Below the pieces are notes generated by a model. It saw nothing but the letters and a program-made list of their open reading frames with translations, made no database searches and was not told the origin of the DNA. A program made the translations under genes and the position numbers. 64,000 nt of DNA from Acidovorax sp. Leaf78. Lineage in GTDB: Bacteria > Pseudomonadota > Gammaproteobacteria > Burkholderiales > Burkholderiaceae_C. Positions 1 through 64,000 of the stretch are shown in pieces (position 1 is the first letter of the stretch; each line of letters starts with the position of its first letter). Location: contig NZ_LMLZ01000001.1 of NCBI RefSeq assembly GCF_001422735.1, forward strand, positions 245,233 through 309,232. The letters run 5' to 3'.

Positions 1-48
1 TCCCGATCCGCAGTGCACACTTGGCAGCTCGATTCGTGCAGAGGATCC

Positions 49-885
49 TTAGAGCCCCATCTGCCACAGCACGACCTCGACCACGCCGCGGGCATACAGC
101 GCCGTCGCCTGCCACTTGAGCACGGCGAACAGCGCGCCGGCCAGCAGCAGACGCACCGCGTCGCGCCGCACATTGAGCAGGTAGAACTGCCGCAGGGCCA
201 GCATGAACGCCAAAGCCTGCAGCGCGGTCATGTACCAGGGCGACCACTGCTTGTGCCACTTGAGCAGGGCCGGGGAATGCGCCAGCACCAGGGGCAACTG
301 GTTGGCCATCTGCAGCGCGATGAACACCGACTGGCAGTACAGCGCCAGGGTCAGCAGTTCGGTGGCGTTGTAGCCCAGCCGGCGTCGAAACAGCAACCAG
401 GCGCTTGCGAATGCGGCCACCGCGCCCAGCGAGAACGACCACTTCGAGTAGGAGCTCACCAGCGCATACATGCTGGCGGCGGCCTCGCTCGGGAATTCGG
501 GCTTGAGGTAATCGGTATGGCCCAGCACGATCAGCAGCAGGCCGATGGCCAGGCACAGCAGCGTGAGCGGGTGCGGATGGTCCTTGCGCTGCCCGAGCAC
601 GTATTCGCGCGCCAGCGTGCCTGGCTGCGGCAGCACGCGCAGGGCGTGGCGGATCACCTCCCATTCAAACCACCGAAACCGGGCCCATGCCTCCTTGCGC
701 ACCGTCACTGCGCCCATGCGGCCGGCTTTCTTTTGCCCGCACTGCGCGCAGTAGGGGCCGGTGAGGAGGGCATTGCAGTTCAGGCACTGCGGTGTGTCAA
801 ATAGCGCGTCGGTAGTGGGGGTGGTCACGGCAAGCCATCCAGGCAAAGGCTGCGCATCGTAGGATGGCGAGCCTGTGCTTGGCAT
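49..885 (-). CDS. DUF3667 zinc-ribbon membrane protein
   Basis: Predicted 278-residue inner-membrane protein of unknown function. Residues 34-49 hold a CxxC...CxxC zinc ribbon (C34, C37, C46, C49), and several hydrophobic segments follow from about residue 100 to the end. This is the DUF3667 layout of a soluble N-terminal ribbon and a C-terminal membrane part. It lies only 3 bases downstream of the GFA-family gene on the same strand, so the two are probably co-transcribed. The start at 885 was kept because it directly follows that gene, but the first ~30 residues look unstructured and an internal start is possible. No substrate can be assigned. Confidence 0.8.
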   Translation of the reverse strand: MPSTGSPSYDAQPLPGWLAVTTPTTDALFDTPQCLNCNALLTGPYCAQCGQKKAGRMGAVTVRKEAWARFRWFEWEVIRHALRVLPQPGTLAREYVLGQRKDHPHPLTLLCLAIGLLLIVLGHTDYLKPEFPSEAAASMYALVSSYSKWSFSLGAVAAFASAWLLFRRRLGYNATELLTLALYCQSVFIALQMANQLPLVLAHSPALLKWHKQWSPWYMTALQALAFMLALRQFYLLNVRRDAVRLLLAGALFAVLKWQATALYARGVVEVVLWQMGL

Positions 886-888
886 CGT

Positions 889-1281
889 TCAGGTGAATGA
901 TGGGAAAGGCCCGGTCGGCACTCCATGCTCCGTTGCCACCGGTATCGTTTCCACATCCAGGCCATCAAGTAGGCGGGCGTTGACCGCTACCCGGCGAGCG
1001 TGCCCGTCCCAGTCGCCAATGCTATCGAGCAGTGGGCCGTTGCTCAGTGTGGCCACGCCACAACGCCGGCAAAAGTAGTGGGCCACCATGCGTGTGTTCC
1101 ATCGATACAGGGCGTGCGCGCCCTGTGGTGCATGCACGCGCACCTGCCGGGGCTCGTAGCAGGCGTGCAGTGCGCCGCGCTTGGTGCAGAACGAGCAGGT
1201 GCACCGCATCAGTTGGCGGGGCAGTTCACCATCGATGTCAAGGCGAACTGCGCCACAGTGGCAGCTGGCATGTAGGGGCAT
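889..1281 (-). CDS. GFA / CENP-V family zinc protein
   Basis: 130-residue protein of the glutathione-dependent formaldehyde-activating (GFA, CENP-V) fold. The zinc-binding cysteines are visible in order: C7 and C9 (CHC), C27, C29 and C32 (CTCSFC), and C71 and C74 (CRRC). The family is named for Gfa, which was proposed to help form S-hydroxymethylglutathione, but most members have no proven activity. Its role here is therefore open. The length is typical of a single-domain member. It is the first gene of a probable two-gene unit with the DUF3667 gene, facing away from the regulator that starts at about 1517. Confidence 0.85.
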   Translation of the reverse strand: MPLHASCHCGAVRLDIDGELPRQLMRCTCSFCTKRGALHACYEPRQVRVHAPQGAHALYRWNTRMVAHYFCRRCGVATLSNGPLLDSIGDWDGHARRVAVNARLLDGLDVETIPVATEHGVPTGPFPSFT

Positions 1282-1516
1282 GGTTCATTGGACAATGGGC
1301 GGCGGAAGTGCATTGGCAGCTGAACGAGAAAGTAATCTTGGCATACCGGTTTTCCACCCTGATTGACTGCTGCCTTGCAGGAATATAAAAAGATTCGCTC
1401 GCACTGCCCATCCGAAAACTGGGGGATGAGATGTTGCGCCGCAACATCATTCAGGTGGACGATGACGCTGTGGTGGGATGTGCCTAGCATCCGCCCCTTT
1501 TCAAAAGGACTTCCCC

Positions 1517-2719
1517 TTGCACCCTGCCTTGGGCAATCTGATGGGTTCGGTGGCCGACGGCGAGCGTTTCAGCGAGGCGCTGTCGGGCTACGCCGCGAGC
1601 TTTCGTGCCGACCTGCTGGGCGGTGCCTTCCTGGCCAGCGGGCTGGACCAACTGGCGCAATGGGGCGCGCAGTTTGCCGCGCATCCCGAGGTGGACTACT
1701 GGCTGCAGTCGCCGTCGAGCGACGGCGCTCCCGCGCTGCTGGCCATGGGCGTCACGCCCGAAGCCGCACAGCGCTACGCCACGCACTACCGGCTGAGTGA
1801 CCCGCTTTGGGACGACGCCATGGCGCGGCGTGCGCGCATGGGGCTGTCGGGTGTGTGGGTGGCCACCGATGCGCCGCTGGAGGCCACGCGGGGCTTTCGC
1901 CGCACCGAGATCTACAACGACTTCTTGCGGCAATACGGCATCGGCACGCGCATGTTCGGGGGCAGCCAAGGCGCGTCGAGCCCGGTGGGCAATCTGTTCA
2001 TGTCGATGTTCCGCCAGGGCGACGACGAGGGCTTCTCGCGCGAGGAGGTGGCCCGCTTCGAGGCGGAATTCGCCACCGTGCAGCGCGCCGCCTACCTGCA
2101 CCGAGAGATGGTGGCCCTGCGTGCGCGCACGCGCGGCATGGAGGCGCTGATGGAGCAGATGCCGATGGGCATCCTGTTCTTCGATACCGCTGGCCGGCTG
2201 CTGCACGCCAATGCCCGGGTGCGCGCGCTCTGGGCTGGGGCAGGGCAAGGCGGCTTGCTGCAGACGCTGCAGCGCGGCCCGCTGTTGGCGAGCACGGCCG
2301 ACCCGACCCTGCGCGCCCTGTTCGTGCAGTCGCTGCAGGGGCACAGCGGCTGTGTGGAGCTCGACGGCGGGCTGTTGCTGGTCGCGTTGTCGATCAGCGA
2401 CCTGGCATCGCTCGGCATGCTGCAGCAGGCGCCGGGCGTGGCCTGGGTGGTGATGCAGCGCAGCCTGGGCTGCGAGGCGGCGGTGGCGCTGGCGCGCCAG
2501 GCGTATCGCCTGAGCCCGGCAGAGGCGGACCTGCTGCAGGCGCTGATGCGCGGGCAGACGCCGCAGGACTTTGCCGATGCACGCGGAGTGCGCATCACCA
2601 CCGTGCGCACGCAGCTCAGTGCGCTTTTGTTCAAGACCCGCACGGTGCGCCAACAGGACTTGGTGGCGCTGGTGGCGCGCCTGATGCTGCTGGCGCCGGG
2701 TGGGCAGCCGCTGGCCTGA
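1517..2719 (+). CDS. LuxR-type helix-turn-helix regulator, probable TTG start
   Basis: About 400 residues. The last ~65 form a LuxR/GerE-like DNA-binding domain (LSPAEADLLQALMRGQTPQDFA, then TVRTQLSALLFKT). The central part around residues 215-300 reads like a degenerate PAS sensor (MGILFFDTAGRLLHANARVR). The N-terminal half is not recognised. An ATG-initiated frame begins at 1478, but the best ribosome site, AAAAGGA at 1503-1509, lies 7 bases before an in-frame TTG at 1517, so I chose TTG. An ATG at 1541 is a further alternative. It stands alone, with the GFA gene pair divergent upstream. Ligand and targets are unknown. Confidence 0.75.
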   Translation: MHPALGNLMGSVADGERFSEALSGYAASFRADLLGGAFLASGLDQLAQWGAQFAAHPEVDYWLQSPSSDGAPALLAMGVTPEAAQRYATHYRLSDPLWDDAMARRARMGLSGVWVATDAPLEATRGFRRTEIYNDFLRQYGIGTRMFGGSQGASSPVGNLFMSMFRQGDDEGFSREEVARFEAEFATVQRAAYLHREMVALRARTRGMEALMEQMPMGILFFDTAGRLLHANARVRALWAGAGQGGLLQTLQRGPLLASTADPTLRALFVQSLQGHSGCVELDGGLLLVALSISDLASLGMLQQAPGVAWVVMQRSLGCEAAVALARQAYRLSPAEADLLQALMRGQTPQDFADARGVRITTVRTQLSALLFKTRTVRQQDLVALVARLMLLAPGGQPLA

Positions 2720-2904
2720 GCGGGCCTGACGTCACTGAGGCGCCGTCCTGTGGCGGTGGACAGAGGTGGCGGACCACAGATCACCCGCCCCGTTTCATGT
2801 TGCACTGCACTGCATAATGCGCGCACGCGGCCCGGCAGGCCCCGGGAGCCCTGGCTTCCAGAGGCCGGGGCCAACGTCATTCGCCAGACAGGAGACAACC
2901 AGCC

Positions 2905-3405
2905 ATGGCCCAGAACGTGCTCGCCGTATACCCCGGAACCTTCGACCCCATCACCCTGGGGCATGAAGACGTGGTGCGCAGGGCCACCCAGTTGTTCGAG
3001 CGCGTGATCGTCGCCGTGGCGGCGGGACACCACAAGAAGACCTTGTTCTCGCTGGAAGAGCGCATCGACATGGTCCAGGAAGCCGTTAAAAACTACCCGC
3101 AGGTGCAGGTGGAAGCCTTCTCGGGGCTGCTGCGCGACTTCGTGGTGGCCCGCGGCGGCAAGGCCATGGTGCGCGGCCTGCGCGCGGTGACCGACTTCGA
3201 CTACGAGTTCCAGCTCGCCGGCATGAACCGCAGCCTGATGCCGCAGGTCGAAACCGTGTTCCTCACACCCAGCGACAAGTACCAGTTCATCAGCAGCACC
3301 TTCGTGCGCGAGATCGCGGTGCTGGGCGGCGAGGTGGTCAAGTTCGTCTCGCCGTCCGTGCAGGAGCGCCTGGCGGTGAAGGTGCGCAGCCTCACGCCGC
3401 CCTGA
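2905..3405 (+). CDS. coaD: Phosphopantetheine adenylyltransferase
   Basis: Transfers AMP from ATP to 4'-phosphopantetheine, giving dephospho-CoA, the penultimate step of coenzyme A synthesis in the cytoplasm. The 166-residue length is standard. The nucleotidyltransferase signature is at the N terminus (GTFDPITLGH, T/HxGH ending at H20), and the C-terminal ISSTFVREI motif that contacts ATP is intact. A GGAGA ribosome site lies just upstream of the ATG. The gene stands alone between the LuxR-type regulator and lysR. The pantothenate genes panB, panC and panD of the same pathway occur elsewhere in the window. Confidence 0.97.
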   Translation: MAQNVLAVYPGTFDPITLGHEDVVRRATQLFERVIVAVAAGHHKKTLFSLEERIDMVQEAVKNYPQVQVEAFSGLLRDFVVARGGKAMVRGLRAVTDFDYEFQLAGMNRSLMPQVETVFLTPSDKYQFISSTFVREIAVLGGEVVKFVSPSVQERLAVKVRSLTPP

Positions 3406-3571
3406 TCGCGGGTCACAATCGCTTCTGCCGCTTGCCTGTAGGGACTTTTTGCTATCTAAACCGTAGCAATCGGATTTGGCCAGGCGCCAAGTCTGGTCTG
3501 TCCATGGGGCCCTATGCACCGCCTTGCATCCCGGTTGCTGGATTGCTGTGGTGCCTTGCTCAGTCCATGCC

Positions 3572-4528
3572 CTAGGCGATCTGCGTCAGCTGCTTCGCAA
3601 GCACTTTGGACTGGTGCCGCAGGGCGGCGAGCATGGGCTCCAGCTCCGGTTGCGGCGGCCGGTACAGCGGGCGCAGCGCCGTCACGCTGAACGGGATCGA
3701 AAACCCGAGCTGCCGCACCACCAGCCGGTCGCTGGCTTCGGCCAGGGCCGTCAGCGGGTTCACGATGGCCATGCCCAGGCCGTGCTGCACCATGGCGCAG
3801 ACGGCGGCAGCGCTGTGGGTTTCCACGCGCTGGCTGCGGGTGATGCCTGCTTCGGCAAAGCGCGCGTCGATCTGGCGGCGGTAGGGGTCGTCGGGTGAAA
3901 GGCTCACGAACGGCTGGCCGGCGAAGTCCTCCAGCTGCAGGACCGCCTGGTGCGCCAGCGCATGGCCTGCGGGCAGCACGGCCACCTCATCCAGCGTGAG
4001 CAGCACTTCGGCGCTGGTGCCGGGCGGTGCGGCGGTCTGCTCGCATAGGCCAAGGTCGAAGCGCTGGGCGCTCATCCATTCCTCCAGCAGCGGTGATTCC
4101 TGCGGCGTGACCGCCAGTCGGGTGTCCGGGTGGGTCTGCACCAGCTGCGCGGCCGCAGCGGGCAGCAGCGCATGGGCGAGTGCGGGCAGGCACAGCACCG
4201 ACAGCTGCACTGCGCCGTCTCGCCCCAGGGCGACTGCGCGGTCCACCACCCGCTCCAGCCCTTGCCAGGACCGCTGGACCTCGTCCCACAGCGCCAGCGC
4301 GCGGGCGTTGGGGCGCAGGCGGCCCTGGGCACGTTCGAACAGCGCGTAGCCCAGCAAGGATTCCAGCCGCGCCAGTTCGCGGCTCACGGTGGGCTGGGAG
4401 CTGTGCAGCAGGTCGGCCGCACCCGTGGCGCCGCCCGCCGTCATCACGGCGCGGAAGACTTCGATGTGTCGGTGGGAGATGCGGGTGGCGAGGGCGGGTG
4501 CTGGCGCGCAGTTGGGGGCCGATGTCAT
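3572..4528 (-). CDS. lysR: LysR-type activator of lysA
   Basis: LysR-family transcriptional regulator of about 318 residues. It has an N-terminal winged helix-turn-helix (RHIEVFRAVMTAGGATGAA, then HSSQPTVSRELARLE) and a type-2 periplasmic-binding-like effector domain. It is divergent from lysA. In Escherichia coli and relatives LysR activates the divergent lysA in response to diaminopimelate and lysine, and the same arrangement suggests the same job here. The open frame extends to 4603, but the start at 4528 gives the usual family N terminus. 4540 is another possible start. No strong Shine-Dalgarno sequence is visible for either. Confidence 0.88.
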   Translation of the reverse strand: MTSAPNCAPAPALATRISHRHIEVFRAVMTAGGATGAADLLHSSQPTVSRELARLESLLGYALFERAQGRLRPNARALALWDEVQRSWQGLERVVDRAVALGRDGAVQLSVLCLPALAHALLPAAAAQLVQTHPDTRLAVTPQESPLLEEWMSAQRFDLGLCEQTAAPPGTSAEVLLTLDEVAVLPAGHALAHQAVLQLEDFAGQPFVSLSPDDPYRRQIDARFAEAGITRSQRVETHSAAAVCAMVQHGLGMAIVNPLTALAEASDRLVVRQLGFSIPFSVTALRPLYRPPQPELEPMLAALRHQSKVLAKQLTQIA

Positions 4529-4571
4529 GGCCACGAGCATATCCAATTTGAATGGGGTGTCGAAAAATGAG

Positions 4572-4585
4572 CATTTGCTGAAATG
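4572..4585. promoter_or_regulatory. Candidate LysR operator between lysR and lysA
   Basis: Inverted repeat CATTT-GCTG-AAATG, with the flanks GAGC and GGCTC almost extending the symmetry. It lies in the short divergent region, 53 bases before the lysA start. The size and T-N11-A-like spacing fit a LysR-family binding site. This is inferred from sequence and position only. Confidence 0.4.
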
Positions 4586-4638
4586 GCTCACCATCGGCAT
4601 CATTTCGCTTTTGCCTCAGCACCCCCGGAGACTTCTGC

Positions 4639-5886
4639 ATGTCCAACCCTTTCTCGCCCGCCCAGCTGTGGGCCCTGGCCGACCAGTTCGGCACCCCCAC
4701 CTGGGTGTATGACGCGGCCACCATCCGCCAGCGCATTGCGCAGGTGTCCAACTTCGAGACCGTGCGGTTTGCGCAGAAGGCGTGTTCCAACATCCACATC
4801 CTCAAGCTCATGCGCGAGCAGGGCGTGAAGGTGGATGCCGTCTCGCGCGGCGAGATCCTGCGGGCCCTGGCCGCTGGCTACGTGGCTGGGGGCGAGCCGT
4901 CCGAGATCGTCTTCACCGCCGACCTGTTCGACGCCGCCACGCTCGACTGCGTGGTCGAGCACGGCGTGCCGGTCAATGCGGGCTCCATCGACATGCTGCA
5001 CCAGTTGGGCCGGCGCTCGCCAGGCCACGGCGTCTGGCTGCGCATCAACCCCGGCTTTGGCCACGGGCACAGCAACAAGACCAACACCGGCGGCGAGCAC
5101 AGCAAGCACGGCATCTGGCACACCGACCTGCCCGCGGCGCTGGCTGCGATCGCCCAGCACGGCCTGAAGCTCGTGGGCCTGCACATGCACATCGGCTCCG
5201 GCGTGGACTACAGCCACCTGGCTGAAGTGTGCGGCGCCATGGTCAACCTGGTGCGCACCACGCATGCGGCGGGGCACGACCTGCACGCCATTTCGGCTGG
5301 CGGCGGGCTGTCCATTCCGTACCGCAGTGGTGACCCGGTGGTGGACACCCAGCACTACCACGGCCTGTGGGACGCGGCGCGCCAGCAGGCCGAGGCGGTG
5401 GTGGGCCACAAGCTGGGCTTGGAGATCGAGCCGGGCCGTTTTCTGGTGGCCGAGTCCGGTGTGCTGATCGGCGAGGTGCGCGCCACCAAGAACGCTGGCA
5501 ACAACCGCTTCGTGCTGGTCGACACCGGCTTCAACGAACTCATGCGCCCCTCGATGTACGGAAGCTTCCATGCCATGGAGCTGCTGCGCCGCGATGGCAC
5601 CACCACCGGTGCGTCGCAACCCACCGTGGTGGCGGGGCCGCTGTGCGAGTCGGGCGACGTGTTCACCCAGGGTGACGGCGGCGTGGTGCTGCCGCGCGAC
5701 TTGCCTGCGGCGCAGGTGGGTGACCTGCTGGTGATCCACGACACGGGCGCGTATGGCGCATCGATGTCTTCAAACTACAACACGCGCCCCTTGACCGCCG
5801 AAGTGCTGGTCGATGGTGGCCATGCCCGGTTGATCCGCCGCCGCCAGACGGTGGATGAGTTGCTCGCGCTCGAACTGGGGCTGTAA
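4639..5886 (+). CDS. lysA: Diaminopimelate decarboxylase
   Basis: PLP enzyme that decarboxylates meso-diaminopimelate to L-lysine, the last step of lysine synthesis. 415 residues, typical length. The PLP lysine is K47 in RFAQKACSN. The glycine-rich phosphate loop SAGGGLS and the interface cysteine motif CESGDVF near the C terminus are present. CGGAGA upstream serves as ribosome site. It is divergent from lysR, its likely activator. The region after the stop has GC-rich symmetry but no U tract, so no clear terminator can be called. Confidence 0.96.
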   Translation: MSNPFSPAQLWALADQFGTPTWVYDAATIRQRIAQVSNFETVRFAQKACSNIHILKLMREQGVKVDAVSRGEILRALAAGYVAGGEPSEIVFTADLFDAATLDCVVEHGVPVNAGSIDMLHQLGRRSPGHGVWLRINPGFGHGHSNKTNTGGEHSKHGIWHTDLPAALAAIAQHGLKLVGLHMHIGSGVDYSHLAEVCGAMVNLVRTTHAAGHDLHAISAGGGLSIPYRSGDPVVDTQHYHGLWDAARQQAEAVVGHKLGLEIEPGRFLVAESGVLIGEVRATKNAGNNRFVLVDTGFNELMRPSMYGSFHAMELLRRDGTTTGASQPTVVAGPLCESGDVFTQGDGGVVLPRDLPAAQVGDLLVIHDTGAYGASMSSNYNTRPLTAEVLVDGGHARLIRRRQTVDELLALELGL

Positions 5887-6041
5887 GGCAGCGGCCCGCC
5901 GCGTGCGCGGGACGGTGGGCGGGGGCCGACACCCGGTAGGCACGGGACTACGCTCATGCGCAGTGCTGGCGCACAGACCGGTCTCGGGGTGGGCGATAAG
6001 GTGGACACATCTCAACACCACACCCTTTCAAGGAGTTCACC

Positions 6042-6116
6042 ATGCCCATCATTGCCTGGCTTCTCGGCGTCCCACTGTCTGTTGTGCTGCTGCTCATGCT
6101 GTTCGGCGTGTTCTGA
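6042..6116 (+). CDS. 24-residue single-span membrane microprotein
   Basis: Open frame of 24 residues (MPIIAWLLGVPLSVVLLLML, then FGVF), almost entirely hydrophobic and able to form one transmembrane helix. An AAGGAG ribosome site ends 6 bases before the ATG, and a strong terminator begins 24 bases after the stop, so the unit looks like a complete monocistronic small gene. I know no function for it. The coding call rests on the ribosome site, composition and terminator rather than on homology. Confidence 0.65.
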   Translation: MPIIAWLLGVPLSVVLLLMLFGVF

Positions 6117-6139
6117 TCGGCACGACCCTCCAAGTAATA

Positions 6140-6180
6140 AAGCCGCACCGCGCTTGAAAAAGCGCGGTGCGGCTTTTTTT
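6140..6180 (+). terminator. Rho-independent terminator after the microprotein gene
   Basis: Perfect 15-bp stem (6140-6154 paired with 6161-6175), a 6-base loop TGAAAA and a following T run. It separates the microprotein gene from the FeeM-like gene. Confidence 0.9.
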
Positions 6181-6378
6181 ATGTGGGCCCGCCGCATCAG
6201 ACGAGCGCGTTCGCTGTACCGCTGGCGTACCGCAATCTGCCGTTTATCGCACTATCAAACCCTGTCACGACAGGCGACGCACATCCCGTTAAGCTGGCAG
6301 TCTCAACACACACACCAGGGACTGGCTTTGGCCCCGTGCATCGCTGTCGACCGGTCCTGGAACACAGGAAATCCGTCC

Positions 6379-7068
6379 ATGCATGCCGAAGGACACACCA
6401 TCGTCGAGCTCGCCTACCCGGGGGAATACCTCAGTGTCCTGGGCGGCGTCGAAACCAAGACCTGCAAGATCCGCCTGTCGCGCAAAGGCCAGGGCCTGTT
6501 GGCCCGCATGTATGCCAGCCGGGGCTACCACATGCAGGCCACGCTGTCGCACGACAGCGACCTGAGCAGCATCGTGGTGCAGATCGACGGGCAGGCCCAG
6601 GGTACGTTGTCGGTCCACATGGACGACGGCCACCTGGGGGCCGAGGAGCAGTACCCCGAATACATCGAAGCCCTGCGCGCGCGCGGCGCCCGCATCTGCG
6701 AGATCGGCAAGCTGGCCATGGATCCCGGCGTGCGCTCCAAGCAGGTGCTGGGCGCGATCTTTCACATCGGTTGCATCGTGGCCTTCCGGGCGCGGCGTGC
6801 GACCGACATCATCGTGGAGGTGAACCCGCGCCACGCGCCGTTTTACAAACGCATGCTGCGCTTCGACGAACTGGGGCCCGAACGCATCTGCCAGCGGGTG
6901 GGGGCCCCGGCGGTGCTGTTGCACATGAGTGCGGAGAAGGCGCGCCGGCTCATCGATCAGTTTGGCGGCCGGCCCAGTTTGTCGAAGGACGAGCGCAGCT
7001 TCTACCCGTACTTCTTTCATCCAGATGATGAAGAGGGCCTGCTGCTGCGGTTGTCGGTGGGTCGGTAG
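6379..7068 (+). CDS. FeeM-like N-acyltransferase (GNAT fold), orphan
   Basis: 229 residues resembling the catalytic core of N-acyl amino acid synthases such as FeeM and of the PEP-CTERM/exosortase-associated acyltransferases, which are GNAT-fold relatives of acyl-homoserine lactone synthases. Supporting segments are RICEIGKLAMDPGVRSKQVL (strand and CoA-binding helix start) and DIIVEVNPRHAPFYKRMLRF. The start at 6379 follows ACAGGAAA. An upstream in-frame extension to 5956 crosses a terminator and is rejected. No carrier protein, exosortase or other lipid gene is adjacent, so substrate and product are unknown. It could make an N-acyl amino acid or another acylated small molecule. Confidence 0.65.
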   Translation: MHAEGHTIVELAYPGEYLSVLGGVETKTCKIRLSRKGQGLLARMYASRGYHMQATLSHDSDLSSIVVQIDGQAQGTLSVHMDDGHLGAEEQYPEYIEALRARGARICEIGKLAMDPGVRSKQVLGAIFHIGCIVAFRARRATDIIVEVNPRHAPFYKRMLRFDELGPERICQRVGAPAVLLHMSAEKARRLIDQFGGRPSLSKDERSFYPYFFHPDDEEGLLLRLSVGR

Positions 7069-7159
7069 TTCAGCGTTAAGCAGTGCAGCAGTTTGCGCGG
7101 CGGGAACTCGGACAAGGCCATGGCCACGGTCGCAGCCACACCGGCGCCGGGGTCACCGA

Positions 7160-8173
7160 TCAAATCTCGTCGCGGGGCCCGCGTCCCATGAGCTGGGCCA
7201 CGGCCTCGGCGGGCTGCACGCGGCCATCGAGCAGCGCCACTGCCGCCTCGGAAATCGGCATGTCCACCCCCAACGCCTGCGCGCGCTGCACCACGGTGCG
7301 GGCGCTGTAGACGCCTTCTGCCACATGCCCCAGCGACTCCACGGCCTGCGCCAGGCTGTGGCCCTCCGCCATCAGCATTCCCACGCGCCTGTTGCGCGAC
7401 AGGTCGCCGGTGGCAGTCAGCACCAGGTCGCCCAGGCCGGACAAGCCCATGAAGGTATCGGGCCGTGCGCCCAGCGCCAGGCCCAGGCGCGTCATCTCTG
7501 CCAGGCCGCGGGTGATGAGCGCCGCCCGGGCGTTGAGCCCCAGCGCCAGGCCGTCGCACAGGCCGGTGGCAATGGCCAGCACGTTCTTCACCGCGCCGCC
7601 CACTTCCACGCCGACGATGTCTTCGTTGGCATACACGCGCACGCTCTTGCTGTGAAACGCCGCCACCAACGCATCGCGCACGGCGGCATGGCTGCTGGCG
7701 GCGACCAGCGCCGTGGGTTGGCCCAGCGCCACTTCCTGCGCAAAACTGGGGCCACTGAAAACGCCTGCTATCAACTTAGGAGCTATCAGCGCTTGTACTT
7801 CGTGCGCCAGCAGCCCAAAAGCTTGCGGATCGCCACCTGGGGCTGCCGCCTCAAAGCCCTTGCAGAGCCAAGCCACGGGCGCGGTGCAACCACGCAACGA
7901 CGTCAGCATGCCGCGAAGGGCGGCCATGGGCGTGGCCACGATGACCAGGTCGGCGCCGGGCAGCAGGGCGGTAAAGTCGCCGTCGGCCAGGGTGAGGGAT
8001 GAAGGAAAGGCAATGCCAGGCAGGTAGCGCGCGTTCTGCCCCTGGCTGCGCATCTGCTGCGCCTGCGCCGCATCGCGGGCCCAGAGGGTGACGGCATGCC
8101 GTGCAGGATGCTGGGCCGCGCTCATGGCGACGGCCGAACCCCAGGCGCCTGCACCCAATACTATGATTTTCAT
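7160..8173 (-). CDS. gpsA: NAD(P)-dependent glycerol-3-phosphate dehydrogenase
   Basis: Reduces dihydroxyacetone phosphate to sn-glycerol 3-phosphate for phospholipid synthesis. 337 residues. The N-terminal dinucleotide motif [10 protein letters not shown], the CKGFE motif, [22 protein letters not shown] with the catalytic lysine, and the C-terminal [15 protein letters not shown] block are all present. Last gene of a minus-strand series rhodanese-grxC-secB-gpsA. Two odd points: the start codon lies inside a hairpin of an intergenic repeat (8161-8208), and a second partial copy lies in frame at 7766-7796, coding for part of a segment that looks longer than in E. coli GpsA. No Shine-Dalgarno sequence is evident upstream of the ATG. 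Confidence 0.96.
7766..7796. repeat. Intragenic partial copy of the double-hairpin repeat in gpsA
   Basis: Matches the left hairpin and the following AGCGCTT of the repeat described at 8161: TGCTATC, an 8-base loop, AGCTAT, then CAGCGCTTGT. The right hairpin is missing. It is read in frame on the minus strand as roughly [12 protein letters not shown], immediately before the conserved SGPSF motif. Confidence 0.6.
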
Positions 8174-8208
8174 AGCTGTTTGCGCTTGTCAGGCAAGCGG
8201 TGGAGCCC
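8161..8208. repeat. Double-hairpin repeat overlapping the gpsA start
   Basis: One of at least seven copies of a ~50-bp element with two hairpins: CTATGATTTTCATAG, then GCGCTTGTCAGGCAAGC. The family pattern on this strand is TGCTAT-N7-ATAGCTG, CTAGCGCTT-N4/5-CAAGCGGTAGC, then a T run. Here the left hairpin contains the gpsA initiation codon, because the minus strand reads GCT-ATG-AAA-ATC-ATA. Other copies are at 19511, 23707, 34629, 47210 and 48347. Confidence 0.85.
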
Positions 8209-8301
8209 AAAAAGATCGGGAATTCAATGGCCCATGACGCGGTGTCTCGGCCTGAGCCCAGCAGCCAGCACTGTCCGGGCGAGGTCGCCGCGAAACCGGC
8301 T

Positions 8302-8381
8302 GTGCCAGGCCGCTGGCTGCATCCCCTCCCGAGCACACAGCGCGACGAGAGAGGAGCAGGGCGCGAAGCGGCGCCGGGGGC
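8302..8381 (-). repeat. Diverged copy of a stop-proximal 80-95 bp element, after secB
   Basis: On the plus strand it shares GTGCCAGGCCGC-GG, TCCCCTCCCG, GCGCGACGAGA and GAAGCGGCGCCGGGGG with the clearer copy at 33685-33781. Like that copy it sits directly downstream of a stop codon (secB, 8388-8390) in the same orientation relative to the gene. Similarity is partial, so this is the weakest of the three copies. Confidence 0.5.
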
Positions 8382-8387
8382 GTTACA

Positions 8388-8846
8388 TCACTGCGTGATG
8401 ATCGGCGAAGGCTGGCCGGCGGCCTGGGCCTGCTGCTGCTCGTACATGGCCTGGAAGTTGATTTCGGCCAGATGCACGGGTGGGAAGCCGGCGCGGTTGA
8501 TCAGGTCGGCCACGTTGCCGCGCAGGTAGGGGTACACGATCTGCGGGCAGGCGATGCCCATGATGGGGCCCATCTGGTCTTCGGGGATGTTGCGGATCTC
8601 GAAGATGCCGGCTTGCTTGGCTTCGACCAGGAACACGGTCTTGTCCTTGATCTTGGTCTGCACCGTGGCCGTCACCGCGACTTCAAAGATGCCTTCGGCC
8701 ACAGGAGTGGCTTCCACGCCGAGCTGGATGTCCACGCTGGGCTGCTCTTGTTCGAGCAGGATGCCGGGGGAATTGGGCTGCTCCAGCGACAGGTCCTTGA
8801 GGTAGACGCGCTGGATCTGGAAGACGGGGTTTTCTTGATCGGCCAT
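8388..8846 (-). CDS. secB: Protein-export chaperone SecB
   Basis: Cytosolic tetrameric chaperone that keeps Sec-dependent precursors unfolded and delivers them to SecA. 152 residues from the start at 8846 ([20 protein letters not shown]), the standard SecB N terminus. The frame is open to 8924, but that extension has no family match. The central [11 protein letters not shown]-like and [13 protein letters not shown] segments and the [19 protein letters not shown] block are typical. It lies between grxC upstream and gpsA downstream, a common arrangement in proteobacteria. Confidence 0.96.
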
Positions 8847-8956
8847 GGTGGATAAGTCTCTTTGCGCTAACGGATTTTCAGCAAAACAAAACCCGCCGTG
8901 GGAAAGCTCCCGCAGCGGGCACATGGGGCAGCATTATGCAGCCGCCCGGGGTGGGG

Positions 8957-9220
8957 TCAGGCGGCAGCGCCCAGCAGGGGCATGAGTTCGCCCCGGCCGT
9001 CCAGGGCCACCAGGTCGTCGTGGCCGCCCACATGGGTGGTGCCGATGAAGATCTGGGGCACCGTGCGGCGCCCGGTGATTTCCATCATGTGGGTGCGCGC
9101 AGCGGGGTCGGTGTCGATGCGGATCTCCTCGATCTGCTCGACGCCCTTGGATTTGAGGATCTGCTTGGCCCGGATGCAGTAGGGGCAGACGGCGGTGGTG
9201 TACATCTTCACGGGTTGCAT
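8957..9220 (-). CDS. grxC: Glutaredoxin 3
   Basis: 87-residue dithiol glutaredoxin that reduces disulfides with glutathione. The active site CPYC is at residues 12-15, followed by IRAKQILKSKG. The GSH-binding TVPQIFIG (cis-proline) and GGHDDLVALD motifs are intact. It follows the rhodanese gene and precedes secB on the minus strand. Confidence 0.95.
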   Translation of the reverse strand: MQPVKMYTTAVCPYCIRAKQILKSKGVEQIEEIRIDTDPAARTHMMEITGRRTVPQIFIGTTHVGGHDDLVALDGRGELMPLLGAAA

Positions 9221-9298
9221 AAAGGGCCTTCCTTTTCTTTCCGGTGGGGCAACAAAACGGGTTGCAAGCCTATCGCGATGGCAATAGCTGGGGGCGAC

Positions 9299-9706
9299 TC
9301 AGGCTTTTTCCACTGGCAGGCTGGCTTCGCGCCAGGCTTTCAGGCCGCCGGCCATGGCCTGGGCGTTCTCGTAGCCCAGCTTTTTGGCAATGGCCACCGC
9401 GCGGTTGGCGCGGGCGCCAGTGGCGCAGACCAGCACCAGCGGCAGGGCCTTGTTTTTGACCACGGTGGGCAGGCGCTCTTCGAGCTGGCCCAGGGGCACG
9501 TTCTTGGCACCGTTGACGTGGCCGGCGGCGAATTCCTCGGTCTCGCACACATCGATGACGACGGCTTTTTCGCGGTTGATGAGCTGCACGGCCCCGGCCG
9601 GGGTGAGCGAGCCGCCACTGGCGCTTTTGAGCACCGGCCACAGCAACATGCCGCCCGCAGCCGCTGCAACAAAGATCAGATACCAGTTGTCGATAATGAA
9701 TTTCAC
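9299..9706 (-). CDS. Membrane-anchored rhodanese-like protein
   Basis: 135 residues from a GTG start at 9706, chosen because AAGGAA lies 6 bases upstream. The longer ATG frame to 9901 overlaps gpmA on the other strand. Residues 5-22 form one transmembrane helix ([18 protein letters not shown]), followed by a single rhodanese domain with the sulfur-accepting cysteine C94 in [11 protein letters not shown]. This fits a membrane-tethered sulfurtransferase of the YibN type, which is often linked to grxC and secB. The physiological sulfur donor is unknown. It is divergent from gpmA. Confidence 0.88.
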
Positions 9707-9770
9707 GAAGATTCCTTGGGTTGGCGAACGGCGTAATTTTAGAATGCTCAGTTTTGACCTTAGGGAAGCC

Positions 9771-10514
9771 ATGTACAAACTCGTCCTGATCCGCCACGGC
9801 GAATCCACCTGGAACCTTGAAAACCGATTCACCGGTTGGACCGATGTGGACCTGACGCCCACCGGCGTGTCGCAGGCCATGTCTGCCGGCAAGCTGCTCA
9901 AGGCAGAGGGTTACGAGTTCGACCTGGCTTTCACCAGTGTGCTCAAGCGCGCCATTCACACGCTGTGGTACACGCTCGACGAGATGAATTCGACCTGGCT
10001 GCCGGTGGTGAAGGACTGGCGCCTGAACGAGCGCCACTACGGCGCCCTGCAGGGCCTGAACAAGGGTGACATGGCCAAGCAGTACGGCGACGAGCAGGTG
10101 CTGGTCTGGCGCCGCAGCTACGACACGCCCCCGCCAGCGCTGGAACCCACCGACGCCCGCAGCGAGCGCAGCGACCGCCGCTATGCCAACCTGGACGAAG
10201 GCAACGTGCCCCTGACCGAATGCCTCAAGGACACCGTGGAGCGCGTGCTGCCGTTCTGGAACGACGCCATGGCCCCGGCCATCCGTTCGGGCAAGCGTGT
10301 GGTGGTGGCAGCCCACGGCAACTCCATCCGCGCACTTGTGAAGTACCTGGACGGCGTTTCTGACTCGGACATCGTGGGCCTGAACATTCCCAACGGAATT
10401 CCACTGGTATACGAACTGGACGCCGACCTCAAGCCCATCCGTCACTACTATCTGGGTGACGCCGAAGCGGCGGCGAAGGCTGCAGCGGCCGTGGCATCGC
10501 AAGGCAAGGCGTAA
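9771..10514 (+). CDS. gpmA: 2,3-bisphosphoglycerate-dependent phosphoglycerate mutase
   Basis: Interconverts 3- and 2-phosphoglycerate in glycolysis and gluconeogenesis. 247 residues, the standard length of the cofactor-dependent enzyme. The phosphohistidine motif [10 protein letters not shown] is at the N terminus (H9), and the second histidine motif [16 protein letters not shown] is present. The start at 9771 is the family start ([12 protein letters not shown]). The open frame that extends upstream to 9384 overlaps the rhodanese gene and is rejected. Confidence 0.96.
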
Positions 10515-10636
10515 AAGTCGCGTAAAGACGGGGAAAATCAGCCAAATCCCCCGTCTGAACGAGCGCCCGAGCGGAACTGCGGCGGCTTCGGCCCCTCCAA
10601 GGTGTATATTGATTTCGAAGCGGTAAAAGGTGCTCT

Positions 10637-12073
10637 ATGGGCCAGAAACTCAAAATTGCGGGATGGGTGTCGGTAGGTGTTGTGGCGGGTGCGCTGACCA
10701 CCGTGTCGCTGCAGACAGTGGCGCGGGGGGCGATGACGCCGCTGCCGTTGGAGGAAATCCAGCAGTTGTCAGCGGTGTTCGGCCTCGTCAAGACCGACTA
10801 TGTGGAGCCTGTGGATGACAAGAAGCTCATCACCGATGCCATCTCCGGCATGGTGTCGAGCCTCGATCCGCACTCCCAGTACTTCGACAAGAAGTCCTTC
10901 AAGGAATTCCGCGAGGGCACGTCTGGCCGCTTCGTGGGTGTGGGCATCGAGATCACCCAGGAAGACGGGCTGATCAAGGTGGTCTCCCCCATCGAAGGCT
11001 CTCCAGCCTTCCGCGCGGGCCTCAAGACCAACGACCTGATCACCAAGATCGACGAAACCGCCGTCAAGGGCCTGTCGCTGAACGACGCCGTCAAGCGCAT
11101 GCGCGGCGAGCCCAACACCAAGGTCACGCTGACCATCTTCCGCAAGGACGAGAACCGCTCCTTCCCCGTGAACATCACGCGCGAAGAGATCAAGACCCAG
11201 TCCGTCAAGGGCAAGGTGGTGGAGCCCGGTTATGCGTGGATCCGCCTGTCGCAGTTCCAGGAGCGCACGGTCGACGACTTCGTGCGCAAGGTGGAAGAGG
11301 TCTACAAGCAAGAGCCCAACCTCAAGGGCCTGGTGCTCGACCTGCGCAACGATCCCGGTGGTCTGCTCGATGCGGCCGTGGCCATCTCGGCGGCTTTCCT
11401 GCCAGAGAACGTGACGGTGGTCACCACCAACGGCCAGCTGGCCGACAGCAAGGCCACGTACAAGGCCTCGCCCGACTTCTATCAGCGCCGTGGCGGCGGC
11501 GACCCGCTGCGCCGCCTGCCTGCTGCGCTGAAATCGGTGCCGCTGGTGGTTCTGGTGAACGAAGGCTCGGCCTCGGCGAGCGAAATCGTGGCCGGTGCAT
11601 TGCAAGACCACAAGCGCGCCACCGTCATGGGCAGCCAGACCTTCGGCAAGGGCTCGGTGCAGACCGTGCGTCCGCTGGGGCCGGACACCGGCATCAAGCT
11701 GACCACTGCGCGCTACTACACCCCAAGCGGCAAGTCGATCCAGGCCAAGGGCATCGTGCCTGATGTGATGATCGACGAGTCGGAAGAGGGCAACATCTTT
11801 GCCGCCCTGCGCATGCGCGAAGCCGACCTGGACAAGCACTTGAACAGCGGCCAGGGCGAAGAGAAGAAGGACGAGGCCCGTGAAAAGGCCCGTGAGGATG
11901 CCCGCAAGCGCCTGGAAGAAGAAGCCAAGAAGCCAGTGGCCGATCGCAAGATTCCTGAGTTCGGTACGGACAAGGACTTCCAGCTGGTACAGGCGCTCAA
12001 CCAGCTCAAGGGCCGGGCAGTGCTGGTCAGCAAGACGTTGACGGAACGCAAGGAAGAAAAGAAAGAGAATTGA
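10637..12073 (+). CDS. ctpA: S41 carboxy-terminal processing protease
   Basis: 478-residue serine protease of the CtpA/Prc family. An N-terminal hydrophobic segment (about residues 5-25) anchors or exports it to the periplasm. A PDZ domain (GVGIEITQEDGLIKVVSPIE, with AGLKTNDLI) precedes the S41 catalytic domain. The catalytic serine lies in NEGSASASEIVAGAL and the lysine in MGSQTFGKGSVQ. The last ~80 residues are charged, rich in Glu, Lys and Arg, and probably coiled coil. It follows gpmA by 122 bases, a recurrent neighbour pair, and is closed by a terminator. Confidence 0.95.
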   Translation: MGQKLKIAGWVSVGVVAGALTTVSLQTVARGAMTPLPLEEIQQLSAVFGLVKTDYVEPVDDKKLITDAISGMVSSLDPHSQYFDKKSFKEFREGTSGRFVGVGIEITQEDGLIKVVSPIEGSPAFRAGLKTNDLITKIDETAVKGLSLNDAVKRMRGEPNTKVTLTIFRKDENRSFPVNITREEIKTQSVKGKVVEPGYAWIRLSQFQERTVDDFVRKVEEVYKQEPNLKGLVLDLRNDPGGLLDAAVAISAAFLPENVTVVTTNGQLADSKATYKASPDFYQRRGGGDPLRRLPAALKSVPLVVLVNEGSASASEIVAGALQDHKRATVMGSQTFGKGSVQTVRPLGPDTGIKLTTARYYTPSGKSIQAKGIVPDVMIDESEEGNIFAALRMREADLDKHLNSGQGEEKKDEAREKAREDARKRLEEEAKKPVADRKIPEFGTDKDFQLVQALNQLKGRAVLVSKTLTERKEEKKEN

Positions 12074-12093
12074 GCTTTCGCTTCTGAGCCCTG

Positions 12094-12125
12094 AAAAGCC
12101 GGATTCCAGCGGAGTCCGGCTTTTT
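12094..12125 (+). terminator. Rho-independent terminator after ctpA
   Basis: Stem AAAAGCCGGA paired with TCCGGCTTTT and a following T run. A long T-rich tract (about 12139-12170) then leads to the moeB start. Confidence 0.85.
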
Positions 12126-12183
12126 GCATTGGCGCTGCCGATTTTTATTTTGTTTTTTGTTTTTGTTTGCCTGAGATTGCCCC

Positions 12184-12933
12184 ATGACCGACGACCAGCT
12201 CCTGCGGTACTCCCGCCACATCCTGCTCGATGAAATCGGCATCGAAGGGCAGGAGCGGTTGCTGGCGGCGCATGCCGTCATCATCGGCGCCGGCGGGCTG
12301 GGCTCGCCCGCGGCCCTGTACCTTGCGTCAGCCGGGGTGGGACACATCACGCTGGTGGACGACGACGTGGTGGACCTCACCAACCTGCAGCGGCAGATCG
12401 CGCACACCACCGACCGGGTGGGCCAGGCCAAGGTATCGTCTGCTGCGGCTGCCATGGCGGCGATCAACCCTGAGGTGAAGGTCACGGCGCTCAAGGCACG
12501 AGTCGATGCCGATGCGCTCGATGTGCTGGTGCGCGATGCCACGGTGGTGCTCGATTGCTGCGACAACTACGCCACGCGCCACGCGGTGAATCGCGCCTGC
12601 GTGCGGCATGGCAAGCCCTTGGTGGCGGGCGCTGCGATTCGCTTTGATGCGCAGATCACCGTGGTCGACCCGCGGGACGCAACCTGCCCGTGTTACGCCT
12701 GCATCTTTCCTCCGCAGGCGGAGTTCGAGGAAGTGCGCTGCTCGACGATGGGCGTGTTTGCGCCGCTGGTGGGCATCATCGGCGCCATGCAGGCTGCCGA
12801 GGCCTTGAAGCTCGTGGCGGGCGTGGGGTCTTCGTTGGCGGGGCGGCTCATGATGCTCGACGGCCGCTCGATGGAATGGAGCACGATGCACTTGCAGCGC
12901 GCACCTGATTGCGCAGTATGTGTTGCGCGGTAG
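12184..12933 (+). CDS. moeB: MoeB/ThiF-family sulfur-carrier adenylyltransferase
   Basis: 249-residue E1-like enzyme that adenylates the C-terminal glycine of a sulfur-carrier protein (MoaD or ThiS). The ATP loop IGAGGLGSPAA is at residues 34-44, followed by NLQRQ. Two cysteine pairs (CYAC in the middle, CAVC at the C terminus) would bind structural zinc. MoeB fits well because the window also encodes a molybdenum formate dehydrogenase, but ThiF- and HesA-type assignments cannot be separated by eye. No rhodanese domain is fused at the C terminus. Confidence 0.88.
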   Translation: MTDDQLLRYSRHILLDEIGIEGQERLLAAHAVIIGAGGLGSPAALYLASAGVGHITLVDDDVVDLTNLQRQIAHTTDRVGQAKVSSAAAAMAAINPEVKVTALKARVDADALDVLVRDATVVLDCCDNYATRHAVNRACVRHGKPLVAGAAIRFDAQITVVDPRDATCPCYACIFPPQAEFEEVRCSTMGVFAPLVGIIGAMQAAEALKLVAGVGSSLAGRLMMLDGRSMEWSTMHLQRAPDCAVCVAR

Positions 12934-13048
12934 GAGGGTTCCTACACCCCGCGCGTCAGGCCGCTGGCAGAATGCAAAGCTACGAGCATCTAAATTTGAG
13001 GTTCGACCAGCGCCAACCTCGGCCCTGATCGTGAAACTGGATACTCCT

Positions 13049-13474
13049 GTGAAACTGCGCACCTATATCGTTGAAGACAACGCCACCATCCGTGAGAATC
13101 TGATCGGAACTCTGGAAGAGTTGGCGTCTGTGGAAGCCGTTGGCGTTGCAGAGACCGAGGATGAAGGGAAGAACTGGCTGGCCACCAACGCAGGCCTTTG
13201 GGACTTGGCCATCGTCGACCTGTTCCTGCGCCAGGGCAGTGGTCTGGGTGTGCTGGCTGCCTGCCGTGCCCGCTTGCCGGGCCAGAAGATGGTGGTGCTC
13301 AGCAACTACGCAACGCCCGATGTGCGCATGCGCTGTGCGCAACTGGGCGTCGATGCGGTGTTCGACAAATCCAATGAAATCGACGCACTGGTGGACTACT
13401 GTGTCCAGCACAGCAATGCTCCAGGGGCCATGGAGATGGGTCAGCCCGGGGCGATTCCTGGCCAGCCGTTGTGA
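13049..13474 (+). CDS. Receiver-only response regulator
   Basis: About 141 residues comprising a single CheY-like receiver. It has an acidic pocket (VEDN), a phospho-acceptor D57 in LAIVDLFL, and K107 in VFDKSNE. There is no DNA-binding domain. GTG codons at 13031 and 13049 are both possible starts. I use 13049 because it gives the usual MKLRTYIVED beginning. It is convergent with the NarL-type regulator at 13582, whose kinase follows. It may be a second output or phosphate sink for that kinase, but this is inference. Confidence 0.8.
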   Translation: MKLRTYIVEDNATIRENLIGTLEELASVEAVGVAETEDEGKNWLATNAGLWDLAIVDLFLRQGSGLGVLAACRARLPGQKMVVLSNYATPDVRMRCAQLGVDAVFDKSNEIDALVDYCVQHSNAPGAMEMGQPGAIPGQPL

Positions 13475-13483
13475 CAGCCGACA

Positions 13484-13516
13484 GCCTCCCCGTCGTGTGC
13501 GGGAGGCTCGTTTTTT
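13484..13516 (+). terminator. Terminator after the receiver gene
   Basis: Stem GCCTCCC paired with GGGAGGC around a ~10-base loop, then TCG and six T. It lies between two convergent genes. Confidence 0.75.
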
Positions 13517-13581
13517 ACCTGTGTGCGTGGTGCGATGGCCGGCCCCGTCCGGCTTGTCCGGACTAAAGGCCTCCCCGCATG

Positions 13582-14214
13582 TCAGTCGATCAGGCGATTC
13601 TTCAGTGCGTAGTACGTCAGATCGCTGTTGGAAGACAGGCTCATCTTTTCCATCAGGCGTGTGCGGTACGTGCTCACCGTCTTCACGCTCAGCGACAGGG
13701 CCTTGGCGATGTCGCCTGCCGTCTCGCCCTTGGCCAGCTTCAGAAACACCTGGAATTCGCGCTCGGACAGCTGTTCGTGCGGTGGCGCGTCGTCCTTGCG
13801 ATTGAGCTGCTGCGCCAGCAGTTCAGCCACGGCGGGCGTGAGGTAGCGGCGGCCCAGCGCAATGGTGCGAATCGCTTCCACGATTTCGGCTGGCTCGCAT
13901 TCCTTGTTCAGGTAGCCGCTGGCGCCCTGGCGAATCAGGTTGATCGCGTAGTGCTCTTCGGGGTACCCGCTCAGGATCAGGATTCCCATGTCGGGCGCCT
14001 TTGCGCGCAGCATGGCCAGCGCATCCAGGCCGCTTTGGCCGGGCATGGACAAGTCCATCAGCAGGACATCGATTTCCTTGTTGCGCACGAGGTCGATGGC
14101 TTCGCGGCCGTTGGCCGCCTCACCCTCGACCCGCAGGTCTACATGCTCCGACAGAAACTGCCGCAGGCCGGAGCGAACAATCGCGTGGTCATCCACAATA
14201 CCAATCTTGATCAT
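13582..14214 (-). CDS. NarL/FixJ-family response regulator
   Basis: 210 residues from the start at 14214 (MIKIGIVDDHAIVRSGLRQF). The receiver domain carries D54 in LLMDLSMPG, and a LuxR-type helix-turn-helix occupies about residues 146-190 (LSEREFQVFLKLAKGETAGD, VKTVSTYRTRLMEKM). The longer frame to 14322 adds residues unlike the family. It is divergent from the CHASE3 histidine kinase at 14340, its obvious partner. The adjacent envelope/stress genes at 16-17 kb are possible targets. Confidence 0.92.
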   Translation of the reverse strand: MIKIGIVDDHAIVRSGLRQFLSEHVDLRVEGEAANGREAIDLVRNKEIDVLLMDLSMPGQSGLDALAMLRAKAPDMGILILSGYPEEHYAINLIRQGASGYLNKECEPAEIVEAIRTIALGRRYLTPAVAELLAQQLNRKDDAPPHEQLSEREFQVFLKLAKGETAGDIAKALSLSVKTVSTYRTRLMEKMSLSSNSDLTYYALKNRLID

Positions 14215-14339
14215 CGATCTTTCTTTCACAGGGCGGAGTGCCGCTCCCGATGCTTGTTGGTTGCACAGATTCTCCGGCCTCATGCTGCGCGGTGGCACCA
14301 TGACACCCGGGTCACCAGACATTATCCAGAATAACGCGT

Positions 14340-15776
14340 ATGAGCCTCAAAGAAAACACCCGTCGATGGTTGCCCAAGGTCCGCAGGATGGCGATCAGCC
14401 TGCCAATGGCCCTGCTGGCAGCCATGGTGCTGGTGGGTATCAACGAGACCGGCCATATGCGTTCGCAGGACGCAGTCGCACAAATGGCGCATGGCCAGGA
14501 TACGCGCAAGGCTGTCAATTCGCTGCTGCAAAGCATGCTGGATGCCGAAACCGGGCAGCGCGGCTACTTGTTGACCGGCAACGACGCCTACCTCGAGCCC
14601 TATGACAAGGCCGTGGCCACGGTGCAGACCAACCTGGACGGGCTGCGCCAGCAGTTCATGGAGGCGCCCGACGACATGCAGGAATTCGCCCTGCTGTCGC
14701 GGCAGATATCGCGCAAGCTCGCCGAGATGGAGTTGAGCCTGCGGCTGCGCCGCCAAGGCAACGAGGACGCCTGGAAGTTCATCTTGCACACCGATGTGGG
14801 CAAAGAGCACATGGAGGCCATCCGCAAGCATTCGCAAGAGCTCATTGCCCGCAGCGACCGCTACGTGCAGCAGGGCCAGCAGCAGGTGGAGCAATCGCTC
14901 ATGCTGTCGCGCATCGGCATCGCCACCGTCACCGCCATCGGCCTGCTGGCCTTCTACATGTACCTGCGCCAGACGCAGGCGGTGCAGCAGGTGAGCCAGC
15001 GCGAGCAGGCCCTGCTGGAGCACGAGCGCGATCGGCTTGAAGGCCTCGTGCGGGAGCGCACGGCCACGCTGTCCGAGCTGGCGAACCACCTGCAGCAGGT
15101 GCGCGAAGAAGAGCGCGCACACCTGGCGCGCGAACTGCACGACGAACTGGGGGCCTTGCTGACCGCGGCCAAGCTCGATGTCGCACGGCTCAAGTCCAAG
15201 ATCGACGCCACGGCACCCGACATCGCCGAGCGCCTCAGGCACCTGACCGAAACGCTGAACAGCGGCATTGCGCTGAAGCGCCGCATCATCGAAGACCTGC
15301 GCCCGTCGTCGCTGTCCAACCTCGGGCTGACTGCGGCCATCGAGATCCTCACGCGTGAATACGCCGAGCGCGCGGCCATCGAGGTCGAGACCAGCCTGGA
15401 GCCCGTCAAGCTGCCCGACGCCTCGCAGCTCACCGTGTACCGCATGGTGCAGGAGGCGCTCACCAACATCGGCAAATACGCCAAGGCCGACAAGGTGCTG
15501 GTGTCGGTGCACGCCTATCCCACGCATGTCTCGGTGCAGGTGCGCGACAACGGCCTGGGGTTCGATCCCAGCAGCGTGCGCCCCACCTCGCACGGCCTGT
15601 CCGGCATGCGCCACCGGGTGGAGGCCGCAGGTGGCCGTCTCTCGATCACCTCACGCCCCGGCAATGGCACGCTGGTCTCTGCCGTGCTGCCCATGCAGCG
15701 CGATGCGACGGACGACCCGCAGCCAGGCGCTGCCAGCACGCAAGCCGCGGTGCCGGTGTCCCCCTCGAACTTCTGA
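14340..15776 (+). CDS. CHASE3-domain sensor histidine kinase (HisKA_3 type)
   Basis: 478-residue membrane kinase. A first transmembrane helix (about 17-33) is followed by a periplasmic CHASE3 domain with its hallmark ETGQRGYLLTG, a second helix near 190-208, a coiled-coil linker, and a HisKA_3 dimerisation domain with the phosphohistidine in ARELHDELG. The C-terminal HATPase has DNGLGFDP and GLSGMRHRVEAAGG. This is the NarX/DegS-like architecture that pairs with NarL-type regulators such as the divergent gene next to it. The stimulus is unknown. CHASE3 domains often sense small extracellular or membrane signals. Confidence 0.92.
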   Translation: MSLKENTRRWLPKVRRMAISLPMALLAAMVLVGINETGHMRSQDAVAQMAHGQDTRKAVNSLLQSMLDAETGQRGYLLTGNDAYLEPYDKAVATVQTNLDGLRQQFMEAPDDMQEFALLSRQISRKLAEMELSLRLRRQGNEDAWKFILHTDVGKEHMEAIRKHSQELIARSDRYVQQGQQQVEQSLMLSRIGIATVTAIGLLAFYMYLRQTQAVQQVSQREQALLEHERDRLEGLVRERTATLSELANHLQQVREEERAHLARELHDELGALLTAAKLDVARLKSKIDATAPDIAERLRHLTETLNSGIALKRRIIEDLRPSSLSNLGLTAAIEILTREYAERAAIEVETSLEPVKLPDASQLTVYRMVQEALTNIGKYAKADKVLVSVHAYPTHVSVQVRDNGLGFDPSSVRPTSHGLSGMRHRVEAAGGRLSITSRPGNGTLVSAVLPMQRDATDDPQPGAASTQAAVPVSPSNF

Positions 15777-16132
15777 GGCCGTCGCGCCTGGGGCGGCAGA
15801 CAGCCTTGCTGGCAATCCGGGGCCTGCACATAGCCCGCAACTGAGCCCCCACTCGCGACTCAGCACGTTCCATTGCCTGGTAGACGAGCCTCGAAACTCA
15901 GTACACCCATTTGCGACGCCAGCCTCGCGCTGCATGTCCGCATTCGAGCGCAACCACCAGCCGTGAGTCGCGCGGCCTCGTCCTACACGGCCCGCGCGGC
16001 GCCGCCGACACGGGAGCGCGCCAGACACCGGCATTCACCAAACTCACTCCGCCATACAGTTGGTCCCAGGCGCTGAAGTTCTGGTGCCAACCGACCGACA
16101 GGCCGCTACCGGCCCCTTACAAGGAGAAGGAA
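15777..16132. other. 356-bp gap before the envelope/stress gene cluster
   Basis: No gene, strong hairpin or repeat is recognised here. It presumably carries the promoter of the DUF1328 gene, whose AAGGAGAAGG ribosome site is at its right end. Open frames that cross this gap lack family features. Confidence 0.4.
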
Positions 16133-16297
16133 ATGTTGCACTACGCAGTTGTTTTTCTGGTGATCGCGCTGATCGCAGCACTGTTCGGCTTTGGCGGCAT
16201 CGCTGCCGGCGCTGTGGGCATTGCCAAGATCCTGTTCTTCGTCTTCGTGATCATGGCCGTCGTGACCTTTGTCCTGGGCCTGCTTCGAAAGGGCTGA
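16133..16297 (+). CDS. DUF1328 (YtjA-like) small membrane protein
   Basis: 54 residues with two hydrophobic helices separated by a glycine-rich turn ([20 protein letters not shown]), ending in LLRKG. This is the DUF1328 pattern. An excellent ribosome site (AAGGAGAAGG) precedes the ATG. Family members are inner-membrane proteins of unknown role, often seen with stress-response genes. Two other small envelope genes follow on the same strand, so a shared envelope or osmotic stress role is plausible. Confidence 0.88.
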
Positions 16298-16352
16298 CGC
16301 CCGTCCGCAAGCCCCAGCCACCCTGCATCCACACTTACCAGGAGTTTGAACA

Positions 16353-16745
16353 ATGAGCATCCAGACCGCCACCGATAAAGTCGCCGACAACGCCCGCACC
16401 CTGGCCGACGACGTGCTGCAAAGCGCACAAGACGCCGTGCAGTCCACCCGCAAGGTTGCCGACAAGTCGCTTGAAAAAGCAGAAGAAGGCGTGAAGGCAC
16501 TGCGTAACCAGACCGATCCCGTCATCGACGATCTGGCAGCCCGTGCCCAGGAACTGGCCAGCCGCGGTATCGACTACTGTGCAGAAACCAGTGCCCGTGC
16601 CCGCCGCCAGATGCAGCAGGCTGCAGACGCGACGACCCGCTATGTGGCTGAAGAGCCCACCAAGTCGCTCGTGATCGCCGCTGCATCCGGTGCTTTGCTC
16701 GCCACGCTGCTCATGATGGCTTCGCGCCGTCGCCCAGCGTACTGA
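16353..16745 (+). CDS. DUF883-like (ElaB/YqjD type) membrane-anchored helical protein
   Basis: 130 residues. The first ~100 are amphipathic helix rich in Ala, Asp, Glu and Lys (TDKVADNARTLADDVLQSAQ, KVADKSLEKAEEGVKALRNQ). A C-terminal transmembrane helix (SLVIAAASGALLATLLMMAS) and the basic tail RRRPAY close it. This matches the tail-anchored ElaB/YgaM/YqjD group, some members of which bind ribosomes in stationary phase. It follows the DUF1328 gene by 55 bases with an AGGAG site upstream, so co-transcription is likely. Confidence 0.8.
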   Translation: MSIQTATDKVADNARTLADDVLQSAQDAVQSTRKVADKSLEKAEEGVKALRNQTDPVIDDLAARAQELASRGIDYCAETSARARRQMQQAADATTRYVAEEPTKSLVIAAASGALLATLLMMASRRRPAY

Positions 16746-16954
16746 CCCCCTGAGAGCAGCGTGCGGCCCGCCGGCTGTGCTGAACCCGGGGTGATTAGAG
16801 ACACCTCAGGCAGCGAAGCATCTGGTGGACCACACGACCGCTCTGACTTCATCGATCCCCTACAGTCCGCTGGCCGCGGAGGGTGCAACAGGCCGGCAGA
16901 CTGCGATAACTCCAGCACCCGCGTTCCCAACCATTTTTCAACAAGGACAACATC

Positions 16955-17272
16955 ATGAAATACGCACGTGCCCTCGCTTTCGCCGCAGTTGCTGGCATCA
17001 CCATCGTCACGGCCACGGGCTGCTCGGTGGCCCGCGATCAGCAGACCATGGGTTCCTACGTTGACGATGCAGGCATCACGACGGCAGTCAAGGCCAAGAT
17101 GGCTGAAGACAAGAGCGTGTCCGCCACCTCCATCAGCGTGGAAACGCTGAACGGCACGGTGCAGCTGTCGGGTTTTGCCAAGTCGCAAACCGAAAAGAAC
17201 CAGGCTGAAGCCATTGCTCGCAACACCAAGCATGTGCGTGAAGTGCGCAACAGCATCGTTGTCCGTCCCTGA
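16955..17272 (+). CDS. BON-domain lipoprotein
   Basis: 105 residues with a signal peptide ending in a lipobox (TATGC) and then one BON domain (DDAGITTAVKAKMAEDKSVS, SVETLNGTVQLSGFAKS). BON domains of OsmY-type proteins bind phospholipid and are induced by osmotic or envelope stress. AAGGACA precedes the ATG. It is the last gene of the small-protein cluster and is followed by a strong terminator. The precise role is unknown. Confidence 0.88.
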   Translation: MKYARALAFAAVAGITIVTATGCSVARDQQTMGSYVDDAGITTAVKAKMAEDKSVSATSISVETLNGTVQLSGFAKSQTEKNQAEAIARNTKHVREVRNSIVVRP

Positions 17273-17334
17273 GCGGAACACTTGACCCAAGGGTGACGGC
17301 CAGCCTGGCCGCCACTTGTCGGGACGAGAACTGA

Positions 17335-17374
17335 GCAGGCTCCAGGGTCCCCTGGAGCCTGCTCTTTTTTTCTT
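17335..17374 (+). terminator. Strong terminator after the BON lipoprotein gene
   Basis: Perfect 13-bp stem (17335-17347 with 17350-17362), then a T-rich run interrupted only by C. It closes the 16.1-17.3 kb unit. Confidence 0.92.
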
Positions 17375-17445
17375 TGTGACTGTTGTTTCCTCTGCTGTGC
17401 GCATATTGTGTGCTGCAGGGCGTACCAGGGTTTAAGCTCACCACC

Positions 17446-18579
17446 ATGCGCGTATTCAATTGCGACCATTGCGGTCACCTGGTTTTCTTCGACAGCGTGC
17501 AATGCCTGAACTGTGGAAGTGCTCTGGCATTTCTGCCGGACCAGATGACTTTGGCCGCCCTGGCGCCGGCTCCGCAGGACGGCAACGGGCTGTGGCGGCG
17601 CAGGAGCCAGGCCGGCAGCGAGCAGCACACGGGCCGCCTGTACCACATGTGCCGCAACCACACCGAGTACCAGGCCTGCAATTTCGCCATTCCCTCCAAC
17701 GACTTCGCCGACCTCTGCGCATCCTGCCGCCAGACGCGGTTTTTGCCCGATCTGTCCGAGTACGCCAACCTGCGGCGCTGGAAGCAGATCGAAGGCGCCA
17801 AGCGGCAGCTCTTCTACACCCTGGCGCGGCTGGGGCTGGAGCCCGTGCCAGGCCGCGCGGGGCCCGTGTTTGAATTTCTGGCCGACATGCCGGGCGGGCC
17901 GCCCATCCTCACCGGGCACCTGGGAGGCATCATCACGCTCAATATCGCAGAGGCTGACGACGACGAGCGTGCGCGCCGGCGCATTGCCCTGGGCGAGCCC
18001 TACCGCACGCTGATCGGCCACCTGCGCCATGAATCCGGCCATTTCTACTGGGACCAGCTGGTGCGCGATGGCGGCCTGCTCGAGTCGTTCCGCAGCCTGT
18101 TCGGCGATGAGCGACAGGACTACTCCGCAGCGCTGGACGCCCACTACGCCAAACAGGGCGAGCTGGGCGACTGGGCCACGCGCCACGTCAGCGCCTATGC
18201 AGCCTCGCACCCCTGGGAGGACTGGGCCGAAACCTGGGCGCACTACCTGCACATGATCGACCTGCTGGAGACTGCTGCCAGCTACCAGGCCGGTGTGGCC
18301 GTGCCCGACCCGCGTGGCAGTGTTCGCCACCACGTCACCGACCCGTTCGCCATACCGCGGCCGGGGTTTCAGGAGATGGTGCGCCAGTGGGTGCCGCTCA
18401 CGCTCATGCTCAACAGCCTGAACCGCAGCCTGGGGCAGCACGACGCCTACCCGTTTGCACTGTCGGCGGGTGCCATGCTCAAGCTGCGGTTTGTGCACGA
18501 CTTGGTGCAGGCGCAGACCCCTGCCGGTGGCGTGCCGGACGCTGGCGTGAACGGCTCCGGGGTGCCGACCGCTTTGTAG
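17446..18579 (+). CDS. Putative zinc-binding metallopeptidase with N-terminal zinc ribbon
   Basis: 377 residues. The N terminus is a rubredoxin-like zinc ribbon (C6, C9, C20, C23 in NCDHCG and QCLNCG). A further cysteine cluster near residues 65-95 includes CRNHTEYQACNF and CASCRQTRFLPDL. The centre carries a metalloprotease HExxH motif (LRHESGHFYWD). This matches the family of putative zinc-binding peptidases formerly called DUF2248. Substrates are not known. The start at 17446 places the ribbon at residue 6; an upstream in-frame ATG at 17383 overlaps the terminator region. It stands as a single gene. Confidence 0.85.
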   Translation: MRVFNCDHCGHLVFFDSVQCLNCGSALAFLPDQMTLAALAPAPQDGNGLWRRRSQAGSEQHTGRLYHMCRNHTEYQACNFAIPSNDFADLCASCRQTRFLPDLSEYANLRRWKQIEGAKRQLFYTLARLGLEPVPGRAGPVFEFLADMPGGPPILTGHLGGIITLNIAEADDDERARRRIALGEPYRTLIGHLRHESGHFYWDQLVRDGGLLESFRSLFGDERQDYSAALDAHYAKQGELGDWATRHVSAYAASHPWEDWAETWAHYLHMIDLLETAASYQAGVAVPDPRGSVRHHVTDPFAIPRPGFQEMVRQWVPLTLMLNSLNRSLGQHDAYPFALSAGAMLKLRFVHDLVQAQTPAGGVPDAGVNGSGVPTAL

Positions 18580-18748
18580 GTGGCTGCGTCACGATCCCTG
18601 CAAGTCGTGAAGGGGCGGGGAGAGGACGCCAGGCGTTGGCGACGCCGCACCCGGCAATTGGCCTCGACAGCTGGTACTCGAAAGCAGTAGCCAGCCCCCA
18701 ATCTCCAGCCTCCAGCACCCCGGCGCAATCCTTGCGACACTCGGTGCC

Positions 18749-19495
18749 ATGACGACACCTTCATCCCCCGCCCACGCCACGCCCCAGCTGGTCTTCATCC
18801 CCGGCCTCGCGGCCGATGCCGCCATGTGGCGGGCGCAGCTCCCCGCCATGCCTGCCGAATTGCGTCCGGTGGTGGCCACAGCCCACGCGCAGCCCGCCGC
18901 CCTGCGCATTGAAGACATGGCCGCGCTGGTGCTCGCAGCCCATGCCGGGCCCGTGCTGCTGTGCGGCGCCTCCATGGGCGGCATGATCGCGATGGAGGCG
19001 GCGCGCCAGGCGCCCGAGCGCGTGGCGGGCCTGGCGTTGCTCGGCACCACGGCCCGACCTGAAACCCCCGAGATGCGCGCCCTGCGCGAAGCCGCGATGG
19101 AGCTGTTCGCACAGGGCCGGGTGCGCGAGGTGATCGAGCCTAATGTTGCCTTCGCCTTCCACCCCGCCAACGCCGCCCAGCCCCATCTGGTGCAGGCCTA
19201 CCTGGACTTCGTCCTGCGCGCCGGCGCCGAGCAGCTGGTTCGACAAAACCGCGCCGTCATCCACCGGCCCGACGCCCGGCTGCACCTGCCCCGCATCGCC
19301 TGCCCCACGCTGGTGGTGTGCGGCGATGCGGACCAGCTCACGCCGCCCGAATGCTCGGCCGAGATCGCTGCCCTGGTCCCGGGCGCTGAGCATGAGGTGC
19401 TGGCCGAGTGTGGTCACATGCTGACCATGGAGCAGCCCGACGCCGTCAACCGCGCGTTGCTGGGGTGGCTGGCGCGGGGCGGGTGGGTTGATTAG
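18749..19495 (+). CDS. Alpha/beta hydrolase
   Basis: 248-residue hydrolase. The nucleophile elbow GASMGGM (GxSxG), the acid in VVCGDADQLTPP and the histidine in LAECGHMLTMEQP complete a catalytic triad in the expected order. The oxyanion-side FIPGLAAD motif lies near the N terminus. Substrate is unknown; similar proteins include esterases and enol-lactone hydrolases. It is convergent with panC, with a double-hairpin repeat between the two stop codons. Confidence 0.88.
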   Translation: MTTPSSPAHATPQLVFIPGLAADAAMWRAQLPAMPAELRPVVATAHAQPAALRIEDMAALVLAAHAGPVLLCGASMGGMIAMEAARQAPERVAGLALLGTTARPETPEMRALREAAMELFAQGRVREVIEPNVAFAFHPANAAQPHLVQAYLDFVLRAGAEQLVRQNRAVIHRPDARLHLPRIACPTLVVCGDADQLTPPECSAEIAALVPGAEHEVLAECGHMLTMEQPDAVNRALLGWLARGGWVD

Positions 19496-19510
19496 TTTTT
19501 TCCGAATTAA

Positions 19511-19559
19511 AGCAGCCGCTGCCGCTCATCTGGCAAGCGCTAGCTGCTATCAATAGCAG
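19511..19559. repeat. Double-hairpin repeat downstream of panC
   Basis: Copy in minus orientation: reading that strand gives TGCTATTGATAGCAG, CTAGCGCTTG, CCAGATGAGCGGCAGCGGC. It begins 4 bases after the panC stop codon and lies between two convergent genes. Confidence 0.8.
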
Positions 19560-19563
19560 AGCA

Positions 19564-20418
19564 TCAGAACTCCAGGTTGTCGATGAGCCGCGTGGTGCCC
19601 AGGCGCGCCGCACCCAGCGCCACCAGCGTGCCCGGCGCGTCCTCGGCCGTGGGTGCCAGCAGATCCACCCGGCGGCGCACCGTCAGGTAGTCGGGCTGCC
19701 AGCCGCGGGCGCGCAGGGCGTCCAGGGCATGCTGCTCCCACGCTGCGGCGTGCTGCGGGTCAGGGGCCGGGGCGCCGCGCCAGCGCTGTGCCAGTTGCTG
19801 CAGCGCCTGCGACAGCGCCACGGCTTCCTGCCGCTCCTGCAGTCCCAGGTAGCCATTGCGCGAGCTCAGGGCCAGCCCGTCGGCGGCGCGGAAGGTCTCG
19901 CCCGCCACGACCTCGATGGGCAGCGCAAACTGCCGCACCATGTGGCGAATGACCATGAGCTGCTGGTAGTCCTTCTTGCCGAACACGGCCGTGCCGCCCG
20001 TGGCGCCCAGCACGCAGGCAAACAGCTTCATCACCACCGTGCTTACGCCCACGAAGAAGCCGGGTCGGAAGTGCCCCTCCAGCATGTCGGCCAGCAGCGG
20101 GTCGGGGTGCACCTTGAAGGTCTGGGGCTCGGGGTACAGATCCGCCTCGCGCGGTGCGAACAGCACATCGCAGCCGGCGGCCTGCAGCTGGGCGCAGTCG
20201 GCCTCCCAGGTGCGCGGGTAGCTGTCGAAATCCTCGTGCGGCAAGAACTGCAGCCGGTTCACGAAGATGCTGGCCACTGTCACGTCGCCCAGGGGTTTGG
20301 CCTGGTGCACCAGGGCGATGTGCCCGTCGTGCAGATTGCCCATGGTGGGCACGAACGAGGGGCGGCGGTAGGGCGCCAGGGCCTGGCGCAGGTCGGCAAC
20401 GGAGCGGGCGATGAGCAT
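19564..20418 (-). CDS. panC: Pantothenate synthetase
   Basis: Condenses pantoate and beta-alanine with ATP to pantothenate. 284 residues from the start at 20418 (MLIARSVADLRQALAPYRRP). The nucleotidyltransferase motif PTMGNLHDGHIALV and the KMSKS-like KKDYQQLMVIRHM are present, as is SSRNGYL near residue 185. The frame extends to 20613 without family similarity. It lies 115 bases downstream of panB on the same strand, forming a panB-panC unit. Confidence 0.95.
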   Translation of the reverse strand: MLIARSVADLRQALAPYRRPSFVPTMGNLHDGHIALVHQAKPLGDVTVASIFVNRLQFLPHEDFDSYPRTWEADCAQLQAAGCDVLFAPREADLYPEPQTFKVHPDPLLADMLEGHFRPGFFVGVSTVVMKLFACVLGATGGTAVFGKKDYQQLMVIRHMVRQFALPIEVVAGETFRAADGLALSSRNGYLGLQERQEAVALSQALQQLAQRWRGAPAPDPQHAAAWEQHALDALRARGWQPDYLTVRRRVDLLAPTAEDAPGTLVALGAARLGTTRLIDNLEF

Positions 20419-20533
20419 GGTGAAGACGCCGTGCGGCGATGAAGAAAAAAGGCAGGGAGTGCCGAACGCGATTTCGTGCGTGGGCAACGGGGCAACGGGG
20501 CAATCGGCGGCGGGCGTGGATCGATGGGTCCGG

Positions 20534-21415
20534 CTACCACGCGTGCAGTGCGTTGTCCGGAAACCGCCCCTGCTTGACGGCCTGCACGTACGCCTCGATG
20601 GCGCCGCGCACACTGCCCGCGTCCCGCATGAAGTCGTGCACGAACCGGGGCATCTTTCCCAGGTTCATGCCCAGCATGTCGTGCAGCACCAGCACCTGGC
20701 CCGCGGTGCCGTTGCCCGCACCGATGCCGATGGTGTGGCAGTGCGGCAGCCCGGCCGTGATGTCGGCCGCCAGCGCGGCGGGCACCATCTCCAGCACCAG
20801 CATGGCGGCACCGGCGTCTTGCAGTTCATGCGCCTCCTGGCGCAGCGTGCGGGCCGCACTATCCGTCCTGCCCTGCACGCGGTAGCCGCCCAGGGCGTGC
20901 ACGGTCTGCGGCGTCAGGCCCAGGTGGGCGCACACGGGGATGCCGCGCTGCACCAGAAACTCCACCGTGGGCGCGGTCCAGCCACCGCCTTCCAGCTTGA
21001 CCATGTGCGCCCCGGCCTGCATCAGCGCGCAGGCGCTGCGCAGGGCCTGCTCGCGGGTTTCGGCGTAGGTGCCGTAGGGCAGGTCGGCAATCAGCCAGGC
21101 CGTGGCCTGCACGCGGTGCAGCCCCCGCGCCACGCTGGCCGTGTGGTAGGCCATGGTGTCCAGCGCCACGCCCACGGTGCTGAGCAGCCCCTGGCAGACC
21201 ATGCCCAGCGAGTCGCCCACCAGAATGCACTCCACACCCGCCGCGTCGGCCACGGCGGCGAACGTGGCGTCGTAGGCCGTCAGCATCGTGATCTTCTCGC
21301 CGGCGTCCCGCATCTGCGCGAGGCGCGGCAGGCTCACTGGCCTGCGTTGGGGCAGGGGCGACGCAGGCGGCAGGGTGCCGTAGGGCGTGGCAAACGCGGT
21401 GCTGGTGGCAGTCAT
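20534..21415 (-). CDS. panB: 3-methyl-2-oxobutanoate hydroxymethyltransferase
   Basis: Adds a hydroxymethyl group from methylene-tetrahydrofolate to alpha-ketoisovalerate, the first step of pantothenate synthesis. 293 residues. The TIM-barrel signatures [19 protein letters not shown] (metal site), VKLEGG and [20 protein letters not shown] are present. The last block normally reads GIGAGxxxDGQ. Here the D is A (GTAGQ), a natural substitution worth noting. First gene of the panB-panC pair; panD lies 9 kb away. Confidence 0.95.
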
Positions 21416-21548
21416 GGGGCTCGCTGTGGCAAAAAAATTGCCGCGAGTCTATGCGACCAATCATGGGTGTACTTATGGGTTGGGGCGCAGGGCGGCAGGG
21501 GCCCTTTCGGGTGCAGTGGCCTTTGCGTTCCCGGTATGCTCGCGGCCC

Positions 21549-22442
21549 ATGACAGCAGCGTTACACCCCGCGGACACCACCATGAGCGACAACGATGTGA
21601 AGGCCCTGGCCCAGGCCGATGTGGCCCGTGCCCTGGCCGAAGACGTAGGCACTGGCGACCTCACCGCCGGCCTCATCGACCCCACCCGCCGGGCCCGCGC
21701 CCGCATCCTGGCGCGCGAGCCCGCCGTGATCTGCGGCGCCCCCTGGGCCGAGGCCGCGCTGCGTGCGCTGGACCCTGGTGTGCAGCTCACCTGGCGCGTG
21801 CAGGAGGGCCAGCGCTGCGTGGCCGACCAGATCGTGCTGGAGATCGAAGGCCAGGCCCGCGCGCTGCTCAGCGCCGAGCGCACCGCGCTCAACTTTCTGC
21901 AGTTGCTCTCTGCCGTGGCCACCAAGACGCGGCACTACGTGGACGTGGTGGCCGGCACCCGCGCGCAGATCGTCGACACCCGCAAGACCCTGCCGGGCCT
22001 GCGCCTGGCGCAGAAGTACGCTGTGCGTATGGGCGGTGGCACCAACCACCGCATCGGCCTGCACGACGCGGTGCTGATCAAGGAAAACCACATTGCCGCG
22101 GCCGGTGGCGTGACAGCGGTGCTGCAGGCCGCGCAAGCGATTGCGGGCCAGGCGAAGTTCATCGAGATCGAGGTGGAAACCCTGCACCAATTGACCGAGG
22201 CACTGAACGCTGGCGCCAAGATGGTGCTGCTGGACAACATGCCCCTGCCCACGCTGCAGGAGGCCGTGCGTATCAACGCCGCGCACCCTGGCGGTGGCGC
22301 CATCCTCGAGATTTCGGGCGGCGTCACGCTCGATGGCCTGCGCGCACTGGCCGACACCGGCGTGGACCGCATCTCCATCGGCACGCTGACCAAGGACGTG
22401 CAGGCCACCGACTTTTCGATGCGCCTGCAGGACCTGGCCTGA
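21549..22442 (+). CDS. nadC: Nicotinate-nucleotide pyrophosphorylase (carboxylating)
   Basis: Converts quinolinate and PRPP to nicotinate mononucleotide in de novo NAD synthesis. About 297 residues. Characteristic segments are EDVGTGDLTAGLI, the RTALNFLQ helix, the substrate motif DTRKTLPGLRLAQKYAV with GGGTNHRIGL, and the C-terminal ISGGVTLDGLRALADTGVDR. ATG codons at 21549 and 21582 are both possible starts, and neither has a strong ribosome site. It is followed by nadA on the same strand and divergent from panB. Confidence 0.95.
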   Translation: MTAALHPADTTMSDNDVKALAQADVARALAEDVGTGDLTAGLIDPTRRARARILAREPAVICGAPWAEAALRALDPGVQLTWRVQEGQRCVADQIVLEIEGQARALLSAERTALNFLQLLSAVATKTRHYVDVVAGTRAQIVDTRKTLPGLRLAQKYAVRMGGGTNHRIGLHDAVLIKENHIAAAGGVTAVLQAAQAIAGQAKFIEIEVETLHQLTEALNAGAKMVLLDNMPLPTLQEAVRINAAHPGGGAILEISGGVTLDGLRALADTGVDRISIGTLTKDVQATDFSMRLQDLA

Positions 22443-22562
22443 GCCCCCGGCCCCCCCGCCCGGCTGACCCTGCGCCGCGCAGGGTTGCCAGCGCCAGGCC
22501 AGCTCGGCCGATATGCTTACCCCTCCATGAAACCAGCCCCAGCCGCTGGTAGCCAGTACCCC

Positions 22563-23687
22563 ATGACCACCATTGCCATCAAGGACGTCGAGTACGAGCA
22601 GCCCGCCCCGGGCGCGGACGGCGCCGTCTGTTCCACCCAGCACGCCTGGGCGCGCGTGCCGCCCGAGCCCGCACCAGCCGAGCGCGCGGCGCTCAAGGAC
22701 CGCATCCGCCGCCTGCTCAAGGAAAAGAACGCGGTCATGGTGTCGCACTACTACGTGCACCCCGACCTGCAGGACCTGGCCGAAGAGACCGGTGGCCTCG
22801 TGAGCGACTCGCTCGAGATGGCGCGCTTTGGCCGCGACCACGCGGCGCAGACGCTGGTGGTGAGCGGCGTGCGCTTCATGGGCGAGACGGCCAAGATCCT
22901 GAGCCCCGAAAAAGCCATCCTGATGCCCGACCTGGATGCCACCTGCTCGCTCGACCTGGGCTGCCCGGTCGACGAGTTCAGCGCCTTCTGCGACGCGCAC
23001 CCCGACCGCACCGTGGTGGTCTACGCCAACACCAGCGCCGCGGTGAAGGCACGGGCCGACTGGCTCGTCACCTCCAGCTGCGCCCTCGACATCGTGGGCG
23101 CGCTCAAGGCCGCCGGGCAAAAAATCCTGTGGGCGCCCGACCGGCATCTGGGCGGCTACATCCAGCGCGAGACCGGTGCCGACATGGTGTTCTGGAACGG
23201 CGCCTGCATCGTGCACGACGAGTTCAAGGCCTTCGAGCTGGAAGCCCTCAAAAAGGAACACCCCCGCGCCAAGGTGCTGGTGCACCCCGAGAGCCCCGCC
23301 GACGTGGTGGCGCTGGCCGACGCCGTGGGCTCCACCAGCGCCATCCTCCAGGCCGCGCGCGAGCTGGATGCCACCGAGTTCATCGTGGCCACCGACAACG
23401 GCATGATGCACAAGCTGCGCACCCTCAACCCCGGCAAGACGTTCTACGAAGCCCCTACGGCCGGCAACAGCGCCACCTGCAAGAGCTGCGCGCACTGCCC
23501 CTGGATGGCGATGAACGGTCTGGCCGACGTGGCCCGCGTGCTGGAGACCGGCGCCAACGCCATCACGGTGGACCCGGCCCTCATCCCGCGCGCCCGCCAG
23601 CCCATCGACCGCATGCTGGCCTTCACTGCGGCGCTCAAGAACGGGCAGCCCACCGCAGGCCTTGTGCCGCACCTGGGTGCAGCCTGA
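22563..23687 (+). CDS. nadA: Quinolinate synthase
   Basis: [4Fe-4S] enzyme that condenses iminoaspartate with dihydroxyacetone phosphate to quinolinate. 374 residues from 22563. [18 protein letters not shown], the first cluster-region cysteine in [16 protein letters not shown] and the C-terminal [11 protein letters not shown] motif are visible, along with [13 protein letters not shown]. It follows nadC, and nadB is 8 kb away on the other strand, so the complete aspartate-to-NaMN route is encoded in the window. Confidence 0.96.
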
Positions 23688-23706
23688 GGGCGTGGTGGCA
23701 ATGATG

Positions 23707-23759
23707 TGCTATTTATTTGATAGCTGCTTGCGCTTATCCATCAAGCGGTAGGGGCATTT
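23707..23759. repeat. Double-hairpin repeat before pabB
   Basis: TGCTATTTATTTGATAGCTG, CTTGCGCTTATCCATCAAGCG, GTAGGGGCATTTT. It ends directly at the TTG start of the PabB-PabC gene, and its GTAGGGG appears to be the only available ribosome site for that gene. Confidence 0.85.
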
Positions 23760-25631
23760 TTGACTGGTATTTCACGCATCGACTTCACCCAACCGCAGGA
23801 TGCCGACAAGCCGCGCCTGCGCCATGCGTTTGGCGCGCCGCGCGAAGTGCTGGTGGCGCACGACCTGGTCGATGTGCGCGGTGTGCTCGACGCTGTGCAT
23901 GCGGCCGCCGCGGCAGGGCGCTGGTGCGTGGGGTATGTGCGCTACGAGGCCGCTGCCGCGTTCGACGCTGCGCTGCAGACCCATGCGGCCGATGGCCCGC
24001 TGGCGTGGTTTGCGGTGCACGACGCGCCCCTGCCGTGGCCTGCTGACGCGGCAGTCGCTTCTCCCCACGATGTTGCCGAAGTGACCTGGACCGGCCCCCC
24101 CCGTCGCGCCGCCTTCGATGACGCCATGGCGCGCATCCAGCACGCCATCGGCGCGGGCGAGCTGTACCAGGTCAACCACACCGCACCGCTGACCGGCACC
24201 CTGCAGGGCAGCCCCGCCAGCCTGTTTGCTGCACTACTGCGGGCGCAGCCCGGCGGTTACGCCGCGCACATCGACGCGGGCGGCGAGCAGGTGCTGTCGG
24301 TGTCGCCCGAACTCTTCTTCGACTGGCAGGACGCGCCCGACGGCGGTCGCATTCTGGCCCGCCCCATGAAGGGCACCGCCCCGCGGGGCGCCACGCCCGA
24401 GCAGGACGCGGCCCATGCCGACCACCTGCGCACGGCCCCCAAGGAGCGGGCCGAGAACGTGATGATCGTGGACCTGCTGCGCAACGACCTGTCGCGCATC
24501 GCGCTGCCGCACAGCGTGCAGGTGCCCGCACTGTTCGCCACCCAGGCCTTGCCCACCGTGTGGCAGATGACGTCCGACGTGGTGGCGCGCACGCGGCCTG
24601 GCACCACGCTCACCGATGTGTTCGCGGCGCTGTTCCCGTGTGGCTCCGTCACCGGCGCGCCCAAGGTGCGGGCCATGCAGATGATCCATGCGCTCGAAGG
24701 CCAGCCCCGGGGTGTGTACTGCGGCGCGGTGGGTGTGGTGCGGCCCGCGGGACGGCTGAGAAAGGCGGGGCCGGGCGGCGCCACCCACGCCGTGGCCGCC
24801 ACCTTCAACGTGCCCATCCGCACCGTGGTGCTCCACGAGAGGAGCGGACCGGAAGATGGGTGGAGCGCCACCTGCGGCATTGGCAGCGGCATCACCTCGG
24901 GCGCCGAAGCTGCCGCAGAATGGCAGGAGTGGCGCCACAAGCGCGCATTCGTGGAGCGTGCGAGCATGCCTTTCGACATTCTGGAAACACTGGCCCTGAA
25001 CGACGGCAAGTTCCGCCATGCAGACCTGCACGTGGCGCGCATGGGCCAGGCGGCGGTGCACTTCGGCTATCCGTGGAACGCCCATGCCGTGCGGCAAGAG
25101 CTGCAAATCGCGGCCCTGCAGAACCTCAACGGTGCCTGGCGCGTGCGGCTGCTGCTGTCGGCCGACGGCAGCGCGCGCGCCGAATCCTTTGCCCTGCAGC
25201 CCACCGCGGAGCCCGTGCGCCTCCAACTGGCCGCCACCGCCTTCGAATCGGCCCACGGCGAATTCGTGCGGCACAAGACCACGCGCCGCGCGCACTATGC
25301 TGCGTATGCGCCCACCACGCCGGGCGTGTTTGACACCGTGCTCTGGAACGAGGCGGGCGAGATCACCGAGAGCACCTTCGGCAACATCGCCGTGCTGCTG
25401 GACGGCCAGTGGGTCACCCCGCCCCTGGCCTGCGGCCTGCTGCCCGGCGTGGGCCGCGCGGTGGCGCTGCGCGAAGGGCAGGTGGCCGAAGCCGTGGTGC
25501 GCCTGGCCGACTTGCCGCGCGTGCAGGGCTGGGCCTTCATCAACAGCCTGCGCGGCTGGCTGCAGGCAGAGATGGCAGCGCCCGGCGCACTTCCGCAGGT
25601 GGCCGGACCCGCGGACCGCGAAGCCCGCTGA
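23760..25631 (+). CDS. pabB: Aminodeoxychorismate synthase component I fused to aminodeoxychorismate lyase
   Basis: 623-residue bifunctional protein for p-aminobenzoate and hence folate synthesis. Residues ~1-390 are a chorismate-binding PabB domain with the PIKGT-type lysine motif (ARPMKGTAPRG), NVMIVDLLRNDLSR and GSVTGAPKVRAM. The rest, from about residue 400 (MPFDILETLALNDGKFRH), is a PLP class-IV PabC lyase domain, with ESTFGNIAVLLDG and GLLPGVGR. Such fusions are common in Burkholderiales. The TTG start at 23760 is the first in-frame initiator and abuts a repeat. No glutaminase (PabA) gene is in the window. Confidence 0.92.
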   Translation: MTGISRIDFTQPQDADKPRLRHAFGAPREVLVAHDLVDVRGVLDAVHAAAAAGRWCVGYVRYEAAAAFDAALQTHAADGPLAWFAVHDAPLPWPADAAVASPHDVAEVTWTGPPRRAAFDDAMARIQHAIGAGELYQVNHTAPLTGTLQGSPASLFAALLRAQPGGYAAHIDAGGEQVLSVSPELFFDWQDAPDGGRILARPMKGTAPRGATPEQDAAHADHLRTAPKERAENVMIVDLLRNDLSRIALPHSVQVPALFATQALPTVWQMTSDVVARTRPGTTLTDVFAALFPCGSVTGAPKVRAMQMIHALEGQPRGVYCGAVGVVRPAGRLRKAGPGGATHAVAATFNVPIRTVVLHERSGPEDGWSATCGIGSGITSGAEAAAEWQEWRHKRAFVERASMPFDILETLALNDGKFRHADLHVARMGQAAVHFGYPWNAHAVRQELQIAALQNLNGAWRVRLLLSADGSARAESFALQPTAEPVRLQLAATAFESAHGEFVRHKTTRRAHYAAYAPTTPGVFDTVLWNEAGEITESTFGNIAVLLDGQWVTPPLACGLLPGVGRAVALREGQVAEAVVRLADLPRVQGWAFINSLRGWLQAEMAAPGALPQVAGPADREAR

Positions 25632-25677
25632 ACGCGGGGCCCGCTGCTGCCGCTGGCACGCGGCGGCTATCGGAGGG

Positions 25678-26037
25678 TCAGAGCCGTTCCTTGGCGTAGG
25701 AGCCGCGGTCCATGTCCACCACCTCCACGCTCAATTGCACCAGCACGCCAGACGGCCGGGGCGAGAGCTCGCGCAGCACGGCGGCCACGCGGCCGGAGAG
25801 GTCCTTCTTGGCCTCGGGCGAGCGGCCAGCCAGCAGGCGCAGTTGTGCATGCACAAAGGCGCGGTTGGCTGGTGCAGTGCCGATCTCGAAACTGTCGGCC
25901 ACCACGAAGCGGGTCTTCAGGTCGGCTTCGTCCTGGATTTCGGGGTGGGCGCACAGCTGGGCGTTCAGGGCCTTGAGCGCCTCGGCTTCGGGGAAGTGCG
26001 GCAGGTTGCTGGTGTATTCGACGACGAGATGGGGCAT
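25678..26037 (-). CDS. 5-carboxymethyl-2-hydroxymuconate isomerase family protein
   Basis: 119 residues from 26037, beginning MPHLVVEYT. After removal of Met this exposes the catalytic Pro1 of the tautomerase superfamily. Full-length similarity to 5-carboxymethyl-2-hydroxymuconate delta-isomerase (HpaF) is suggested by RFVVADSFEIG and KKDLSGRVAAVLRELS. No other homoprotocatechuate pathway gene is nearby, so the true substrate is uncertain. It is convergent with pabB and has its own upstream region. Confidence 0.85.
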   Translation of the reverse strand: MPHLVVEYTSNLPHFPEAEALKALNAQLCAHPEIQDEADLKTRFVVADSFEIGTAPANRAFVHAQLRLLAGRSPEAKKDLSGRVAAVLRELSPRPSGVLVQLSVEVVDMDRGSYAKERL

Positions 26038-26417
26038 GGTGAAGGGTCCGTTCAGGGGCATGTGCCGCATCAGCAGGCACACAGGGCACAAAGGTTGCGC
26101 ACCCGGCGCCAGTTTAAGGGGCTGGATGGTGCCGGCGGGGCGGCGTGCCCTCGTGGGGGTGTGGCCCAAGCGCAGCCAGCGCGCCACAAACCACAGATTT
26201 CTTATCGCTTCCTTAAGCTCGCCCAGTTCGGGCGCTGTCGTGGCCCGGTACCGACGGTGGCGGCCATTCGTAACATTTGTGTTGCAACTCCGCAGGCAGG
26301 TGCGCAGAATACGGCGCGTTCGGCCGCAGAGCAGGCCCTGGCCGGGCGTCGCGTGTTCGGCAAGGGGTTGGACGCGCGCAGATCGATGATTGCCTGTTCA
26401 CCATCCCCCTCCACGCC
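26038..26417. other. 380-bp divergent gap between the isomerase and carbonic anhydrase genes
   Basis: No gene or repeat is recognised. It should hold two divergent promoters. A locally AT-richer segment at about 26193-26215 (AGATTTCTTATCGCTTCCTT) is the most promoter-like part. In-frame extensions of both flanking genes into it have no family support. Confidence 0.4.
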
Positions 26418-27176
26418 ATGACCCACCCTGCATTCATCCGACACATCGCCCTGGCCGCCATCGCACTGTGCACCGCTGCCGCGGCCAACGCACAAGGCGC
26501 CAACCCGCACTGGGAATACAAAGGCAAACACGGCGCCGCCCACTGGGGCGAGCTGGAAGCAGGCTTCGAAGCCTGCGCGCGCGGCGCGGCGCAAAGCCCG
26601 GTGAACATCCGCAAGACCGTCAAGGAAGCGCTGCCCGCGCTCGACTTCCAGTACACGCCCGCCGCTCCCACCTTGCTCAACAACGGCCACACGGTGCAGG
26701 TCAACATGCCCGCCGGCAGCAAGCTGGTGGTGGACGGCAAGCCGATGGAGCTGCTGCAGTTCCACTTCCACACGCCCAGCGAAGAAGCCATTGGCGGCAA
26801 ACGCGCGGCCATGGTGGCGCACTTCGTGCACAAGGCCGAAGACGGCACGCTGGGCGTGGTGGCCGTGCTGATCCAGCCCGGCAAGGCCAATGCCGCCTGG
26901 GCCCCCATCTTTGCCCACCTGCCACGTGTGGGCGAGCAGGTCACGGTGAACGGGTTCTCGCTCGATGCCAGCAGCCTGCTGCCCGCCAGCAAGGGCTACT
27001 ACAGCTTTGCCGGGTCGCTGACCACACCGCCATGCTCCGAGGGCGTGCAGTGGATGGTGCTCAAGGAGCCCGTCAAGCTCAGCCCGCAGCAGATCAATGC
27101 GTTCCGCCACATGTACAGCGCCAACGCACGGCCGCTGCAGCCCATCAACAGCCGGGTGATCAAGGAAAGTATCTGA
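26418..27176 (+). CDS. Periplasmic alpha-class carbonic anhydrase
   Basis: 252-residue zinc enzyme that interconverts CO2 and bicarbonate. A signal peptide (MTHPAFIRHIALAAIALCTA, cleaved after ANAQ) directs it to the periplasm. Alpha-class motifs are clear: HWGEL, QSPVNI, the zinc histidines in QFHFHTPSEE and AHFVHKAEDG, and SLTTPPCSEGVQW. It is monocistronic and convergent with bioF. A periplasmic carbonic anhydrase would help handle CO2 released outside the cytoplasm, including by the Tat-exported formate dehydrogenase encoded later in the window, but this link is inference. Confidence 0.94.
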   Translation: MTHPAFIRHIALAAIALCTAAAANAQGANPHWEYKGKHGAAHWGELEAGFEACARGAAQSPVNIRKTVKEALPALDFQYTPAAPTLLNNGHTVQVNMPAGSKLVVDGKPMELLQFHFHTPSEEAIGGKRAAMVAHFVHKAEDGTLGVVAVLIQPGKANAAWAPIFAHLPRVGEQVTVNGFSLDASSLLPASKGYYSFAGSLTTPPCSEGVQWMVLKEPVKLSPQQINAFRHMYSANARPLQPINSRVIKESI

Positions 27177-27219
27177 GGACTGCCGAAGGACCGGGGACCC
27201 ACCCCGATCCTTCGAGCGG

Positions 27220-28452
27220 CTAGCCCAGAAGCTCTGCCGCATGCTGGCGCAATGCGGCCAGCAGGTCTTCCACGTCCGCCTCGGTGTGCGCGGCAGACAG
27301 TGCGATGCGCAGCCGTGCCGTACCCGCCGGCACCGTGGGTGGCCGAATGGCCGGCACCCACAGGCCCTGCGCGCGCAGGCTTTCCATGGCGGCCAGTGCG
27401 GCCTCGTTGCTGCCCACCACCAGTGCCTGCACAGGCGTGTGCGACGGCAGCAGGTGCCAGGCCAGCGGTGGCGGCAGCGCCGCCAGGCCACCGCGCAACT
27501 GGGCGATGCGGGCCTGCAGGTGCGCGCGGCGGTCGTCGGCCGCGGCGATCAGCACCAGGCTTTCGCGCAGCGCGCTGGCCAGCAGCGCCGGGGCCGCGGT
27601 GGCAAAGATGTAGGTGCGCGTTTTCTGCAGCAGCCATTCAATCAGCGCTGCATCGCCCGCCACGAAGGCGCCGGCCACGCCCGCGGCCTTGCCCAGCGTG
27701 GCCATGTAGAGCACGCGGCGCGCGGCATTCGCACCCGTCAAGCCCGCCTGCGCCAGGCTGCCGCGCCCCTGGGGCCCCAGCACGCCGAAGCCGTGCGCGT
27801 CGTCCAGCAGCAGCAAGGCGTCGTAGCGCTCGCACAGCGCCAGCAGGGCAGGGATGTCGATCAGGTCGCCGTCCATGCTGAACACCGCATCGCTGATCAC
27901 CAGCTTGCGCCGGGCGGGGCTGGCGGCCAGGGCGGCCTCCAGCGCGGGCAGGTCGGCGTGCGGGTAGCGGTGGATGGTGGCGCGCGACAGGCGGGCGCCG
28001 TCGATCAGGCAGGCGTGGTTGAGCGCATCGGAGAACACCGCATCGCCATCGCCCACCAGCGCCGGGATGATGCCCGCGTTGGTGGCGTAGCCCGCGTAGA
28101 AGTACAGCGCACGGGGCAGTTGCACGAAGGCGGCCAGATCGTGCTCCAGCGCGGCGTTGGCGGCGCTGTGGCCGCTGACCAGGGGCGAGCCGCCCGAGCC
28201 CACGCCGAAGGTGTGCGTGGCCTCGCGCGCGGCCTGCGCCAGCGCGGGATGGCTGGCCAGGCCCAGGTAGTCGTTGCTGCAGAACGCCAGCATGGGCTGG
28301 CCGTCCACCAGCAGGCGTGCGCCGCCTGCCGGCTCCACCACGCGGCGGCGGCGCAGCAGGTGGGCGCGCTCGATGTCGGCCAGGCGGCCCGGGATCTCAT
28401 CGAGCCACGATGTTGCGGTCGAGCCCGCAGCGGACGTGCCGGTCACAGCCAT
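27220..28452 (-). CDS. bioF: 8-amino-7-oxononanoate synthase
   Basis: PLP enzyme condensing pimeloyl-ACP or pimeloyl-CoA with L-alanine, the first committed step of biotin ring assembly. 410 residues. Motifs include [22 protein letters not shown], the PLP-contact [10 protein letters not shown] and the Schiff-base lysine in [14 protein letters not shown]. The ATG at 28452 overlaps the end of bioD by 10 bases, which fits translational coupling in a bioA-bioD-bioF unit. The much longer open frame upstream is a shadow of bioD and bioA. bioB and bioC are not in the window. Confidence 0.95.
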
Positions 28453-29114
28453 GCCGGCGGCAACTCCAGTTGCATGCTGCGTGCCTCGGGCAGGTCCTGG
28501 TAGGGCACCTCGGCCAGCAGCGGGGCGCCCAGGCGGGCGCGCAGGAAGGCGATGTTGTCGCCAGCCGCTTCCATCCCGGGGTCCATGCGGTTGGCCACCC
28601 AGCCGATGAGCGTGAGGCCGCGGGCGCGGATGGCCTCGGCCGTCAGCAGCGCGTGGTTCAGGCAGCCCAGGCGCAGGCCCACCACCAGCACCACAGGCAG
28701 TGCCAGGGCCTGGGCCAGGTCGGCGCCGGTGAGCGTGTCGGACAGCGGCACCAGAAAGCCGCCTGCGCCTTCCACCACCACGGCGTCCGCCTGCGCCGCC
28801 AGCGCCTGGTAGCTGCGCACGATGGCCGCGATGTCGATCTCCACGCCGGCCCGCGCCGCCGCGATGTGGGGCGAGAGCGGGTCGGGCAGCAGCACGGGGT
28901 TGTCCAGCTCGGGCGCCACGGCCAGGGTGGAGGCCGAGCGCAGTGCGATGGCATCCTCGCTGGCCCAGTCCTCGCCCCAGGGCACCAGGCCCGCGGCCAC
29001 GGGCTTCATGCCCACCACGTGGCGGTGGTGCGGCGCCAGCGCGTGCAGCAGGCCGGCGGACACCAGCGTCTTGCCGACGCCGGTGTCGGTGCCGGTCACA
29101 AAACATCCAATCAT
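28443..29114 (-). CDS. bioD: Dethiobiotin synthetase
   Basis: ATP-dependent carboxylation of 7,8-diaminononanoate to dethiobiotin. 223 residues. The P-loop is at the N terminus ([15 protein letters not shown]), with KPVAAG, the [10 protein letters not shown] switch motif and [10 protein letters not shown] following. The start codon directly abuts the bioA stop, and the gene overlaps bioF by 10 bases, so all three are one transcription unit. Confidence 0.95.
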
Positions 29115-30452
29115 TTAAATTTCCTCTTGCAGGGTGGCGTCGAGCGCGTCGAGCGCGCCGCGGGCCAGGCATTGCACGGCCTCGTCGTCGAGCAGATAGG
29201 GCGGCATGGCGTACAGGGTCTTGCCGATGGGACGCAGCACCAGCCCGCGCGCCATGGCGTGCTGGTGGTAGCGGCGGGCAAAGTCGGGCAGCGAAGTGTC
29301 CACGTCCCACGCCCAGATCATCCCCTGGCGCCGCGCATGGTGCACGCGTGGGTGGTGGGTGATGGGTGCGCATGCCGCGTCAAGGCGTTGCGCCAGCGCG
29401 GCGTTGGCTTTCAGTGCGTCGAGCTGGCCGAACAGTTCCAGCGTGGCCAGCGCCGCGCGGCAGGCCAGCGGGTTGCCGGTGTACGAGTGCGAATGCAAAA
29501 AGCCGCGCGCCACGTCGTCGTCGTAGAACGCGGCGTACACCGCATCGGTGGTCAGCACGGCCGACAGCGGCAGCGTGCCGCCGGTGAGGCCCTTGGACAG
29601 GCAGATGAAGTCCGGCCGGATGCCCGCCTGCTGGTGCGCGAACATCGTGCCCGTGCGGCCAAAGCCCACGGCGATTTCGTCCACCACCAGGTGCACCTCA
29701 TAGCGGTCGCACAGCTCGCGCGCCCGGCGCAGGTAGTCGGGGCTGTGCATCGCCATGCCGGCGGCGCACTGCACCAGCGGCTCGACGATGAAGGCCGCGG
29801 TGGTTGCGTGGTGTTCTGCCAGCCAGCCTTCCAGGCCCGCCGCGGCGCGCCGCGCCACATCGTCAGCGCTCTCGCCCGGCGCGGCACCGCGTGCATCGGG
29901 GCTGGGCACGGTGTCGGCCAGGCGCACCAGCGGCGCGTACGCCTCGCGGAAGATCGCGATGTCCGTCACGGCCAGCGCGCCCACCGTCTCGCCGTGGTAG
30001 CCGCCGGCCAGGCCCACGAAGCGGCTCTTGGCGGGCCGGCCCCGGTTGCGCCAGCAGTGCGCGCTCATCTTCAGTGCGATCTCGGTGGCCGCCGCGCCGT
30101 CGCTGCCGTAGAACGCGTGGCCCAGGCCGGTGAGTGCAGCCAGGCGCTCGGAGAGCTCCACCACCGGCGCGTGCGTGAAGCCCGCGAGCATCACGTGGTC
30201 GAGCCGGCCCAGTTGGTCCACCAGCGCAGCCTGGATGTGCGGGTGGCTGTGGCCGAACAGGTTGACCCACCAGGAGCTGATGCCGTCCAGGTAGCGCTTG
30301 CCGTCGGTGCCGTACAGCCAGGGGCCCTGCGCGCGGGCGATGGCCACGGGCGGCTGGGCCTCGTGCCGCTTCATCTGCGTGCAGGGATGCCAGACGCTGG
30401 CCAGGCTGCGCGCGGCCAGGGTGTCGGGTGGAGGTTGTGGGGTCGCACTCAT
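29115..30452 (-). CDS. bioA: Adenosylmethionine-8-amino-7-oxononanoate aminotransferase
   Basis: PLP class-III aminotransferase that uses S-adenosylmethionine as amino donor to make 7,8-diaminononanoate. 445 residues. [11 protein letters not shown] near the N terminus, [31 protein letters not shown], the [11 protein letters not shown] aspartate and the Schiff-base lysine in [14 protein letters not shown] are all typical of BioA. First gene of the bioA-D-F operon. The 120 bases upstream, before panD, contain a 60-bp palindromic repeat. Confidence 0.95.
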
Positions 30453-30483
30453 GCGGATTTGCGCCGGTTCATTGCATTCACAG

Positions 30484-30543
30484 CCGTTCGGGCTGAGCTT
30501 GTCGAAGCCTCGCGCGGCGCTTGGACAGGCTCAGCGTGAACGG
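30484..30543. repeat. 60-bp palindromic repeat between panD and bioA
   Basis: Begins CCGTTCGGGCTGAGC and ends GGCTCAGCGTGAACGG, so the ends pair with each other, with an inner TTGTCGAAGCC. Same family as the two copies at 43762 and 43868. REP-like intergenic element. Confidence 0.85.
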
Positions 30544-30572
30544 GGTCGGGTAAGTTTGCAGACAAAGTGAAA

Positions 30573-30953
30573 TCACAGCGCCTGGGTGGGCACCGCGTGG
30601 CGCAGTTCCGTCTGGCGGTTGTTCTCGTCCACGAATACCAGCTGTGGCTGGTGCGTGGCGACTTGGTCTTCATGCACCTGGGCGAAGGCCGCGATGATGA
30701 TCAGGTCGCCCACCGACGCGCGGCGTGCGGCCGAGCCGTTGACCGAAATCATTCCGCTGCCGCGCTGGCCCTTGATGGCATAGGTGATGAAGCGTTCGCC
30801 GTTGTTGATGTTCCAGAGGTGCACCTGCTCGTTCTCGGCGATGTCGGCCGCATCGAGCAGGTCTTCGTCGATGGCGCAGGAGCCCTCGTAGTGCAGCTCG
30901 CACTGGGTCACGGCCACGCGGTGGATCTTGGATTTGAGCAGGGTGCGGAACAT
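30573..30953 (-). CDS. panD: Aspartate 1-decarboxylase
   Basis: Makes beta-alanine from aspartate for pantothenate. 126 residues, expressed as a proenzyme that self-cleaves at Gly-Ser to form a pyruvoyl cofactor; the cleavage site is in [19 protein letters not shown] and [15 protein letters not shown] are also typical. It lies between the queD gene and the bio operon on the minus strand and is separated from panB and panC. Confidence 0.96.
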
Positions 30954-31004
30954 CGGGCGTCCTGGGTTGGCGTCTGAAAACTGTGGCGGTGCGGGCAGTC
31001 TGCG

Positions 31005-31379
31005 TCAGGCCACGGGCAGGTCCAGCGTGCAGCTGTCGCCCAGCGCGTCGCGCCAGACGCGCACCCGGCTCACGCGTGGCTGCAGGTCGGCGGGCAGGGC
31101 CGCTGCGATGAACACGCACAGGTTCTCCAGCGTGGGGGTGCCCAGGCCGGGCACGTCGTCCAGCTGGTGGTGGTCCAGCTGCTCGCGCACCACGGCCAGG
31201 CCCTGGCGCAGCAGGCCCAGGTCCAGCACCATGCCGGTGGCGGGATCGCGCGGGCCGCTCAGCGAAACCTCGGCATGGTAGGTGTGGCCGTGCACGCGGC
31301 GGCTGCCTTCGGCCTCGATCTCGCGGCGCAGGGTGTGGGCGGCGTCGAAGAAGAAGCGCTGGGAAATGGTGAACAACAT
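31005..31379 (-). CDS. queD: 6-pyruvoyl-tetrahydropterin synthase / QueD-family protein with altered active site
   Basis: 124-residue T-fold protein next to queE. Zinc histidines H15 (FDAAHTL), H30 and H32 (HGHTY) and the LDHH motif at 68-71 are present, as is TPTLEN. However, the cysteine of the canonical CxxxHGH motif is serine (S26 in GSRRVHGH), and the C-terminal ET pair that anchors the pterin in QueD is replaced near W109-R110-D111. C88 and C117 (GDSC) are the only cysteines. By context it should act in 7-carboxy-7-deazaguanine (queuosine) synthesis, but it may be a divergent subtype. Confidence 0.75.
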   Translation of the reverse strand: MLFTISQRFFFDAAHTLRREIEAEGSRRVHGHTYHAEVSLSGPRDPATGMVLDLGLLRQGLAVVREQLDHHQLDDVPGLGTPTLENLCVFIAAALPADLQPRVSRVRVWRDALGDSCTLDLPVA

Positions 31380-31401
31380 AGGACTGACGGAGAGATTCGG
31401 T

Positions 31402-32037
31402 TCACCGGATGCCGGTGAGCTTGTGGGTCTGCAGGCTCAGGCGCCATGCGGGGTGGGCCATGCAGGCGTCGATGCAGGCGGCAGTGTTCTGGCGCTGCAG
31501 CAGGCCATCCATGGGCTGCAAGAAGCGATGGCTGAACTGGGTGTCACGCTCCAGCGCCTGCAGGTCGAACCCGGGCTGGGGCCACACGAGTTTCAGCTCC
31601 TGCCCGCTGCGCTGCACGAACGGCGCGCCCGCCTTGGGGCTGATGCACAGCCAGTCGATGCCGTCCGGCGCCTTCACCGTGCCGTTGCTCTCCACGGCAA
31701 TGCGGAACTGCTGCGCATGCAGCGCGTCGATGAGGGCGGCGTCCACCTGCAGCAGGGGCTCGCCGCCGGTCAGCACCACCAGGCGGTGGCCCGCGCCCGC
31801 AGGCCACTGCGCGGCGATGGTCTCGGCCAGCCGCTCGGCGGTGTCGAACTTGCCGCCCAGCGTGCCGTCGGTGCCCACGAAGTCGGTGTCGCAGAACTGG
31901 CAGACGGCCTGCGCGCGGTCCTGCTCGCGGCCGGTCCAGAGGTTGCAGCCCGCAAAGCGGCAGAACACGGCGGGCGTGCCCGCCTGGCCGCCTTCGCCCT
32001 GCAGGGTGTAGAAGATTTCCTTGACGCTGTAGGTCAT
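31402..32037 (-). CDS. queE: 7-carboxy-7-deazaguanine synthase
   Basis: Radical-SAM enzyme that rearranges 6-carboxy-tetrahydropterin to 7-carboxy-7-deazaguanine, a queuosine precursor. 211 residues. The N terminus reads VKEIFYTLQGEG. The cluster cysteines are spread as CRFAGCNLW followed by VCQFCDTD, an expanded CX14CX2C spacing seen in proteobacterial QueE. TGGEPLLQ is the SAM-binding motif. The start at 32037 overlaps the nadB stop by 4 bases, indicating coupling. queD follows 22 bases downstream. Confidence 0.92.
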   Translation of the reverse strand: MTYSVKEIFYTLQGEGGQAGTPAVFCRFAGCNLWTGREQDRAQAVCQFCDTDFVGTDGTLGGKFDTAERLAETIAAQWPAGAGHRLVVLTGGEPLLQVDAALIDALHAQQFRIAVESNGTVKAPDGIDWLCISPKAGAPFVQRSGQELKLVWPQPGFDLQALERDTQFSHRFLQPMDGLLQRQNTAACIDACMAHPAWRLSLQTHKLTGIR

Positions 32038-33644
32038 GGCCGCAGGCTCGGTTTTTCGGCGGTGCGTTTGACCACGGGGGGAACGAGAATGGTGGGCGCA
32101 GCGGGAGCGGCCAGCTCGGGGTAGTCGCGGCTGAAGTGCAGGCCCCGGCTTTCGCGGCGCATCTGCGCGCTCTGCACGATGAGGTCGGCCACCTGCACCA
32201 AATTGCGCAGCTCCAGCAGGTCGCGCGTGACGTGGAAGTTCGCGTAGAACTCGTTGATCTCGCCCTGCAGCGTGGCGATGCGGTGCGCGGCGCGCTCCAG
32301 GCGCTTGTTGGTGCGCACGATGCCCACGTAGTCCCACATGAAGCGGCGCAGCTCGTCCCAGTTGTGCGAGATGACCACGCACTCGTCGGCGTCGGTCACG
32401 CGGCTGTCGTCCCAGGCGGGCAGGGCGGGCAGGTCTGCCGCGGGCGCTGCGGCAATGGCCTGGGCAGCGGCGCGCGCGAACACCATGCATTCGAGCAGCG
32501 AGTTGCTGGCCAGCCGGTTGGCGCCGTGCAGGCCGGTGCAGGCCACCTCGCCCACCGCAAAGAGGCCCGGCAGGTCGGTGCGGCCCGCCAGGTCGGTCAG
32601 CACGCCGCCGCAGGTGAAGTGCGCGGTGGGCACCACGGGGATGGGCTCCTTCGTGATGTCGATGCCCAGCGCCGCGCAGTGCGCGAGGATGTTCGGGAAG
32701 TGCTCCTGCAAAAACGCCGGGCTCTGGTGCGAGATATCGAGGTGCACGCAGTCCAGGCCATGCTTCTTCATCTCGAAGTCGATGGCGCGGGCCACCACGT
32801 CGCGCGGGGCCAGCTCGGCGCGCGGGTCATGGTCCAGCATGAAACGGGTGCCATCGGGGAGTTTGAGCTGTCCGCCCTCGCCGCGCACGGCCTCGCTGAT
32901 GAGGAAGGATTTTTCGTGCGGGTGGTACAGCCCCGTGGGGTGGAACTGGATGAACTCCATGTTGGCCACGCGGCAGCCCGCGCGCCACGCGGCCGCAATG
33001 CCGTCGCCGGTGGCGGTGTCGGGGTTGGTGGTGTACAGGTACACCTTGCCCGCGCCGCCCGTGGCCAAAATGGTCTGCGGCGCGCGGAAGGTCACCACAG
33101 AGTCGGTGGCGTCGTCCAGCGCATACAGGCCCAGGCACCGGTGGCCGGGCAAGCCCAGCTTGTGCGTGGTGATCAGGTCCACCAGCGTGTGGTGCTCGAA
33201 CACGGTGATGCCGGACGTGGCGCGCACCACGTCCATCAGCGTGCGCTGCACGGCCGCGCCGGTGGCGTCGGTCACGTGGGCGATGCGCCGGGCGCTGTGG
33301 CCGCCTTCGCGGGTCAGGTGCAGCTGGTCGCCTTCGAGCGTGAAGGGCACGCCCAGCTCGCGCAGCCAGGCGATCGATGCGGGCGCGTTCTCCACCACGA
33401 AGCGCGTGGTGGCCAGGTCGCACAGGCCAGCGCCTGCGACCAGCGTGTCCTCGATGTGCGCCGCAAAGCTGTCGTCATCGGCCAGCACGGCGGCAATGCC
33501 GCCCTGCGCCCAGCCGCTGGAGCCATCCTGCAGCGCGCGCTTGGTGATCACCGCCACGCGGTGCGTAGGCGCCAGGTGCAGCGCGGCAGAAAGGCCGGCC
33601 AGGCCGCTGCCTACGATGAGGACGTCGAAGTCGTGGGATGCCAT
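32034..33644 (-). CDS. nadB: L-aspartate oxidase
   Basis: FAD enzyme oxidising aspartate to iminoaspartate, the substrate of NadA. 536 residues. The FAD motif DVLIVGSGLAGLSAALHLA is at the N terminus. SGWAQGGIAAVLADDDSF, EFIQFHPTGLY, the active-site HFTCGGVLTD block and GLHGANRLASNSLLE are characteristic. It overlaps queE by 4 bases, so NAD and queuosine genes share a transcript. Upstream lies the stop-proximal element after scpA. Confidence 0.96.
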   Translation of the reverse strand: MASHDFDVLIVGSGLAGLSAALHLAPTHRVAVITKRALQDGSSGWAQGGIAAVLADDDSFAAHIEDTLVAGAGLCDLATTRFVVENAPASIAWLRELGVPFTLEGDQLHLTREGGHSARRIAHVTDATGAAVQRTLMDVVRATSGITVFEHHTLVDLITTHKLGLPGHRCLGLYALDDATDSVVTFRAPQTILATGGAGKVYLYTTNPDTATGDGIAAAWRAGCRVANMEFIQFHPTGLYHPHEKSFLISEAVRGEGGQLKLPDGTRFMLDHDPRAELAPRDVVARAIDFEMKKHGLDCVHLDISHQSPAFLQEHFPNILAHCAALGIDITKEPIPVVPTAHFTCGGVLTDLAGRTDLPGLFAVGEVACTGLHGANRLASNSLLECMVFARAAAQAIAAAPAADLPALPAWDDSRVTDADECVVISHNWDELRRFMWDYVGIVRTNKRLERAAHRIATLQGEINEFYANFHVTRDLLELRNLVQVADLIVQSAQMRRESRGLHFSRDYPELAAPAAPTILVPPVVKRTAEKPSLRP

Positions 33645-33684
33645 ATGGGGTCCGTAGTTGCCGTTGGAACCGGCGCTGCTTCAG

Positions 33685-33781
33685 GCCAGTGCCACCGTGG
33701 AACTGGCTTCGCCAGGCCGCCGGTGGCGTCCCCCTCCCGCGCAGCGAGAAAGGGGGAAGCGGCGCAGCCGCTCAGGGGGTG
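33685..33781 (-). repeat. Stop-proximal 95-bp element after scpA
   Basis: Clear copy of an element shared with 49361-49452. On the minus strand it reads CCCCCTGAGCGG, CTGCGCCGCTTCCCCC, a variable centre, GGGGGACGC, then TGGCGAAGCCAGTTCCACGG and TGGCACTGGC. It starts immediately after the scpA stop codon. The CCCCC/GGGGG arms and the GCCACCG/CGGTGGC parts can pair. Confidence 0.8.
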
Positions 33782-34624
33782 TCATGCCGGTACATAGGCC
33801 AGGCGCACGTAAATGGGCGCGAAGGCTTCGGCCTGCGTGATCTCGATCAGCGTCTCCTTGGCCAGCTCCAGCAGCGCGATGAAGGTCACGACCAGCACGG
33901 TGCTGCCGTTCTCGGGCTCGAAGAGTTCTTCGAACTCGACGAACCGGCGGCCCTGCAGGGTCTTGAGCACCATGCTCATGTACTCGCGCACCGACAGCTC
34001 CTCGCGCGTGATCTTGTGGTGCTGCACGAGCTTGGCGCGCTTCAAGATGTCGCGCCACGCGTCCTGCAGCTCCACCACGTGCACGTCCGGAAAGCGCGGC
34101 TGCAGGCTTTGTTCGATGTAGACCTGCGCCTTCAGGAAGTCGCGGCCGTACTGCGGCAGCTGCCCCAGGCGGGCGGCGGCCATCTTCATCTGCTCGTACT
34201 CGAGCAGGCGGCGCACCAGCTCGGCGCGCGGGTCTTCGGGTTCTTCGCCTTCGGCCTGCTTCTTGGGCGGCAGCAGCATGCGCGACTTGATCTCGATCAG
34301 CATCGCCGCCATCAGCAGGTATTCGGCCGCCAGCTCCAGGTTGCGGCTGCGGATCTCGTCCACATACACCAGGTACTGCTTGGTCACCCCCACCATGGGG
34401 ATGTCGAGGATGTTGAAGTTCTGCTTGCGGATCAGGTACAGCAGCAGATCGAGCGGGCCTTCGAAAGCTTCGAGAAACACCTCCAGCGCATCGGGCGGGA
34501 TGTACAGGTCGGTCGGCATCGCGAACAGCGGCTCGCCGTACAGGCGTGCCAGTGCGACCTGATCGACCACGTCGGGCATGGTGCCCGCGTTACCGCCGGC
34601 ATCGGCTTGGCGCGATGGGATCAT
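33782..34624 (-). CDS. scpA: Segregation and condensation protein A
   Basis: Kleisin subunit of the SMC-ScpAB condensin that compacts and segregates chromosomes. 280 residues. FEGPLDLLLYLIRKQNFNIL and DIPMVGVTKQYLVY are the ScpA N-terminal signatures, followed by AAEYLLMAAMLIEIKSRMLL and a C-terminal winged-helix region. The start at 34624 lies right beside a double-hairpin repeat and has no evident Shine-Dalgarno site. It follows a DUF3460 gene, a recurrent Burkholderiales pairing. scpB is not in the window. Confidence 0.94.
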   Translation of the reverse strand: MIPSRQADAGGNAGTMPDVVDQVALARLYGEPLFAMPTDLYIPPDALEVFLEAFEGPLDLLLYLIRKQNFNILDIPMVGVTKQYLVYVDEIRSRNLELAAEYLLMAAMLIEIKSRMLLPPKKQAEGEEPEDPRAELVRRLLEYEQMKMAAARLGQLPQYGRDFLKAQVYIEQSLQPRFPDVHVVELQDAWRDILKRAKLVQHHKITREELSVREYMSMVLKTLQGRRFVEFEELFEPENGSTVLVVTFIALLELAKETLIEITQAEAFAPIYVRLAYVPA

Positions 34625-34628
34625 CAGG

Positions 34629-34685
34629 TGCTACTAAAAATATAGCTGCTAGCGCTTATCTGGCAAGCGGTAGCAGCGATTTTTA
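34629..34685. repeat. Double-hairpin repeat between DUF3460 and scpA
   Basis: TGCTACTAAAAATATAGCTG, CTAGCGCTTATCTGGCAAGCG, GTAGCAGCGATTTTTA. It is one of the best matches to the family pattern and starts 4 bases from the scpA initiation codon. Confidence 0.88.
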
Positions 34686-34710
34686 TGCCTAAACGGAACA
34701 CCAATGCGGG

Positions 34711-34917
34711 TCAGTCCGCGTTGGTCTGGTACACGTAAGGCCTCTGGGCGACCTCGCCATCGCGGTATTCGACCCAGATCTTGCGGTCGACCTGCTTGTC
34801 CCACAGCAGGGCGCGGCCGGCCTGCTGCTGCGCATCCAGCGCGGGCTGGCTGGTCTTGAGCTGGTTGATGAACTGGGTGGCGTCGGACTGGTAGTCGGGG
34901 CGGCGGAAAATGGACAT
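34711..34917 (-). CDS. DUF3460 family protein
   Basis: 68 residues starting MSIFRRPDYQSDATQFINQL and rich in Gln and charged residues, with KQVDRKIWVEYRDGEVAQRP near the end. This is the conserved small DUF3460 protein commonly found just upstream of scpA in Burkholderiales. It is predicted to be cytoplasmic, and no function is known to me. It is divergent from the BamE-like gene. Confidence 0.85.
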   Translation of the reverse strand: MSIFRRPDYQSDATQFINQLKTSQPALDAQQQAGRALLWDKQVDRKIWVEYRDGEVAQRPYVYQTNAD

Positions 34918-34959
34918 GACTGTTAACCTCTTTGGCGTGGATTTTACCGGGACCGACTT

Positions 34960-35472
34960 ATGCCTCTGATATATCGCGCTGCCGCGCTGGCTGCCGCCGC
35001 TTTTTCGTTGCTGGCGCTCACTGCCTGCGACCCGCAGCGCATCAGTGAATTGAAGGAGGGCGTCTCCACCGAAGCCGACGTGCGCGACCGCTTCGGCGCC
35101 CCCGACAACGTGTGGGACGAGCCCGGCGGCGCCCGCACCTTCGAGTACAACCGCCAGCCCGCGGGCCAGGTCAACTACATGATCACCCTGGGCGCCGATG
35201 GCCGCATGACAGCCCTGCGCCAGGTGCTCACGCCCGAGAACTTCGCCCGCGTGCAGCCCGGCCAGCGCATGGACGAAGTCCGCCGCCTGCTGGGCAAGCC
35301 CGCCAAGGTCACGCCCTATACGCTGAAGAACGAGACCCACGTGGACTGGCGCTACCTGGAAGGCTCCAACCAGGCCAAGGTGTTCACCGTGGTGCACGGG
35401 CCCGACCACGTCGTACTGCGTACGCAAACGGGTCCCGACCTGGACTCCCCCGAGTTCAAGGGCGGCGAGTGA
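34960..35472 (+). CDS. BamE-like outer-membrane lipoprotein
   Basis: 170 residues with a lipoprotein signal (LLALTACDPQ, lipidated cysteine at about 23) and a SmpA/OmlA (BamE)-like domain: ISELKEGVSTEADVRDRFGA and PGQRMDEVRRLLGKPAKVTP look like two copies of the short BamE repeat. BamE helps fold outer-membrane beta barrels. Whether this is the Bam subunit or a paralogue cannot be told here, because two such motifs are present. Confidence 0.78.
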   Translation: MPLIYRAAALAAAAFSLLALTACDPQRISELKEGVSTEADVRDRFGAPDNVWDEPGGARTFEYNRQPAGQVNYMITLGADGRMTALRQVLTPENFARVQPGQRMDEVRRLLGKPAKVTPYTLKNETHVDWRYLEGSNQAKVFTVVHGPDHVVLRTQTGPDLDSPEFKGGE

Positions 35473-35581
35473 GCAGCACGTCTGTCATGGCGAGGCCGCC
35501 GCTGGCATGGATGATGCTGGCTCGGTGCTGGTGCAGTCGCCAGGCTGCTGCGGCCACCGCCCACCCCCTTGAAACCCCGCC

Positions 35582-36283
35582 ATGAACGACGCTCCCCCGC
35601 AACCCCACACCCCGCCTGACGGCGCAGCGCCCCACGTGCGGCAGCCACAACCGCAACCGCAACCACAGCCTCAGAACCAGCCGCTGCCATCGCTGCGCCA
35701 CGGCGCTTTCGAAGACGCCCAGGCCCTGTTCGCCGGCACGCTCTTCGTGGCCATGGCGCTCATGCTCTTCAACCAGGCGGGGCTGCTGGTGGGCGGCACC
35801 GCGGGGGCAGCCTTCTTGCTGCATTACGTCACCGGCATCTCGTTCGGCAAACTGTTCTTTGTGGTCAACCTGCCGTTCTACTGGTTTGCCTGGACCCGCA
35901 TGGGCCGCGAGTTCACCATCAAGACCTTTGTCTGTGTGGCCCTGCTGTCGCTGCTGACCGAGCTGTTCCCGCATGTGATGCACGTGGACTACCTGAACCC
36001 GCTGTTCGCCTCGCTGCTGGGCGGGCTGCTGCTGGGCACGGGCTGCCTGTTCCTGGCGCGCCACCGCTCCAGCCTGGGCGGCGCCACCGTGGTGTCGCTG
36101 TACCTGCAAAGCCGCTACGGCATGCGCGCCGGCAAGGTGCAGATGATGATCGACGGCACGGTGGTGCTGCTAGCGCTGTTTGTGGTGCCACCCGAGCGCG
36201 TCGCGTACTCGGTGCTGGCTGTGCTGGTGATGAGCGGGTTCCTGTGGATCAGCCACCGGCCGGGGCGGTATGTGGGGCATTGA
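35582..36283 (+). CDS. YitT-family membrane protein
   Basis: 233 residues. A proline- and glutamine-rich cytoplasmic N-terminal tail (about 1-40, with repeated PQ pairs) is followed by five or so transmembrane helices, with FAGTLFVAMALMLFNQAGLL, GGTAGAAFLLHYVTG and GCLFLARHRSSLGGATVVSL as the most typical YitT segments. The DUF2179 ligand domain of longer YitT proteins is absent. Transport substrate is unknown. It is convergent with mipA. Confidence 0.85.
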   Translation: MNDAPPQPHTPPDGAAPHVRQPQPQPQPQPQNQPLPSLRHGAFEDAQALFAGTLFVAMALMLFNQAGLLVGGTAGAAFLLHYVTGISFGKLFFVVNLPFYWFAWTRMGREFTIKTFVCVALLSLLTELFPHVMHVDYLNPLFASLLGGLLLGTGCLFLARHRSSLGGATVVSLYLQSRYGMRAGKVQMMIDGTVVLLALFVVPPERVAYSVLAVLVMSGFLWISHRPGRYVGH

Positions 36284-36301
36284 ACGTGAAGGCCGCCGGG
36301 C

Positions 36302-37099
36302 TCAGAACCGGTACAGATAGCCGGCAGTGACCGCTGGCTGGCTCGATCGGCCGACCAGCGGGCTGTCTTTGATGGCGCTGGCCAACCGTGTGCTGCTCAC
36401 GTCCACGAACACCCACTGGCGCGGCGCCAGCGCATAGCCCACGCGCACGCCGGCCTGCAGGTTCACGGCAGAGCTGCCTTCGTAGGCCGCGCGGCCTGCG
36501 CGCACCTCGGCGCCTTCCACGCCGTAGTAGTAGTCCACGTACTTGCGGTCCTGCTGCTGCACCGCCAGGCGGGGCGTAATGTCCCAGGCGCCGAGCTGGA
36601 AGCGGCGCTCGGCCTTCAGCGTGACCTGGCGCCCCTTGCTGTGGCCCGATGCATCGGCCAGCAGCTCGGCCGACAACTGCACCGGCCCCGTGTCCCAGCT
36701 GGCGGCTGCGCCCAGCCAGAGGCTGCTCTTGCGCTCCTGCATGCCGGCCAGAAAGGGCGAATCCTTGGCCTCGTAGCCCTCGAAGCCAAAGCGCGAGCGC
36801 AGCCGCAGGCCCACGGGGCCGACCGACGGCAGCTTGATATCCACACCCGGGCCGGCCACGCTGATCCAGCGGTTTTCGTAGGTGAGCAGGGGCAGCGGCT
36901 GCACCTTGTCGTCGAAGTCGCGGTAGGGCTTGCGGTCAGCGCTCACAGCCAGGCCCACGCCCCAGGCAGAGGCCGGTGCGTCTTGCGCCCAGGCTGCCTC
37001 GGGGGCCAGCACCGCCAAGGTGGCCGCGATGAGGGCGGCGCGCGAAGGCAGGGTTGCCTTGCGGCGGGGGGTAAAGGGCATGCGAAGGCAGGGCGTCAT
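36302..37099 (-). CDS. MipA/OmpV family outer-membrane protein
   Basis: 265 residues with a signal peptide ending near EAAWAQDA and a predicted beta-barrel body. WGVGLAVSADRKPYRDFDDK and the C-terminal aromatic ending VTAGYLYRF fit the MipA/OmpV family, whose members act as scaffolds for murein hydrolases or as porins. It is divergent from an OmpR-type two-component system. MipA genes are often regulated by an adjacent two-component system, so it is a likely target. Confidence 0.88.
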   Translation of the reverse strand: MTPCLRMPFTPRRKATLPSRAALIAATLAVLAPEAAWAQDAPASAWGVGLAVSADRKPYRDFDDKVQPLPLLTYENRWISVAGPGVDIKLPSVGPVGLRLRSRFGFEGYEAKDSPFLAGMQERKSSLWLGAAASWDTGPVQLSAELLADASGHSKGRQVTLKAERRFQLGAWDITPRLAVQQQDRKYVDYYYGVEGAEVRAGRAAYEGSSAVNLQAGVRVGYALAPRQWVFVDVSSTRLASAIKDSPLVGRSSQPAVTAGYLYRF

Positions 37100-37183
37100 G
37101 GGTTCAGTTTCCAGGCAGAAAAAAACGGGGGAGGGGCGGCAGAGCTGCCCGCGGGTCGCACGCCGCAGATGGCGGGCCGATGC

Positions 37184-37200
37184 ACTGTAGAAAAGCTTTC
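37184..37200. promoter_or_regulatory. Candidate regulator box between mipA and the two-component genes
   Basis: ACTGTAGAAAAGCTTTC lies in the divergent region. Nearly the same word (one A fewer) occurs at 39509-39524 just before the DUF2306 gene, where it is half of a perfect inverted repeat. Candidate binding site for the adjacent OmpR-type regulator. Confidence 0.45.
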
Positions 37201-37307
37201 TTATCGCCGGGTTAGCCCTGCGTTGCCCGGGGACGCCCCGTGCTCATGGCCCGCTAAGAATTCCGCGCTACGCTGTGCACCGCCCTGAAGGCCTCAAGGA
37301 GAACCTG

Positions 37308-37967
37308 TTGCGTGCACTGCTGGTAGAAGACGACGACATGATCGGGCGCAGCCTGTCGCATGCGCTCAAGGGCGCAGGCTGGTCCGTGGACTGGGTGCGC
37401 AACGGCGAGCTGGCCCACAGCGCGTTGGCCGACGGCGACTACAGCTGCGTGCTGCTCGACCTGGGCCTGCCCGGCATCGATGGCATCGAGGTACTGCGCC
37501 GCGCTCGCGCCCGCGGCGACCTCACGCCGGTGGTGGTGCTCACCGCGCGCGACGGGGTCGAAGACCGCGTGCATGGCCTGGACATCGGGGCCGACGATTA
37601 CCTGCTCAAGCCCTTCGAGGTGGCCGAGCTCCTGGCCCGCATGCGCGCCGTGGTGCGCCGCCGCAGTGGTGTGGCGCAATCGCTGGTGGGCAATGGCTCC
37701 CTGCAGCTGGACCTGGCCACGCGCGAGGTGCTGCTGGGCGGCGCACGCGAGGCCCTCACCGCGCGCGAATTCGCACTGCTGCACGCGCTGCTGGAGCGCC
37801 CCGGCGCCATCCTGTCGCGCGAGCAATTGGAAAACCGCATCTACGGCTGGGGCGAGGAAGTCAGCAGCAATGCGGTGGACGTGCTCATCCACGGCATGCG
37901 CCGCAAACTGGGGCCCGACGCCATCCGCAACGTGCGCGGCCTGGGCTGGCGGGTGGCGGCGCCATGA
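37308..37967 (+). CDS. OmpR/PhoB-family response regulator, TTG start
   Basis: 219 residues: receiver domain with phospho-acceptor D51 in LLDLGLPG and K near 100 in LLKPFEVAELLAR, then a winged-helix DNA-binding domain ending IRNVRGLGWRVAAP. The TTG at 37308 is chosen because AAGGAG lies 6 bases upstream. A GTG at 37275 is the alternative. It overlaps the kinase gene by 4 bases. QseB/PmrA-like in layout; signal and regulon are inferred only from the neighbours mipA and DUF2306. Confidence 0.92.
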   Translation: MRALLVEDDDMIGRSLSHALKGAGWSVDWVRNGELAHSALADGDYSCVLLDLGLPGIDGIEVLRRARARGDLTPVVVLTARDGVEDRVHGLDIGADDYLLKPFEVAELLARMRAVVRRRSGVAQSLVGNGSLQLDLATREVLLGGAREALTAREFALLHALLERPGAILSREQLENRIYGWGEEVSSNAVDVLIHGMRRKLGPDAIRNVRGLGWRVAAP

Positions 37968-39454
37968 CGGGCTCGGTGCGCGACCACAAGCCCCGCTGGT
38001 ACCGCCCCCGGTCGCTGCGCGGGCAAATCCTGTTGTGGCTGGCGCCCTGGATTCTGGTCGGCGCCGTGGTGGCGGGGGGCGCCTTCTGGGTGAGCTACAG
38101 CGCACTCATCCATACCTTCATGGAGTACCAGATGGAGGTGCTGGCGCGCTCCCATGCGACCGGCGGGCCGGTGGCGGCGAGCCATTCGGGCAGTGATTCC
38201 AACACCAACGCTACGGACCGCACCATGGACACGGGCCTGGGGCTCGAGCCCCTGCCGCTGCTCAGCGACGTCAACATCCTCGACTGGGGCGCATTCGCCG
38301 TGCAGATCTGGTCGGCCGACGGCCGCTTGCTGGCTGCGTCCAGGCCCGACACTGCGGTGCCCCTGCAGGCAGCGCCCGGTCACCATCGGTTGCGCGCCGA
38401 TGGTGCGTGGGCGCCGGGGTGGCGTGTCTATTCCGCAGCAGCGGCGGGGCCGTACCAGCGCCGGGTGCAGGTGTTGCAAAGCGAGAAATTCCTGCAGGAA
38501 GAAGTGGCGGTGCGCACCCTGTACGTCATCGTGCCCATGGCGCTGCTGGTGCCCGCATTGCTGTTCACCCTGTGGGTGGTGGTGGGGCGCGCGTCGCAGT
38601 CATTGCGCTCGGTGGCCGACGAGGTGGCCCAGCGCGACGACCGCAGCCTGGGCGCCATCCGCATGGACCGGGTGCCCGAAGAGATCGTGCCGCTGGTGGG
38701 CTCCTTCAACGCATTGCTGGCGCGTCTGGGCGAGGCCTTTGCTGCGCAGCGCCGCTTTGTGCAGGACGCCGCCCACGAGTTGCGCACGCCCATGGCCGCC
38801 ATGGCGCTGCAGATGGAGAACCTGCGCCCCTTCGTCCCCATGGGCGATGCGCAGCAGCAGTTCGCGCAGCTGGACGCGGGCATGCGCCGCGCGCGGCACC
38901 TGGTCGGCCAGTTGCTGCGCCTGTCGCGCCAGGAGGCGCCGGTGGCTGCGCAGGCATCCACCGCGCCCGTGGACATCACTGCCTTGCTGCGCGACAGCGT
39001 GGGCCAGCTGATGCCGCTGGCGGACCAGCGGCGCATCGACGTGGGTTTTGCCGGAGACAGGCAGGTGGCCGTCCACGCAGCCGCCAGCGAGCTGCGCAGC
39101 GTCTTCGACAACCTGCTGGACAACGCCCTGCGCTACACCCCTGAGGGCGGTGCGGTGGAGGTGCGCTTGCACCGGCTGGACAGCGGCGCCGTGGTGGACA
39201 TCATGGACACCGGCCCGGGCATTCCGCCAGACCTGCTGGAGCGGGTCTTCGACCGCTTCTTTCGCGTGCCCGGCAATGATGCCGACGGCAGCGGGCTGGG
39301 CTTGGCCATCACCCGGGCTGCGGCGCTGCGCCATGGCCTGCGGGTGGAACTGCGCGCACGGGACGACGGCGCCAACGGCCTGGTGGCGCGGGTGCACCTG
39401 CCCGCACCCCAGGACCCATCCCACGGCCCACAGCCCCTGCTAACGCCCGGCTAA
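37964..39454 (+). CDS. Sensor histidine kinase, QseC/PmrB-like
   Basis: 496-residue inner-membrane kinase. A first helix near residues 25-45, a periplasmic sensor region of about 140 residues and a second helix (VPMALLVPALLFTLWVVVG) precede a short HAMP-like linker, the phosphohistidine motif DAAHELRTPMAAMALQMENL and a HATPase domain with DNLLDNALRYTPEGG and DTGPGIPPDL. It is translated from an ATG that overlaps the regulator's stop codon. The signal sensed is unknown. Confidence 0.93.
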   Translation: MTGSVRDHKPRWYRPRSLRGQILLWLAPWILVGAVVAGGAFWVSYSALIHTFMEYQMEVLARSHATGGPVAASHSGSDSNTNATDRTMDTGLGLEPLPLLSDVNILDWGAFAVQIWSADGRLLAASRPDTAVPLQAAPGHHRLRADGAWAPGWRVYSAAAAGPYQRRVQVLQSEKFLQEEVAVRTLYVIVPMALLVPALLFTLWVVVGRASQSLRSVADEVAQRDDRSLGAIRMDRVPEEIVPLVGSFNALLARLGEAFAAQRRFVQDAAHELRTPMAAMALQMENLRPFVPMGDAQQQFAQLDAGMRRARHLVGQLLRLSRQEAPVAAQASTAPVDITALLRDSVGQLMPLADQRRIDVGFAGDRQVAVHAAASELRSVFDNLLDNALRYTPEGGAVEVRLHRLDSGAVVDIMDTGPGIPPDLLERVFDRFFRVPGNDADGSGLGLAITRAAALRHGLRVELRARDDGANGLVARVHLPAPQDPSHGPQPLLTPG

Positions 39455-39481
39455 GCCGCTGCTAATGCGGGGCTCAGACGC

Positions 39482-39520
39482 GCTTTCTACAGTCGGTGAA
39501 TCCCATCCACTGTAGAAAGC
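39482..39520. promoter_or_regulatory. Perfect 12-bp inverted repeat upstream of DUF2306
   Basis: GCTTTCTACAGT (39482-39493), a 15-base spacer, then ACTGTAGAAAGC (39509-39520), ending 5 bases before the DUF2306 start. The arms are exact reverse complements. The right arm matches the box at 37184-37200. It may be an operator or a translation-controlling hairpin. Confidence 0.55.
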
Positions 39521-39525
39521 TTTCG

Positions 39526-40170
39526 ATGACTGTTCGCACTTTGGCCCCCGCCCTGGCCTGGGGTTTGCTCACGTTGCTCGCCCTGGCCGTGGGCATCGTG
39601 TCCCTGCGCTATGCGCTGCCCGGCATGCCCTTTCCGATGGACCTGCCCAGCCTGCAGTCCGCACCCCGGGCCTTTGTCGTGCACGCTGTCAGCGCATCAC
39701 TGGCGCTGATGCTGGGCCCGGTGCAGCTGGTGGCCGCATGGCGCACCCGGTTTCCTGCCCTGCACCGCTGGGTAGGGCGTGCCTATGTGGTGGCGATAGC
39801 CGTGGGCTGGCTCTCGTCGTTGCCGCTGGCACTCCATGCCATGACCGGCCCCGTGGCCGTCGCTGGTTTTTTGGCGCTGGGCGTGGCCTGGGTCGTGGCA
39901 ACGGGCATGGGCCTGATGCGCGCGCTGCAGCGCCGTTTTGCCGACCACCGGCGCTGGATGGTGCGCAGCTATGCGCTCACTGCGGCAGCCATCACGCTGC
40001 GCATTTACCTCGGCGGCAGCATGGCCCTGGGGATCGACGAGCAGGTGTCCTACCCCTTCATCGCCTGGCTGTGCTGGGTGCCCAACCTGCTGGGCGCCGA
40101 GTGGTACCTGCGGCGCCAGGGCGTGACCCAGAGCCGGCGGCAGCGCCGGTCGCCACTGGCATCGCTGTGA
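39526..40170 (+). CDS. DUF2306 membrane protein
   Basis: 214 residues with about six transmembrane helices. A histidine-containing loop between helices (LHRWVGRAYVVAIAVGW) and RRFADHRRWMVRSYALTAAA are typical of DUF2306, whose conserved histidines suggest heme binding like other membrane cytochromes, though no function is established. The start at 39526 follows the 12-bp inverted repeat. It lies 71 bases after the kinase gene and is probably controlled with it. It is convergent with metG. Confidence 0.82.
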   Translation: MTVRTLAPALAWGLLTLLALAVGIVSLRYALPGMPFPMDLPSLQSAPRAFVVHAVSASLALMLGPVQLVAAWRTRFPALHRWVGRAYVVAIAVGWLSSLPLALHAMTGPVAVAGFLALGVAWVVATGMGLMRALQRRFADHRRWMVRSYALTAAAITLRIYLGGSMALGIDEQVSYPFIAWLCWVPNLLGAEWYLRRQGVTQSRRQRRSPLASL

Positions 40171-40225
40171 GCGAACAGCTGCCAGGGCCTGCAACGCAAG
40201 GGCCGGGCGGCCGTTGCGGTGGTCT

Positions 40226-42418
40226 TCAACGCACCCGCATGCCCGGCAGAGCACCCGGCCACGGGTTCAGCACGTAGATACCCGGATTCGCCTTCTCATC
40301 CCCATGGCTGGCAGCCAGCACCATGCCTTCGGAGATGCCGAACTTCATCTTGCGCGGTGCCAGGTTGGCCACCATCACGGTGTGCTTGCCCACCAGGTCT
40401 TCTGGCTTGTAGGCGCTGGCGATGCCGCTGAAGACATTGCGCGTGCGCCCTTCGCCCACGTCCAGCGTCAGGCGCAGCAGCTTGGTGGAGCCCTCCACTG
40501 GCTCGCAGTTCACGATCAGCGCGATGCGCAGGTCGATCTTGGTGAAGTCGTCGATGCCGATGGTGGGGGCCAGTTCTTCGCCGCCGGGGGCTGCTACGGT
40601 TTCAGTAGCGGCTGGCGCTGGTGTGGCGGGCGCTGGGGGCTCGAACAATGCTTCCAGCTGGTCAGCCGTAACTCGTTTCATCAGATGCCCATAAGCGGCA
40701 ATTTGGTGACCGGCTGGCAGCTCGGTGGAAGCATCTTTCCACTCAAGCTCAGGGATGTTCAAAAAGGTTTCAACCGCCTTCGAGGTGGCAGGCAATACCG
40801 GCTTGAGGCACAGGGTCGCGATTCTGAAAACGTTGAGTGCAACGGTGCAAACGCCCAGCAAGCGCTCTTCTGCACCCTCCTGCTTCGCTAAAACCCAAGG
40901 GGCATGAATGTCGATGTATTCATTGCAGGTATCGAGCAACTCGGAGACGCTACGAATCGCTTTGCCGTACTCACGCGCTTCGTACAGGGCTTGTATTTCA
41001 TTGGCAACCAGAGCGGCCTTCAACAGTGGATTGATCGGACCTCTGTTTCCAACTTCTTCAGTAGCTTTTGGAGCAGGGAATGCCGCGCGAATGTTGTCCG
41101 GCAATTCTGATGCCAAGGTACCGGACAGCTTTCCGCCAAATTTCTCGTTGATAAATTTGGCGCATCGGCTGGCGATGTTCACGTACTTGCCGATCAGATC
41201 GCTGTTCACCCGCAGCATGAAGTCTTCGGCGTTGAAGTCGATGTCTTCGTTGCGCGCGCTCAACTTGGCCGCCAGGTAGTAGCGCAGCCATTCGGCGTTC
41301 ATGCCCAGGCTCAGGTACTTGAGTGGGTCGAGGCCGGTGCCGCGGCTCTTGCTCATCTTCTCGCCGTTGTTCACGGTCAGAAAGCCGTGCACGAACACGT
41401 TGTCGGGCGTCTTGCGGCCGGAAAAGTGCAGCATGGCGGGCCAGAACAGCGTGTGGAAGGTGACGATGTCCTTGCCGATGAAGTGGTACTGCTCGGTGTC
41501 GGCAGCGGCCATGTAGTCGTCAAAGCTGCGCGTGTCGCCGTGTCGGGCCTTGGGGCCGCCCTTGTCGAACCAGTTCTTGAGCGAGGCCAGGTAGCCCACG
41601 GGCGCGTCGAGCCACACGTAGAAATATTTGCCCGGCGCGTCCGGGATCTCGATGCCGAAGTAGGGCGCGTCGCGGCTGATGTCCCAGTCGCCCAGGCCTT
41701 CGCTGGTGGTGCCGTCCGGGTTGGTGCGCACGGTGAACCATTCCTTGATCTTGTTGGCCACCTCGGGCTGCAGCTTGCCGTCCTGTGTCCACTTCTCCAG
41801 AAACTCGACGCAGCGCGGGTCGGACAGCTTGAAGAAGAAGTGCTCCGAATTCTTCAGCTCGGGCTTGGCGCCCGACAGGGCCGAGAACGGGTTGATCAGG
41901 TCGGTGGGCGCATACACCGTGCCGCACACCTCGCAGTTGTCGCCGTACTGGTCCTTGGCGTGGCACTTGGGGCATTCGCCCTTGATGTAGCGGTCGGGCA
42001 GGAACATGTTCTTCTCGGGGTCGAAGAACTGCTCGATGGTGCGCACCTCGATCAGGCTGCCGTCGGCGCGGTCGCGCAGGTCGCGGTAGATCTGGCGGGC
42101 CAGTTCGTGGTTTTCTGGCGCATCGGTGCTGTGCCAGTTGTCGAAGCTGATGTGAAAACCATCCAGGTACTGCTTGCGGCCCGCGGCGATGTTGGCCACG
42201 AATTCCTGGGGCGTGACGCCGGCCTTCTCGGCAGCGATCATGATCGGCGCGCCGTGCGTGTCGTCCGCACCCACGAAGTTGACGGCGTGGCCCTGCATCC
42301 TTTGGTACCGCACCCAGATGTCGGCCTGGATGTATTCCATGATGTGGCCGATGTGGAAGTTGCCGTTGGCGTACGGCAGGGCGGTGGTGACGAAGAGTTT
42401 GCGTGCGGATGACGTCAT
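40226..42418 (-). CDS. metG: Methionyl-tRNA synthetase
   Basis: Charges tRNA-Met. 730 residues. HIGH motif at 22-25 ([10 protein letters not shown]), a zinc knuckle with CPKC and CEVCG, KMSKS ([14 protein letters not shown]), the anticodon-binding helical domain, and a C-terminal EMAP-like tRNA-binding domain ([20 protein letters not shown]) joined by an Ala/Pro/Glu/Thr-rich linker. Roughly 40650-41170, covering most of the anticodon-binding domain, has more A/T-ending codons than the rest of the gene or its neighbours, suggesting recombination. The apbC/mrp gene is 3.7 kb away; the two are adjacent in many genomes. Confidence 0.96.
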
Positions 42419-42540
42419 GAAAAGCGGCTTTCTCAGGCGGAACCGCCGATTTTAGGCGCTGGCCGCCCGGTTTCGCCGTTGCAGGCCGCCCGGGCCGGTG
42501 GATCACAATGCGCCGCTATCGACAACCACAGGAAGAACCG

Positions 42541-43710
42541 ATGGCAAAGAGGACGTTGGCGAGGACATTGGGATGGGGTGTGGGCGGCGCCGTGCTGGCA
42601 GCCGCCGCCTACCTGGCCTGGTGGCCCGTGCCCATCCGGCCGGTGGCGTGGACGGCCCCGGCCGCGCCGGGCTACCAGGGCGTGCACGCGCCCAACCAGC
42701 GCCTGGCGGGGCTGCGGATGATCGACCTGAAAGGCGAAGTCGGCCCCGAGCACATCGCGCTGGGCAAGGACGGCAAGCTCTACACCACGGTATTGAGCGG
42801 CAACATCCTGCGCATGAACCCCGACGGATCGGGCCAGGAGGTGTTTGCCAACACCGGCGGGCGGGTGCTAGGTTTTGACTTCGACGCAGCGGGAAACCTG
42901 ATTGCGGCCGACGCGGTCAAGGGGCTGTTGTCGATCGCGCCCGACGGCAAGGTCACCGTGCTGGCCGACAAGGTCGGCAACGACCCCATCCGCTACGCCG
43001 ACGGCGTGGTGGTGGCGAAAAGCGGCAAGATGTACCTGAGCGACGCCTCCACCCGCTTTGCGCCCAAGGACTGGGGCGGCACCTTCGAGGCCAGCGTGCT
43101 CGACATCCTGGAGCAGGCCAGCACCGGCCGCGTGCTCGAATACGACCCCGCCACCCGCGCCACGCGCGTGGTGGCGCGCGGCATCAGCTTTGCCAACGGC
43201 GTGGCGCTCAGCCAGGACGGGCAAAGCCTGTTCGTCAACGAGACCGGCAAGTACCGGGTGTGGAAGATCGCGGTGGACGCGAACGACCTGGACATCAGCG
43301 AGGCCGATGCCAAGGTCAAGGCCCCCGCCGGCAGCCAGCCGGCGCCCCAGGCCCGCGTGCTGCTGGACAACCTGCCCGGCTACCCCGACAACCTCATGCG
43401 CGGCATGGACGGCCGCATCTGGCTGGGCTTTGCCAAGCCGCGCGGCGCCGCCATCGACAACATGGCCGGCAAGCCCTGGCTGCGCAGCCTGACGCTGCGA
43501 CTGCCGCGCGCGCTGTGGCCCATCCCCAAGCCCTACGGCCATGTGATCGCGTTCACCGACGACGGCAAGGTGGTGGCCGACCTGCAGGACCCGACGGGCG
43601 CCTACCCCGAGACCACGGCCATCACCGAGACGGCCGACCGGCTGTATGTGCAAAGCCTGCATGCACACCGGCTGGGCTGGCTGCCCAAGGACGTGCTGCA
43701 GCCGAAGTAG
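42541..43710 (+). CDS. SMP-30 / strictosidine synthase-like beta-propeller protein
   Basis: 389 residues with an N-terminal membrane anchor (GWGVGGAVLAAAAYLAWWPV). A six-bladed propeller of the SMP-30/gluconolactonase/strictosidine-synthase type follows. Telling segments are GPEHIALGKDGKLYTTVLSG, YADGVVVAKSGKMYLSDAST, ISFANGVALSQDGQSLFVNE and GYPDNLMRGMDGRIWLGFAK. The start at 42541 follows AGGAAGAACCG. The substrate is unknown, and the anchored form suggests action on the periplasmic side. It is divergent from metG. Confidence 0.85.
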   Translation: MAKRTLARTLGWGVGGAVLAAAAYLAWWPVPIRPVAWTAPAAPGYQGVHAPNQRLAGLRMIDLKGEVGPEHIALGKDGKLYTTVLSGNILRMNPDGSGQEVFANTGGRVLGFDFDAAGNLIAADAVKGLLSIAPDGKVTVLADKVGNDPIRYADGVVVAKSGKMYLSDASTRFAPKDWGGTFEASVLDILEQASTGRVLEYDPATRATRVVARGISFANGVALSQDGQSLFVNETGKYRVWKIAVDANDLDISEADAKVKAPAGSQPAPQARVLLDNLPGYPDNLMRGMDGRIWLGFAKPRGAAIDNMAGKPWLRSLTLRLPRALWPIPKPYGHVIAFTDDGKVVADLQDPTGAYPETTAITETADRLYVQSLHAHRLGWLPKDVLQPK

Positions 43711-43761
43711 CGTGCGGCCGCGCCTCGTGCGGACTCTCGCTCGATCATTCAACACCCCCAA

Positions 43762-43821
43762 CCGTTCGTGCTGAGCCAGTCGAAGCCTTGCGCAGCGCTT
43801 CGACAAGCCCGGAGTGAACGG
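43762..43821. repeat. 60-bp palindromic repeat, copy 1 of a close pair
   Basis: Starts CCGTTCGTGCTGAGCC and ends CCGGAGTGAACGG, with CAGTCGAAGCC and GCTTCGACAAGCCC inside. Same family as 30484-30543. Confidence 0.85.
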
Positions 43822-43867
43822 TGGGATATGGACTGGAGGCTGCGGGGAACCCAAGCACTACCCCCAA

Positions 43868-43927
43868 CCGTTCGGGCTGAGCCAGTCGAAGCCTTACGCA
43901 GCACTTCGACAAGCCCGGCGTGAACGG
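43868..43927. repeat. 60-bp palindromic repeat, copy 2 of a close pair
   Basis: Same element as copy 1 with a few substitutions, in direct orientation 106 bases downstream. The pair fills the intergenic region between two convergent genes, where it could act as a bidirectional terminator. Confidence 0.85.
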
Positions 43928-43955
43928 TGTTGCTTTTCTTGAGGGCAGTGGGGTG

Positions 43956-45236
43956 TCAGGCGTGGTGCTTGGTCTGCACTTCGGCGCCGGTGTCCGTCCA
44001 GCCGAAGAACCGGCACACCTCGGCGCGCATGGCCAGCGTGTCGGCGCGGCCCAGGGCCATCAGCTCCTGCGTGTAGCCGGACTCGAACAGCAGGTAGCTG
44101 GCCAGCGCCGCGCCGCGCACATCCGCCATGTTGGACGTGACACCCAGCGCCGCCAGCATGGTGCGCACCGGGCCGGGCAGCTCGCCCACATGGCGCGCCG
44201 CCACGGCGTCCAGCCGCTGCGACGGCGCGATGACCAAGAGCTCGATGGGGCGCAGCGCGCTTTTGTTGCGCACGTCTTCGGGGATGAGCGACAGCGTCTG
44301 GTTCACGCGCTGCACGCGCTCTACGTCCACCGCCAGGGCATCGAGAAAGATGTTGGACAGCGCATGCCCCGCGATCTGCGCAAGCGAGGGGTAATTGGCG
44401 GTGGGGTTGGCGGCGGTGTCGCCCTTGGGCTCGTGCATGCGGCCCGCGCCGATCACGAGGATGCGCTCGGCCCCCAGGTGGATGGCCGGTGCGATGGGGG
44501 CCGACTGCCGCATGGAGCCGTCGCCGAAGAACTCGGTGTGGTCGCCGATGGTGATGCCCTTGGCCGGAAAGATGAACGGGATGGCCGAGGACGCGAGCAG
44601 GTGCTCGTGCGTGATGCGGTCGCGCGCCGCCTTGCGCTGCGAGCGCACCCAGGGCTGCACCGGCGCGTTGGATTCGAAGAAGGTCACGTGCTCGCCCGAG
44701 CTGTAGCTCGATGCCGTCACCGCCAGCGCCGTGAGGTGGCCCTTGCGGATGAGCCGGGGCAGGCGCACCAGCGGCACCATCTTGACCAGCAGTTTTTCCA
44801 GCGGCGAGTTGTCGAGCAGCGACCGGGGCCGCATGCGCCGCCAGCGCGCCAGGGCCCAGCCCATGGACAGCAGCGTGAGCCAGCGCGCCCCGCTGCGCAT
44901 CACCGACAGCGAATCGGCCCCATACACCTGGCTGGCGTGGAACTGCCTCCACACCCGCGCAATGCGGCGCACCGCTCGGTCGAAGTGGTCCGCGCCGCAG
45001 GCCAGCGCGGCGGCATTGATGGCGCCGGCCGAGGTGCCGGTGATGATCGGAAACGGGTTGGGCTCCTCGCCTGCGCCGCAGGCGTTGCGGATGTCGGCAA
45101 TGGCTTCGAGCACGCCCACCTGGTAGGCCGCGCGGGCGCCGCCGCCGGTCAGCAGCAGGCCCGTGGGGCGGGTGGGGGGCGTGGACGCGGTGGAGGCGGT
45201 GGCGGCGGGCGCAGTGTGGGGGCGGGTCGATGGCAT
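43956..45236 (-). CDS. Patatin-like phospholipase
   Basis: 426 residues from the start at 45236; the frame is open to 45290. The oxyanion motif GGGARAAYQVG, the nucleophile serine in TGTSAGAIN and the catalytic aspartate in FFGDGSMRQ form the patatin Ser-Asp dyad in order. The N terminus before the domain is a Pro/Thr/Ala-rich stretch of about 25 residues with no clear signal peptide, so the enzyme is probably cytoplasmic or peripheral to the membrane. The lipid substrate is unknown. Confidence 0.9.
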   Translation of the reverse strand: MPSTRPHTAPAATASTASTPPTRPTGLLLTGGGARAAYQVGVLEAIADIRNACGAGEEPNPFPIITGTSAGAINAAALACGADHFDRAVRRIARVWRQFHASQVYGADSLSVMRSGARWLTLLSMGWALARWRRMRPRSLLDNSPLEKLLVKMVPLVRLPRLIRKGHLTALAVTASSYSSGEHVTFFESNAPVQPWVRSQRKAARDRITHEHLLASSAIPFIFPAKGITIGDHTEFFGDGSMRQSAPIAPAIHLGAERILVIGAGRMHEPKGDTAANPTANYPSLAQIAGHALSNIFLDALAVDVERVQRVNQTLSLIPEDVRNKSALRPIELLVIAPSQRLDAVAARHVGELPGPVRTMLAALGVTSNMADVRGAALASYLLFESGYTQELMALGRADTLAMRAEVCRFFGWTDTGAEVQTKHHA

Positions 45237-45306
45237 CGGCTGTAGGGCGGGGTGTGCCCCGAGTGTGGGGTGCGCCACGGCCGGCCTCATCTGGGAAAAC
45301 CCGCAT

Positions 45307-45348
45307 GGCGGGCGGCGGGCGGCGGGCGGCGGGCGGCGGGCGGCGTGC
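45307..45348. repeat. Heptamer tandem repeat GGCGGGC
   Basis: Five perfect copies of GGCGGGC and a sixth with one change, between the patatin start region and the downstream end of the Mrr-like gene. Likely to vary in copy number by slippage. Confidence 0.9.
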
Positions 45349-45404
45349 CTGGCGGTGGCTGCATCACCGAGATGCCGCAGGCCGGGCCGCAGCGGCAGGC
45401 CGGG

Positions 45405-45983
45405 TCAGCGCTGGCTCAGCAGCAGCACCGCCACGGCATCGCCCTGCAGCACGGCAATGCCGTGGTCGCGCGCAAACAGGCGTGCGTTGTCGCTCAGTTG
45501 CCCGTGCGTGGCCACGTAGATGCCGCCCGACGAGCCCCGGGCCTGAATCGCGGCGTGCAGCTCGCGCAGCGGCTCCACGCCGTGGGTGGCGGCCTTCCAG
45601 CGGCGGGCGCTGACCAGCGTCGTGCGCCCGTCCTGGGTCAGGCACAGGTCGGCCGCGCCGTTGGCGGGCAGGCGCTCGACCGCGTAGCCCGCGCGCGTCC
45701 AGGCGGCGGCCAGCGTGTCGGCAAAACTGCGCCAGGGCATGCTGGCCACCGCGTCCAGCATCTCGGCCACCCGGGCGGGGTTGGGGGCGCGCAACTGCTT
45801 CCAGGCCGCGATGCAGCCCACCACCAGGATGGGGAAGCCGGCCAGCGCACCGACCACGAAGTATTCCTTGGGCAGCAGCGCGCCCGCCGCCATCACGATG
45901 AGGCCGACCACCAGGAAGCTGACCCACCAGGGTGAGCGCAGCAGCATGGCAAACAGGGACTTTTCGGCCATCTTGAATTTCAC
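45405..45983 (-). CDS. Membrane-anchored Mrr-like restriction-endonuclease-fold protein
   Basis: 192 residues. Two N-terminal transmembrane helices (about 19-37 and 41-61) are followed by a soluble domain that resembles the Mrr/DUF2034 nuclease fold: FADTLAAAWTRAGYAVERLP, D112 in AADLCL, and GIYVATHGQLSDNARLFARD. The usual catalytic QxK after the second strand reads S125-A126-R127, so nuclease activity is doubtful. It is the only gene between patatin and apbC, divergent from the latter. Function unknown. Confidence 0.72.
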   Translation of the reverse strand: MKFKMAEKSLFAMLLRSPWWVSFLVVGLIVMAAGALLPKEYFVVGALAGFPILVVGCIAAWKQLRAPNPARVAEMLDAVASMPWRSFADTLAAAWTRAGYAVERLPANGAADLCLTQDGRTTLVSARRWKAATHGVEPLRELHAAIQARGSSGGIYVATHGQLSDNARLFARDHGIAVLQGDAVAVLLLSQR

Positions 45984-46108
45984 GGGGAAACCTTCTCTTC
46001 TTCTCGGTGGGTTCGGATGCGCCAGGGACGCGACAGGCGCGCATTGTCCTTCAGCCGAAGGGGCACCGTCCTTCGGAATAGACTAGCGGACCCACAGGAG
46101 TTAATTGA

Positions 46109-47200
46109 ATGGCAGTCACCGAACAGGGCCTCTTGGCCGCTCTTTCCAGCGTTCTGGACCCCCACACGGGCAAGGATTTCGTCAGCTCCCGCGCCGTGCG
46201 CAACGTGCAGATCACCGGTGGCGACATCGCGTTCGATGTGGAACTGGGCTACCCCGCCAAGAGCCTGGTGCCCGAGCTGCGCCGCAGCCTGGTGGCCGCC
46301 GCCAAGGGCGTGGCGGGCGTCGAGACCGTCTCGGTCAACATCACCACCAAGGTCATCGCCCATGCGGTGCAGCGCGGCGTGCAACTGCTGCCCCAGGTCA
46401 AGAACATCATCGCCGTGGCGTCGGGCAAGGGCGGCGTGGGCAAGAGCACCACGGCCGCCAACCTGGCCCTGGCCCTGGCCGCCGAGGGCGCCAGCGTGGG
46501 CGTGCTGGACGCCGACATCTACGGCCCCAGCCAGCCCATGATGCTGGGCATCAACCGCCGCCCCGAAAGCGACGACGGCAAGACCATGGAGCCGCTGGAG
46601 AACTACGGCGTGCAGGTCATGTCCATCGGCTTCCTGGTGGACCAGGACGAAGCCATGATCTGGCGCGGCCCCATGGCCACCCAGGCGCTGGAGCAGCTAT
46701 TGCGCCAGACCAACTGGAAGGACCTCGATTACCTCATCATCGACATGCCGCCCGGCACCGGCGACATCCAGCTCACGCTGTCCCAGCGCGTGCCCATGAC
46801 CGGCGCGGTGATCGTCACCACCCCGCAGGACATCGCCCTGCTGGACGCCAAGAAGGGCATCAAGATGTTCGAGAAGGTGGGCGTGCCCATCCTGGGCATC
46901 GTCGAGAACATGGCCGCCCACGTCTGCAGCAACTGCGGCCATGTGGAGCACATCTTCGGAGCCGACGGCGGCAAGAAGATGGCGGCCGACTACCACATGG
47001 ACTACCTGGGTGCGCTGCCCCTGGACATGAGCATCCGCCTGCAGGCCGACAGCGGCAAGCCCACGGTGGTGGCCGACCCCGATGGCGAGATCGCCCAGAT
47101 CTACAAGAAGGTGGCGCGCGACGTGGCGGTGAAGATCGCGCAGCAGGCCAAGGACTTCTCGAACAAGTTTCCGACGATTTCGATCAGCAAGAACACCTGA
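46109..47200 (+). CDS. apbC: Iron-sulfur cluster carrier ATPase ApbC/Mrp
   Basis: 363 residues. An N-terminal MIP18/DUF59 domain (about 1-90) precedes a deviant-Walker P-loop NTPase (ASGKGGVGKSTTAANLALAL) with the DMPPGTGDIQLTL motif and the cluster-binding CSNC in AAHVCSNCGHVEH. It binds and transfers [4Fe-4S] clusters to apo-proteins, of which this window encodes many (NadA, QueE, formate dehydrogenase). AGGAG-like sequence precedes the ATG. Confidence 0.95.
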   Translation: MAVTEQGLLAALSSVLDPHTGKDFVSSRAVRNVQITGGDIAFDVELGYPAKSLVPELRRSLVAAAKGVAGVETVSVNITTKVIAHAVQRGVQLLPQVKNIIAVASGKGGVGKSTTAANLALALAAEGASVGVLDADIYGPSQPMMLGINRRPESDDGKTMEPLENYGVQVMSIGFLVDQDEAMIWRGPMATQALEQLLRQTNWKDLDYLIIDMPPGTGDIQLTLSQRVPMTGAVIVTTPQDIALLDAKKGIKMFEKVGVPILGIVENMAAHVCSNCGHVEHIFGADGGKKMAADYHMDYLGALPLDMSIRLQADSGKPTVVADPDGEIAQIYKKVARDVAVKIAQQAKDFSNKFPTISISKNT

Positions 47201-47209
47201 GGTCGGGTT

Positions 47210-47264
47210 TGCTATTGAATGGATGGCTGTTGGCGCTTGATGGACAAGCGGTAGCGCACCAAAA
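47210..47264. repeat. Double-hairpin repeat upstream of the DUF1016 gene
   Basis: TGCTATTGAATGGATGGCTG, TTGGCGCTTGATGGACAAGCG, GTAGCGCACCAAAA. It starts 10 bases after the apbC stop and ends 22 bases before the DUF1016 gene. Confidence 0.82.
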
Positions 47265-47286
47265 GGCTGCGCAGAGGACTAACCCC

Positions 47287-48345
47287 ATGAGCGAAAAGCC
47301 CGTCGGCCTGATCGACCCGCCCGCAGGCTACGCCGATTGGCTGGCCGAGTTGAAGGGGCGCATCCACGGCTCCCAGCAGCGCGCCACGCTCGCTGTGAAC
47401 CGTGAGTTGGTCCTGCTGTACTGGCAGATCGGCCGGGACATCCTGCAGCGCCAGGCGGCGCAGGGTTGGGGCTCGAAGGTGATCGATCGGCTGGCACAGG
47501 ACTTGCGCGCAGCCTTTCCTGAGATGAAGGGCTTTTCTCGGGCTAACCTCATGTACATGCGCGCGTTTGCGCAGGCGTGGCCTGATGCGGCAATTGTCCA
47601 ACAGGCTGTTGGACAATTGCCTTGGGGCCACAACCTGGTGCTTCTGTCGCAGTTGAAAGATCCCGCGCAACGGCTGGCCTATGCACAAAGTGCCATTGCG
47701 CATGGATGGTCGCGCAATATGCTGAACATCCATATCGAAACCCGTCGCCTGGAACGCAGCGGCCAGGCGGTGACGAATTTCGAGGGCTGCTTGCCCAAGC
47801 CGCAGTCGGACTTGGCCCGAGAATCTCTGAAAGACCCCTACCGTTTTGACTTCCTGGGCTTGTCCGACGAGGCTCAAGAGCGCGAAATCGAAGGTGCCCT
47901 GGTCAAGCATGTGACTGAATTCCTGCTGGAACTCGGCGCAGGGTTTGCCTTCGTGGGCAGGCAGGTGCTGCTGGATGTGGGTGGCGACGAGTTTTTCATC
48001 GACCTGTTGTTCTATCACCTCAAGCTGCGCTGCTATGTGGTGATCGAATTGAAGGCGGGCAAATTCAAACCCGAGCATCTCGGCCAATTGGGCTTCTACC
48101 TCACGGCAGTGGACCGCCAGGTCAAGGGCGAGTACGACAACCCCACGATTGGACTGCTGCTGTGCAAAACCAAGAACAAGGTGGTGGCTGAGTACGCTCT
48201 CGGAGACAAGTCGCAACCGATGGGCAGTGCCGAGTACAAGTTGCTGGAGTCCCTGCCCGCAGAATTGCAGACCAGCCTTCCCAGCATCGAGCAGATCGAG
48301 CGTGAACTGGCGGACAGCCCGATGCCCGATGCCGGAGATACTTGA
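47287..48345 (+). CDS. DUF1016 / YhcG-family PD-(D/E)XK nuclease
   Basis: 352 residues. The N-terminal DUF1016_N helical domain (NRELVLLYWQIGRDILQRQA, LPWGHNLVLLSQLKDPAQRL) is followed by a PD-(D/E)XK nuclease domain with intact-looking residues D239, E254 and K256 (IDLLFY, VIELKAGKFK). E. coli YhcG is an uncharacterised homologue, and the family is often found in mobile or defence settings. Here it is isolated, bracketed by two double-hairpin repeats, and appears slightly less GC-rich than its neighbours, which suggests acquisition. No methylase or partner gene is adjacent. Confidence 0.88.
   Translation: MSEKPVGLIDPPAGYADWLAELKGRIHGSQQRATLAVNRELVLLYWQIGRDILQRQAAQGWGSKVIDRLAQDLRAAFPEMKGFSRANLMYMRAFAQAWPDAAIVQQAVGQLPWGHNLVLLSQLKDPAQRLAYAQSAIAHGWSRNMLNIHIETRRLERSGQAVTNFEGCLPKPQSDLARESLKDPYRFDFLGLSDEAQEREIEGALVKHVTEFLLELGAGFAFVGRQVLLDVGGDEFFIDLLFYHLKLRCYVVIELKAGKFKPEHLGQLGFYLTAVDRQVKGEYDNPTIGLLLCKTKNKVVAEYALGDKSQPMGSAEYKLLESLPAELQTSLPSIEQIERELADSPMPDAGDT
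47590..47620. repeat. Perfect 14-bp inverted repeat inside the DUF1016 gene
   Basis: GCAATTGTCCAACA, spacer GGC, TGTTGGACAATTGC. Exact arms with a 3-base spacer, encoding the segment AIVQQAVGQLP just before the conserved PWGHN motif. Confidence 0.85.
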
Positions 48346-48346
48346 T

Positions 48347-48402
48347 TGCTCCTGAAATGTGAGCTTCTAGCGCTTTCTACATAAGCGCTACAGCCAAAAA
48401 AA
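48347..48402. repeat. Double-hairpin repeat downstream of the DUF1016 gene
   Basis: TTGCTCCTGAAATGTGAGCT, TCTAGCGCTTTCTACATAAG, CGCTACAGCCAAAAAAATG. It begins 2 bases after the stop codon. More diverged than the upstream copy. Confidence 0.75.
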
Positions 48403-48421
48403 TGCCTGCAAACCTCCGCCC

Positions 48422-49372
48422 ATGAACCTGCTCGCCTCCCTGCGCTACCTGGTTGCCCTGCACGAGCACCGGCACTTCGGCCGGGCGGCGCAGGCCTGCC
48501 ACATCACGCAACCGGCGCTGTCGAACGCGCTGCGCTCGCTGGAGGAGGAGTTCGGGGTCGTCATCGTGCAGCGCGCGCGCACCTATGTGGGCCTGACCCA
48601 CGAGGGCGAGGCCGTGCTGGCCACGGCGCAGCGCATGCTGCGCGACAACGAGGTGCTGCGCCAGGAACTGAGCAGCACGGAGGCCGAGCCGCAGGGCCGC
48701 CTGCGCATGGCGTCCACGCCCACGGCGGTGCCCATCCTCTCGCGCTTTGCGGCCATGCTGCAGGCGCGGCACCCGGGCATACTGCCCGTGGTGCTGTCGA
48801 TGAGTTCGCAGGAGCTCGAACAGCGGCTCGAAGACCTGTCGCTGGACCTGGCCGTGGGCTACAGTGAGCGCATGCAGGCCAAGCGCGTGAACCTGCGCTC
48901 GTGGCCGCAGTGCAACGAACACTACTACCTGCTGCGCCGTGCCCTCACGCCCGGCCCGGACCGCCTGTGCATCGGCGCGCCCATGCGCTGGAAGGACGCG
49001 GCGCGGCTGCCGCTGTGCCTGCTCACCCCCGACATGCACAACCGCTTCATCATCGACGAGGCGTTCCGCGAGGCGGGCGAACCCGTGCCGCCCGCCATCG
49101 AGACCAACTCGGTGCTGACCCTGGTGCTGTCCGTGCTGTCGGGCGAGGTCTGCAGCGTGCTGCCGGGCGCCATGGTGGCCGCCGCGCGCAGCGAACGCGG
49201 CCTGGAGGCCCTGCCCCTGGTCGCGCCCGATGTGCGCACGCCCATCGGCTTCATGACCCAGCGCGGGCCCCGCGTTTCCCGGGCCCTCGAAGCCGCGCTC
49301 GAGCTGCTGGACCAGCCTGCCTGGCGGGACCATGTGGCGCTGCACTGCGGAGAGCTGAGGGACTCCCCCTGA
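48422..49372 (+). CDS. LysR-type regulator of the formate module
   Basis: 316 residues. N-terminal helix-turn-helix (HRHFGRAAQACHITQPALSN) and LysR effector domain. It is oriented with the downstream transporter and formate dehydrogenase genes and separated from them by 307 bases that contain a candidate LysR operator. LysR-type regulators control formate dehydrogenase operons in other proteobacteria, so it is the likely regulator here, with formate or a related signal as effector (inferred). Its last codons overlap a stop-proximal repeat element. Confidence 0.88.
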   Translation: MNLLASLRYLVALHEHRHFGRAAQACHITQPALSNALRSLEEEFGVVIVQRARTYVGLTHEGEAVLATAQRMLRDNEVLRQELSSTEAEPQGRLRMASTPTAVPILSRFAAMLQARHPGILPVVLSMSSQELEQRLEDLSLDLAVGYSERMQAKRVNLRSWPQCNEHYYLLRRALTPGPDRLCIGAPMRWKDAARLPLCLLTPDMHNRFIIDEAFREAGEPVPPAIETNSVLTLVLSVLSGEVCSVLPGAMVAAARSERGLEALPLVAPDVRTPIGFMTQRGPRVSRALEAALELLDQPAWRDHVALHCGELRDSP

Positions 49373-49452
49373 GTCGCCTTCGGCGCCTTCCCCCAAGGGG
49401 GGACGCACCCCGTGGCCTGGCCAAGCCAGTTCCACGGGTGCACTGGCTTGGC
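49361..49452 (+). repeat. Stop-proximal 90-bp element after the LysR gene
   Basis: Same family as 33685-33781: CCCCCTGAGTCG, GGCGCCTTCCCCC, GGGGGGACGC, TGGCCAAGCCAGTTCCACGG, TGCACTGGC. The LysR stop codon TGA lies inside its first CCCCCTGAG. Orientation relative to the preceding gene is the same as for the scpA copy. Confidence 0.8.
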
Positions 49453-49679
49453 ACCGCGCCAGTTTCGTCGGCTTTAGCGTGACTGACTTTGGCTGATTGC
49501 AAGCCATCTGCAATCAATTTCCATTCGCGTCATTCAATTGTTGAATCGCAGCATGTGCCGATTCAATTTGACGCTAGGGCGCTCCTGTCCGGACACTCCG
49601 CCCCGCGCAATTGACTTGCGTCAAGAAAAACTGGTGCACACGCTGCAGCGCCTGCACGACATCACAGGAGAGAGAACCT
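49373..49679. other. 307-bp regulatory gap before the formate module
   Basis: Contains the end of the stop-proximal repeat (to 49452), then a more AT-rich stretch (about 49490-49570) with inverted repeats that probably hold the promoter and operator, then a GC-rich leader ending in CAGGAGAGAG, the ribosome site of the OFA transporter. No gene is recognised. Confidence 0.6.
49494..49516. promoter_or_regulatory. Candidate LysR-type operator for the formate module
   Basis: Perfect inverted repeat TGATTGC-N9-GCAATCA, which contains the T-N11-A pattern typical of LysR-family sites. A second symmetric word, ATTCAATTGTTGAAT, lies at 49532-49546, and its half ATTCAA recurs near 49561. The spacing suggests recognition and activation sites. 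Confidence 0.55.
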
Positions 49680-51356
49680 ATGAACGCATCCACAGCGGGC
49701 TCGGCCGCCTTGCCCGGGGCCCACGCGTCTCACGGCTTCCTGGACAAGGAGCGCATCATCGCCGCGCCCGGCTTCAACCGGTGGCTGGTGCCGCCGGCAG
49801 CGCTTGCGATCCACCTGTGCATCGGCATGGCCTATGGCTTCTCGGTGTTCTGGCTGCCGCTGTCCAAGGCTCTCTCCACGGCCGGCACGGGCTCGGCCTG
49901 CGCCAAGGACATGAGCTTCTTCGCCGAGCTGTTCGCATCGGGCTGCGACTGGCGCGTGGCCACGCTGGGGTGGATGTACACCCTGTTCTTCGTCTTCCTG
50001 GGCTGCTCTGCCGCCATCTGGGGCGGATGGCTGGAACGTGCCGGCCCGCGCAAGGCCGGCGTGGTCTCGGCCGTGTGCTGGTGCGGCGGCATGCTGCTGT
50101 CGGCGCTGGGCATTCACCTGCACCAGTTCTGGCTCATGATCCTGGGCTCGGGCGTGATCGGGGGTATCGGGCTGGGGCTTGGCTACATCTCCCCCGTGTC
50201 CACCCTGATCAAGTGGTTCCCTGACCGGCGCGGCATGGCCACCGGCATGGCCATCATGGGCTTTGGCGGCGGCGCGATGATCGGCTCGCCCCTGGCCGTG
50301 GACCTGATGAAGCACTTCTCGAGCCCCACCGACGTGGGCGTGATGCAGACCTTTGTGGTCATGGCGCTGGTGTACTTCGTGTTCATGATGGCCGGTGCCC
50401 TGGGCTACCGCGTGCCGCCCACGGGCTGGAAGCCCGCCGGCTGGACCCCGCCACCCCCCTCGGCCAACGCCATGATCACCCAGCGCCACGTGCACGTGAA
50501 GCGCGTCTGGGGCATCCCGCAGTTCTGGCTCATCTGGGTCGTGCTGTGCATGAACGTGAGCGCCGGCATCGGCGTGATCGGCATGGCCTCGCCCATGCTG
50601 CAGGAAGTCTTCGGCGGCGGCCTGATCGGTGTGCAGCAGAAGTTCGGCGAACTCGACAAGGCCCAGCTGGCCGCCATTGCGGCGGTGGCGGGCGGCTTCA
50701 CGGCGCTGCTGTCGCTGTTCAACATCGGCGGCCGCTTCTTCTGGGCCAGCCTGTCCGACAAGTTCGGCCGCAAGATGACCTACGTGATCTTCTTCGTGCT
50801 CGGCGGCCTGATGTACGCGAGCATCCCCAGCTCTGCAGGCGCGGGCAGCAAGCTCCTGTTCGTGGGCGCCTTCTGCGTGATCCTGTCGATGTACGGCGGC
50901 GGCTTCGCCACGGTGCCGGCCTACCTGGCCGACCTGTTCGGCACGCAGTTCGTGGGCGCCATCCACGGCCGCCTGCTCACGGCCTGGGCCACGGCCGGCA
51001 TTCTCGGCCCCGTGGTGGTCAACTACATGCGCGAATACCAACTGGGCCTGGGCCTGCCGCGCGAACAGGTGTACAACCAGACCATGTACATCCTGGTGGG
51101 CATGCTGGTGATCGGCCTCATCGCCAACCTGATGGTGCGTCCGCTGGCCGACAAGTGGTTCATGAGCGACGAGGAACTGGCGCACGAGAAGAAGCTGGCC
51201 CACGAAAAGAGCGTGGCGGCCGAAGTGGGCGGCGGCCCCGGCAGCGGCGGCACGACCAGCCCTGCGCTGGTGGCCTTCGCGTGGCTGGCAGTGGGTGTGC
51301 CGCTCGTCTGGGGCATCTACAAGACGCTGGTGAGCGCCGCCAAGTTCTTCCAGTGA
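49680..51356 (+). CDS. OFA-family MFS transporter (oxalate/formate antiporter type)
   Basis: 558-residue major-facilitator protein with about 12 transmembrane helices. AIHLCIGMAYGFSVFWLPLS, GGIGLGLGYISPVSTLIKWF, PDRRGMATGMAIMGFGGGAM and NIGGRFFWASLSDKFGRK are OFA-family signatures. A charged cytoplasmic loop and tail (LAHEKKLAHEKSVAAEVGGG) precedes a last helix. It opens the plus-strand formate module and probably imports formate or exchanges it with oxalate. The CAGGAGAGAG site supports the start at 49680. The exact substrate is inferred from context. Confidence 0.9.
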   Translation: MNASTAGSAALPGAHASHGFLDKERIIAAPGFNRWLVPPAALAIHLCIGMAYGFSVFWLPLSKALSTAGTGSACAKDMSFFAELFASGCDWRVATLGWMYTLFFVFLGCSAAIWGGWLERAGPRKAGVVSAVCWCGGMLLSALGIHLHQFWLMILGSGVIGGIGLGLGYISPVSTLIKWFPDRRGMATGMAIMGFGGGAMIGSPLAVDLMKHFSSPTDVGVMQTFVVMALVYFVFMMAGALGYRVPPTGWKPAGWTPPPPSANAMITQRHVHVKRVWGIPQFWLIWVVLCMNVSAGIGVIGMASPMLQEVFGGGLIGVQQKFGELDKAQLAAIAAVAGGFTALLSLFNIGGRFFWASLSDKFGRKMTYVIFFVLGGLMYASIPSSAGAGSKLLFVGAFCVILSMYGGGFATVPAYLADLFGTQFVGAIHGRLLTAWATAGILGPVVVNYMREYQLGLGLPREQVYNQTMYILVGMLVIGLIANLMVRPLADKWFMSDEELAHEKKLAHEKSVAAEVGGGPGSGGTTSPALVAFAWLAVGVPLVWGIYKTLVSAAKFFQ

Positions 51357-51495
51357 CGAAGGCGCAGGCCGCCGCCATGGCGCCTTCGCTGATGCACGGG
51401 GCCGCAGCCGCCCTGTGCGCGCCCCTTGCGGGGCAGGGGCCGGGAACGCCGCGGGCGTGGCACAGTCCAAGCCGTGGCGCACCGTCCAGGAGACC

Positions 51496-53835
<2,340 letters not shown>

Positions 53836-53851
53836 GCGCGCCGGCCCTGCC

Positions 53852-54148
53852 ATGACGGCCGCACACGATACCCTGGCAGCCTCCATCCTGCGGGCGCTGG
53901 AGGAGGATTCGCACGGCGGTGCCGACGCACCCTCTGGCATGTCGCTGCCCCGCCTGGGCAAGCGCCTGGGCCAGGGCGCGAGCGTACTGCTGCGCGAGCT
54001 GAGCCTCATGAGCGATGCGCCCGTGGGCGGGCAGCGCGGCCCCGGGTGGGTGCGTGTGGACCGGGTCGGCGAGCGCTGGGTGGCCTTCCTGACCGACGAG
54101 GGCCGGGCCGTGGCCCGTGAGCTGGCGGTGGCCGGAGATGCACCATGA
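53852..54148 (+). CDS. Small conserved protein of the formate operon, possible winged helix
   Basis: 98 residues (MTAAHDTLAASILRALEEDS ... VAFLTDEGRAVARELAVAGD). The arrangement of helices followed by WVRVDRVGERWVAFLTDEGR resembles a winged-helix fold, but I do not recognise a named family. It starts 17 bases after the molybdoenzyme gene and overlaps fdhD by 4 bases (ATGA), so it belongs to the operon. A role in FdhD or molybdoenzyme handling, or as a small regulator, is possible but unproven. Confidence 0.7.
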   Translation: MTAAHDTLAASILRALEEDSHGGADAPSGMSLPRLGKRLGQGASVLLRELSLMSDAPVGGQRGPGWVRVDRVGERWVAFLTDEGRAVARELAVAGDAP

Positions 54149-55089
54149 ACGGACAGGCGATGCAGGGGCTTGCGGTGCACGGCGACAACAACGAGGAGGA
54201 CGCCGACGAGGAGGCCCTGGCCCGGGGCCTGCATGCCCTGGCCTCGCGCCCGGTGCGGGTGTATGGCGAGGCGGGTGCGCCCGGCGAAGGCACGCTGCGC
54301 CTGGACACGCTGGCCGAGGAGATTCCGGTGGCGCTGGTGTTCAACGGCGTATCGCACGCGGTCATGATGGCCACGCCCGAGCAACTCGACGACTTCGCAC
54401 TGGGCTTTGCGCTCAGCGAAGGCATCCTCGACCACGCGCACGACGGCCGCAGCACCGCGCTGCGCTTGGCCGACCAGAGCGCCGCGCACCTGCCGGCGGG
54501 CGTGCCAGGGGTCGAGGTGCACATGGAGATATCTGCGCGCAGTTTCGAGCGCCTCAAGCAGCGGCGCCGCAGCATGGCAGGGCGCACGGGCTGCGGCGTC
54601 TGCGGCGTGGAAAGCTTTGCCGCCCTGGACCTGGAGCCCGCGCGGCTGCCCGCCCGCGACTGGGTGGAGCGCGTGGATCTGCACACGGTGCTCACGGCCT
54701 TTGCCGGGTTGAAGGCGCAGCAGCCGCACAACGCGCATTCGGGCTCGCTGCATGCTGCCGGCTGGGCCACGCTGGACGGGCAGCTGGCCCGTGTCTGCGA
54801 AGACGTGGGCCGGCACAACGCGCTGGACAAGCTCATCGGCTGGCTGGCGCGCAGCGGGCGGCTTGCGGAGCCGGGCTTCGTGGTGCTCAGCAGCCGGGGC
54901 AGCCACGAACTGGTGCGCAAGTGCGCGCGCGTGGGACTGGCGGCGCTGGCCACCATCTCGGCCCCCACCGCGACCGGCGTGCAGGTGGCCGAGCTGGCCG
55001 GGCTGCGCCTGTGGGGGCTGTGCCGCGCGCCGCGCGCGGTGCTGTATGCACCGGGAGCGCAGGCCTCGCACGCCTCCCCCGGGGGCTGA
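54145..55089 (+). CDS. fdhD: Formate dehydrogenase accessory sulfurtransferase
   Basis: 314 residues. FdhD passes sulfur from the cysteine desulfurase IscS to the bis-MGD molybdenum cofactor, giving formate dehydrogenase its essential sulfido ligand. The catalytic loop cysteines C150 and C153 are in RTGCGVCGVES. EIPVALVFNGVSHAVMMATP, VCEDVGRHNALDKLIGWLAR and SSRGSHELVRKCARVGLAAL are the other FdhD signatures. It is coupled to the upstream small gene. The N-terminal ~35 residues are acidic and variable. Confidence 0.95.
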   Translation: MNGQAMQGLAVHGDNNEEDADEEALARGLHALASRPVRVYGEAGAPGEGTLRLDTLAEEIPVALVFNGVSHAVMMATPEQLDDFALGFALSEGILDHAHDGRSTALRLADQSAAHLPAGVPGVEVHMEISARSFERLKQRRRSMAGRTGCGVCGVESFAALDLEPARLPARDWVERVDLHTVLTAFAGLKAQQPHNAHSGSLHAAGWATLDGQLARVCEDVGRHNALDKLIGWLARSGRLAEPGFVVLSSRGSHELVRKCARVGLAALATISAPTATGVQVAELAGLRLWGLCRAPRAVLYAPGAQASHASPGG

Positions 55090-55140
55090 AACGCAGGGGC
55101 ATTGCTCGCCGTGTCTGCGGGCTGGCAGTACAGTCGGGCC

Positions 55141-55689
55141 ATGTCTTTGCGCCCCACCCTCGAAGTCGCCGTCATCATGCGCCGTGAGCGCCTGGACAAC
55201 CGCTGGCAGCCCTGGCGCTGGACGCTGGACGACGTGGTGCCCGGCGAAGCGGCCTTTGGCGATGTGCCGCGCCTGCTGCGCGAAGATGCGGACGAAACCC
55301 GCTGGCTGTTCCCGGGCTTTGCCGTCGAACTTTTCAAGGACGACGGCGAGGGCTACCACCTGAACCTTACCAGCCCGGCACCGTGCTGGTTCGTGCTGTG
55401 GCGCATGGACGAAAGCGGCGCCGAGGAAGGCCGGCTGGCACGCCCGGTGGCGGTGAGCCTGAGCTACCACGACGCCGGCCGCTGGCTCGATGCGCAGGAG
55501 GCGGTCGAGCAGGTGCCCGCACCGCCCGCCGTGCTGCAGGCGCTGCAGGCCTTCGTGGACGAGCACTACGTGCCCGAGCCCAAGCGCCGACGCAGGCCCG
55601 ACAGCTTCCAGCCGCTGACCGACCGCTTCGGCAACCCTGCCTCCGTGTCCACCGACAAGCGCCGTGGCGGTGGGGGTCACGGTGGCTGA
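55141..55689 (+). CDS. DUF3305 protein of the formate dehydrogenase cluster
   Basis: 182 residues beginning MSLRPTLEVAVIMRRERLDN. VIMRRERLDNRWQPWRW, the FAVELFKDDGEGYHLNLTSP block and CWFVLWRMDE are typical of DUF3305, found in beta- and alphaproteobacterial formate dehydrogenase operons. Probably cytoplasmic and involved in assembly or maturation, but mechanism is unknown. It overlaps the next gene by 8 bases. The start at 55141 was chosen over 55102 because it fits the family N terminus. Confidence 0.85.
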   Translation: MSLRPTLEVAVIMRRERLDNRWQPWRWTLDDVVPGEAAFGDVPRLLREDADETRWLFPGFAVELFKDDGEGYHLNLTSPAPCWFVLWRMDESGAEEGRLARPVAVSLSYHDAGRWLDAQEAVEQVPAPPAVLQALQAFVDEHYVPEPKRRRRPDSFQPLTDRFGNPASVSTDKRRGGGGHGG

Positions 55690-56386
55690 CGGCTTCCTCA
55701 CGCGTTGGTCGCGCCGCAAGCAGGATGTGGCGGCGGGCAAGCCCGTGGAGGAGCCCGCACCGCAAGCGCCGCCGCCGGCTGCGGCGCAGGCCGAGCCTGG
55801 CGCGAAGGCACCGGCTGGCGTACCCCAGGCACCGACCGAACCAGCGACCCCGCAGCAGCCCCCCGCGCCCACGCTGGCCGATGCCCAAGCCCTCACGCCC
55901 GAGTCTGACTTCAAGCCCTTCGTGCAGCGCGCGGTCTCGCCCGATGTGCGCAACCTGGCGATGAAGAAGCTGTTTACCGACCCGCACTTCAACGTGATGG
56001 ACGGCCTGGATATCTATATCGGCGACTACACCCAGCCCGACCCTTTGCCCGAGGGCATGCTGCGGCAGATGGCCAGCGCCCATGCCATGGGCTTCTTCGA
56101 CCATGAAAAGCCCTTGCCGGATGCGGAGGGCGATGCGGAAAAGCCCCCGGGTCCCGCTCAGCATCGGGATGATGCGGAGGCGCAAGAGGCCGCGGGCGTG
56201 GCACAGTCGGGGGTATGCACCGCTGTTCCTAGCGAGTCCTCCAGCGAGCCCGGCGCGCCCGTGCTGTCCCCCACCGGGGCAGCCGACGCACCAGCCAGCC
56301 AACCCGACCATGACCACGACGCTCATCTGCGACTGCAACCAGACGATGCCACTCGACGCGAAAGCGTTGGGCGCGGCACTGCATGA
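55682..56386 (+). CDS. DUF3306 protein of the formate dehydrogenase cluster
   Basis: 234 residues from a GTG at 55682 (VADGFLTRWSRRKQDVAAGK). FLTRWSRRK is the DUF3306 opening. A Pro/Ala-rich linker follows, and then the conserved block LTPESDFKPFVQRAVSPDVR, NLAMKKLFTDPHFNVMDGLD, IYIGDYTQPDPLPEGMLRQM. The C-terminal ~80 residues are low complexity, and the last 77 bases overlap the next gene in another frame. Accessory role in formate dehydrogenase formation is inferred from context. Confidence 0.85.
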   Translation: MADGFLTRWSRRKQDVAAGKPVEEPAPQAPPPAAAQAEPGAKAPAGVPQAPTEPATPQQPPAPTLADAQALTPESDFKPFVQRAVSPDVRNLAMKKLFTDPHFNVMDGLDIYIGDYTQPDPLPEGMLRQMASAHAMGFFDHEKPLPDAEGDAEKPPGPAQHRDDAEAQEAAGVAQSGVCTAVPSESSSEPGAPVLSPTGAADAPASQPDHDHDAHLRLQPDDATRRESVGRGTA

Positions 56387-58421
56387 CGACCAGGGCCTGA
56401 CCCTTCACTCCACGCTGTGCCGGCGCGAAGCCGGCGCTTTCCAGCAGGCCATCAAGACCGGCCAGGACGTGGTGGTGGCCTGCACGCAAGAGCAGCGCCT
56501 GTTCGCCGAGCTGGGCCAGCAGACCGAGGGCGCCATCTCCCCCATCCGCTTCGTCAACATCCGCGAGACCGGCGGCTGGAGCCGCGATGCGGACCGCGCC
56601 ACCCCCAAGATCGCGGCGCTGCTGGCTGCGGCGCAGTTGCCCGAGCCCGAACCGGTGCCCACGGTCACCTTCAAGAGCACCGGTCGCCTCTTGATCATCG
56701 GCGCGCTCGATGTGGCCGAACGCGCTGCGGCCATGGTGTCCGATGTGCTGGAGGTGACGGTGTTCACCCAGGGCCCGGGCGCTGCGGGGGGCGCGCAGGC
56801 ACGGCGCTTTCCGGTGCTGGGCGGGCGTATCACGGGCCTCACGGGCTGGCTGGGCGCGTTCGATCTGCAATGGTCGGCCGACAACCCCATCGACCTGGAC
56901 CTGTGCACCCGCTGCAACGCCTGCGTGGCTGCGTGCCCCGAAGATGCCATCGGCCTCGACTACCAAGTCGACCTGACCGCCTGCCAGTCGCACCGCGCGT
57001 GCGTGAAGGTCTGCCAGGTGGCGGGCGCCATCGACTTCAGCCGCGAGGCGGCCCCGCACACCGAGCGCTTCGACCTGGTGCTCGACCTGCGCGCCGCTAC
57101 AGCCACGCCCACCTTTGTGCAGCACGCGTTGCCGCAGGGGTACTTTCGCTGGGATGGCCGCGACATCGCCACGCTGCTGCGCCTGCGCGAGCTGGTGGGC
57201 GAGTTTGAAAAGCCCAAGTTCTTTGTCTACAAACAAAAGCTGTGCGCCCACAGCCGCAATGAAACCGTGGGCTGCAACGCCTGCGTGGACATCTGCTCGG
57301 CCGAGGCCATTGCGAGTGACAAGAGCCGCCAGCAAATCAAGGTGAACCCGAACCTCTGCGTGGGCTGCGGTGCCTGCACCACGGTGTGCCCCACGGGCGC
57401 GTTGACCTATGCCTACCCCAGTGCCACGGACCAGGGCCTGAAGCTCAAGACGCTGCTGTCCACCTATGCCGCAGCCGGTGGCAAAGACGCCGTGGTGCTG
57501 CTGCACAGCCAGGAGCGCGGCCAGGCGCTGGTGGAGGAACTGGGCCGCGCGGCGCAGCTCAAGGTGGCGCACGGCGTGCCGGCGCGGGTGATTCCGGTGG
57601 CGGTGTGGCACACGGCCAGCCTGGGCGTGGACCTGTGGCTGAGCGCCATCGCCTACGGCGCATCGCAGGTGACGGTGCTGGTGACCGATGAAGAAGCCCC
57701 GCAGTACCTCGAAGGCCTGCAGGCGCAGATGGATGTGGCGCAGGCCATCCTGCGCGGGCTGGGCTACACGGGCAGTCACCTGCAACTGGTGCGGGCCACG
57801 CATCCCACGGCGCTGGACGCCGCGCTGCAGGCCCTGGGGCAGACCCGCCAGGCCACGCCCGCCGTGCCCGCACGGTTTGCGGTGGCGCAGGAAAAGCGCA
57901 GCACGTTGGAGATGGCGCTGGACCATCTCATCGAATACGCGCCAGCCCCGGCCACGGTGCGGCCCGACGCCATTGCGCTGCCGGCCGCGGGCTCGCCGCT
58001 GGGCAGCATCAACGTGAACAAAGACCGCTGCACGCTGTGCCTGAGCTGCGTGAGCGCGTGCCCCGCCAGCGCCCTGCAGGACAACCCGCAGATGCCGCAA
58101 CTGCGCTTCATCGAAAAGAACTGCGTGCAGTGCGGCCTGTGCGCCACCACCTGCCCCGAAGACGCGATCACCCTGCAGCCGCGTCTGCTGCTCACGCCCG
58201 AGCGTGCGCAGCTGCGCGTGCTCAACGAAGCCAAGCCCTGGGCCTGCGTGCGCTGCAGCAAACCGTTCGGCACGGTCAAGGCCATCGAGGCCATGCTGGG
58301 CAAGCTCTCGGGCCACCCCATGTTCCAGGGCGAGGCGCTGGAGCGCTTGAAGATGTGCAGCGACTGCCGCGTGATCGACCTGTATTCCTCCCAAAGCGAA
58401 GCGAAAGTGACGGACCTGTGA
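56310..58421 (+). CDS. Poly-[4Fe-4S] ferredoxin-type protein of the formate dehydrogenase cluster
   Basis: 703 residues with multiple ferredoxin-like cysteine clusters: CTRCNACVAACPEDA, CQSHRACVKVCQ, CNACVDICSAEA, CVGCGACTTVCPTGA, CTLCLSCVSACPASA and CVQCGLCATTCPEDA, plus a C-terminal CVRC...CSDC pair. No signal peptide is seen, so it is cytoplasmic. It is a regular member of FDH3-type formate dehydrogenase loci. It may carry electrons to or from the molybdoenzyme or help its assembly. The start at 56310 (MTTTLICDCNQTMPLDAKAL) lies inside the 3' end of the DUF3306 gene. Confidence 0.88.
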   Translation: MTTTLICDCNQTMPLDAKALGAALHDDQGLTLHSTLCRREAGAFQQAIKTGQDVVVACTQEQRLFAELGQQTEGAISPIRFVNIRETGGWSRDADRATPKIAALLAAAQLPEPEPVPTVTFKSTGRLLIIGALDVAERAAAMVSDVLEVTVFTQGPGAAGGAQARRFPVLGGRITGLTGWLGAFDLQWSADNPIDLDLCTRCNACVAACPEDAIGLDYQVDLTACQSHRACVKVCQVAGAIDFSREAAPHTERFDLVLDLRAATATPTFVQHALPQGYFRWDGRDIATLLRLRELVGEFEKPKFFVYKQKLCAHSRNETVGCNACVDICSAEAIASDKSRQQIKVNPNLCVGCGACTTVCPTGALTYAYPSATDQGLKLKTLLSTYAAAGGKDAVVLLHSQERGQALVEELGRAAQLKVAHGVPARVIPVAVWHTASLGVDLWLSAIAYGASQVTVLVTDEEAPQYLEGLQAQMDVAQAILRGLGYTGSHLQLVRATHPTALDAALQALGQTRQATPAVPARFAVAQEKRSTLEMALDHLIEYAPAPATVRPDAIALPAAGSPLGSINVNKDRCTLCLSCVSACPASALQDNPQMPQLRFIEKNCVQCGLCATTCPEDAITLQPRLLLTPERAQLRVLNEAKPWACVRCSKPFGTVKAIEAMLGKLSGHPMFQGEALERLKMCSDCRVIDLYSSQSEAKVTDL

Positions 58422-59050
58422 GCGCCCAACCTTCAATGACCCCTGCCGGCAGCTCGGCGCTGGACGAGGAAACCGCGCGCGCCGAGCTCTATGGCCTGCT
58501 GTCGCAGCTGTACTACGCAGCGCCGGGCCCGGAGCTGCTGTCCGCCCTGCGCGTGGCGGTGACCGAGGCACCGGCCGCTGGCGGCTTTCTACAGGAGCCC
58601 TGGCAGCAGCTGGTGGGCGCAGCACGTGCGCTGGACGATGCAGCCATTGCTCTGGAGTTCGACCGCCTGTTCGGCGGCGTGGGCAAGCCCGAGGTCTACC
58701 TGTACGCATCGCACTACGTGAGCGGCTTCTTGAACGAAAAGCCCCTGGCCCGCCTGCGCACCGAACTGGCCCGCCTGGGCCTGGCGCGTGACGAGGCGGC
58801 GATGCCCGAGACCGAAGACCACATCGCCTACCTGTGCGAGGTCATGCGCTACCTGATTGCCGGCGACGACGTGGCCGTGTGCAACCTGGCGTCGCAGCGC
58901 GACTTTTTTGCCACGCACTTGCAGCCGTGGGTCGGGTCACTGTGCGATGCGCTGGCGGCGCATCCGCAAGCACGGTTCTATGCTGCAACAGCACATTTCA
59001 CGCGCGCCTTCGTCAGTGTGGAGGCGCAGGGCTTCGACATGCTCGATTGA
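58418..59050 (+). CDS. TorD/DmsD-family molybdoenzyme chaperone
   Basis: 210 residues, all-helical, of the TorD/DmsD/NarJ redox-enzyme maturation group. RAELYGLLSQLYYAAPGPEL, FDRLFGGVGKPEVYLYASHY, and TEDHIAYLCEVMRYLIAGDD are supportive. The GTG start overlaps the ferredoxin gene stop (GTGA). Such proteins bind Tat signal peptides and hold the apo-enzyme until the cofactor is inserted. The FdhA encoded downstream, or the small Tat protein next to it, is the probable client. Confidence 0.9.
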   Translation: MSAQPSMTPAGSSALDEETARAELYGLLSQLYYAAPGPELLSALRVAVTEAPAAGGFLQEPWQQLVGAARALDDAAIALEFDRLFGGVGKPEVYLYASHYVSGFLNEKPLARLRTELARLGLARDEAAMPETEDHIAYLCEVMRYLIAGDDVAVCNLASQRDFFATHLQPWVGSLCDALAAHPQARFYAATAHFTRAFVSVEAQGFDMLD

Positions 59051-59196
59051 GCCGTCCGGCGCTTACACCATCTGCGCGCAGCGCTATAAAAGATGAGTAA
59101 GTTGGTGGGTGGTATTCACCGCGATTGCGGTGTTGCACCTAGTGACATAGACTGTATGAACAGCATTTCATAGCTGCAGCCATTCTGGAGACAAGC

Positions 59197-59409
59197 ATGC
59201 AGAACAGCCAAACCCCACCTTCGCGCCGCAGCTTCTTTGCCGGCGCCGCCACCGTCGGCGCCGCAGCGGCTGCCGTGGTGGCCCTTCCGCAGCTGGCGAC
59301 GTCTCCCGAAGCGGCCGTGTCCGAGCCCCCCCGCGTGGCACCGGAGAAGGGCGGCGGGTACCACCTTTCCGCTCATGTGAAGCAGTACTACAAGACCACC
59401 CAACTCTGA
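59197..59409 (+). CDS. Formate dehydrogenase region Tat-signal microprotein
   Basis: 70 residues with a twin-arginine signal (SRRSFFAGAATVGAAAAAVV) and a short mature part (PRVAPEKGGGYHLSAHVKQY, YKTTQL). It is the small 'formate dehydrogenase region TAT target' seen just upstream of FdhA in many proteobacteria. It may be a small exported subunit or a Tat escort. A hydrophobic anchor is possible if the signal is not cleaved. It is 12 bases before fdhA. Confidence 0.88.
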   Translation: MQNSQTPPSRRSFFAGAATVGAAAAAVVALPQLATSPEAAVSEPPRVAPEKGGGYHLSAHVKQYYKTTQL

Positions 59410-59421
59410 CCGGGGCGCCCC

Positions 59422-62388
59422 ATGTTGCTCACCAAGAAGTCGCCGCACGCCGCGCCGGGCGCCGCGCCTGCCTCTCCTTTTGTTCACAGCCTGCGCCGCG
59501 GTTTGTCGCAGGCCCTGCCCACCATGGACCGGCGCGCGTTCCTGCGGCGCTCCGGCCTGGGCGTCGGCGTCGGCATTGCCGCGTCGCAGCTCACGCTGGT
59601 CAAGAAGTCCAACGCCGCCGAAGGCGCCAAGGTGGGCCTGGGCGACAGCAAGATCGAAGTGCGCCGCACCGTGTGCACCCACTGCTCGGTGGGCTGTGCG
59701 GTCGATGCCGTGGTCGAGAACGGCGTGTGGGTGCGCCAGGAGCCGGTGTTCGACTCGCCCATCAACCTGGGCGCGCACTGTGCCAAGGGCGCTGCGCTGC
59801 GCGAGCACGGCCACGGCGAGTACCGCCTGCGCTACCCCATGAAGCTCGTGAACGGCAAGTACGAGCGCATCAGCTGGGACACCGCGCTCAACGAGATCAC
59901 CGCCAAGATGCAGGAGCTGCGCAAGGCCAGCGGCCCTGACAGCGTGTACTTCGTCGGCTCGTCCAAGCACAACAACGAGCAGGCTTACTTGCTGCGCAAG
60001 TTCGTGAGCTTCTGGGGCACCAACAACTGCGACCACCAGGCGCGCATCTGCCACTCCACCACGGTGGCCGGCGTGGCCAACACCTGGGGTTATGGGGCCA
60101 TGACCAATTCGTACAACGACATGCAAAACAGCAAGGTCGCGATGTACATCGGCTCCAACGCGGCAGAGGCCCACCCCGTGAGCATGCTGCACATGCTGCA
60201 CGCCAAGGAAACCGGCTGCAAGATGATCGTGGTGGACCCGCGCTTCACCCGCACGGCGGCCAAGGCCGACGAGTACGTGCGCATCCGCTCTGGCACCGAC
60301 ATTCCCTTCCTCTTCGGCCTGCTGTACCACATCTTCAAGAACGGCTGGGAAGACAAGCAGTACATCAACGACCGCGTCTACGGCATGGACAAGGTGCGCG
60401 AGGAGATCCTCGCCAAGTGGACGCCCGACAAGGTGGAAGAGGCCTGCGGCGTGAAGGAGGCGCAGGTCTTCAAGGTGGCGAGCATGCTCAACGCCCACCG
60501 CCCCGGCACCGTGGTGTGGTGCATGGGCCAGACGCAGCACACCATCGGCAACGCCATCGTGCGGGCATCGTGCATCCTGCAGCTGGCGCTGGGCAACGTG
60601 GGCAAGACGGGCGGCGGCACCAACATCTTCCGCGGCCACGACAACGTGCAAGGCGCCACCGACGTGGGCCCCAACCCCGATTCGCTGCCCGGCTACTACG
60701 GCCTGGCCGAAGGCTCCTGGAAGCACTTCGCGGCCGTGTGGGGCGTGGACTACGAGTGGATCAAGGCCAAGTATTCATCGCCCGCGATGATGACCAAGAG
60801 TGGTATCACCGTGTCGCGCTGGATCGACGGCGTGCTGGAGAAGAACGAGCTCATCGACCAGGACTCCAACCTGCGCGGCGTGTTCTTCTGGGGCCATGCG
60901 CCCAACTCGCAGACGCGCGGTTTGGAAATGAAGCGCGCGATGGACAAGCTGGATTTGCTGGTGGTGGTGGACCCGTACCCCTCGGCCACCGCCGCCATGG
61001 CCGCCATGCCCGGCAAGGCCGAAGATTTGAACCCGAACCGCGCGGTGTACCTGCTGCCCGCGGCCACGCAGTTCGAGACCAGCGGCTCGTGCACCGCGTC
61101 CAACCGGTCGCTGCAGTGGCGCGAGAAGGTCATCGAGCCGCTGTGGGAGAGCCGCTCGGACCACATGATCATGCACCAGTTCGCCGAGAAGCTGGGCTTT
61201 GCCGCCGAGCTGTCCAAGAACTACAAGATGCAGAAGGTCAAGGGCATGGACGAGCCCGTGCCCGAGGACATCCTGCGCGAGATCAACAAGAGCGTGTGGA
61301 CCATCGGCTACACCGGCCAGAGCCCCGAGCGGCTGAAGGCCCACATGAAGAACATGCACCTGTTCGACGTGAAGACCCTCAAGGCCAAGGGCGGCAAGGA
61401 CAAGGACACGGGCTACGACTTCACCGGCGACTACTTCGGCCTGCCCTGGCCCTGCTACGGCACGCCCGAGCTCAAGCACCCGGGCTCGTCCAACCTGTAC
61501 GACACCTCCAAGCATGTGATGGACGGCGGCGGCAACTTCCGCGCCAACTTCGGCGTGGAAAAGGACGGCGTGAACCTGCTGGCCGAGGACGGATCGTTCT
61601 CGCTGGGCAGCGAGATCACCACCGGCTACCCCGAGTTCGACCACGTGCTGCTCAAGAAGCTCGGCTGGTGGGACGACCTGTCGGACGCCGAAAAGGCCAA
61701 GGCCGAAGGCAAGAACTGGAAGACCGATCCCACCGGCGCGATCATCCGCGTGGCCATGAAGCACGGCTGCCACCCGTTCGGCAACGCCAAGGCGCGTGCC
61801 GTGGTGTGGAACTTCCCGGATGCGATACCGCAGCACCGCGAGCCGCTGTACGGCACCAAGCCCGAGCTGATGGCCAAGTACCCCACGCACGACGACAAGA
61901 AGGCCTTCTGGCGCATGCCCACGCTGTACAAGAGCGTGCAGGACAAGAACATCGCCGACAAGGTGCACGAGAAGTTCCCGCTCATCCTGAGTTCGGGCCG
62001 TCTGGTCGAGTACGAAGGCGGCGGCGAGGAAACCCGCTCCAACCCCTGGCTGGCCGAGCTGCAGCAGGAGTCGTTCGTCGAGATCAACCCGAAGACGGCG
62101 GCCGACCGCGGCATCCGCAACGGCGAGCGCGTGTGGCTGAGCTCGCCCACCGGTGCACGCCTGAACGTGCAGGCGCTGGTCACCGAGCGCGTGGCACCCG
62201 ACACGGTGTGGATGCCGTTCCACTTCTCGGGGCGCTGGCAAGGCGCGGACATGCTGGCGTACTACCCCAAGGGCGCAGCGCCCATCGTGCGCGGCGAAGC
62301 GGTGAACACCGCCACCACCTATGGCTACGACAGCGTGACCATGATGCAAGAAACCAAGACCACGATCTGCAACGTGGAACGCGCCTGA
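59422..62388 (+). CDS. fdhA: Formate dehydrogenase alpha subunit, molybdenum bis-MGD, Tat-exported
   Basis: 988 residues. Oxidises formate to CO2 on the periplasmic side. A Tat motif (DRRAFLRRSGLGVGVG) begins at residue 35. The [4Fe-4S] motif CTHCSVGCAVDAV with a fourth cysteine in GAHCAKG lies near residues 90-130. The molybdenum ligand is cysteine C210 (RICHSTT), so no selenocysteine is needed. GKTGGGTNIFRGHDNVQGAT and the C-terminal molydopterin-dinucleotide domain (RLVEYEGGGEETRSNPWLAE) are intact. The ATG at 59422 leaves an N-terminal extension of 34 residues before the Tat motif; ATG 59524 is an alternative. Confidence 0.95.
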   Translation: MLLTKKSPHAAPGAAPASPFVHSLRRGLSQALPTMDRRAFLRRSGLGVGVGIAASQLTLVKKSNAAEGAKVGLGDSKIEVRRTVCTHCSVGCAVDAVVENGVWVRQEPVFDSPINLGAHCAKGAALREHGHGEYRLRYPMKLVNGKYERISWDTALNEITAKMQELRKASGPDSVYFVGSSKHNNEQAYLLRKFVSFWGTNNCDHQARICHSTTVAGVANTWGYGAMTNSYNDMQNSKVAMYIGSNAAEAHPVSMLHMLHAKETGCKMIVVDPRFTRTAAKADEYVRIRSGTDIPFLFGLLYHIFKNGWEDKQYINDRVYGMDKVREEILAKWTPDKVEEACGVKEAQVFKVASMLNAHRPGTVVWCMGQTQHTIGNAIVRASCILQLALGNVGKTGGGTNIFRGHDNVQGATDVGPNPDSLPGYYGLAEGSWKHFAAVWGVDYEWIKAKYSSPAMMTKSGITVSRWIDGVLEKNELIDQDSNLRGVFFWGHAPNSQTRGLEMKRAMDKLDLLVVVDPYPSATAAMAAMPGKAEDLNPNRAVYLLPAATQFETSGSCTASNRSLQWREKVIEPLWESRSDHMIMHQFAEKLGFAAELSKNYKMQKVKGMDEPVPEDILREINKSVWTIGYTGQSPERLKAHMKNMHLFDVKTLKAKGGKDKDTGYDFTGDYFGLPWPCYGTPELKHPGSSNLYDTSKHVMDGGGNFRANFGVEKDGVNLLAEDGSFSLGSEITTGYPEFDHVLLKKLGWWDDLSDAEKAKAEGKNWKTDPTGAIIRVAMKHGCHPFGNAKARAVVWNFPDAIPQHREPLYGTKPELMAKYPTHDDKKAFWRMPTLYKSVQDKNIADKVHEKFPLILSSGRLVEYEGGGEETRSNPWLAELQQESFVEINPKTAADRGIRNGERVWLSSPTGARLNVQALVTERVAPDTVWMPFHFSGRWQGADMLAYYPKGAAPIVRGEAVNTATTYGYDSVTMMQETKTTICNVERA

Positions 62389-62413
62389 TCGCGCCGCGCA
62401 AGGAGACCTACCC

Positions 62414-63031
62414 ATGGCACGAATGAAATTCATCTGCGACTCAGAGCGCTGCATCGAATGCAACGGCTGCGTCACGGCCTGCAAGAACGAGCACGAGGTG
62501 CCGTGGGGCGTGAACCGCCGCCGCGTGGTCACGCTCAATGACGGCGTGCCCGGCGAGAAATCCATCTCGGTGGCCTGCATGCACTGCAGCGATGCGCCCT
62601 GCATGGCCGTGTGCCCCGTCAACTGCTTCTACCGCACGGACGAAGGCGTGGTGCTGCATGACAAGGACGTGTGCATCGGCTGCGGCTACTGCAGCTATGC
62701 CTGCCCCTTTGGCGCACCGCAGTTCCCGTCCACCGGCACCTTCGGCGTGCGCGGCAAGATGGACAAGTGCACCTTCTGCGCCGGTGGCCCTGAAGAGCAT
62801 GGCAGCCAGGCCGAGTTCGACAAGTACGGCCGCAACCGCCTGGCTGAGGGCAAGCTGCCCGCCTGCGCCGAAATGTGCTCCACCAAGGCCCTGCTGGCTG
62901 GCGATGGCGACGTGGTGGCGGACATCTTCCGCAACCGCGTGGTGCAGCGCGGCAAGGGCGCCGAAGTGTGGGGCTGGGGCACGGCCTACGGCTCGCAGCA
63001 GGCCGGCCAGCCTGCAGGGGGCAAGTCATGA
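62414..63031 (+). CDS. fdhB: Formate dehydrogenase iron-sulfur (beta) subunit, FDH3 type
   Basis: 205 residues carrying four [4Fe-4S] clusters: CIECNGCVTACKNE, CMHCSDAPCMAVCPVN, CIGCGYCSYACPFG and a split CTFC...CAEMC. It relays electrons from the alpha subunit to the membrane cytochrome. There is no C-terminal membrane helix, unlike E. coli FdnH, which is typical of the FDH3 type. AAGGAGA precedes the ATG. It overlaps the following lipoprotein gene by 4 bases. Confidence 0.95.
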   Translation: MARMKFICDSERCIECNGCVTACKNEHEVPWGVNRRRVVTLNDGVPGEKSISVACMHCSDAPCMAVCPVNCFYRTDEGVVLHDKDVCIGCGYCSYACPFGAPQFPSTGTFGVRGKMDKCTFCAGGPEEHGSQAEFDKYGRNRLAEGKLPACAEMCSTKALLAGDGDVVADIFRNRVVQRGKGAEVWGWGTAYGSQQAGQPAGGKS

Positions 63032-63273
63032 TCACGATGCAACGCACCTTGCTGGTCGCCTCCGCAGCCCTGGCCCTGGCGGCCCTGAGCGCCTGCGGCG
63101 AAAAGCCGCAGACCGGCGCCGGCATCCGCAGCGATGCCACACCCTACGCCGGCACCGGCAGCGCCTTCACGCAGCCGGGCTGGACGGCCGGTGACAAGGC
63201 GAGCTGGGAGGCGCAACTGAAGACGCGCCAGCAGTACGGTCAGAACGAGTACACGCGCATCACCGCGAAGTGA
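63028..63273 (+). CDS. Small predicted lipoprotein between fdhB and fdhC
   Basis: 81 residues with a lipoprotein signal (LALAALSACGEKPQ, lipid on the cysteine of LSAC) and a short mature part (PYAGTGSAFTQPGWTAGDKA, SWEAQLKTRQQYGQNEYTRI). It overlaps fdhB by 4 bases and ends 8 bases before fdhC, so it is translated with the structural subunits. Function is unknown; it may be a small accessory subunit of the periplasmic complex. I cannot name a family. Confidence 0.8.
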   Translation: MITMQRTLLVASAALALAALSACGEKPQTGAGIRSDATPYAGTGSAFTQPGWTAGDKASWEAQLKTRQQYGQNEYTRITAK

Positions 63274-63281
63274 GGCCCGCC

Positions 63282-64000
63282 ATGCAACACATCCTGTGGT
63301 CATTGGCGTTGGTGGTCGGTGTGGCCTGCGGCCCCGCGCTGGCGCAGGCCCCGGCCGCTGGCGATGCAGCCTCTGCGCCTGCGGCAGCAGTAGCGCCTGC
63401 GCCTGCCACCGTGGCCCCGGCCGCGGGCGGCATCCAGAGCCAGAACATCTTCGAGGTCAAGCCGGACGCGAGCGCCGACCCCAAATACCTGGAGCAGACC
63501 AACGGCGAACGCGCCAAGGTGCAGCCCGGCAACAACGCGCCCATGTGGCGCCAGGTGGGGCAGGGCGTGACCGGCACCAGCAGCCTGCCCGAGAGCCAGG
63601 CGCCCGAGGCCGGCAACCTGATCCAGCCCTTCGTGCAGTACCCCGGCTCGCGCGTGACCAACGCCGGCGAGGCCTGGCGGCAGGTGCGCAACCAGTGGAT
63701 CATCCCGTACGGCGGCTCGCTGCTGCTCATCGTGGCCGGTGCGATTGCGCTGTTCTACTGGGGCAAGGGCGCGATCAAGGTGCACGGTGCAGAGACCGGC
63801 CGCAAGATTGAGCGCTTCACCCCGTTCGAGCGCTCGGCCCACTGGGCCAACGCGATTGCCTTCGTGGCCCTGGCGGTGTCGGGCATCGTGATGGCGTTCG
63901 GCAAGTTCTTCCTGCTGCCCATCATGGGGGCCACGCTGTTCGGCTGGCTGGCGTATGCACTCAAGAACATCCACAACTTCGCCGGCCCGCTGTTCGCGGT
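63282..64000 (+). CDS. fdhC: Formate dehydrogenase cytochrome b (gamma) subunit, partial at window end
   Basis: The first ~239 residues are present and the gene continues past the window. A signal peptide (MQHILWSLALVVGVACGPAL, AQAP) precedes an Ala/Pro-rich periplasmic segment of about 110 residues. Membrane helices begin at WIIPYGGSLLLIVAGAIALF. FTPFERSAHWANAIAFVALA (heme-ligand histidine) is typical of cytochrome b556 FdnI-type subunits. It would anchor the enzyme and pass electrons to the quinone pool. The end of the gene cannot be judged. Confidence 0.92.
   Translation, partial: MQHILWSLALVVGVACGPALAQAPAAGDAASAPAAAVAPAPATVAPAAGGIQSQNIFEVKPDASADPKYLEQTNGERAKVQPGNNAPMWRQVGQGVTGTSSLPESQAPEAGNLIQPFVQYPGSRVTNAGEAWRQVRNQWIIPYGGSLLLIVAGAIALFYWGKGAIKVHGAETGRKIERFTPFERSAHWANAIAFVALAVSGIVMAFGKFFLLPIMGATLFGWLAYALKNIHNFAGPLFA

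Follow-up and report, generated by a model that had tools for sequence, protein, structure and literature searches.

The gpsA start codon of Acidovorax sp. Leaf78 lies within a copy of a dispersed palindromic repeat of the Comamonadaceae

In Acidovorax sp. Leaf78, the ATG at which gpsA appears to begin falls inside a hairpin of a repeated element. This raises the question of whether a conserved gene really starts within a dispersed repeat, and, if so, how gene and repeat came to share these bases and what the sharing may mean for translation. The window referred to below is the whole stretch of DNA analysed, 64 kb in length.

The repeat family and the start codon of gpsA

The repeat was described with a covariance model, R1, which was derived from 11 further copies in the same genome and from which the copy at the gpsA start was excluded. 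R1 has 59 positions and two hairpins, A (CGCTTG/CAAGCG) and B (GCTAT/ATAGC). The family consensus, with edges taken from 67 copies, extends about 7 nt further 5' than the model, giving 59–67 nt overall, and no clear terminal inverted repeat was found at its ends. CTAC stands before hairpin A in this genome and CTAG in many relatives. R1 matched the minus strand at 8157–8215 (63.8 bits; E 3.4e-18 over the 64-kb window). Within this copy, hairpin A (8183–8199, minus strand; R1 structure and sequence) ends 9 nt 5' of the ATG, and hairpin B (GCTATGA/TCATAGT; 8160–8176, minus strand; sequence and RNA fold) holds the ATG itself. The minus strand from 8176 to 8160 reads GCTATGAAAATCATAGT, a stem of GCTATGA and TCATAGT closed by an AAA loop, and the gpsA ATG (8171–8173, minus strand), which corresponds to repeat positions 43–45, lies in the 5' arm. 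The proposal of the initial annotation that this ATG sits inside a hairpin of the repeat was borne out, the hairpin being the second of the two.

The gene itself (7160–8173, minus strand) encodes an NAD(P)H-dependent glycerol-3-phosphate dehydrogenase, as supported by NCBIfam NF000940 (457 bits, above the cut-off) and by solved homologues such as 3k96. An in-frame TGA lies upstream of the ATG at 8189–8191 (minus strand), with no ATG, GTG or TTG in between, and the GxGxWG motif follows at residues 7–12. The next ATG is codon 17, past the GAGAWG nucleotide-binding motif, so that initiation there would lose this motif. TTG stands at codon 6 in this genome and in only 7 of the 16 Acidovorax rows. 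When GpsA was compared without its first Met, the alignments to NCBIfam models and to solved homologues began at residue 1–2 of the query. Among 41 named Comamonadaceae gpsA loci with GCT directly before the ATG (GCT-ATG), 35 have an in-frame stop 3–18 codons upstream with no intervening start codon; in the other six (L081, L092, L094, L095, L098 and L140) the reading frame extends further upstream without a stop or contains other start codons. From these sequence comparisons, the ATG of the repeat (8171–8173) is very probably the true gpsA start.

The upstream neighbour is secB (8388–8924, minus strand, given as the ORF; NCBIfam NF004394, 261.6 bits, for 8388–8840). The spacer between the two genes is 214 nt here and tens of nucleotides in some relatives, and several species have in common an extra G+C-rich block 5' of the repeat; in the window, the part of the spacer 5' of the repeat is 8216–8387. 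A promoter-like match spans the repeat; its transcript would begin 3' of the gpsA ATG, and the match carries no weight.

At least 150 copies of the repeat are present in the genome (all 150 scored candidates had E <= 8.2e-11 with R1), a floor given that 150 of 5377 first-look candidates were scored. Four further copies in the window scored at least 58 bits, all of them part of the set from which R1 was built: 19507–19565 (plus strand, 59.8 bits), 23705–23763 (minus, 74.1 bits), 34627–34685 (minus, 67.1 bits) and 47208–47266 (minus, 58.5 bits). The G+C content of the five strong window copies is 0.42–0.54. Weaker repeat-like copies were seen on the minus strand at 40590–40648 and 48345–48403 (26 and 24 bits), the first of them G+C-rich (0.68). 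R1 also matched the plus strand at 34637–34691 with 31 bits, over the minus-strand copy at 34627–34685, a sign that the whole element is in part a palindrome. At gathering scores, Rfam gave 0 matches in the 64-kb window; one sub-threshold microRNA match was taken as chance.

Most copies of the repeat lie between genes, and they occur on both strands; some lie in frame within genes. Among 73 sampled copies, 25 lay between convergent genes, 19 and 19 fell in the two tandem contexts, 6 lay inside ORFs, 3 lay between divergent genes and 1 was incomplete. These counts come from a crude gene caller that misplaced the gpsA start, and its exact gene starts are therefore unreliable. The idea that the repeat donates a Shine-Dalgarno sequence was rejected: 10 of the 73 copies have GGAG in the right arm, and for 7 of them the gene that they face is on the opposite strand. 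The G that completes the ATG is a minority letter, since repeat position 45 reads C in 30, T in 19, A in 14 and G in 4 of 67 full-length copies.

Conservation, N-terminal codons and leader at gpsA

The site was compared in 30 gpsA loci fetched from the 36 genomes of the genus that were searched, the own genome included, and in 80 named Comamonadaceae loci, two sets that overlap. GCT-ATG stands at the gpsA start in 27 of the 30 genus loci and 41 of the 80 named loci. R1 matched at the exact gpsA register in 31 of the 80, from Acidovorax, Simplicispira, Comamonas granuli, Curvibacter, Extensimonas and MAGs, and diverged start copies missed by R1 are visible in Rhodoferax and Giesbergeria. The named loci L083, L086 and L087 lack the repeat. 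In 20-kb stretches from genus members, the gpsA copy was found in 18 of 20; four neighbouring repeat sites were kept in 9/17, 7/9, 3/9 and 3/5 of the genomes having both flanks. Since the neighbouring sites are shared as well, they too are old, and gpsA tops the range without forming a class of its own; a uniquely conserved gpsA site is thereby ruled out. By these comparisons, the gpsA start copy is old and probably vertically inherited. One Acidovorax lineage (G005) lacks the repeat at four of five sites, namely gpsA (L033), the HAD gene (L279), GluQ (L366) and the permease (L388), and keeps it at hisH (L244), which makes it a natural control.

The first residues of GpsA, MKII, had been thought to derive from the repeat. 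This did not hold, as three repeat-less loci of the genus also start ATGAAAAT. These loci (L032, L033 and L034) begin with ATGAAAATCCTT (MKIL) or ATGAAAATAATC (MKII), and their gpsA starts read ATGAAAATCCTTGTT or ATGAAAATAATCGTC. Repeat-less named relatives start, for example, ATGAAGATC or ATGAACATC, with the same six residues ahead of GAGAWG. Across the 80 named loci the N-terminus is mostly M-[KN]-[IL]-x-V ahead of the GAGAWG region, with or without the repeat, and the N-terminal residues are therefore native to GpsA.

What tracks the presence of the repeat, in the aligned sequences, is codon choice in codons 4–5 and not the residues. All 16 repeat-bearing Acidovorax rows have ATA at codon 4 and 14 of them have GTA at codon 5, and codon 6 varies; ATA is rare in the window, accounting for 16 of 557 Ile codons in 37 coding-like ORFs. 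The three named Acidovorax rows without the repeat likewise carry rare codons at these places, CTT GTT. An [AG]TAG 3' arm occurs within gene nucleotides 6–16 in 40 of the 41 GCT-ATG loci versus 1 of the 39 others. A Fisher test that takes no account of phylogeny gives p 2e-20 for this association and was set aside as overstating it, given the result on the gpsA tree. On that tree, built without the start and arm columns, the presence of GCT-ATG changes 9 times and three well-supported independent pairs are available, of which 2 agree, 0 oppose and 1 shows no difference. With only three such pairs, the association is strong by count and not significant once descent is respected.

The absence of a Shine-Dalgarno sequence near the gpsA ATG, also pointed out in the initial annotation, was confirmed and proved typical of the Comamonadaceae gpsA genes compared. 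Between -20 and -5, 76 of the 80 named loci contain none of six Shine-Dalgarno-like motifs. The exceptions are L117, L126, L138 and L148, of which L117, L126 and L148 bear the GCT-ATG repeat. As the sequence is missing with or without the repeat, this is a trait of gpsA across the family and not caused by the repeat.

Other genes at the same repeat position and copies within coding sequence

We found the pattern AAGCGCNNNNAGCTATG at 21 places in this genome and at 0 when it was read backwards. Four of the 21 open an accepted gene: gpsA, a HAD-family phosphatase gene (L212), an ABC-2-type permease gene (L220) and hisH (L229). In a relative (G007), 7 of 43 such places do so, comprising the same four and three more that were named by eye, YheT-like (L289, low codon score), ZIP-like (L299) and FtsX-like (L309). 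Accepting ORFs as gene starts was a judgement, and the pattern requires an ATG, which favours starts there. Coding-like ORFs were left uncounted at L223 (ambiguous) and L224 (taken as inside another frame) in the own genome and, in the relative, at L286, L291, L303, L310, L313 and L316, which have positive codon scores but are short or have frames open far upstream.

The GCT-ATG start was conserved among genus loci in hisH (20/21), the HAD gene (16/19) and the permease gene (10/11), after loci without a close match were left out (hisH of G018; the HAD gene of G003 and G011, along with a weak unrelated match in G002; the permease gene in 5 of 16 genus genomes). That hisH, the HAD gene and the permease gene all start at the same repeat position suggests that the repeat is a start-codon module which has been captured repeatedly. 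The arms of hairpin B are complementary in gpsA and in the permease gene, and at hisH and the HAD gene only 3 pairs are left, with GAAGC in place of the 3' arm; what these starts have in common is thus hairpin A and AGCTATG. Hairpin A itself has decayed in several HAD rows. Residues 1–7 of HisH precede the family profile and MNMEA(K) is missing from 9 hisH rows of other families, so the N-terminal residues of HisH may derive from the repeat. The hisH of G002 has GCC-ATG and no visible repeat, yet reads MNTQAK. In the permease, the sole row without the repeat (G005) has MSTLVHSF versus MNSIVNSF, at equal length. A dxs-like gene (L154) and a small hydrolase-like gene (L057), both named by eye, start at the 3' end of the repeat, at position 58, a possible second start register.

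Copies were also found within coding sequence. Three of the 6 sampled copies inside called ORFs encode in-frame QKxPLPxxGxAQAAxxxxA peptides, and in-frame repeat stretches of about 20 residues were seen in GluQ (L152), an ABC ATPase (by eye; L183) and a large protein (L151). In GluQ (NCBIfam NF004313), 18 of 21 genus rows carry an insert of about 20 residues that is missing in G005, G002 and the 5 aligned outgroup rows; G011, with a broken frame, is unclear, and 2 other rows could not be anchored. The insertion site is too diverged for a target-site duplication to be read. In this alignment, the GluQ copy behaves as an insertion.

A second repeat-like stretch lies within gpsA, at codons ~118–137 (7765–7822, minus strand). 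R1 gave it only 6.9 bits (E 2.6), and its support comes from permutations that preserve protein and codon usage (3000 for the window gpsA, 500 for each of the 80 named loci). Its weight-matrix score of 9.7 was reached by 0 of the 3000 permutations (mean -38.3, sd 9.7). The same codon stretch was best, at the test floor, in 15 of 16 Acidovorax rows (L069–L082, L084 and L085, the exception being L085), and also reached the floor in L101, L106, L131, L145 and L147 among others. The match was below 0.05 in 0 of 11 Hydrogenophaga rows and in 4 of 8 Variovorax rows (0.004–0.024), though the latter lack the start copy. Outgroup GpsA proteins have a homologous helix of nearly equal length, with LLAHEV in G056, so the stretch is not an added insert, and gap-free alignments exclude a length-adding insertion. 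Of the earlier suggestion that gpsA absorbed the element twice, the two repeat-like stretches stand but insertion does not, because both lie in gap-free native segments of the protein. Replacement through recombination with a repeat copy is one possibility for the internal stretch.

Explanations and relation to known repeats

We consider it probable that gpsA starts in an old, inherited copy of a Comamonadaceae palindromic repeat, which would offer a ready-made, mostly Shine-Dalgarno-free 5' leader and start codon and would have been captured by several genes. The comparisons across genomes show the common register, its conservation and its absence in some lineages. Repeat positions 43–45 (AGCT-ATG) could serve as a start codon, preceded by hairpin A 9 nt upstream and followed by codons of the AAA/AAT type. 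The genes putatively captured at the exact register are gpsA, hisH, the HAD phosphatase gene and the ABC-2 permease gene, possibly with three more in one relative. We infer that ribosomes start at the ATG of the repeat, and capture may have come about through insertion or recombination beside a native start. The direction of capture is not polarised, as N-terminal lengths with and without GCT-ATG are equal at gpsA, at the permease and even at hisH (G002).

In a stronger form, which we put forward tentatively and regard as somewhat unlikely, the repeat would act as a translation-initiation module scattered through the genome. Hairpin A, the nine bases after it that end in AGCT, and the ATG would together recruit ribosomes with no need of a Shine-Dalgarno sequence, and Comamonadaceae core genes would repeatedly have adopted the module as their start, along with its N-terminal M-[KN]-x-x-[AV].

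The copy could instead be a neutral relic that came to lie at the gpsA start by chance and was passively inherited, its N-terminal codons being merely repeat-like. Other repeat sites are common to several species, the nine presence changes on the gpsA tree indicate that the copy comes or goes, and native GpsA already starts M-K-I-x-V, all of which fit such a relic. However, four unrelated genes start in the same register, which nearly all fetched genus loci keep, and ATA persists at codon 4 while codon 6 varies freely, which makes passive inheritance unlikely.

We also weighed whether hairpin B, alone or lengthened, hides the ATG and controls gpsA translation as a thermosensor or switch. In predicted folds, the ATG lay within hairpin B in all 4 repeat-bearing genes folded (z -1.24, -1.41, -3.92 and -2.23), and the hairpin was absent from 4 repeat-less genes (z 0.04, 0.04, 0.04 and -0.76). 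Several folds paired the 3' arm of hairpin A with the Gly-Ala codons and not with its own partner, which, if the predictions hold, would lengthen the start hairpin. At the G029 gpsA start (L031/L085), an AAGCAC arm is predicted to pair with GGTGCT of codons 7–8, a possible compensatory change. Further points in favour of control are that pairing across 40 distinct rows reaches 99% in hairpin B and 77% in hairpin A, and that the rare ATA stands at codon 4 in all 16 Acidovorax rows. Against these, covariation of the A and B base pairs was no higher than in shuffles (356/500 reached the score) in an alignment of 40 of the 41 GCT-ATG rows (L105 left out) and the window row, so that covariation as proof of RNA structure was negative, and M-K-I-x-V already dictates much of the arm sequence. 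In the repeat-less L086 and L110, too, the predicted folds pair the ATG, within other stems; hisH and the HAD gene have GAAGC instead of the 3' arm; the genus loci L032–L034 and the named loci L083, L086 and L087 do without the repeat; and the short stem is closed by a G-U pair. Control by the hairpin thus seems quite improbable, and we do not think that hairpin B is a switch; it looks weak and tolerated.

An origin of the whole family in gpsA, from its internal segment or its start, with later spread, is extremely improbable: gpsA, the gene examined in this respect, bears two repeat-like stretches in native coding sequence, but at most one of these could be the source, the codon match is missing in all 11 Hydrogenophaga rows, and the GluQ copy behaves as an insertion.

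The reading of a captured leader and start codon was also set beside known repeats. REP sequences of REP/RAYT systems carry, in the conventional orientation, a GTAG or CGTC tag beside a palindrome of 20–40 bp, and an associated Y1 transposase lies next to the repeat. Such an origin was rejected, with one Y1_Tnp match in the genome and no match to the repeat in its 3.3-kb locus, and, by term search, Acidovorax, Delftia, Polaromonas, Rhodoferax and Burkholderiales were all absent from a survey of tagged palindromes (PMC3733652). Rickettsia palindromic elements are described as dispersed palindromes, found between genes and in frame within conserved genes as a peptide insert (PMC10969869, PMC2229807). 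The present repeat is likewise palindromic, dispersed and in frame within protein genes with a conserved peptide, and by its in-frame copies and GluQ insert it behaves like them. Unlike these elements, described as Rickettsial and ~105–150 bp long, it measures ~59–67 nt, belongs to Comamonadaceae and would supply start codons in a fixed register. For the MITE-like ERIC, Yersinia palindromic sequence and Correia elements, repeat-derived protein stretches have been proposed, in Yersinia for example within the YPO1552 signal peptide (PMC2229807); single fusions are described there, whereas here several conserved genes appear to take their start codon from one and the same repeat position. MITEs have terminal inverted repeats and a target-site duplication and are mobilised by a known transposase; in the present consensus, terminal inverted repeats were not clearly visible. 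TAACTGA repeats of Beggiatoaceae are dispersed, lie at start codons and overlap or replace Shine-Dalgarno sequences (PMC4679880), but are described as heptamer direct repeats 5' of the ATG, whereas the present repeat is palindromic and contains the ATG. BRE are dispersed in Bordetella and Comamonadaceae, with some copies overlapping or inside ORFs (PMC3110155); at ~90 bp and an average 69% G+C in Bordetella, they are set apart by description from a repeat of 59 nt with 42–54% G+C. The repeat was not recognised in a limited search of the open-access literature, to which any claim of novelty is tied. What appears new, as judged by comparison, is the reuse of one repeat position as the start codon in several conserved genes.

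If several conserved genes do start at one position of a repeat, such repeats would not be just genome filler, and could donate translation starts and perhaps N-terminal residues. Close relatives that carry the same gene with and without the repeat would then form a natural series for the study of initiation without a Shine-Dalgarno sequence, and the same series would show how a mobile sequence joins a core gene.
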